The notes beneath the pieces were generated by a model that was not told the DNA's origin, ran no database searches, and saw only the letters and a list, made by a program, of their open reading frames with translations. From Saccoglossus kowalevskii (lineage: Eukaryota > Hemichordata > Enteropneusta > Harrimaniidae): DNA of 39,268 bases. The position numbers and the translations under genes are program-made. Numbering within the stretch: the first letter of the stretch is position 1; the number at the start of each line of letters is the position of its first letter. Below, one piece after another: positions 1 through 39,268 of the stretch. The DNA is taken from contig NW_003155743.1 of NCBI RefSeq assembly GCF_000003605.2, positions 237,618 to 276,885 of the forward strand, written 5' to 3'.

Positions 1-70
1 CGGACGACGACAGACGACGATCACTCATATGATAAGCTCCGCTCGACAACGTCGACAGCGGAGCTAAAAA
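1..70 (+). repeat. 3' end of 156-bp-core dispersed element (copy 1)
   Basis: Terminal piece of the family described at 19450-20150. It shows a GACGAC-type microsatellite, the conserved CACTCATATGATAAGC, and a 9-bp perfect hairpin stem, AGCTCCGCT (35-43) with AGCGGAGCT (57-65), followed at once by CTAAAAA. Confidence 0.8.
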
Positions 71-359
71 CAGATTTGATAGTGTTGATACTTGATTGAC
101 TGGCAAAACATTCACACATCTATCCACAGAAAATGGAGTAGTATATAGTGCTTTTCAACCATGGCAACCACTCAAAAGAAAATTGAATCAGGCAATTTTC
201 ACTTCATAACACAGCAGTTCAATTTGACTGCATAGAGATATTGAGAATGAGGGAAGCTAAAAATACTATCAATACAGACTGTTTTTTTTTTTGAATACCT
301 GCTACAATCGTGACTGGAATTTTAAGAATACAGTAGACATACGAGTTTCAGAGCTCTAC

Positions 360-1010
360 CATAAATTGAACATCATTGTGTAAGGTTGTGTCAAATTATT
401 TAAAAATCCAATCAATATTTGTGGCTGTGTAAAAGTTATTCAAAAATCATATCTATGTGCAATCAGAACTGCGGTTATAAAAAGAAGGGGAAAATATCAC
501 TTTTTACCAAAAATGACAAAAATATTCATCAAAATTGGAGAATTGAAGATATCATCACAAAATGAACAAATCTGAGCGAAGTCTACCTGTAGTACCTATA
601 TGTAAAATATCAAATCAATCGGACTTGCAGTTTTTAACAAAAAGTTTAAAATATAACTTTTACTGAAAATGACAAAAATATTCATTAAAATTAGATAATT
701 AAAGATATCATATGAAATGAACAAATCTAAGAGAGGTCTACACCAAGTATCAAAGCATTCAGGCTTGTAGTTTTCAAGAAAAAGTCGAAAAAGTAAAACT
801 ATGGACAATCACTCATATGATAGGCTCTGCTCGACAAAGTCGCCAGCATAGCAAAAAAATCCAATTAATGTGTGAGGTTGTATAAATGTTATTCACAAAT
901 TTAATCAATGTCTGTGGTTGTGTAAAAATTATTCAAAATCAAATCATTCAAAGTGTATAATGATTATGTAAAAGTTATTCAAAAATCTAACCAATATGTG
1001 CAGTCATCTG
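360..1010. repeat. Degenerate ~45-bp repeat split by the element at 450-858
   Basis: Units share the pattern ATCAATNTTTGTGGYTGTG then TAAAAGTTATTCAAAAATC. About two units lie at 372-450 and three to four at 860-1005. Confidence 0.55.
450..858 (+). repeat. 156-bp-core dispersed element (copy 2)
   Basis: About two degenerate core units (with TCGGACTTGCAG and ATGACAAAAATATTCAT) followed by the diverged terminal hairpin region near 800-856. Short ~45-bp repeats flank it on both sides, so it appears to sit inside them. Confidence 0.75.
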
Positions 1011-2154
1011 ATTCAAGATGGACAAATTGCAGCTATTTTAGGGTCAAAAATGTCTTAAATCACACATTTTCTCTATTTCGCAACCTGTCGCAGTCATCCA
1101 TGGACAGATTCTGTTTCTCTTGAAATTAACTTAAAATCAATTTTCAGTATTTTTTGGCAACAGACCATATTATGCGTGAAATCAAAAATAAAAACAGGAC
1201 AGAATTTCATAGAGTTGTAGTTGTGTCACAACACCTCATGGGATTTGACAAACACAAAATTATTTTGGGGTATTTCCACAGCTAATAATGAATCAACCAT
1301 CAGCAATAGTTTTAATACATAGAATTTAAATAAACAATTTGTTGACATGTACATCCACTTTGAATTCAGATTCTGAATTTACCTTTGATGTACCTCATGC
1401 ACTCACAATATAATTTGTCCACATCATGTCAAACTTTATTCTCTAATTACTTTTCCAAGATGTCATATTGAACACAACCACAGATTCAGTCATCATTAAA
1501 ACACATCAAAGTTTGCGTCATAACTGTCAAATTTAGTGTCTTGAATTGAATGAAAGTGATATTTCACGAAGAGTAAGAGTTCACAAGGCATGCTGAGTTT
1601 TATACTACTTATAGCTCTTGGCACTGTCAGTTATAACAAGACACATACAACATGCACAGATCACGTAATAATCAGCCAAATGTGAGATTAGAAAATAACA
1701 CCCTGACTACCTGTCGGCATTTACCTGATCCAAGGTCTCCTCAAGTCACATGACCCCGGGTATTGTCAAATCACGTCACATAACACCAGCTATAATCATT
1801 ACTTAGGGGTATTATATGACACAGCGAAACCGAAATAATTTAATTTTATTGATTTTGTTTATTTTTAGAGATATTCTATTCTATTTTTATCATACTGACG
1901 ATTGCCTATCATACTTTAGCTTTGCTACAATCCAAAAATGTAATAACGAATAATACAACTTCATTTATTTTTCTTTTAATTGGATATTTATAGATGTTTT
2001 CATTTCTAAATACGCAATAAAGATATATATTACTTTTTCATTTATACTGGTATATTTTGTATATATTCAGTTTTTAAATTCTTGAAAATTTATTTTATTT
2101 AAGTCATGTCATGGTATGACGGAGTCCATGTTAGTTGAATAGCAAACAAAACTG

Positions 2155-2705
2155 AAATAAGTCAGCCATTTTGAATCAGAACATGAAACAATTTACATGA
2201 TGTATAATGTAGTTGTAAAGTTTGATTGTGATCAGTCAATGTATATCAGAGACATGGCTCTAGAACAGCATTTGTATTCGGTCATTTTGAATCAGATCTT
2301 AAAAAACATCATGCTCTTGTTATAATGAATGTACCAAGATGGAAAAAAGCTGTCCATGTATGAGATCTGAATTTTGATGAATTTTTAAATTAAAATGGCC
2401 ACCATTTGGCCATCTTGAATCTGACTGTCAAACAAATCTGTGTTAGACATGATGTATGCTGTATAAAGTTTGAAAGTGATTGGTTAAGGTATGTATATCG
2501 TCCGGAACATTTGTTTTACAAAATATGGCCACCGGTCAGCCATTTTGAATCCAATCCGAAAAAAAAAATAATGTGCTTGAATGTCTCATTATGTCAAATG
2601 TATGTATATTTGGCCATCATAAAACAGTTCGTGAAACGAATGGACGTGCATACGATATATGATGTATGTGTGAAGTTTGAATGTGATTGGCTCAGACGTG
2701 TCTGA
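2155..2705 (+). repeat. Degenerate ~120-bp tandem repeat
   Basis: About four to five units, each starting with a GCCATTTTGAATC-like core (2165, 2280, 2405, 2538) and carrying AAAGTTTGAAAGTGATTGG-like segments in the middle. Spacing is ~115-130 bp. A 99-codon plus-strand frame here is a by-product of the repeats. Confidence 0.7.
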
Positions 2706-3583
2706 GATAGAGTGCACGCAAACATGTCGATTCACGGAGGTCAATTAATCCACAAGTCCATGTTTTCACACTGTGTCCAAATGAGGACTAAAAAAAAAAT
2801 TCTGGCCTGGTTTCATATTTGCTGAACTGTATACTTCGATAGTGAGGCTAGGCTGCACATTGCCACATAAATGTCATCTAAAAGTTGACCACAATGGATT
2901 ACTTTTTAAAGGTGCCCATTTTATATTTAGCAAATATGCAATCTCCTTGAGTGACAAAAGACCCTCATAGATCATAGGAAGGCATAATCTGAAGTAATCA
3001 CAGACGATATATCCTGCCATCATAAATTATAATTTAAGTTTATTCTTCACAAATAAGACTGAAAGGTTTCTACTTTATTGATATTTAGAGCTGGAATTGC
3101 ATGTCTGGTTAGAACATTACTGAGATAATGAATGAGAATTATACTCATGGTATGCAAGCCCACAGGTTGTATGGATTCCCACAAGACACAGTTTCTTATA
3201 GTTCTCAGACATAAATAGGAAATAATGTATAGACAGGTTAGAGATCCAGTATGAATTTCAACAGTGTTTGGAAATTATTTTCAGCTTATTTCCAGCACAT
3301 TCCAACTTTTGCATGCTGTTAAATGACTGAATGTACATGGTCACGTTAAAGTATTAAGGAAATGGTGTTGACACGTATGAATGTGAATTGATCAGCATTC
3401 CGGCAATTAACTGAGTCAATCACAACATGCGTATTTGACAATGAGTGATTAACCAATCGCAATGTGCAGTTGTACGAGAGTGAACCAATCAACATGTTTA
3501 ATGTAACATGTTTATGCACAAATTAAATATTAAACTAATTGCCTAATTGCCACTCTACTAAACAATGCACATTAGAATTTATT

Positions 3584-4950
3584 GAACATAATCTACACTG
3601 TAAACAGGACACTTTTGTTAACTGGGAAAACATCAACATAATCTACATTGTAAACAGGACACTTTTGTTAACTGGAAAAAAATCAACATAATCTGTATTG
3701 TAAACAGGACACGTTTGTTAACTGGGAAAACATCAACATAATCTGTATTGTAAACAGGACACTTTTGTTAACTGGGAAAACATCAACTTAATCTACATTG
3801 TAAACAGGACACTTGTGAACTAAAAAAACATCAACATAATCAGCATTATAAACAGGACACTTTTGTTAACTGGAAAAAAATCAACATAATCTGTATTGTA
3901 AACAGGACACTTTTGTTAACTGGGAAAACATAAACATAATCAGCATTGTAAATAGGACACTTTTGTTAACTGGAAAAACATCAACATAATCAGCGTTGTA
4001 AACAGGACACTATTGTTAACTGGGGAAACATCAACATAATTTACATTGTAAACAGAACACTTGTGAACTGGGAAAACATCAATATAATCTTCATTGTAAA
4101 CAGGACACTTTTGTTAACTGGGGAAACATCAACATAATCTACATTGTAAACAGAACACTTTTGTTAACTGGGAAAACATCAACATAATCTACATTGTAAA
4201 CAGAACACCTTTGTTAACTGAGAAAACATCAACATAATCTACATTGTAAACAGAACACTTTTGTTAACTGGGAAAACAACATAATCTACATTGTAAACAG
4301 AACACCTTTGTTAACTGAGAAAACATCAACATAATCTACATTGTAAACAGAACACCTTTGTTAACTGAGAAAACATCAACATAATCTACATTGTAAACAG
4401 AACACCTTTGTCAACTGAGAAAACATCAACATAATCTACATTGTAAACAAGACACTTTTGTTAACTGAGAAAACATCAACATAATCTACATTGTAAACAA
4501 GACACTTTTGTTAACTGAGAAAACATCAACATAATCTACATTGTAAACAAGACACTTTTGTTAACTGAGAAAACATCAACATAATCTACATTGTAAACAA
4601 GACACCTTTGTTAACTGAGAAAACATCAACATAATCTACATTGTAAACAGAACACCTTTGTTAACTGAGAAAACATCAACATAATCTACATTGTAAACAG
4701 AACACTCTTGTTAACTGAGAAAACATCAACATAATCTACATTGTAAACAAGACACTTTTGTTAACTAGGAAAACATCAACATAATCTGTATTGTAAACAT
4801 GACACTTTTGTTAACTGGGAAAACATAAACATAATCTACATTGTAAACAGGACACTTTTGTTAACTGGGAAAACACCAACATAATCTACATTGTAAACAG
4901 GGCACTTTTGTTAACTGGGAAAACATCAACATGATTTACATTGTAAACAA
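3584..4950 (+). repeat. 50-bp satellite array, ~27 copies
   Basis: A 49-50-bp unit containing AACATAATCTACATTG, TAAACAGRACACYTTTGTTA and ACTGRGAAAACATC. I count ~27 full units plus a partial one. Units between ~4140 and 4750 are nearly identical, while those at the edges are more diverged, as expected from recent homogenisation in the centre. Each unit contains the forkhead-type core GTAAACA and the palindrome GTTAAC. Confidence 0.95.
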
Positions 4951-5704
4951 AGAAAGTGCCTGCATTATTTGCTACAATATAGATACTGTGATATTAAATT
5001 GCCTAAATATCAGTTAAATTATTAAACAAACTATCTAATTAATATATACATACACAGAAAGTACAAAAACAAAACAGATTTGTACAATGTTTATGCAAAA
5101 CTGCATTCCAGCTGCAGAGATATCAGTGAAGCGCGACTGTCATAGCACACATCCATACAACATGCCTTTTTCTACAAGTCAATCAAATTGTAGTTTTATT
5201 ACTCAAACAGCTTCACTGATAACAGATCCCTGCAGGATACAGTGACCCCTGTCAGGTTACAATGACCCCAGCCAATATACAGTGGAATAATTTACATAAA
5301 CCACCGTTTTTAGATATATTATTACATGTATATATTTTATGTTTTTGAAATGAACATGTGCATGATGTTGATCTATGCAAATTTTATAAAGTACATGTGT
5401 ACAATTATTAGCATATATGAGCATGATCTTTGTTATTGAAAATTTGATGAGTGTCATTTCAAAAAATACCTACGAATCTTATTATCCCCATTCAATTGGT
5501 GTTTCACTAATCACCATCAAATAAATCAATCAGTGGTGTTTGTTTGTTGGTTATGTCTTCTCTCCCTGATAACGAGCTACATACAAAGTATTCAAAAAAT
5601 TGAAAAACAAAACAAAATAATTTGTAATTATTCAGTGTTATTAAATCAGATTGAGTGATGTTGTTATGATTATGGCATTTTTATTCAGCAGGTTTTACAC
5701 TTAC

Positions 5705-6171
5705 CACAGTGACTGCATCATTGAGCAATGATTCCCCGAATACAAGTATATACAAAGATTCATTTACGTGCACTTCTTCAAACACGGCCAGCACGGCAAC
5801 GGGATCAACCGCAGATATCAAACTGCTGAATACCAAGCAATCCAGAAAGTCTAACGGTACAGACACCCATCCAAGACAAACGATGCCATAGAGGGATGCA
5901 CCGATGGCAAAGCAATTAAAAAGAGTCCCTAAAACTGCATAGAGTAAAATTGTTCCAATGTTGTCGAAGAAAGCACGATTGGGCATAAAGTAACCGGCTT
6001 CTAGAACAATGGGCGGAAGTAAGAACAAGAAGAAAGTGTCGCTGTCAAGAGTGTAATCGTCGATAACATCGTTGGCTGCAAAGTAGATAATTACTCCAAC
6101 AATTATACCAAGAATAATCAGCAAGCAGCTCTCTGGAAAGATCTTTGCTAGTCGATTTGACAGATGAAACG
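5705..6171 (-). CDS. SLC9A3-like: Na+/H+ exchanger gene B, exon 2 (ion-transport core)
   Basis: This exon encodes 155 complete codons plus the split codon from exon 1 (protein residues ~105-260). The acceptor is TATATTCACAG at 6172; the donor is GTG|GTAAGT at 5704 (phase 0). In order: residues 106-118 [13 protein letters not shown], a helix with [13 protein letters not shown], the amiloride/transport-helix signature [20 protein letters not shown] (~151-170), [11 protein letters not shown], then [18 protein letters not shown] and [12 protein letters not shown]. The GES...ND segment contains the conserved acidic residues of the cation/proton site (E251 and N255-D256 here, equivalent to E262 and N266-D267 of NHE1). 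All look intact, so a working transporter is expected. The exon is nearly collinear with human NHE3. Downstream exons lie beyond position 1. No stop codon or frameshift is seen, and identification as an SLC9A family member is secure. Confidence 0.97.
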
Positions 6172-7227
6172 CTGTGAATATACAAATAAGAAAAGAAATT
6201 AAAATAACATAGCATACATGTATCTATCACTACCTTGCCCATTGGATACAAAGTAACAATGCAGTTGCTGCCTGATACAATCTATTCTTTGAAGAGAAAA
6301 AGTTATATTAAAATATTTCAATCAATACAGTAATATATCAGAATTTTTGTAAGGTAATATTGAAAGAGTTTTAACAGCTTTCAATAATGATAATTAAAAA
6401 GTATCTTATCCACTCATACAGTGTACTGTGTTTTCTTATTAGTACTCACTCAGCGTAGTCTTTTTTTTGGGCCATGAAACAACGTTTAGACTGAAATTTC
6501 ACTGTTCTATATAATACAGCAACAAACGATGCACAATATATGTCACCCTACATTTCGAACAGTCAAAATTCTACCATGAATTTTTAAATTAATTATTTAT
6601 ATTAGCACATTGGTCAAAATTGTTTTTACCGTACATGTACTGTTAATCTCAACATCTGTTATAGAATAATGTAATACAAATTGTCTATTATTCTCTAAAT
6701 ATTTACAGCAATAGATCCAAACAAAACACAACCTTTTGAAGAGAAATTTATTTGTAAATTTTGTTGGTGAAAAAAATTTTAGAAAAAAATAGATGAAATC
6801 AGTTTTTAATAACGACAAAAAAAAAATTAACACTGACATTAACAACAACAAGAAGGGCATTTCCCCCTTCATATATCTTATTCTTCTTCTATATTCAGGC
6901 AAGATAATAATTAATTTATTAATGTACCTGTTCATGTGATACAGCCCAGCAGATATTTTCAATAACCTCCCCCCTCCCAGCATGCAATGCATACATCAAC
7001 CAATAAGATCATCTAAACATGTTTGATTGATGTATTTTAATATTGTGACATCATCTTCAAACATTTTATGGCATTTGACAATTGTTATTTTTATTTAAAA
7101 ACTACTGTTTGAAATATTAATCTTTCCGCTATGTACAAGTACTGGTAGTTTTAAACATTTAACAAGACATGTTTCTGTGTTATAATCATAATGCGATATT
7201 TACTGTTTCAAATTCTCTCAACCCTAA

Positions 7228-7761
7228 CTAAGGCCACACCGTCTTAATTTTATGGATGACATTCGCGCGCGCATTAGTTTTCGCCTGTTCTCAAAAAAAA
7301 AAAAAATCTCTGACAATGAGTCTCCACAGATGAGTCTCCATTCATATTGCGCCGGCTTGTCGTTAAACTCGTTTTTGACTACCTCAAAACGTGCCAATTT
7401 TGTTGTAAATGATTTTCTACACATGCCTATTGGGTTGCCGGGAATTCCAACATGGCAACCACGCAACCAAAGTACGTGAGCATAAAAGTTCAGAGGAAAA
7501 ACCGAGGGACTGTTGTAGACTGGTAGGCAATTGACGCAATTAAAAGTAGTGATATGTACATTCCATGACTACATGTACTAGAGCTTGTCCGAAATGGTTA
7601 TACCTGTGACAGCAATACAGTACGAGATGTAATACCAGTTCTGTAGTCCTGTGGTTTTAGCAGCATTTTTTTTTTGGCAAGATTTTTTTTTTTCACACTC
7701 TCGCATTAGTTTTGAGGTCTCCAGAGATGTCATCCATAAAATTAAATCAGTGTGGCCTAAG
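7228..7761. mobile_element. Inverted-repeat (MITE-like) element, 534 bp
   Basis: About 35-bp terminal inverted repeats. The left end reads CTAAGGCCACACCGTCTTAA then TTTTATGGATGACAT. The right end, read inwards on the other strand, is CTTAGGCCACACTGATTTAA then the same TTTTATGGATGACAT. The interior has no transposase. A non-autonomous DNA transposon is the simplest reading. Confidence 0.8.
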
Positions 7762-8923
7762 ATGAGATTCGTTTCCCAGATGTACCGGTGACATAATTCT
7801 CACGATATGTCTACAAAATGCTGATAGAGTTACATTTACAGTGAAGTGCAAATGATACCAATAATGTGTTTCTGAAACTGTCAATATAATTATATCCCAG
7901 AAATGTGCGATGAATCCTGGTACGCAAAATGAAACATGCAATGCACAAAGAAGCCTTGAACATGCTTACACAAGCTTCTGACAAATTTATGGGAAAAACG
8001 TGCAAAATGGAATAAATTATGGATCTCAAATTTGTGTCCATGTGATACCAAATTTATTAAATTGTGAGTAATTACCGACATTGTGTAAAAAAAAAAAATA
8101 GGAAACTCGTTGTATATAATGAAGGAGTACTGCAAAATAATAATAAATCAATTATGTATTTACTGTGTTATAAAGAAATACATTTCCCGTATGCGCATAT
8201 ATTACACAACAAAAGAAATATGAAATTTTTAAAATATGCCCCAACACATTCAATGAAATATACAAATCATTAATTTTATAAGCACATTCTTTAATCTAAC
8301 CTACGGGTGCTACAGTAATCAATATCGCCAAGTATAATTCTTCAATAAACATTAGAAGGTGTTTAAAATTAATAAAACACTCAAGTATGCGTAACCAACG
8401 AGTAAAATGCAAAATATAAATTACACACTTTTATTCTGCATATGGCGGTACTTAAGTAACAAAAAGTGAATAAACAATATAGCAAGTTGTCTACCTGGTG
8501 ATAATACATTAAACAAGAATGAAATAGACAAATCAAGATCAGAAGACTAATCAATGTATAATAATTATGCAAATGAGGAAATTAATAAGTATTTTTTTTT
8601 TACTTTCACATCACAGGTGAATATTAAAGAAAAAAGTACCAGTCAAAATGAAAACAATGTTTTATATGCACTGGGTATTGATCATTACAGTAACATTAGT
8701 ATGTTATCTGTCAACTTCCTCAAACTTAAATTGCTAAAGGTCATTGCAATTATCTTTATTATTGTAGTATTGATTTATTGGTGATTCAAGTCCTACTACA
8801 TGTGTATTTACAAATAATGTCCTGATTGTTTAGGAAAGCTTATTCTGTAATCAGAAACTGTCGTAGAATAGCTAGCCTATAAATATTTATTGCATTTATT
8901 TGTAACATGTGGATGTTCACTTA

Positions 8924-9135
8924 TTAACCCCTTGAGCCCCATTATTTTTCCCGCTCAGATTTTGGTGCCGCATTTTGTTTGTTTTTATGGTTTTTTTCTA
9001 TAATTTTTTTATAATTTTGAACCAAATGAGCATTATTTCCTATTGGCTTCAGGTCTCAAACAAAATTTTGGTAAAATATGTTTTTCATTTTGTGAATCAT
9101 GTAACAAATGTTGACTTTGGAACTTAGAAGGTTAA
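8924..9135. mobile_element. TTAA-flanked MITE-like element
   Basis: The left end is TTAACCCCTTGAGCCCC. The right end read inwards is TTAACCTTCTAAGTTCC. Both carry TTAA followed by CC, as piggyBac-type non-autonomous elements do. The inverted repeats are weak, so the call is tentative. Confidence 0.42.
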
Positions 9136-10059
9136 CAAAGTATAGAAAGAAACAAGCCCTGTCAACAGATAAAACCGTATTTTTAAATTCGTTGTGCAAC
9201 AATTATTGGTGTTTTTATGTGAATTCACACTTTATCACTTGTATCATGATGATAGATTAGCTTTTCGAATTTTTAATTATTTTAACAGAATTAAATTACA
9301 GAATAAGTGCATTCACATATTATTCAAGGCACGTACACTACCATTATAACTGGGCATGTATGCTTGGTGAGATTGGGACATCAAAATTGTTGATCAGAAT
9401 AACATAAATTGTGAATGTAGGGACTTTTTACAGTGTATAATTGTATCCTTGTACTTGATGAGAGGAGAACGGTTACCTAATCAGGTGGTATATCAGAATG
9501 TGCTCTCCCTGTATCCCCTGGGAAATTAACCACAGTTAGCAATGGATACATTCTATATATAGCAGACCATAATCATCATTCGTACTTCGCAGTCCGTGAA
9601 TATAACCATTGATTATATCATGATGATGGCACAGGCATATGTACCGTACAACTTGCGGTTGTTTGTTTCATTATTTCTGCGTTATATGGTGTACTATTAT
9701 TATCCTAATAAATGTGAAGCTTAAACTTTTCTTGTGACATAAATTTTTATAGTTCTCGACTTCTCCCTTAAAAGAAGTTGTTACATTATGTCATAAATTA
9801 CACAAGATCAAACAGGTAAGCGTCAAATAGTAAAATGCAAGATCTTTTAAACATGATTGGTTGGAATGTGTGATATATGATACACTGTGTCTAAGAAATA
9901 CACAATTCATGGATTTTTTAACATGACAAAATTAACTGATAGTTAAAGGATGGCTGTAAACTAAATACCATTAGCGTTTGAGTTGCTGTACTATAACAAA
10001 GTACTGAAAGTAATAAGTTTCTTTTTCTGCAGCCCCATCATGGGCTGTGTGTTGTCACA

Positions 10060-10690
10060 GTGTACATAAACATTTTGATAAACCAACTCATGAACGCCTG
10101 TAATCGTACATTTCTGTAAACCAAACTTTTGGGTGAAGCAAGACCGCTATAAACAGAACACCTCTGTATAAACCAAACATATCTGCAAACCAAACACCTC
10201 CGTAAACCAAACATCTTTGTGAAGTGACACCCTGGTAAAAGAACACCATCGTGTAAGCCAAACATATTAGTAAACCCAAACCTCTATAAACTAACACCTT
10301 GGTAAAGCAAACACCTTGTAAACCTGTAAACAGAACACCAATGTGAACCCAACACATCTATAAACCAAATATCCTGGCAAACCAAAACCTCTATATACAG
10401 AAGACCTGTTAATTAAACACCTGTTAATCTTGTTAAAGTAACACCTCTGTAAACAGAACACATGTAAACCAAACACTGCTATAAACCAAAAATGTTGGTA
10501 AACCAACACCTGTAAACCAAACATCCAGATGAACCACCATCTCTGTAAAGAAAACACCTTGGTAAACCGAACATCTCTGTAAGCCAAAAACCTCTGTATA
10601 ATCAAACACCACTGTAAAACTACACGTCTATAAATGAAACTTCTCTGTAAGCCAAACACCTCTGTAAACAGAACACCTTTTTAAAAGAAA
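10060..10690 (+). repeat. ~18-20-bp minisatellite
   Basis: Some 30 degenerate units of the type CCTCTGTAAACCAAACA or CTCTGTAAACAGAACAC. Reading frames of 75-122 codons on the minus strand with repeated FGL and VYR words come from this repeat and are not genes. The phrase TGTAAACAGAACACC also occurs in the 50-bp satellite at 3584-4950. Confidence 0.88.
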
Positions 10691-10971
10691 CAGCTTTGCT
10701 TCATGCTTCAAAAAAAAAACGTGGCTCACTGCTCCTTCATTATCTCTTGAATCAATTCTGTCAAATCCAAAAAAAGATTAAAAAGAACTACTGTGTGCTA
10801 GGGCATATAAAGTAGAAACAGGGAATATTTAAAATTGAATTGAAGTTAAGATTATATTTTGAAACAAGAAGCCCGTCTGTTGGCAAATATAGGTCTGCTC
10901 TTTTAAATGCAGAATATGGAAGCAATCAGATCCACAGTATGGACATTTATATAACAAATTTATGTAGAAAG

Positions 10972-11280
10972 TTGCCTAATGTATGCAAATTTGGTATTTA
11001 ATATGCATGATTTTCAATCATAAACAAAAAGGTCTTTGAATTACCCCCAGAGCACCTACATTGTATTCACCAAGTTTTATTGTAATCTGTTAATAGTGGC
11101 TGTTATATATCACTGGAGCAGCTAAAAATTGGCTAATTATTATGCAAATTAGGTAATTAACATGCAAAGATTTCATCCAAATAATTATCAGGTATGCACA
11201 TATCCAAGAGCACAATGTATCAAGTTTCATTATACTACCGGTAAATATGACCTTTGCAGTTATAACACAAAATAATTCAA
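10972..11280 (+). repeat. ~158-bp tandem-core dispersed repeat, family 2 (copy 1)
   Basis: Two units built of a TATGCAAATTNGGTAATTAA-like part and a CCAAGTTTTATTGTAATCTG-like part. It is related to the copy at 21768-21990. Confidence 0.65.
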
Positions 11281-11604
11281 ATGTGTGTCATTTTATGTGT
11301 TTGAAACAAGCATGTGGTGGTGTACCCACATGTGGTGGCTGTGGCCATACATTTTGTGTAAATAAACCCAAATCTGACATTTGTGTTTTCTATATACAAT
11401 AAAGCCATATTGAATACATATGGTTTTGATGCTCACTGTCGTATAGTAAAAATATACAGAAGACAGTTCCATTTCAAGAAGAATGTACTTAAAAATATAA
11501 CGACACATTTCATTTAAAAATGTTGTAGCATATAGCATAACCAATAAATTAACATACATGTATGTCACTGAACCTGTCTACTAATGAACACAACCCATAA
11601 TTCA

Positions 11605-11801
11605 TTAAACCTTTTTACCACCACTTCCCTCTTTTAATCACAAATTCACAAAATAGCCAAATTTTTTGAGTAAAAACTGATTATTGACTAAATTTTTGTC
11701 TGTTGGCTCCAAAATTAGGGTTCATTTCCAGAAATATTGAAGAATTTAAGAAAAAAGTGCAGAAAAAATTGGGCAAGAAAGTCTGGTGGTGAAAAGGTTA
11801 A
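11605..11801. mobile_element. TTAA-flanked MITE-like element
   Basis: TTAA at both ends. The inverted repeats are ACCTTTTTACCACCA on the left and CCTTTTCACCACCA read inwards from the right. About 197 bp, no coding capacity. The piggyBac-type assignment rests on the TTAA duplication only. Confidence 0.62.
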
Positions 11802-12606
11802 TGTAGCCAATAAGTTCAATTGTTGAAACAAGGATGATGATCAATGATGTTGTGTACAACATGGATTGATTAAGATACAGCAAATTTAGTGATTCAAAAT
11901 CTCCTCCAATGAAATGCAATGAACAATATCGACCGTTTCTTTGTTGGATTGCGTGTACATGTGACTTCTAGTTAGTGCATGTTACTGAGGACGGCACAAC
12001 CAATATAATCAAGTCAACATCCATTTCAATTACTCTTTTATAAAAGATGCTTTCAGATAGACTTTAACGTTAATACAATTATTGCTTCTTTTTACAGAGC
12101 TATTATGGGTCAAACTGCATTGGGCTTTTCAGAAATGACCTCAAATAGCAATAATGGCTAAATTTTTGTTTTTGACATTAAAATTAATAGAAACATCATC
12201 AAGAAAGCAAAATTTAACCCAAAAGGCCATTCAGATGAAACAAGACACATTGTTTACGGAGAACTTGAATAACAGCTTAGATTCAGCAGCCATTCCAAAT
12301 AATCAATCAATCATTGTAGATTGCATGTCACCAACAGAAGGGTGGAAATGACATCAACATTAAAAGGATAGATCCTCAGGCTTACATGCTAGATTTCCAA
12401 CAGAGATTGTACCTATTCTTTAAATGTTCCACTGGAGAATAATTTTATGATCTTGTTTTTTAATTAAATTCTCAATATTAAGGACAATCAGTAGTAGCTG
12501 GAGTAATATTTTAATTCCTATTTATACCTTTTGTATGTTACAACATTATTGTATTAACATTAATTACAAGAACATGAATATGATATTATTAAAGATTATT
12601 ACATGT

Positions 12607-12694
<88 letters not shown>
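12607..12694. repeat. (TTTA)n microsatellite, ~22 copies
   Basis: An uninterrupted 88-bp run. The 80-codon plus-strand frame of repeated LFIY across it is an artefact. Confidence 0.97.
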
Positions 12695-13128
12695 GTGTTT
12701 CAGTTAATGTACTTGTATCCATTTATATATTTTCTGAAAGCTTTAATATAAGGGTACATAGTCACACATGTTTGTAATAATGATGAAGAATCTATAAAAA
12801 GATAACCGGTAATCATTATTAAAACCCACCTAGTGATTCTCAGCCAATCAAAATAATCTATAAATGTCCTCGCTTCCAGAGTCTGACTCATTTTCTCAAG
12901 TCAAATCTCTTTGTTGTCAGAAATTACTTTAGAACTTTTTATAGATCATGTGACATCCAAGATGAAAAATTGACTATGTTTTACTGCGCCGAAGAAGAAG
13001 AAACCGCAAATATTGGATCCAATGAGTGATGTGATGTTGGGTATTTGCATATATAAGTTTTAAATTAGATCATGAATATTCATAAGTTGACCATTATGCA
13101 GATCATGGATATAGGGTTCACCTGCCAC

Positions 13129-13497
13129 AATAGATGATTTTCCGTTCAACTGCGAGATCTTGCGAGTTCCATGAAAGACGCGCATCAAACGTCTGCTGCA
13201 AAAATCAACGATTTGATTTTGAACTTGAATTTCTTTATTTCGTAGCTCACATCGACCGGCCGATCTTCAACAGAGGAATATTGCTTCCGAATACTCTCAC
13301 TTAATCGAAATTGCCTATCATCAAATGTGGACAGCACATTATTAAGCATGGAAATGTCCCCCGAAATACTTTCGCGTTTGTCGAATCCCACGCGATGTTT
13401 GACGCCACTACGATGCTATGACCTTTGTTTGTCCTGTTTTTACGTTCGATTTCACGCATAATGAGTGATTCTCGCAGTGAACGGAAAATGGTCTATT
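13129..13497. mobile_element. Inverted-repeat element, family TTTTCCGTTCACTGCGAGA (copy 1)
   Basis: The ends are AATAGATGATTTTCCG, then TTCAACTGCGAGATC, on the left, and AATAGACCATTTTCCG, then TTCACTGCGAGAATC, read inwards from the right. 369 bp. The interior aligns with the copy at 24949-25231, including a shared GCATAA-containing segment near the right end. No transposase seen. Confidence 0.78.
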
Positions 13498-14788
13498 AGT
13501 ATGCACATTTTATGATATATGTAAACAATATTTAGGAATTTTGAAAGTTCAATGCTCACTATAACTTATAATTGCATGTATTCCATTTAAAAATAGGGGA
13601 ATGGTCTTCTTTTTCCCCATTACAAATTTCATTCAAAATTACTGACAGGAATCACTAAATAGCATCAAAAGTATCAGAATTTTCATAAAAATATATATCG
13701 ACCGGTATACAATATACATGTTTCAGGGGATGGTACTTTTCTGGTTATACATGTATAGTCATTTCCATGATAAAATGTCTCAGCCTGCAGCTTTTCGACT
13801 CAGTGTACAGTGTATTTTCAGTGTACAATATTTTCCAGAAGAGTCAATGTATGAGGGCTTTATCATATACTTTTACAGTATCACCTCAGGACATGCACTC
13901 ACGCTAGATCACTAAACAAGATGAAAAAAAACTTCAATAACAAATTGCATTTTGAAATCTTCTTAGCGAGCAAAGATTCCAGTCTTGATGACTACAAATG
14001 TTGTTCTTATCATTCTCTGTTCGTAAATCAATTATAGGAAAAAAATATGCAAGACATATATTTACAAATTATTGCTGTTATTGCTGTAGAGTACGACACT
14101 TTTAATTTGAACAGTTCCACAAATGTATCCATCCTGATAAAAGTACTAAGAGGTTATCACAAGGATACCGCAAAGTATGAACTAAGGCAGTATGGTCTAC
14201 ATATAACAGAAGTCAATGTAACTTTGTACTGCTTTCAAACATAATTTGCTGGATCTTGTGAAAACCATATTATGATACATCTTTCCTCTGTTTGTAGTAA
14301 TAATTTAATAAGAATAACAGCCAAAAATGGCAATGAAAAATATTTTGCACTGCACAAATATTTTCGCTCAGTGACGGGATTCTATTTCTGCCACATGCTT
14401 ATAGCAGTTCTGTTTTTTTGAGAGAAATTAGAATAAAGTATTTTTCTTGTGTCTGTATATAATTTGTATTTACATTTCCTTTTGCAAACACTAAATTTTG
14501 AACCCTGATGTCTATAGTTTTCACTTCATTGTCTACGTGCACTTCTCATTTTAACCAAATGATGCCTTCTAATTAATTTTTTTTTTTTTTTGCAACAATT
14601 TAATGTAGTTGCAATTTTTATCTTGTTCTTAAACAGTTTCTGTCTCTGTGCAGGATAACATACAACATTTTCAAGAATCTGGTTGCCATAGAAACATTAA
14701 TTTTAGAACTGACTTTTCAATATACAAATTGTCGTGCAATTTTCATAAGGGCTGCTCGTAACAGTATCAATCCATCAAATGTTATTGT

Positions 14789-14868
14789 GTGTCTGGTTGC
14801 CATGGGAAAAAAAAATTAGGAATGATTTGTGTCTGGTTGCCATGGGAACAACAAAATTAGGAATGATT
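14789..14868 (+). repeat. 40-bp direct duplication with X-box-like motif
   Basis: Two adjacent copies of a unit starting GTGTCTGGTTGCCATGGGAA and ending ATTAGGAATGATTT. Each contains GTTGCCATGGGAA, close to the RFX X-box palindrome GTTGCCATGGCAAC. A third, weaker match (GTTGCCATAGAAAC) lies at 14682-14695. Confidence 0.8.
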
Positions 14869-15336
14869 CTTCATGGACGATGAATGTTTTTTAGGAGGGG
14901 GGAGTTGTCTTTCAAAAAAAAAAGTGTGCAATTTATCAATTTGTAATTGAAACAACAAATGTTTAATAGATTCTTCATTATTGTCAAATATAGTCTGATT
15001 TACTGAGTAAATAAACTACTCAAGACTCAATTTGTTTTTTTAAAAAAGAAATTGGAAGTTAAATGTGTTTTAAATGTCAGAAGAAGACAATTAGAGGTAT
15101 TAGTGAGGATAAACAGCTTTGCAGATGTTGTGGAGGTCTAAACTTTCAAGTACCATCTAGTTATCAATGTGCCACACATTTTCATGATAATCCTTAGCAT
15201 ATTGTTCGAACTCTGATCTATTTCCATTCAGGTCATGTACATTATTTTTCTGTACATCATTTTCAGTATGATACTACTGACAGAAGCTGTGATGAAAGCA
15301 TATGGCATTCCTTGGAGGGGAGCATATTTATAAGCA

Positions 15337-16200
15337 GGCTTAAGCAGGCTAAAGCAGACCAGCGTTTCCATGGATGAAAGTAGACATGTTTTCTTGGAGG
15401 GGGGCTTAATTGTTATGTTGAAGCAGACCTGGTGTTTCTATGGATGAAAGTAGACATGTTTCCTTGAAGGGGGGCTTAATTGTTATGTTGAAGCAGACCT
15501 GGTGTTTCCATGGATGAAAGTAGACATGTTTCCTTGAAGGGGGGCTTAATTGTTATGTTAAAGCAGACCTGGTGTTTCTATGGATGAAAGTAGACATGTT
15601 TTCTTGGAGGGGGCTTAATTGTTATGTTGAAGCAGACCTGATGTTTCTATGGATGAGAGTAGACATGTTTCCTTGGAGGGGGGCTTAATTGTTATGTTGA
15701 AGCAGACCAGCGTTTCCATGGATGAAGGTAGACACGTTTCCTTGGAGGGGGGCTTAATTGTTATCTTGAAGCAGACCTGGTGTTTCTATGGATGAAAGTA
15801 GACACATTTTCTTGCAGGGGGGCTTAATTGTTATGTTGAAGCAGACCAGCGTTTCCATGGATGAAGGTAGACACGTTTTTTTGGAGGGGGGGGCTTAATT
15901 GTTATGTTGAAGCAGACCTGGTGTTTCTATGGATGAAAGTATACACGTTTCCTTGGAGGAAAGCCTAGTTATATGTATGCTGAAACAAGTCAGTGTTTCC
16001 ATGGATGAAAATAGACATGTTACCTTCGAGGGGGGCTTAATTATAATTGTTATATGTGGGTTGAAGCAGAGAGGTGTTTCTATGGATAGACACAAAGCCC
16101 GGAGGCAAGGCAATTTAATTGTCAGGCTGAAGCAGACCAGCCTAATTATAATTGTTACTGGTATATGTAGGCTGTAGCAAAGCATCGCTTCTATAGATCC
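15337..16200 (+). repeat. 70-bp minisatellite, ~12 units
   Basis: The unit runs AAGCAGACCTGGTGTTTCTA, TGGATGAAAGTAGACATGTT, TCCTTGAAGGGGGGCTTAAT, TGTTATGTTG. The first seven or eight units are close to 70 bp and highly similar; those after ~15960 are diverged and of uneven length. Because 70 is not a multiple of 3, open frames here are incidental. Confidence 0.93.
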
Positions 16201-17674
16201 CTGGAGGGGATCCCATTTTATTGTTACCAGCAGACCCAGCATTTCAATGAATGAGATACAAGTAACTTTTATAGAATATATAGTGGACATGATTCGGTAA
16301 TAGTTGTCTTAAAGTAACTATTCAAAATAACAAGACTTTCCAAGCAATTGACTCTCCTTTTGTAGCTTATGAAGATGAAGACTCAATTTTGAATAGTTAT
16401 TACTGAGAGCATTATGCTTAGCAAATCATCTGTACTGTATTCCCTATTTATTGGTCTTTGGCTGGTTCACGCCTTAAGTGTCATGGTGCACCAAGCCACA
16501 AGAGGCCGGTAACTAGTATCGAATTTAGCATTCTGATTGGTTCGTCACTTTCTCGTTGCTTGTTCTATTTCCCTTGGTTATTATACCTGATGTCATCGCT
16601 TAATTACCCTCATGGCCGTTCAGGGGTTTCCTTCTACTTAATTGGGCAAATAAAAAAATGTTTCTTTTGTTATCAATTTGTACAGAAACAGCGAGAAATG
16701 CCAGATTCATCTCAAATATTAAAGTCCTTCCTGGCAGACTGTATGGGCAGGGCGTTATTGCAGTAATGAAGACTTATTTACGGAAAGCGAATATTAGAAT
16801 GTTTTCAAATTACATCACTTGGTCATGTGCCTTTGGGCAGGAACTCCAGCCCAGTGGAACGATATGGTGATTACTAATTACCTGTGTTCTACTTGCCATT
16901 CACAAGGAACGCCGGGAACCAACGAATATTGGTCTGAGCAATTCCACAAAGACCAAGTTATTTATTACCTTACATAAAGGCACCTGCAGTTACGACAGTT
17001 AACGAGTAGCAAATAATTAATTACTTACTAGATTGAAATCACAATAATAAACAAAATAGTGTAAACAACATAACCAATGGTATCCCATAATCCACTGATG
17101 CAATCCCAGGGATTGACAGCACTCTCTTTAGTTTAGGGGAAATCACAAATCTGTATATTAATAACTACTGAATAATTAATGTTTTTACAGCATGCATCCT
17201 ATAACCCTCAGGAGCCGAATTATAATAAAACACATTAGCGTATCTTTTAATGGATCAATCATCATACTTTAGGAATATGTCAATTTGTAATATTCACATT
17301 GTGACAAATCACCTTGCACAAATTGAATTGATTGAGTATTCATACGATATGAGATACATGGATGGAATTTAAAGCATTTGTTGTGTTTAAGTATGGGACG
17401 TGGTGATGTGCAACAATGTGCAGGTAAACTGATGCTCATACAATTACATTTAATATCCAATTACAGGGTGCTTTATGCAGCGATCTATGCAGTGGAGAAG
17501 AATATAGGCTGGAGCTCACAACTAAATACTAATACCCATTTTTTGGGTTCACCAAACAACATTAACATCTATTACATTAATCTAATCAGGACAAATCTTA
17601 AAAATAATTTTGTTTTGCACAGTCAAAAGATGGTATTAATGATGAACAAGCTAGAGAGCGTCCTATGAGATACC

Positions 17675-17838
17675 TTAAAGCGGGAGGGTCGTCACCTGCG
17701 CACGCACGGGAATCAAGTCGCAAGCGACAATAACAACACACACTAAAAATGCAAAAGATCATGGGCAGACAATTATTTGTAAACAATAACACGCTATGGC
17801 CATCTGACGCATGCACAGGTGACGACTCCCCCTCTTAA
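17675..17838. mobile_element. TTAA-ended MITE (copy 1, long form)
   Basis: The left end is TTAAAGCGGGAGGGTCGTCA then CCTGCGCACGC. The right end read inwards is TTTAAGAGGGGGAGTCGTCA then CCTGTGCATGC. The interior shares CAAGCGACAATAACAACACA with the copy at 18088, plus ~60 bp not found there. Confidence 0.8.
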
Positions 17839-18087
17839 AGTACTGTATTTGGATGCGTTTCTGTGAATAAAGAGATGTGGCTAGTCAGAATATTTTTTTT
17901 ATTGATAAAAATACATTAAATACAATGTTTGGTATGCTTCTATTAGAAATGGATTATTAATAGAGCATTTACTGTACATTGTATTGACTCCATTTCAAGC
18001 CTATGTACTTGTGAATATCCATGTAAAAAACGGTTTTCCATCTCGTCATGAGGAAAATTGAAAAACAGTGCAGTGATTAAAGATTAT

Positions 18088-18192
18088 TTAAAGCGGGAGG
18101 GTCATCACCTGTGTACGCGCGGGAATTGAGTCTCAAGCGACAATAACAACACAAGCTAAACGCATGCGCAGGTGACGACTCCCTCGCTTTAA
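18088..18192. mobile_element. TTAA-ended MITE (copy 2, short form)
   Basis: The left end is TTAAAGCGGGAGGGTCATCA. The right end read inwards is TTAAAGCGAGGGAGTCGTCA. 105 bp, lying 250 bp after copy 1 in the same orientation and lacking its ~60-bp internal segment. Confidence 0.8.
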
Positions 18193-18839
18193 TACCACAA
18201 CAAGTAAATATATGTTCAACATTTTACAGTTATTATATAATGCTTCTGAATACCTGCATTAAAGGTTGTTTCGAATCAATAATTCATCCTCTGAAACAGA
18301 AAACAAACATTTCCCTATTCTACTTTGTGATGCACTCTACAGTATGCAAAATTGCAAAATATGTGCGAGGTGTAGGTTTCTAATTGAAATATGTGACGAT
18401 GTGAAACAAAAAATGTCAGCATCAACAAGTTGGTGATACATAAAATCAAATTGGAACAAATATTTGGAACGTATACATGCACCTCTACTGTAGATGCACT
18501 TCAAATAGAACAAATACATCATCTTGAAACATTTTCTATTGTATGACTTTTTTTTATCTCAGTTTTTTTTCAAAGTCTATTTCACATTTATGATGAATTT
18601 ATTTCCCATGGGATTGTAACACACTTGAGAGCACTTAGCATTCTGATGGGTGGATAAGACTTATAGTTACAACAAAGTGAAGCGTGATGACTGCATTTAC
18701 TTTTCTTATTTTTTTCTGTGTCTCAGGAGACATAAACGTAGGAAGATTACAAGAAGACAGAGTAATAACAGTTAGCGTGCATTTATTCCTGTCACTTCTA
18801 TAACATCATACAACCTGCTGCACTTCAATGAACATGTTA

Positions 18840-19047
18840 CTGTAGAATATTTTATTTTCGCTTGGAATTTATTTTCGCTATTTTCGCTGAAGGGATGATT
18901 CCGTGAAAATAAAATCTAGCGAATATACTTTTTTTCCTATATTTCCCATTAAACTCATCAAAAATCAGTGAAAATATATTCCATACAAAACGCTCAAAAA
19001 GCCTTTTCAGCGAAAATTAATTCCAGCGAAAATAAAGTATTCCACAG
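18840..19047. mobile_element. Foldback MITE with TA duplication
   Basis: The left end is CTGTAGAATATTTTATTTTC then GCTTGGAATTTATTTTCGCT. The right end read inwards is CTGTGGAATACTTTATTTTC then GCTGGAATTAATTTTCGCT. TA lies at both outer edges, as in Tc1/mariner-type insertions. 208 bp, with TTTTCGCT repeated inside the arms. Confidence 0.8.
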
Positions 19048-19449
19048 TAGTTATTAATTTAGAGACGCAACATTTATTTTGAAGCATTTATTTTTAATCC
19101 TTTTTTTGTTATTTTTAGACCAAATGAACTTATGAAAATGCATAAAATATTTATAAAACATTCACCTCAGAAAATCCTTGCACTTCATTCAAATCTTAAG
19201 AAGATACTTTCATTGGCTTAGAGAAACATTTGAATATGCAAATTACCCATGAGTCTTTGCAGGTTTCCTTCAATCATTGGTTGATTTATTGTTACATTGT
19301 ATGCATCCCTGATTGGTCAAGTTGTTTTAATCCTAATTTGAAATTTATCAAATTTGTATATAAAAAAACATTCATAACTTCATTATAAAAATTTTGAATT
19401 GTTTTAATTTACATTTAAATAAATGTTATACCAAAACAAGCAGCCTGTC

Positions 19450-20150
19450 GAGTGTTAGCAATGCACATTTCAATTAAAGAACTGAAGATATCATTAGAAA
19501 ATGAACAATATGTATAGCAATCAGACTTGCTGTTTTCAACAAGAACAAGAAAAATATCACTTTTTACCAAAAATGACAAAAATATTCATCAAAATTAGAT
19601 AATTGAAGATATCAAACAAAATGAACAAATTTGAGAGAGGTTCACATGTAGTACCTATTTGTATAATATCAAAGCAATCGGACTTGCGGTTTTTAACAAG
19701 AAACCGAAAATATCACTTTTTACTAAAAATGACAAAAATATTCATCAAAATTAGATAAATGAAGATATCATACAAAATGAACAAATTTGAGAGAGGTTCA
19801 CATGTAGTACCTATTTGTATAATATCAAAGCAATCGGACTTGTGGTTTTTAACAAGAAGTCGAAAATATCACTTTTTACTAAAAATGACAAAAATATTCA
19901 CCAAAATTAGAGAATTGAAGATATCAACATGAAATGAACAAACCTGAGAGGTCCACATGCAGTACCTATATATGTAATATCAAAGCAATCGAACTTGAGG
20001 TCTTCCCAAGGTACATATACACCAAGTATCAAAGCAATAAGAATTATAGTTTAAAGAAGTTGAAAATGTAAAAAGTTGACACGGATGACAGACGCCGATG
20101 GACAATCACTCATATAATAAGCAAGGCAAAGTTGACAGCGGAGCTAAAAA
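19450..20150 (+). repeat. 156-bp-core dispersed element (copy 3, most complete)
   Basis: About four core units spaced 154-156 bp (starts near 19516, 19670, 19826, 19981). Each has CAAAGCAATCGGACTTGCGG, AAATATCACTTTTTACYAAA, AATGACAAAAATATTCAYCA and GAACAAATTTGAGAGAGGTT. A short GACGGATGACAGACG tract, GACAATCACTCATATAATAA and a hairpin ending GACAGCGGAGCTAAAAA complete it. Tandem core, short microsatellite and 3' hairpin recall HINE/Helentron-derived or bivalve 'pearl' elements; this is an architectural comparison only. Confidence 0.82.
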
Positions 20151-20857
20151 CGTGCTAATCACATGACCATGGACCACAAAAATATTAATTTGAATTTTTC
20201 TGATATTTTTCAACATTCAATATTGTTTTTTGTGCTGAGCCTGTCAACGCAGGCCTAACATGATTCCAAAGAAGAGTGGGCGGTGTAATTTTGGTTTATT
20301 TTTCTTAAATTATGCATACACAGAATAGCAATGACATTTCAAAAACCATAAATACTTATAAGGGCCAGACCTAAATTATCATTTAGCGCTGTTCAACGAG
20401 AACGCACCCACACACTTCCATTCAGCAAGGTACATAACAATAAAGAAAACAAAAAATGAGTTTGGGACAGCTTTTTCTTCTTAATATATAAAGCAATAAA
20501 TATTCCATGCTATATGAGCTTTATGTTTTGTATTTTATAAATAGATGTATTACTGAGCCTAAAAGACTACTAAGGCATAAATTGAAATAAAACAACCAGA
20601 CCTAAACTTATTATAATAGCAAGCAAATTACCATACCTAGAAATTAATTCTTAGTATTAAAAACACAGCATGTCAACATACCACGGTTGTCTCTTTGGAA
20701 TTTACGGTCCTGTTCAAGGGTTACTGGGTAGACACATATTATCTTTATTTATAGAGATAAAAACATGCGATGAATACAAATAAGCATGACCATAACAACC
20801 CTAACCAAATTAGATTTTTGTAGCATTGTACAGTAGTTATGGAATGTTATAGTATTT

Positions 20858-20892
20858 GGTGGTTGTGGTGGTGGTGGTGGTGGTGGTGGTGG
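20858..20892 (+). repeat. (GGT)n microsatellite
   Basis: A short GGT/TGG run of about ten copies. The poly-Pro and poly-Trp frames on the two strands are artefacts. Confidence 0.9.
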
Positions 20893-21264
20893 GTGCTTTA
20901 TAATGATGTAATTTACCCATTCCATTGCGTGATGTGTATATGTTCTCATAGAGGGTGTGCTCCTTCTAAATCTGCCTCCGCCCTTAGTAATTTCTGTTAC
21001 TCATGTTGTATAACTACAGTATATTCTATAAAGTATACATTTTGGTGATAGAGTCAAATTTTCCAAGTTTTTGACAGCCCCAAAAAAATCTGCATCACAA
21101 AGTTCATTTACATGTAGTGTTAAATTAATCACTGATCTTTCACAAATTGTGCATCCATCTGATTTTCTTATATCTTTTAGTTTTTTCCAATATTAACAAC
21201 ATAGAGAGATAAGAAAGAACTCCCGTGTGCTGAAGGTATTAGAGGCTGAAGTACAAACAAGGTA

Positions 21265-21427
21265 TACTGTTTTTCCTTTATTAGAAACACATATTCAATA
21301 CACATAAAGCAACAATTGTATTTATTACATGCAAAATCATTGAAATATGTCTTATTTTGACCACAGACTTGTCTTTGTCATTTATATTAACAGTAAACAC
21401 ATGTGCTTATAATAGAGCAAATACAGC
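21265..21427. mobile_element. TA-flanked MITE, GTATTTGCTCTATTAGAAG family (copy 1)
   Basis: The left end is TACTGTTTTTCCTTTATTAG then AAACACAT. The right end read inwards is TGCTGTATTTGCTCTATTAT then AAGCACATGTG. It is related to the element at 35849-36003. Confidence 0.6.
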
Positions 21428-21767
21428 ATTCAAAAAGCAATGAGTAGTGTGGTTCTAAGTAGCTGCATGTATGGTTTAACAATTACCGGTATAAATATTT
21501 AATGAATTAATGACCATATATGATGACTTGATATTTTGGTCATATATCTTATCGGACAACAAAATTATAACTCCAGATGCAATTTCCCTACCTGCAACAG
21601 TACTTAAAAAATTACATTTATGCATGGAGGTCACATGACCATATATTGTCATCTGATTCATATCATTGTCAGATGCCTTCATTAAAGCACTGGTTGCATG
21701 CGACTGCAGCAGTGATTAGTATATTACAGTTGAGCATAATAAGAAGGACACATGACATTAATAACAG

Positions 21768-21990
21768 GTAATTAATATGCGTGGCATCTATGTACCAAGT
21801 TTTATTGAATCTGATGAGTGGTTAAGATATTGGTGAAAAAGTTAAATATTAGCTAATGAATATGTAAATTAGGCTATTAATATGCACAGATTTTAACCAA
21901 AAACTAATCAAGCCCATTATTCCAGATCATCTATGTACCAAGTTTTATTGAAATCTGTTTAATAGTACGTGAGAAACATGTACATGTATA
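21768..21990 (+). repeat. ~158-bp tandem-core dispersed repeat, family 2 (copy 2)
   Basis: Carries GGTAATTAATATGCG and two occurrences of CTATGTACCAAGTTTTATTG (near 21788 and 21941), with GTAAATTAGGCTATTAATAT between them. Confidence 0.65.
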
Positions 21991-22926
21991 CCCATTCCTA
22001 ATACAGTAATGCACCGACCTCCGGTACGTGCATCCTGTTCACGTAACATTCAAATACTTAATTTTAGTCACTTCAGGCGCAAAAGTGTTATCACCGCACA
22101 ATGAACGAAAAAGTATGCATAGCTCCTTTGTTGTCATTTCGGACTGTTTTCTCTCATGAAATTATTACTACAGTAGTAGCAGGGAAAAAGATGTATGATA
22201 ATATACTCAGTATGCATCAATTTCCACTACATGCTGGTCGATACGATCACCGTTCTTCCTTCATGCATACTTAGCGGTATTCTTGTAATTACCTCATAGT
22301 ATTAGATGTACGATAGATACATATATGCCTATGGCAATGGCAGCATTTTAAGCTGCATAATGAATGCAATATTACAACCACTGCCCCTGGGTATCACACA
22401 TAAATTTGATTCACTAGACAAACGACCTCACTTTTGTATTTCAAGACTCCACTGTCTTGGTATAATGTCTTCTTCAAAACAAAGTTGATACTTTTCCGAG
22501 ATATTAACTATTTTCCATGGTTATTCCCACAATAGTAGTGTTGACACTACATGAAGTACGGGGTAAGATTTAAGCTAATCTCATATGTTTCCATATCGGA
22601 TAGACCCAAATGCGTTCAAGCACGGGAAGAATCTTGTTAAGAATATACCGGTACAAAAAATCTTCAGTCATTTAACTATAATTACTAGTACAGTAACTAG
22701 GAAAGTATATATGATAGTTCTACGGTTATAAAACAATACCAAAGCAAATTCAGAAGTGCAAATTGCAGAAAAATACTAAGTAGCACAGATCGAATCTCGT
22801 CATCAGTTCTCTTTATATGTGTTTGTGTTGATATTCATGTCAGAAATGGCATACCGAAATGAATAATCATGAATACAATAGTAAATCTTCCAAATGAACA
22901 TTGAATACAGTGGCGTTTTGGGTGCT

Positions 22927-23080
22927 CAGCCAGAGCTAAGCATTCATGCACGCTTCATTAGCCAGTGCTAAGGATCTGGATCACGTCAGATATAATCCGT
23001 ACTTGCTGTTTCTTAGCTCGTGGCTAAGCCTTCACACGTGTTTTCTTAGCCCGAGCCAAGGAGCTTTGCATGAATGCTAC
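22927..23080. repeat. Foldback with clustered TTAGC/GCTAA palindromes
   Basis: Outer 12-bp perfect inverted repeats: AGCATTCATGCA (22939-22950) and TGCATGAATGCT (23067-23078). Between them are three or four short palindromes: TTAGCCAGTGCTAAG, TTAGCTCGTGGCTAAG and TTAGCCCGAGCCAAG. Confidence 0.7.
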
Positions 23081-23244
23081 TTATGTTCTTGCATGACACA
23101 ACCATGGTACCGGTAGTTTATTTGGTTGTTGCCAATTACAATTGTTATTATCTTGCTACAGATCTCATGCAGGTCAACCCATGGACTCTACATACCAACT
23201 TATACAAGCATTTTTTTAGAAGTTAAAAGTAGCATGTAAAAAAT

Positions 23245-23462
23245 ATTTGCTAGAAATAGAGAACTTAAAATATCATCACAAAATGAAAAAATTTACAGAA
23301 GTCCACAAAGGTACCTACATAACCAAGTATCAAAGCAAGTGAGCTAGTAGTTTTCAAAAGGAAGTCAAAAATATAATTTTTTACCAAGAATGACGAAAAT
23401 AGTCAAAGAACACCTGTATGAACAGCTCCCCTCTGTCTTCTTCGATGACAGCGGAGCTAAAA
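23245..23462 (+). repeat. 156-bp-core dispersed element (copy 4)
   Basis: One core unit and the terminal GACAGCGGAGCTAAAAC. Same orientation as the other copies; the microsatellite part is reduced. Confidence 0.72.
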
Positions 23463-24179
23463 CATACTGTCTTTCTGTAATTATAAATATTAACTTTATA
23501 TGGGGTGCTTTGTTTGTGAGTAAAAAAGACGCTCAACTTGTTATTTGCAATTTTTAATAATTCATATTTAAAGTCATTTATTAAAACATGAGTGTGACTG
23601 GATACACTTCTTTTCAGTTATTATTAAATGTACTATATTAATCCCAAGGTCCCTTATAGATTATGACATGGATTGTAGGAAAGTTTCAAAAAAGTGCAAA
23701 AATATATGGTACCTCAGTATATTTCAGCGGAAACAAATTTCTGGTGAATTATGATTATTACATATTGGATTAAATATTATTTGAAAAAGAATGAACAAAA
23801 TTACTTGAGTCATCCCGAGCGCAAGTGTTTAGTGTTGATGCAATCATGACAGACATGACAGACAGACATGTAACATGCTAAAAGAAACAGCTTATCAAAT
23901 TTATACTGTGCATTGACAAGAGATTTTTTTTTCAACCCCCCAAGCATAATGCCCTCCAAAGTTCAAATGGTAAACCTCTTAGTGATGGATTATGGGATAC
24001 ATGCATGTCAATAAACCCCCTGTTATACCAGTATTGGAAGGCAGCCAGTGTTTATCAACACAACATTCCACTTATGTAAAAGGTATGTGTCTGTATGAAG
24101 AGGAATGGTCCGTGCACATAGACTAAATATATTATCAATTGATGACACAGCATATAGTACTTTTCCAAAATTGCATTTT

Positions 24180-24495
24180 TTAACATAAAAAATCTTATAA
24201 AAATCTGAGAGAGGTCCACATTTAGTATCTATATATGTGATATCAAAGCAATCAGACTTGCGGTTTTTGACAAGAAGTCGAAAATATCACTTTTTACTAA
24301 AAATTACAAAAATATCCACCAAAATTAGAGAATAAAAGATATCATCATGAAATGAACAAATCTAAGAGAGGTCCACTCAAAGTACATATATACCAAGTAT
24401 CAAAGCATTCAGGCTTGTAGTTTTCAAGAGGTCATCGAAAAAGTAAAACATTGACATGGACGACACCGACAATCAATCATATGATAAGCTAAAAA
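24180..24495 (+). repeat. 156-bp-core dispersed element (copy 5)
   Basis: About two units (CAAAGCAATCAGACTTGCGG, TACCAAGTATCAAAGCATTC) and the end GACAATCAATCATATGATAA then GCTAAAAATAG. The terminal hairpin is lost. Confidence 0.75.
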
Positions 24496-24948
24496 TAGTT
24501 TAAAAACAAAAAAATACTTTATGATATATATATGAAATATACAAAGGTGTGTTTACTGAATAATTATTGTTGTTTCTGTGTCATTTTTAATTATAGTTAT
24601 AAAATTTTCCTGTCATTTGTACATTGTAAATGAACCTTATTTTTTTACAGGATTCCACATAAAATGTAGGATGAGGTGACATTAAATATACAACTGGCAT
24701 TGTAACTGTTGTACTGGAAAACATGATAGACATAACAACACCTCAACTAAATCTCAGGAAATTAAAAGAATCACTGTATATGCAGTTTTGCAACATTTTA
24801 TGTTGATCTAAACAGACAAAATTTATCATCGCTTACAGATTTTCCATATATTAATACAAGTCAGACCACATAAAGAAACAGATTAAAGCTTACATCAGAA
24901 TGATAAAAATCTGGAGTAGGTAGACTCCATTCCTCAATATTTCATTTG

Positions 24949-25231
24949 AATAGATGAATTTTCAGTTCACTGCGAGATCCAGCATACTGCGCGAGAGAGA
25001 CAAGGGCCGAACATTTAGTGCAAAAATTGAAAAATGTGATTTTAAATTTCCTTTTGTATAGCTCAATGTCAGAATGCCGATCTTTGAGGAAGGAATATTG
25101 TGTTGAGATACCATTACTTCTCCAAAATTGACTATCATCAAAAATGAGAATACCCCAAAAAATGTATTTGTTTATTTTTTTTTTGTTTAATTTCGCGCAT
25201 AACACAGATCTCACAGTGTGAAAAATGTTCT
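24949..25231. mobile_element. Inverted-repeat element, family TTTTCCGTTCACTGCGAGA (copy 2)
   Basis: The left end is AATAGATGAATTTTC then AGTTCACTGCGAGATC. The right end is diverged (GATCTCACAGTGTGAAAAAT). It lies in the same orientation as copy 1. Shared interior landmarks are GCCGATCTT, GGAATATTG and CTATCATCAAA. It is shorter than copy 1 by ~85 bp. Confidence 0.7.
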
Positions 25232-25772
25232 TGTAGCATTTTGCATCTTTTTTCATTTTTGTTTTGTTTTGTTTTTCTGTATCATATAAAAGAAAACTAA
25301 TAATGTCAGAAGAAAATGTAGTGACTGGCTCTAATTATTAAAGATGGACACTTCCCCCAGATACTTGTAGGAAATTACAATTTCCGATTCCTATTCAGTA
25401 CATAAGTGAGTCTTCAATACACTAACTATGACTGCAGGGGAGATGTTTTTTGACATATCATGTTTCTCTCTATAACTCATACATGGTATGAAGAAAAGGC
25501 TGTTTTATTAGTTTGTGGAACATAATTTTTTTTATTCTAAGAGATTTCAAGAAACGATAAATAATTAAAAATTTAACTCATGAATCTATAACAATTTGGA
25601 AGAATTCTGATCGATTTTAGATACTCCATATCAAATATTTAAGAATCTGAAAATGTGTTGATGTATTCCAGAATAGATTATTTTACCGTTCTTTATCTTA
25701 GTGTCATCAAACAGTACGTCACTACAAGTAGAACATCGACAGAAAAAAAAAAAAAACAATCCACAAACTTAC

Positions 25773-26085
25773 CAATCTTTGCATAGCTAGCAAAAAGCAC
25801 CCATAAGGATATCAGGTAAGGTGTCTCAACGTGCCACCAGTTCAACTCTGCAACAGGGTATCTTTCGTATGTTTCGCCATGATGACCGTCGGCGTCACCA
25901 TCCTCGCTGCGACTTCCAAGTTCATTGTCATCAGAGTCCGTAGTTGGTACGACATGGTAGACGACGCCCCCTGATGATGCATTTTGGACAAGTAATACCT
26001 CCCGAGCAGAAGCTACAGCAGTGTGACCCAAAATTAACATCAACACGGAAGCTAAACACTTCATATCCAGTTTCACCAGAGCCAT
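25773..26085 (-). CDS. SLC9A3-like: Na+/H+ exchanger gene B, exon 1 (signal peptide, extracellular N-terminus, first membrane helix)
   Basis: First coding exon of a plasma-membrane Na+/H+ exchanger (electroneutral swap of external Na+ for internal H+). ATG at 26085 is the first in-frame ATG after an in-frame TAA 21 nt upstream; an alternative Met lies at residue 8. Residues 1-27 look like a signal peptide (hydrophobic core LASVLMLIL, likely cleavage after AVASA). An acidic extracellular stretch follows, with TTDSDDNEL, SEDGDADG and a possible N-glycosylation site at N35. Residues ~85-104 (ETPYLISLWVLFASYAKI) match the start of the NHE3 transport domain. The exon ends ATT G before GTAAGT at 25772 (phase 1). 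It joins exon 2 in phase, giving AKIAFHLS, where human NHE3 has AKIGFHLS. Exon 2 follows after 19.6 kb. NHE2/3-type is favoured over NHE1 by the cleavable leader and the FHLS sequence. Orthology to one mammalian paralogue is not proven. Confidence 0.92.
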
Positions 26086-27254
26086 GAGTCTGTTCACAGC
26101 ATCTTACAAAACGAAAACAGCCACCGAATGTAAATATACAACACGCACGACGAAAGAACTTAGTCCATCATGAGTGAAATAACAATCCGATACGTAATCA
26201 TTGACTTAGGGGGCATTTGTTTAGGTTTTTAAAAAACATAACTCCTTAACTTTGTCAACTGGTAAACGATTTGGCGCTAACATTTGTAAAAGCTTCACTG
26301 GAGCTTGTTCCGGAAACTTGTTGAACGCATTTTGCGTTACTAGTATATACTAATAGCAGAATAATATTTTAGACATATATCGACAAATATATGTTGTATA
26401 CTTAAATTTTCCGAAGGAAGTTTTTTAAAGCTTGCCTAAAAAGAGTGGCATGCTTCAACGCTAGATGGCGCAACACAGGTAATTCAGCTTACAATAGTCA
26501 CAAAACTGAGAGCCGGACAAGGAGGCTTGTCGAGGCTGATATCTGTGCGGCGACTAGTACCCATGTCATAATAACGCTGACTCAATGGAGGAAGTACATG
26601 TGATGCAAACAAATTTGTTCCCACCAAATCAGAAAAGGAATGAGTGAGCACTTGTTTGTTCTTATGAAACTGATCGAGACCCACAGTTGAAGGTGAATCT
26701 TTTCATGGACATAATTTGTTGTTTGTTTCGCATTTTCTTTCATGCATTTTTATACCACATTTTGTACAGTTTTAAATGAGTATTAAATCTAATTAGTGGG
26801 GGGCTATTTTGCTAACAAGGATTTCCCAAATTTTACTCACCACAAATTTCTATTTTGATTTATAAAAATGTATATTTATAAAACGTTTATATTGACTGCA
26901 GCATTATGTCTTACTGGAGCATATGTTTTAAATACATTTGTTTATTTATAAGCAAACTGTTAATTAAATTTCGAGTTAAACAAAACAAAAATATATATGT
27001 TGCCTGTAAATCAAAGTTTGGTTATTTAAAGTTTGAGTTACTGAATGTGGACGTTCAGCAAAAACCAAAATGTACATTGCTCGTAACTCGAAGTTCTGTT
27101 AACTGTTAATTGAACATTACACAAAAGTGGGCGTGGTTTCAAAAATATGGGCGTGGTCATTTCTGTAACTCAATGTTTTCGGAACTCAATGTTCGTAACT
27201 CAATCGCATCTCCTCCAAAACAAGACCCACACCCAAGACCAATGGCAGAGGTGG

Positions 27255-27400
27255 GTTAAACATCAGTCAATGCTTAATACTTGTTTCCAGAAGATGCCGT
27301 TCCCCGAAACTACTTTCTTAATGTTATTTAAGTTTTTTATTGAGCAAAATATGTTCGTATGGAGTGAACAAGGTCACAAAGCTTTGTCCTTTCAAATAAA
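27255..27400 (+). repeat. Diverged direct duplication, left copy
   Basis: Aligns with 28150-28290. Shared words are AAACTACTTTCTTAWTGTTA, TTGAGCAAA, GTTCTCAAG/GTTCGTATG and TTTCAAATAA. An open plus-strand frame reads FLMLFKFFIEQNMFVWSEQG. No known family recognised. Confidence 0.6.
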
Positions 27401-28149
27401 TTAATATTGTGTTCTATTTCCTTTGTTTTTCAGTTCATTGTAGCATGCAATGTTTTATAGTTATGCACACAATATGTAAACAAGTGCACAGTCTGAACCT
27501 TTCTCCTTCCCAGAGTTTCTTGCAGTTAGAACACCAAAAATCTGTCTGCTACCACACACAGCCATTTTGTGGTGAAATGCCACAAGACTTTTACTATAAG
27601 TAAACTTGGCATGTTTTTTTCATTATGCGGCTTTCTTGTTGCTTTCTTCATACTGGTTAAACAAGTTTTGCAGTATGATATGTTATTAATAGCTTATAAA
27701 GACAATGTCTTTGCTGTTACTAAGGTGTATTTCAGTTCTTCTAGCAGATCATCCTGATATTAATCAATTTAAAGGTCTGTAGACCTGTGGATTGCCATAT
27801 GGAGAAATATAAACAAACAAAAGCATGTTGTAGTATTGATAGCTAACTTGTCTAAATACCACTCAGTTTGTGCTACTGAAAGTCAAAAATGAGATTTTCA
27901 CTCATCTAGCATCTACCAACCGCTTTTGTTAGATTTGCAAATCAAACACCAGCATGGCTATGTTTTATTGAAAAGTAATACCACCAAGACGTATCAATCA
28001 ATCATTGACGAGCATAAGATTGTGCGGTGCCAGAGATATATTCGTAGAAATAGAACTCTTAGCTTGGCTGGTTGCTGCCTCAAGTGCCATGGCACACCGA
28101 AAAATAGACACAGAGAACCAGCAAGAAGATTGGGCATGAACATCCCTAA

Positions 28150-28290
28150 TGTTTATGCCTCGTCGTCAGAGGACGCTGTTTCCTCAAACTACTTTCTTAT
28201 TGTTATCAAGTTCTTCCTTGAGCAAAGTTTGTTCTCAAGAGGTAAACAAGATCACACAAAGTTACCCCCTTTTCAAATAAGTTGTAGGTT
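28150..28290 (+). repeat. Diverged direct duplication, right copy
   Basis: Counterpart of 27255-27400. The plus-strand frame here reads FLIVIKFFLEQSLFSRGKQD and is part of an open stretch 27926-28333. Just upstream (28065-28100), LAGCCLKCHGTP resembles LAGSRLKCHGAP encoded near 16458-16495. It is either an old mobile-element fragment or an unrecognised gene remnant. Confidence 0.55.
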
Positions 28291-28369
28291 TCAGTATAAA
28301 TTATTTTTGTCCGAGTATTTCATAGGGTTGTAGCAAGTCAATCATTAAAATCATCATACAAACAAATTT

Positions 28370-28769
28370 AGGATGTGTGGTGGACTCTACTCCAGCATTT
28401 GTAATCGCTGCCGCCGGATCTTTCTCGCATTTCATTACTTCCCCCACAGCGCAATATTGGATGAGAAGATGGATCTTCAACAACATAATGTGTGGAGCAA
28501 AGCCAAATACATGTACATTATAACATCTAGACCTTTCTTTAAATCCAATATGATGCTGTGGGGGATTTATTATTGTTGATATAAATCACCACCATCAAAA
28601 TTGAACAAATTTACTTCAATGTTTTTTTTTTATGAAATTAATTCACTCGTGGTTCACTGGTACATTATTATGTGGTAATGTAAAACCGTGATGATAGTGG
28701 TGATTTATAATAAACATGTGGTAGGCTCTACTCCTAGCCCTTGTAATTACTGTTGCTGGGTCTACTGGT
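28370..28769 (+). repeat. Pair of ~57-bp direct repeats, 344 bp apart
   Basis: GGTGGACTCTACTCC, then TTTGTAATCGCTGCCGCCGG, at 28370-28427 resembles GGTAGGCTCTACTCC, then TTGTAATTACTGTTGCTGGG, at 28713-28769. Confidence 0.6.
28581..28708. mobile_element. Small inverted-repeat element, 128 bp
   Basis: ATAAATCACCACCATCA on the left. The right end read inwards is ATAAATCACCACTATCA (one mismatch in 17). No coding capacity. Confidence 0.65.
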
Positions 28770-29517
28770 TGGCAAGAACCGGTCATTGACACCCAAGATA
28801 AAATAATGGTATTTTCTGCTGTTTACAGGCATCATTGTAACAGCAGATTGCTGATCAGTTAGGCACATTTTTTGCAAACTGATTGGCAAAATTGTAAGCA
28901 TATCATTTTAAAAGTTGACATTTTACCCACCACTTTTCAAGAAAATACAATCGATATGTAATTTCATATTATTTTATTACTTATAATTTCCTTTTTTCAA
29001 AACAAGTTCAAATATAAGAAGAAAGAATACACACAAAGTCATTTTATAATGAATATCTATGATCATATTGTTAATATGAGATATTTGTTAATCTGGGATA
29101 CATAGTCTATATAATCAAAGCATCAAAAAACCCACACATTTGTGAACCTAGCCTAGAACATCTGCTCATTCCTGAATTCCTGACAGTCACACAATGATTA
29201 TGAAGAGGGTTAGCTGATTGAAGATATCAATGAATGCAAATGTTTTTCTAAAATACACCCACAACACCATTCCAGAAATGTACTGAATAGATGCACATTT
29301 GCTACGCTATTATTTTGATACTGGATTTTAAGACAAAACCACGCTTGAAGTGAGCGTACATTCTAGGCTAAGGTTAAAATACAAAAAAAGAAAAGTAGTT
29401 ATGTGTGATGAATAAGTGACATATTATGTCATGAATAATATATGTAATATCAGTAACCAGTAGAGCTCCCCGATCCTATGTTGTATACATTATGCGCAGG
29501 TACTTTACTAAAGAGAG

Positions 29518-30085
29518 TTAACCCTTTAAATGCAAATTTTGTATGCGTATTTCTGTAATTTTTTTGTTTGTTTTGGACTATGTGTTCATATAAATGGACA
29601 GGCTGGCTACAGGTCTTGATATAGCCCCGCTGTTAATGTTGCACATTTTGCAAGCAATCTGTATCACAGTATGGGAAAGAAGTCCTATGCACAGAGTGAA
29701 TGGAAGGATTCAATGTAGGAGATATTTGTAATAATACAAGTTAAGAATAGCGTATTAAACAAGAATTCTATTAGGTGGAAATAAATATTTTAGGATGCAC
29801 AAAGTAGAAGCCATATTATCACTTAATGTCTTGTATAATAAACACATTTTTTTTCATAAACTAAGCATTAAAGTTATTAAATTGTTCATATTCTAAAATA
29901 TTGTTTTAAAATTTGACATTCACACACTGATTAAATAACGAAAATATGTAGCCTGTTTATTTTTAATGTGGGTCGGTTACCGAAAAAAATTATGGAATTC
30001 ATTTTTTGATCCAATATTGAACTTTTGATGGTTTTCTTTATTTTGGGAAAGTTTACGAAATTTAATTTGGCATTCAAAGGGTTAA
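29518..30085. mobile_element. TTAA-flanked element with CCCTTTRAATGC ends, 568 bp
   Basis: The left end is TTAACCCTTTAAATGCAAAT. The right end read inwards is TTAACCCTTTGAATGCCAAA. The TTAA duplication and CCCTTTGA-type ends are seen in piggyBac-type non-autonomous elements of many animals. No transposase frame. Confidence 0.75.
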
Positions 30086-31482
30086 GCTGCAACTTTTACA
30101 TACTACATACCATTAGCAATAAAATAACAGTCAAAATTTAATTCAAAATAAAAGAATGCTTAGGACAAAAATATACAGTTTTGATAAAATATCAAAAGAA
30201 ACCTAAATAAGAAAATCCATCCCGAATATTGCAAAAGATAAATATTAAAATGTTAAATAAGTGAAAAACTGGTACTACTAAAATACAAATTTGCAAGGTA
30301 TTATTTTTCAATATTTTGTTAATATTTAAAAAAAAATATTCAATTCTTTGTCTTATTTTTTCACAAGTAAACATTTTATTAATGATCCTTTTTTTTTTTT
30401 ATAAAACTTGTTATGAAGAGAAGGCTAAAAGAACTTGAGCAAATCAGTTTTAAATGAATCCACTCTTCAGTATAGCCATGATTACTAGTAAACTTGTAAC
30501 CGTGTGTATAATACACATTTAGTTGGATTTTCACTTTTCTATGGATATATATAGATTATAATTAGATTTGAATTTCAATTAAAAAATTAATGTAAATTAT
30601 AAATCTTGTTTTCGTGAATATAAATGCAGAAACCTTGGTTGAAAGACAGTCTATGGAGCGCCCTCTATGGAGACTTGTAAATATTTACTGATTATAAACG
30701 CTGTGATATTAAGTCTCAGTGTGAGACGTATATTTACAAAACCAAATTAGCAAATTATTGCACAGAATCAATCACCATATTTGACTGTTTACCACAAGAA
30801 TCATAGATCAACTCAGATTTATTGTAGTATTAAACAGCATTTTCATTTCCATTCATCTGGTGATATTCTTCTTAAAAATAACTGCAACAAAATATCGTAT
30901 TTTTTTTTTCTTTTTCACTAGTTAGCAAGTTCTAAATGAAAAAAGCAGGAAGGGATGGAAATAGTGAATAGCAAATGTTATATAATCTATTTAAGACAAC
31001 AACAGGGGGAGAAATGATCTGTGATTTAGTCTTTATCTATACATCATCTGAAAGCTTAGGTATAGACGAATACAGTAGTGCATATGTCGTACTAATGTGT
31101 GTCTACAGGATTAAGCGTAGCATGTCTGTAGTTATTTAATCATAGACAGAAAACAAAGACAGATTCAGAAAACTCAATTTTATAAACTCTGAATCACAGA
31201 TCAATTTTTAACATGTTGTTGCTATCTTAAGTAGGAAAAATAGAAAAACAATACCTAGCAAAAAAACACGCACATGATCCTATTAACAGCGTTAACATTT
31301 ATGAACCTACTCCATAAACACACAGGAACGGTAACACACAGAATTCCATGATTGTACATGTACAAAACAATGTACACCTTCTTGCAACATTTACGGTTAA
31401 GCTGGCAACTCGTGTACACATTTTGTAGTACATTACAAACAGAGCAGCAACAACTACCTGAAGCTCCTTGGGTAAGCAATGT

Positions 31483-31488
31483 TTTATT
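31483..31488 (-). promoter_or_regulatory. Possible poly(A) signal for gene A
   Basis: AATAAA on the minus strand about 870 nt after the gene A stop codon. A weaker ATTAAA lies nearer, at 32320-32325. In AT-rich DNA both could be chance. Neither is supported by transcript evidence. Confidence 0.2.
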
Positions 31489-32353
31489 CAAGTCGAGTTT
31501 ATGGAGCAGAATCAAGATCTTCTAAAATCTAGTTTAGGTCTCATTTACCATGCATTATTAGTTATTCATTATAAAATGAACTAAAACAAATTTCAAATTT
31601 ACAAACCTGAGTCATTGATTTGTTATTATGTTACTATTTTCAGATATAATGGTATATTTTCATGATTTTCTCATTATTCTATGAAAACTGAAAACAGTCA
31701 AATCATCTCAAATAATGGCATCAACACGCGTTACATTATTTCAGTTGAAAAGTCATATATATATCAGTGATGAATGAAATGTGATACCGGTACACAGACA
31801 GGTATACTGCTGCAGAATACCAACATTCAGCCTGAAATAACTATGTAAAAACAATACATGCCATTTAGTGCATAGCTGAATTAGCAGTATATTAATGTAG
31901 CTAATCTTATTGTAATATTAAACATAGTGAAGCTAAAATGAGAATTCTCGTTTAACACTCCACCTATACCATTCATATCGACATTCATGGCAATTTTCAG
32001 GAAGTCACCTTGTGGCAGTATACTCTGCTATTATAAGCGAGTCTGTCTTTCCAACACATGTACAAACAGACTGGATTAGATGATATTTGTATATTTATGT
32101 AGCGCATAAATCAAACCATAGTCCTGTTATAAAAGTGCTGCAATGTATTCATTGTAAACATTCACATACAAAGTAACAGTGAGAATGCCGAGTACAAAAC
32201 AGGAGTTGTACATGTAGATGTCAATGCAAAGTTACATATTAAATACAGTTTACATACAACTGTGGTTGTTAGCCATGTTAATTCTTCCATCTTTCCAACG
32301 TGGATTTTCTTTTGCTAATTTTAATATAAATTCTGATTCTTACTGGTTATGCG

Positions 32354-32556
32354 TTATAAAGAAGATTCAGCATTAAGAGGAGTCTGACCATCAGACGAAC
32401 GAAAATCCACACGTAGTTGGTCTTGCGGATAATCATCTTTATTAGACATTTTGATATCAAGATCTGCTGGTGTTGATGTTCTTTGGGGTACAAGTGGAGA
32501 CATTTCAACTATGTGACTGTCCTTCTTGAACAGTGGGTTGTCTTCACCTTCTGAAT
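32354..32556 (-). CDS. SLC9A3-like: Na+/H+ exchanger gene A, last coding exon f (stop, PDZ-type C-terminus)
   Basis: The terminal coding exon. The acceptor is TATTTGCTAG at 32557 (phase 1) and the stop is TAA at 32356-32354. It encodes 67 residues. DSEGEDNPLFKKD matches the human NHE3 tail box AGIDNPVFSPDE, which supports an NHE3-type tail. MSPLVPQRTSTP is Ser/Thr-Pro rich. The protein ends LNAESSL; the last residues S-S-L fit a class I PDZ ligand (S/T-X-hydrophobic), as does the THM end of NHE3, which in mammals binds NHERF scaffolds at the apical membrane. With all six exons the tail in this window is 490 residues, or 461 without exon c. That is longer than the equivalent part of NHE3, mainly because of the two His-rich blocks. 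The next gene in the same direction starts about 6.3 kb downstream. Confidence 0.84.
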
Positions 32557-33481
32557 CTAGCAAATAGAAAGTGAATCAGATTTGAAATATTTGCAGTACA
32601 ATGAAAAAAAGCAACAGTTTGCGTTGTCTTAATTACCACAGCCTTTATAATGTATATTACACATACTGTAACTAAAATAACTAATTTTGAACATTTTTTA
32701 ATGAATTAACAAAGAAAATGTGAAAGTTCACAAATGTCTTGATGGTTTCTGTAATTCAATTCAAAGCTGCAATATACATCCTATGAATAAACATTGCTAT
32801 AGAGAAAGACAAATGCATGAAGTCGAAACACTTCCAATAACAAAATATCATTAGGAATATAGATAGCTGCATTAAATATGCGCTTTATTGCTAGCTATAA
32901 TGCTTGGAATAAAATGCAAAGAAATAGGATTATGAAATAACTATGATGGCACAAGCTGTTAGTCAGGATGTATGATTGATTATGACTCTTTCACTCAACT
33001 TACAGAACAGTATCTTCAATAACTAGAAATATAAATGTGCTATAAATTTGAACCACTCATTACAACAAAAGAATGCCACCTGTCTTCAAATCACTACAGT
33101 TTTGGAAATTGATTTATTTTAAATTGAACCATTCCAGTTATGTGGACGGTTCTTCAAATGTGTTTGGACAAAAGAACACCAATTGTCACTACTAAACGCA
33201 GAAAGTAATAATCTAAATTTGAATCATTCATCAATATTATCAGAGACATTGTAGACTGCTCTGAAAAGTAAACTGCTAAATTATACAACTTCACTGCATG
33301 AATATTAACTGTTCCAAATCTAGGCTACCTAAGATGTTCAATAATAGAACAGACACCAGATATAAAAAAAATTGAAACTAGAAGACTGGTTCAAAATCTC
33401 CGTTTTTAAAGTCTTAAATTTTCTTCCTTTAATTGTGTTTTGGTATCCTGCATCACAAACTGGTCAATATTATTTTCTCAC
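32557..33481 (-). other. Gene A intron between exons e and f
   Basis: A 925-bp AT-rich phase 1 intron. No repeats or further exons recognised. Confidence 0.75.
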
Positions 33482-33598
33482 CCGAATATTCGTCTTCCAT
33501 CAGATCCAACAAAGGTGTTTCATTTAAAAGAGCCCTAGTATTCAAGTCTGGTAGAGTGTTCCTGGATCTGGCATGTTGCTCATACTGCTGTTGATGCT
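33482..33598 (-). CDS. SLC9A3-like: Na+/H+ exchanger gene A, tail exon e
   Basis: A 117-nt exon with phase 1 at both ends. The acceptor is TTTTTGTATAG at 33599, and the donor TCGG|GTGAGA starts its intron at 33481. The peptide is EHQQQYEQHARSRNTLPDLN then TRALLNETPLLDLMEDEYSG. The Gln-rich start followed by a Leu-rich segment (LPDLNTRALLNETPLLDLM) may form a short amphipathic helix; this is a guess. I know no matching motif in mammalian NHE tails. Support comes from the intact frame between good splice sites, the matching phase with exons d and f, and the absence of repeats in this stretch. Confidence 0.78.
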
Positions 33599-34126
33599 CT
33601 ATACAAAAAACTTGCAAGTCAGCAGATTTTTTTTTTTTTTTTTTTTCAATTATTTGTGAATTAATTGCGACTATCATGCAAACTTTAACAAAGAAAAAAA
33701 AATAGCAAACCAAAAAATAAAACTATAAATTGAAGGAAATCACAAAAGGAAATCAAATTAATAAAAACACTTTACTTGCGTGTCAAACTACAAATAACTG
33801 CACAACAACGCTAAGCATACAACACAAACAAATACTGACTTGATCAGGCGATACATTCCAACCATTAGTATGACCTGCATATTATTTTGAAACAACAATA
33901 ACACTAAATAAAAACAACACGTCTAGAAACAAGTATTTGGGCAATGAATTGGGAAAATTAAAACAGATTTATTTTTTCCTAAACTTTCACCAACATAGGA
34001 AAACATGTACAGTACAGCAAGTATGGCAAAGAAGCATGGTTGAATAAAATAGTTAGTTGTTATATGAGTAATGAAAATTACATCCAGAACCACCACAACA
34101 AATTATGCCACCTTTTACACACTTAC
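33599..34126 (-). other. Gene A intron between exons d and e
   Basis: A 528-bp phase 1 intron. It contains a pure A tract on the minus strand (T run near 33629-33646) and nothing else recognisable. Confidence 0.75.
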
Positions 34127-34792
34127 CAGTAAGCTGAAAATGTGATGGTTTGTCATGATGACGATGATGATGATGGCGATGATGATGATGTCTACCATCT
34201 GGATTACTTGTCTTGTCTTCATCAGCATTGTGTCTGTGTCTGTGATGATGACCAGAACGGTGCTTACGTCCTCCACTCTGATGCCTATGATCGACATCAT
34301 CTTTGTCATCATCCTCATCCTCTACATCTGCATCTGCATCACTATGGTGATGGTAGTTATGGAAGGCTGGGATGGCATGATCATCATCCTCAATAATTTC
34401 CCCATGAGGTTGTGCATAGGTTAAGTCATCATGGTGAACCGGATCAAAAGTATGATGTTCAATATTTCCCGGATGTTGACCGTAGCTTCGCCGATCTATT
34501 TTAGGACTCGGAATAGGTTTTGAAGCTTCACCACTGCCAATTGAAAAAGTAATCCCTGAATCAGATTCATCACCTCCCTCATCGGAAACAGGTTTCCCAG
34601 GTGATGTGGGGTTGTTATCCTCATCTTCAGAACCAACAGGTGTACCAAACTGCCCATAGGATTCTGTCCTAGCTCTGTCTGAAAGTCTGGGCTCACTGTA
34701 CTGCTTCCAAGGAAGTAGACATTCGGCAGCTGTTGGAACAATCGGCTCTTTAGCTGTAGTGGGGCCATCCATTTCTTCATCATAGTCAGCAC
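34127..34792 (-). CDS. SLC9A3-like: Na+/H+ exchanger gene A, tail exon d (YDEEM box, His-rich block 2)
   Basis: A large 666-nt exon, phase 1 in and out. The acceptor is GTTGATGCAG at 34793; the donor is ACTG|GTAAGT at 34126. It encodes about 222 residues. The first part resembles the distal NHE3 tail: GADYDEEMDG against human PPNYDEEMSGG, then LLPWKQYSEPRLSDRART against LPPWLSPGETVVPSQRART. A Ser/Pro/acidic region follows (GSEDEDNNPTSPG, DEGGDESDSGITFSIGSG), then DRRSYGQ, a possible PKA-type site. Exon residues ~107-218 form a mixed histidine/acidic region: HHTFDPVHH, NYHHHSDADADVEDEDDD, SGHHHRHRH and RHHHHRHHHHRHH. I count 30 His in the exon. The block rests on CAT/GAT-type repeats, so its length may vary between alleles, and long antisense reading frames here are by-products of those repeats. 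The region is presumably disordered and cytoplasmic, and metal or proton binding is plausible but unproven. Confidence 0.88.
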
Positions 34793-34810
34793 CTGCATCA
34801 ACAAAAATAA

Positions 34811-34870
<60 letters not shown>

Positions 34871-35720
34871 GATAACAAAGATACTTCTAACTTCACTATT
34901 TTTGTGAAGTTGCATTTTATTTCAAGCCATTATTTTCATGCAATTTAAAAACATGCTTTAGAATATAAATATCAAAAACTTTGTGATGTATAAATGAGGT
35001 TCACACATTGCCATACAACTTTCAACACACATTTTTCAAGACATGTTTGTGATATACAATGTAAATAAGAATACATGAAAATCAAACCAACATGAATGCC
35101 AGTGAACATTTTGATTTGCCAGTCGGCCAAATGAGTACATCAGTAACCTACTATGAGTAATATTAATATCAAGTTCAATGAAACCGACCCAGGCACACCT
35201 GAAGAACAGTTGAAGACACGTTGAAATGTTTTGAGATGAAAATGACGCAAATCAGACGAAGGTCAACGAAATGAAAAACAAATCAATGTGCATAAATATA
35301 CCATTATGTACAGTCATTGTACCTCCTTTGAACAAAATTAGCCCATGCATGGATAGACGCAGACACTAAATGATGTGATATAAAAATTTAGGCTGATTAA
35401 TTTAAATTACAATAAAAGATTATTAGATTACCGGTATACGTTTTTATATATATTTTACGTTACAGTTCTGAAACTTGAAATGAGTGATGATGTATTAAAG
35501 CATTCTTTATCACAGAAATCATGCATTGTCCTAAATATACAGTTGCTTCATCAGCAATTTGTTTCTAAAAAAAAAAACGCAATGTGCTGGCAGCGTACAT
35601 GTAGATTTCACACACCAACTGTGAGCATTAGTAATGAAAAAATGTAATAATGGCGACATCCAAGGAAAGCATCATGAGACTGTGGAGATGAAAGCAAGCT
35701 CAGATGCCTTGAACACATAC
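34793..35720 (-). other. Gene A intron between exons c and d
   Basis: A 928-bp phase 1 intron. It contains the ATT microsatellite next to the exon d acceptor. I see nothing else. Confidence 0.65.
34812..34870. repeat. (ATT)n microsatellite next to exon d acceptor
   Basis: About 20 copies of the triplet, lying ~20 nt upstream (transcription sense) of the exon d acceptor at 34793. Confidence 0.96.
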
Positions 35721-35807
35721 CTAGAGGTAAATCAACTCCAGCTATTATTGATACATTTGCAGAGTCAGTAGTGTTGATGTGATTACGCACTGTCACATGC
35801 AGTGCAT
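35721..35807 (-). CDS. SLC9A3-like: Na+/H+ exchanger gene A, probable tail exon c (possible cassette)
   Basis: An 87-nt stretch with acceptor TTATTACAG at 35808 and donor CTAG|GTATGTG at 35720. Only the phase 1 to phase 1 reading is open, and this is the phase required by exons b and d. It encodes DALHVTVRNHINTTDSANVS then IIAGVDLPLG, which I do not recognise. It has no His cluster and matches no NHE tail motif I know. It may be a constitutive exon, an alternatively used cassette, or a chance match to splice rules. Exon b joins exon d equally well in frame without it. Confidence 0.52.
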
Positions 35808-35848
35808 CTGTAATAAGTACGTTAATCAGTACAGATGAAAATTAAATG

Positions 35849-36003
35849 TACCGTATTTGCTCTATTAGAAGCACATCTTCAATGGAAGTGCATATAAACC
35901 AGCATATGCTTGTTTTGTATTCGAGATAATTAAAATATTACTTATTTTTCCCTCGACTAACACACCTGTACTTAAGAGCATGTACTTCTAATAGAGAAAG
36001 GTA
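35849..36003. mobile_element. TA-flanked MITE, GTATTTGCTCTATTAGAAG family (copy 2)
   Basis: The left end is TACCGTATTTGCTCTATTAG then AAGCACAT. The right end read inwards is TACCTTTCTCTATTAGAAGT then ACATG. 155 bp, with TA at both edges. It lies in the gene A intron close to exon c. Confidence 0.75.
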
Positions 36004-36217
36004 TGTGCATAATTTGATATTATAAGATATTTTACTCTGCTGTGCATACCAATTACTAGTGATATTGATACAATTTAATTCGCATGCATTTTTGGTTGAA
36101 ATCTTAAATGCATATGAATGTTATAACAATACCATGCAATTATCGCAAAATATGCAGTACATGCAGTACAGCAATCATATCGCCCAAAGTTTCCCTACTG
36201 CGAAAGTGCATACTATG

Positions 36218-36347
36218 AGGTTATTATGAGGATATCTCAAAGTATGCAGGAAAACAGTACAGCGGGAGTATTGACTGACGCGCAACGGAGGCCGATGCGA
36301 TGACATACTGTCTGAGTGCATACTTTGAGGAATCCTCGTAATAACCT
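36218..36347. mobile_element. Foldback MITE-like element, 130 bp
   Basis: The left arm is AGGTTATTATGAGGATATCT then CAAAGTATGCA. The right arm read inwards is AGGTTATTACGAGGATTCCT then CAAAGTATGCA. Weaker complementarity (ACAGTAC, ACAGTAT) continues into the centre. Confidence 0.75.
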
Positions 36348-37171
36348 TATTATACATTTTTTCCTTCCAAGGATACACACTGGGAATGCCGAAATTCAAA
36401 ATGTTTAGAACAGAATCAGCGAACTTCTTTGTTCTGAGCCCGGCCAAACCCTGGTGGCAGCCATGTCAGTTTTTATTATTAGAGGACGCTTATGTGAGTA
36501 ATCATTCCATATTTTAATTCGCATTTCCTTATATGGTAGGATGAAAATACCCTGTAAAATACTGCAAAATTACAGCATGCTGTACGGCGACAGATGTATA
36601 ATAATCTGTGTTATTCTTGTGATAACCTTGTGATTATTAATAATAATAATATTTACATGTACAACCTTTTATGATATGGTAAATTCTAGATGTACAATAA
36701 TGAATTATATCAAAGCAACAATATCACTAACAGTTTTGCTGAATCCTTGAAGGCGAGTGTCTTTAACAAGTACTCTCCTCAGCATATTAATATCTAATTT
36801 GCATATTGCTTGGGCAATACTGAGTATATGCCTGCAACAGAAAGGGGGAGGGGGCAAAGTTTGCCTCAGTTTTTCATAAGTTGAATATATATATATTATT
36901 TCACTAACATTAGCATGTTTGTCAATGCGAATAAACATTGATATACATGTATTTCCTTCTTGCAGTACATGGTAAGATAAAGAACCCAAAACTCAGCAAT
37001 TGTAATAATAGAAGTCATATCTATTTTTTTGAAAATTCCAAGCACGGCATTTCTGTAAAACCACCATGCTTTGAAGGCCTGGGAAGAACACTAAGCAACC
37101 AAATGTATTTGACGTTCATTTCACTGAACACGAGAACTAGTAAAATTAAGAATAAAAACAAAAGTTTTTAC

Positions 37172-37261
37172 CTGGAGTAGCTGAAAATATTATACCACCT
37201 TCTTCATCAGAACTATTCTCTTCTTTCAGTGTTGGCTCGATGTGAAAAGATGGTGGATCAT
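37172..37261 (-). CDS. SLC9A3-like: Na+/H+ exchanger gene A, tail exon b (acidic GGI box)
   Basis: A 90-nt exon, phase 1 in and phase 1 out. The acceptor is TTTATATAG at 37262, after a long T tract; the donor is CCAG|GTAAAA at 37171, weaker than the consensus. The peptide begins with the split Asp codon and reads DDPPSFHIEPTLKEE, then NSSDEEGGIIFSATP. The acidic-GGI-F pattern recalls DDDGGIMMRS of NHE1 and SGGIEFLASV of NHE3. The reading frame agrees exactly with the exons on both sides. Because both ends are phase 1, the exon could be skipped without a frameshift. It is too short to be identified on its own. Support comes from phase, splice sites and the matching motif. Confidence 0.74.
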
Positions 37262-37784
37262 CTATATAAAAAAAAAAAAAAAGCATACTTTTTAAGGCAA
37301 TCATTTTTTAAGGTAACAAGACATGCCACAGTTCTGTCGTTTTCATTAAAAAAATATATATTTATTAAAGTGCATGTATACATATCTGTATTGATACGTG
37401 CATCGAATATCTCAAATATCTCTATTTTAATCTATTACGCAAAAAATTTGAACATCCATCAATGAATACCTAAAATAAGGTTCCACAAAGGCCTGATATT
37501 GTTTATTCTGATTGACACTTGATACATCCATACATGGACATATACATACATGTTGGTATTATATTGGCCTTTTTTTACCCGCTTTGCCCAAGGGGGCCAA
37601 AAAGCTAGTGACATGCCAGGAACCTTCATAAAATCCTATATCCCATGGTTAATAATAGCACAATATAACAATTATTAACAATGACGACGACGATGACAAC
37701 GACAACAATGACGACAACAGACATTTCCCTTAATAAACCTTTCCCTTCCATCTTTGACGATACGAACAAGGTAATAAAACTTAC
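37262..37784 (-). other. Gene A intron between exons a and b
   Basis: A 523-bp phase 1 intron with simple-sequence CAT/GAC-type codon runs near 37680-37715 and a T tract (minus strand) just before exon b. No further exon seen. Confidence 0.7.
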
Positions 37785-38094
37785 CTGGGAATGGAATGTC
37801 CATACTGAAACTAACATTTTTATGTGGTCCTTTGTGGTGATGATCTTTGTGTTCTTTACGATGATGATGATGACCGTTGTGATGTCCAACGTGGCTATGA
37901 TGAGAACTATTACGTGATGGTCTATCATCTTCTGAATTCAAACTGTGATGAGAGGGTCTGTTAGCCATCCTAGCTTTCTTTTTCCTCTGTTTCATCACAT
38001 GCCTCAAATGTAAATGAACACTTCTTCGCAGTAGATGGTCGTTCTTTTCAAGTTCAGCATCATGCATATTATGCCTATTCCTTTTGTAGCAGCT
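37785..38094 (-). CDS. SLC9A3-like: Na+/H+ exchanger gene A, C-terminal tail exon a (His-rich block 1)
   Basis: Part of the cytoplasmic tail of a second exchanger whose transport domain lies beyond 39268. The acceptor is CCACAACAG at 38095; phase 0 in, phase 1 out, with donor CCCAG|GTAAGT at 37784. It encodes 103 residues plus a split codon. Residues 1-34 (SCYKRNRHNM..., AELEKNDHLLRRSVH) resemble the NHE3 tail segment [20 protein letters not shown] and the NHE1 SYNRH...LLRR segment, which is the main reason for the family call. A basic stretch KQRKKKAR follows (36-42). Residues 49-91 then form a histidine block with SHH, HHSHVGHHNGHHHH and KDHHHK. By my count 22 of 103 residues are His. RRS at 23-25 is a possible basophilic kinase site. 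No mammalian NHE tail I know has such a block at this point. The family call is an inference from short motifs and exon context, so it is less certain than for gene B. Confidence 0.78.
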
Positions 38095-39268
38095 CTGTTG
38101 TGGACGGAAACATATAAGAGTGGCTAGTCAAAAATAATATTTTTGTTTTGTTTTTAATAATTAGAGCTTTGTTTTGAACAATGTTCATCAAAATGGTCAT
38201 TTTATAGAAACCATATCTGTATCTGATTGTTCTATGGAAATTTCATTATTCTTTTTCGTGGATTCTGCAGTTAGGACACATTTTAAACTACACGAAAAAA
38301 AAAAAACTACATTTGGGGGAGGGGTCAATTAATACATGAATGATAAATATGTTCCCAGGTGGAAAATTCTGTGAAGCAGTTCTCTTTCATTACACAGAAT
38401 GTAGATAAAATTAACATAGTTTTTTCTGTATCTAATAAAAACACTTGTAGGTATTACATGTTTTTATTTCAACCCTAGTACTTTAAAAAATGAATTAAAA
38501 GAGAATTACAGGCAAACAACATAATGCTCCCAGATAAAAGAGCACTACAAATGTAGAAAAATGCAATTTACAATGTGCAAAAATGATCAATCTTAAACAT
38601 TTAATTACGCACACAGATAAGTATGAATGTTAATAGAACAACTTTAGATTCTAACTGATCAAGTTTTTCTTACTGAACATCAAAACATTGGTTAACAGAT
38701 TTTTCTGACCATTTAAAAATTCAATGTAACAGTTTCTCTCATACTAGTAACCTATTCACATGAAAAATTGTCACGAATGTCAAACATTAAATCATGTTTA
38801 TGTTGTATGTCGTGATGGTGGCGTTTTGTGTTTGTCTTACGGCGATAGATAGGCAATGTTGTTTTTGGCGATAGATAATTGTTAAATATAGAGTGGCAAG
38901 ATGTTTCTTTTAGTCAGCACTAGGGAAGCGGACTTTGATAGAACCCGATCTGAACGTTCATGTGATCAAATGTGGATGTCCGATCTTGTAGGTACCACAG
39001 TAAGCCATTGAATAATATTGCATCATGGGAGTTTGTGATCTATTCTGGAGGACGTCGGTTCGCCGTTGTTGGCAGTATACCATTTTTTACGTGTCTACTA
39101 ATCACGCGTTTGCAAGTAACGTTAGAACAATACACTGTGTATTGTCATACAAATTAATGTATTGTGATCTACGGAATGTGCATCATAAAGATAATTCTAT
39201 TGGCCAATTCCGGCCTACTGCAGTTAACGAGTGGGGAAACTCGCCAGTGAATGACATTCCCGATTTTG
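38095..39268 (-). other. Gene A intron upstream of exon a (incomplete)
   Basis: Its phase 0 acceptor is at the exon a boundary. The preceding exon, expected to encode the proximal cytoplasmic tail, could not be found before the window ends. No repeat family recognised. A 61-codon plus-strand frame at 38972 has no family features. Confidence 0.55.

Follow-up and report, generated by a model that had tools for sequence, protein, structure and literature searches.

Histidine-rich blocks in the predicted cytoplasmic tail of an NHE3-type sodium-proton exchanger gene of Saccoglossus kowalevskii

A predicted NHE3-type exchanger gene of Saccoglossus kowalevskii, here gene A, appears to carry a cytoplasmic tail with two His-rich blocks, which may help the exchanger to sense acidity or to bind metal. 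Six minus-strand exons (38094 to 32354) of the window, that is, the whole stretch of 39,268 nucleotides analysed, join into an open frame of 490 residues that contains 58 His (11.8%) and finishes in ESSL-stop, which we take to be a type I PDZ-like end (Table 1). Exons a to f contribute 22, 1, 2, 30, 2 and 1 His, respectively, and the values for exons a and d agree with those given in an earlier note on this DNA, whose two quoted strings, HHSHVGHHNGHHHH and RHHHHRHHHHRHH, are also present in the sequence. The acidic runs that the same note described as interleaved with the His are found in exon d, where they are long, but not in exon a, which is basic (21 K/R vs 10 D/E). Exons a and d are bordered by AG/GT, exons b, c, d and e are all phase 1-1, and about half of the tail His lie on exon d, which is removable without a break of the frame. 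From its composition the distal tail is probably disordered. Exons a and d gave no match in Pfam, and the 23 PDB matches rendered by the tail at E up to 10 (best E 0.097) were disregarded because in five alignments the match begins in a His stretch resembling a purification tag.

Table 1. Features of the tail of gene A and of the 5' exons of gene B, in positions of the window
Feature	Position	Strand	Description
Gene A tail exon a	37785..38094	-	310 bp, 22 His/103 residues, basic; open frame, acceptor ccacaacag/AGC, donor CCCAG/gtaagt
His block 1	37819..37956	-	tail residues 47-92, 16 His/46
Gene A tail exon b	37172..37261	-	90 bp, phase 1-1; AG/GT borders, frame kept
Gene A tail exon c	35721..35807	-	87 bp, phase 1-1; AG/GT borders, frame kept
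Gene A tail exon d	34127..34792	-	666 bp, phase 1-1, 30 His/222 residues
His/acid block 2	34128..34481	-	tail residues 267-384: 30 His, 26 D/E, 12 K/R in 118
RHHHHRHHHHRHH	34155..34193	-	15-base tandem repeat, 2.4 copies; array 34155-34190
Gene A tail exon e	33482..33598	-	117 bp, phase 1-1
Gene A last coding exon f	32354..32556	-	contains DNPLF; ends ESSL-stop
Gene B exon 1	25773..26103	-	hydrophobic N-terminus, then NWWHVETPYLISLWVLFASYAKI; upper limit = open-frame limit
Gene B exon 2	5705..6171	-	first half of NHE transmembrane domain; splice sites read

The assignment of gene A as an NHE3-type (SLC9A) plasma-membrane sodium-proton exchanger is supported by exons encoding the NHE transmembrane domain (PF00999), which lie on the same strand at least 9.6 kb upstream of exon a. 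Three of them (exons 3-5, C4510:289557-285340 of the scaffold), joined by alignment and used as the query, matched positions 179-404 of TIGR00840 with 290.3 bits, above the cut-off of 251.25, and had NHE3 (7x2u, E 6e-74) as their best solved match; compared with human NHE3, they stood at 54.7, 63.5 and 46.6%. Exon 1 of gene A is located near C4510:314987-315322 and has the same layout as exon 1 of gene B, and no exon was found for the first half of the membrane domain, at whose expected place there is an N run (301422-310177). A further N run of 6071 bases (C4510:276886-282956) separates the membrane exons from the tail exons, and their joining across it would be in keeping with strand, order and the plan of the tandem paralogue. 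A tblastn search of the scaffold sequence with human NHE3 as query rendered no match for the CHP-binding/juxtamembrane tail with its set-point His, and the corresponding exons of gene A presumably lie within this N run.

The similarity of the distal tail to human NHE3 is marginal: out of 1000 shuffles, 8, 43 and 72 scored at least as high as three blocks of gene A, and 696 at least as high as the core of gene B. The earlier note had recognized an NHE tail by YDEEM, DNPLF and a PDZ-type end. YDEEM, DNPxF and such an end are indeed present, but they turned out to be weak indicators, given the shuffles and the fact that YDEEM is missing in gene B, so that the identity of the tail leans instead on the upstream NHE exons of the same strand and on a tandem NHE paralogue with a homologous tail exon.

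This paralogue, gene B, lies downstream of gene A and repeats its order, with exon 1, a membrane exon, tail exon d (C4510:204990-205562) and a last exon with an ESS(L/V) end, which here reads ESSV-stop. Exon 2 of gene B matched PF00999 with 132.1 bits (cut-off 26.2; E 3e-38) and NHE3 7x2u with an E of 4.8e-52, and against TIGR00840 this single exon gave an E of 2.3e-65 and 221 bits, under the cut-off of 251.25; exon 1 stood at 44.9% (E 3.5e-06) to human NHE3. The rest of the membrane domain of gene B was not found, its expected place being taken up by a 30 kb N run, which also hides the join between membrane and tail. The two copies of exon d share the core EPIVPTAAECLLPWKQYSEPRLSDRARTESYGQFGT (56% identity in the core, 32% overall), are reciprocal best matches and are the sole two among the matches listed. 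A search of the 572 Mb genome for other copies of exons a, d or the membrane exons, in which the best candidates were scored, returned, besides a single weak match (E 0.027), only exon d of the paralogue; nine pattern matches of the exon d core to viral contigs were found, none of which was confirmed. The reading of A and B as a single gene was rejected, since an exon 1 and a stop exon are present separately in each.

The His enrichment of the gene A tail exceeds chance. In 129 kb of scaffold (84,092 non-N bases) read in six frames, 230 stretches ran for 60 codons or more without a stop, and among them the 60-codon windows richest in His were those of exon d (19), exon a (17), the antisense of exon d (15) and the paralogue exon d (13), followed by one with 10. 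Gene B thus has a His-rich end in its exon d as well, weaker than that of gene A (15 His in the exon).

We propose, with somewhat less than even confidence, that the two blocks work as a charge switch responsive to pH, by which the activity of the exchanger is tuned. An NHE3-type gene would have gained two His-rich blocks in its distal cytoplasmic tail; as the cytosol acidifies, many of these His would take up protons, block 1 would become strongly cationic and block 2 would pass from acidic towards neutral or cationic, and the change of charge could alter the binding of the tail to membrane lipids, to its own acidic runs or to partners, and thereby shift the activity of the exchanger, its set point or its retention at the surface. 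Both the pH response of the tail and its effect on transport are proposals. Assuming a pKa of 6.5, the charge of block 2 is estimated at about -11 at pH 7.5, +1 at pH 6.5 and +9 at pH 6.0; with an assumed pKa of 6.0 it would be barely positive (+1.3) at pH 6.0. The activity threshold of NHE3 is affected by two juxtamembrane His (PMC5701670). In NHE1, Lys and Gln substitutions in the His cluster have equal effects on lipid binding, and membrane association is no simple on-off switch with pH (PMC7713384), which is evidence against a plain charge mechanism. The His-rich N-terminus of CatSper1 was first credited with pH sensing, which later work ascribed to EFCAB9 (PMC11201807), and by analogy it may serve as a caution for the pH-sensing reading of the gene A tail. 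As to position, the blocks of gene A are distal to the region of the known pH-setting His of NHEs, which speaks against the switch.

A live but less likely reading is that the blocks are near-neutral sequence of low complexity, born of repeats and of little specific function, which persists in a disordered linker that would connect the conserved core with the PDZ-type end. The 13 residues of RHHHHRHHHHRHH are coded by a tandem repeat of period 15 (2.4 copies, 95% matches), probably the part of the tail most prone to vary in length; the runs of His (CAT) and Asp (GAT) are one triplet class read on its two strands, and the individual His positions are barely common to genes A and B, which have only the enrichment in common. 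The repeat nature of part of block 2 and these differing positions count against the charge switch as well. DNA dense in CAT/CAC (at least 6 of 13 triplets in any frame) occurs at eight places in the 129 kb of scaffold, three in tail exons, one antisense of exon d and four elsewhere, one of which, adjoining a TGG array, equals exon d in density. Against a near-neutral origin, a His-rich place recurs in gene B despite the low overall identity of exon d, and searches turned up no tandem array in exon d of gene B or, at score 30, in exon a and block 1 of gene A. Moreover, the His codons resemble other two-fold pyrimidine codons in their third base, both in the gene A tail (CAT 43 : CAC 15 vs T 83 : C 35; Fisher p 0.72) and in gene B (15:2 vs 39:13; p 0.33), and CAT/CAC triplets fall mainly in the coding frame, with 22 vs 4 and 1 in the other two frames for exon a, 30 vs 6 and 3 for exon d, and 15 vs 7 and 5 for gene B. 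The earlier note held that its reading would be refuted if the blocks were an assembly or allele-specific repeat expansion. Comparison with the paralogue, in which the homologous exon is likewise His-rich at the corresponding place and has no tandem array, makes such an artefact unlikely, though the RHHHHRHHHHRHH stretch is itself a tandem repeat.

Binding of Zn2+ (or Cu2+, Ni2+) by the blocks, with the acidic runs as possible co-ligands and the metal regulating or anchoring the exchanger, is a further live alternative, though in our opinion a less likely one again. Groups of His like those in HHSHVGHHNGHHHH and HHHHRHHHHRHHD commonly serve as metal ligands, and mixed blocks of His and acidic residues resemble HRC. 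However, cytosolic free zinc is very low, exons a and d hold just one Cys each, and in vitro binding of metal is so common among His clusters that it would by itself be no proof of function. FGFRL1, in which a His-rich cytosolic end binds Zn, offers a possible parallel, but a sea urchin FGFRL1 fragment hardly bound to Ni or Zn columns (PMC2806250). A broader proposal, which we hold to be improbable, is that the tandem NHE3-type pair would carry in the distal tail a large, titratable, metal-binding battery of His, part of it on an exon whose skipping would keep the frame, with splicing tuning the control by protons and zinc and with genes A and B as a stronger and a weaker setting of one device.

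The suggestion of the earlier note that the tail could buffer protons is physically weak and, like the related idea of an antenna that collects protons for the exchanger, very improbable. Its 58 titratable His would amount to a mean local concentration of about 24 mM (estimated for a random-coil volume of assumed dimensions), but the tail holds at most tens of protons, whereas each NHE exports hundreds to thousands per second; such a buffer would therefore be filled in less than a second, and the blocks are distant from the membrane domain in sequence. Buffering as the main role was rejected on this stoichiometry. We give as little credence to a different gene that would lie partly inside the 6 kb N run and include the tail exons. 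The intervening N, the marginal similarity to human NHE3, the missing Pfam matches and the weak PDB matches would permit it; against it stand the same strand and order of membrane exon, core exon d and ESS(L/V) last exon in both tandem copies and the reciprocal best matches of exon d.

It is unsettled in what way the tail contributes to the internal pH at which an NHE turns on, the candidates being single His and a four-His cluster. An NHE with 58 tail His, half of them on an exon removable in frame, together with a paralogue of lower His content, would be a strong test set up by nature and would allow two doses of His to be compared. Should the blocks prove to be without effect, they would be a useful caution, like CatSper1, against reading function from His-rich stretches.

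Among known systems, NHE3/SLC9A3 and the plasma-membrane NHE group (TIGR00840) resemble gene A in the membrane exons, a hydrophobic N-terminus before an AKI/FHLS junction and the predicted long tail with its PDZ-type end. Gene A differs in its 58 distal-tail His, most of them in two exons, and in a distal tail that can hardly be aligned; human NHE3 is not known to have such His blocks, and no NHE with such a His-rich tail was listed among the papers searched. HRC (histidine-rich calcium-binding protein) and the loops of ZIP/ZnT are His-rich too, and the His of HRC alternate with acidic runs, a likeness in composition; unlike the gene A tail, HRC resides in the lumen of the sarcoplasmic reticulum. 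In NHE1, the cluster HYGHHH (540-545) has been linked both to the sensing of pH and to the binding of lipids (PMC7713384); it has four His close to the membrane domain, compared with 16 and 30 in the distal blocks of gene A. CatSper1 is likewise an ion transport protein under pH control with a stretch rich in His, but is an unrelated channel with a pH role later ascribed to an EFCAB9-dependent mechanism (PMC11201807). FGFRL1, like gene A, has a His-rich cytosolic end on a membrane protein; this unrelated protein, with 10 (human) or 6 (sea urchin) His, held Zn at molar ratios of 2.6 for the human and 1.7 for the sea urchin form, and on removal of the His-rich region it was no longer insoluble but appeared in the Triton-soluble fraction (PMC2806250).

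The six tail exons of gene A (a to f), a candidate NHE3-type exchanger gene on the minus strand, have AG/GT splice borders and join into a single open frame of 490 residues that ends in ESSL and a stop. The window spans bases 237618-276885 of scaffold C4510, and introns together with the NHE subfamily suggest an animal genome. The 22 and 30 histidines that the earlier note had counted in exons a and d are exact, and the tail contains 58 in total, for which P is about 4e-22 when computed with an assumed background of 2.5%. In a scan of 84,092 non-N bases around the locus, which took in 230 open stretches 60 codons or longer, the four 60-codon windows richest in histidine corresponded to exon d (19), exon a (17), the antisense of exon d (15) and exon d of gene B (13), a tandem NHE paralogue downstream of gene A; the fifth contained 10. 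All five exon-exon junctions are in phase 1, so that exons b, c, d and e, including the histidine-rich exon d, could each be skipped in frame. A perfect (ATT)19 microsatellite lies ca. 20 bases upstream of the exon d acceptor, and a change in its length could alter the splicing of this main histidine exon.

The tail by itself does not prove NHE identity, and its genomic surroundings are more telling. Exons a and d gave no match in Pfam, a PDB search with the tail rendered weak matches only, with all five alignments shown beginning in histidine stretches, and when three tail blocks were compared with human NHE3, 8, 43 and 72 of 1000 shuffles matched or exceeded their respective scores. On the other hand, three membrane exons at least 9.6 kb upstream of exon a together exceed the cut-off of TIGR00840, the model of the plasma-membrane NHE group, and when joined match the NHE3 structure 7x2u with an E value of 6e-74, NHE1 being next (3e-71). 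When these exons were searched against the genome (572 Mb in 4830 contigs, six candidates scored), the matches listed were four: each of the three query exons, plus a weak one elsewhere (E 0.027). The absent exons of gene A, including the juxtamembrane tail, are expected in two N runs. The NHE assignment of the earlier note is supported by the NHE exons upstream on the same strand; similarity of the tail to NHE3 is marginal. Exons of a further NHE-family gene were also found (L016), the tested piece being closest to a sperm-specific sodium proton exchanger of the SLC9C1 type (E 5.3e-23).

Location of features of genes A and B and of neighbouring sequences (window positions unless scaffold C4510 or C172 is given)
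Feature	Position	Strand	Remarks
Gene A first exon	near C4510:315109-314987	same as exon a	hydrophobic N-terminus; upstream
N run	C4510:301422-310177
Gene A membrane exons (three)	C4510:289557-285340	same as exon a
N run	C4510:276886-282956
Gene A exons b, c, d, e	33482-37261	minus	90, 87, 666, 117 bases; all symmetric, phase 1-1
(ATT)19 microsatellite	34812-34869
Gene B exon 1	ends at 25773	minus	gene B start inside window
Tandem array	15352-16042		periods 70 and 139 bases (~10 and ~5 copies)
Gene B exon 2	6171-5705	minus
Minisatellite	3585-4949		50-base unit, 27.4 copies, 91% matches
GTCGAGC...TATCATATGAGTG-type repeat	1-60, near 780-850; L015 near 6430-6500	minus	by eye
Gene B 36-base exon, exon d, last exon	C4510 206.7-203.1 kb		beyond 30 kb N run
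Further NHE-family exons	C172:217382-218734

When exon d of gene A was used as a protein query, the only other match listed was exon d of gene B (56% identity over 36 residues), and the reverse search recovered the same pair. The two exons score 128, the maximum of 500 shuffles being 72, with an overall identity of 32%; the part common to both scores 114 alone, so that the homology is carried by this core. Exon d of gene B encodes 15 histidines in 191 residues, concentrated in its 3' part. The 36-base and last exons of gene B were paired with gene A by place and phase only, the score of exons e-f against the last exon being reached in 426 of 1000 shuffles. Gene B ends in ESSV, and both C-termini are type I PDZ-like. 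A minisatellite lies downstream of exon 2 of gene B and a tandem array within the 19.6 kb separating exons 1 and 2; similar text of a dispersed repeat was seen around the gene.

The histidine blocks show signs of both a DNA repeat and a protein-level feature. An ATG-type array at 34155-34190 (12 copies of 3 bases or 2.4 of 15) encodes RHHHHRHHHHRHH, and CAT/CAC-dense DNA occurs at eight places in the scanned scaffold, three in tail exons, one antisense to exon d and four elsewhere, one of which matches the density of exon d. Speaking against a simple DNA repeat are the absence of a tandem array from exon a and from exon d of gene B (none at score 30 in the latter), the other residues that break up the clusters, and the enrichment of the paralogue at the corresponding place. 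Moreover, histidine codons (CAT 43 : CAC 15 in gene A, 15:2 in gene B) do not depart from other two-fold pyrimidine codons (T 83 : C 35 and 39:13; Fisher p 0.72 and 0.33), and CAT/CAC is in excess in the coding frame of exon a (22 vs 4 and 1 in the other frames), exon d (30 vs 6 and 3) and exon d of gene B (15 vs 7 and 5), although the frame is also shaped by the need to avoid stop codons and hydrophobic residues. A repeat expansion confined to the assembly or to one allele, as considered in the earlier note, is an unlikely source of the enrichment, although the array in exon d is a tandem repeat. We read the sequences as suggesting repeat-fed growth, which would have been either kept since the A/B duplication or acquired twice.

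The anatomy of the tail is firm. Our tentative preference for its function is that the blocks would act as a pH-responsive charge switch tuning exchanger activity. Calculated with an assumed histidine pKa of 6.5, the charge of block 2 (exon d; 118 residues, 30 histidine and 26 acidic) would go from about -11 at pH 7.5 to +1 at pH 6.5 and +9 at pH 6.0, merely about +1 at pH 6.0 if the pKa is set at 6.0, and that of block 1 (exon a; 46 residues) from +3.5 at pH 7.5 to +14 at pH 6.0 with a pKa of 6.5. Such a swing could alter lipid or partner binding. Mutations at H480 and H500 of NHE3 made the threshold for activity more acidic (PMC5701670; PMC5408280 cites the same source), and a low-complexity sequence of yeast SWI/SNF is reported as pH-sensitive (PMC8890752). 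The main functional rival is that the blocks may bind metal, for which FGFRL1 offers a precedent (PMC2806250), CatSper1 being a cautionary case for reading function from a histidine-rich stretch (PMC11201807). Confidence in the charge switch is slightly lower because the NHE1 substitution result counts against plain charge. A tail acting as a proton buffer fails on numbers, since one tail could take up tens of protons, whereas an exchanger moves hundreds to thousands per second.

No NHE that carries a histidine-rich distal tail was among the papers listed in searches of open-access literature. The molluscan NHE3-like protein of Tridacna, of 961 residues, is described in the consulted passages with conserved single histidines only (PMC5408280).
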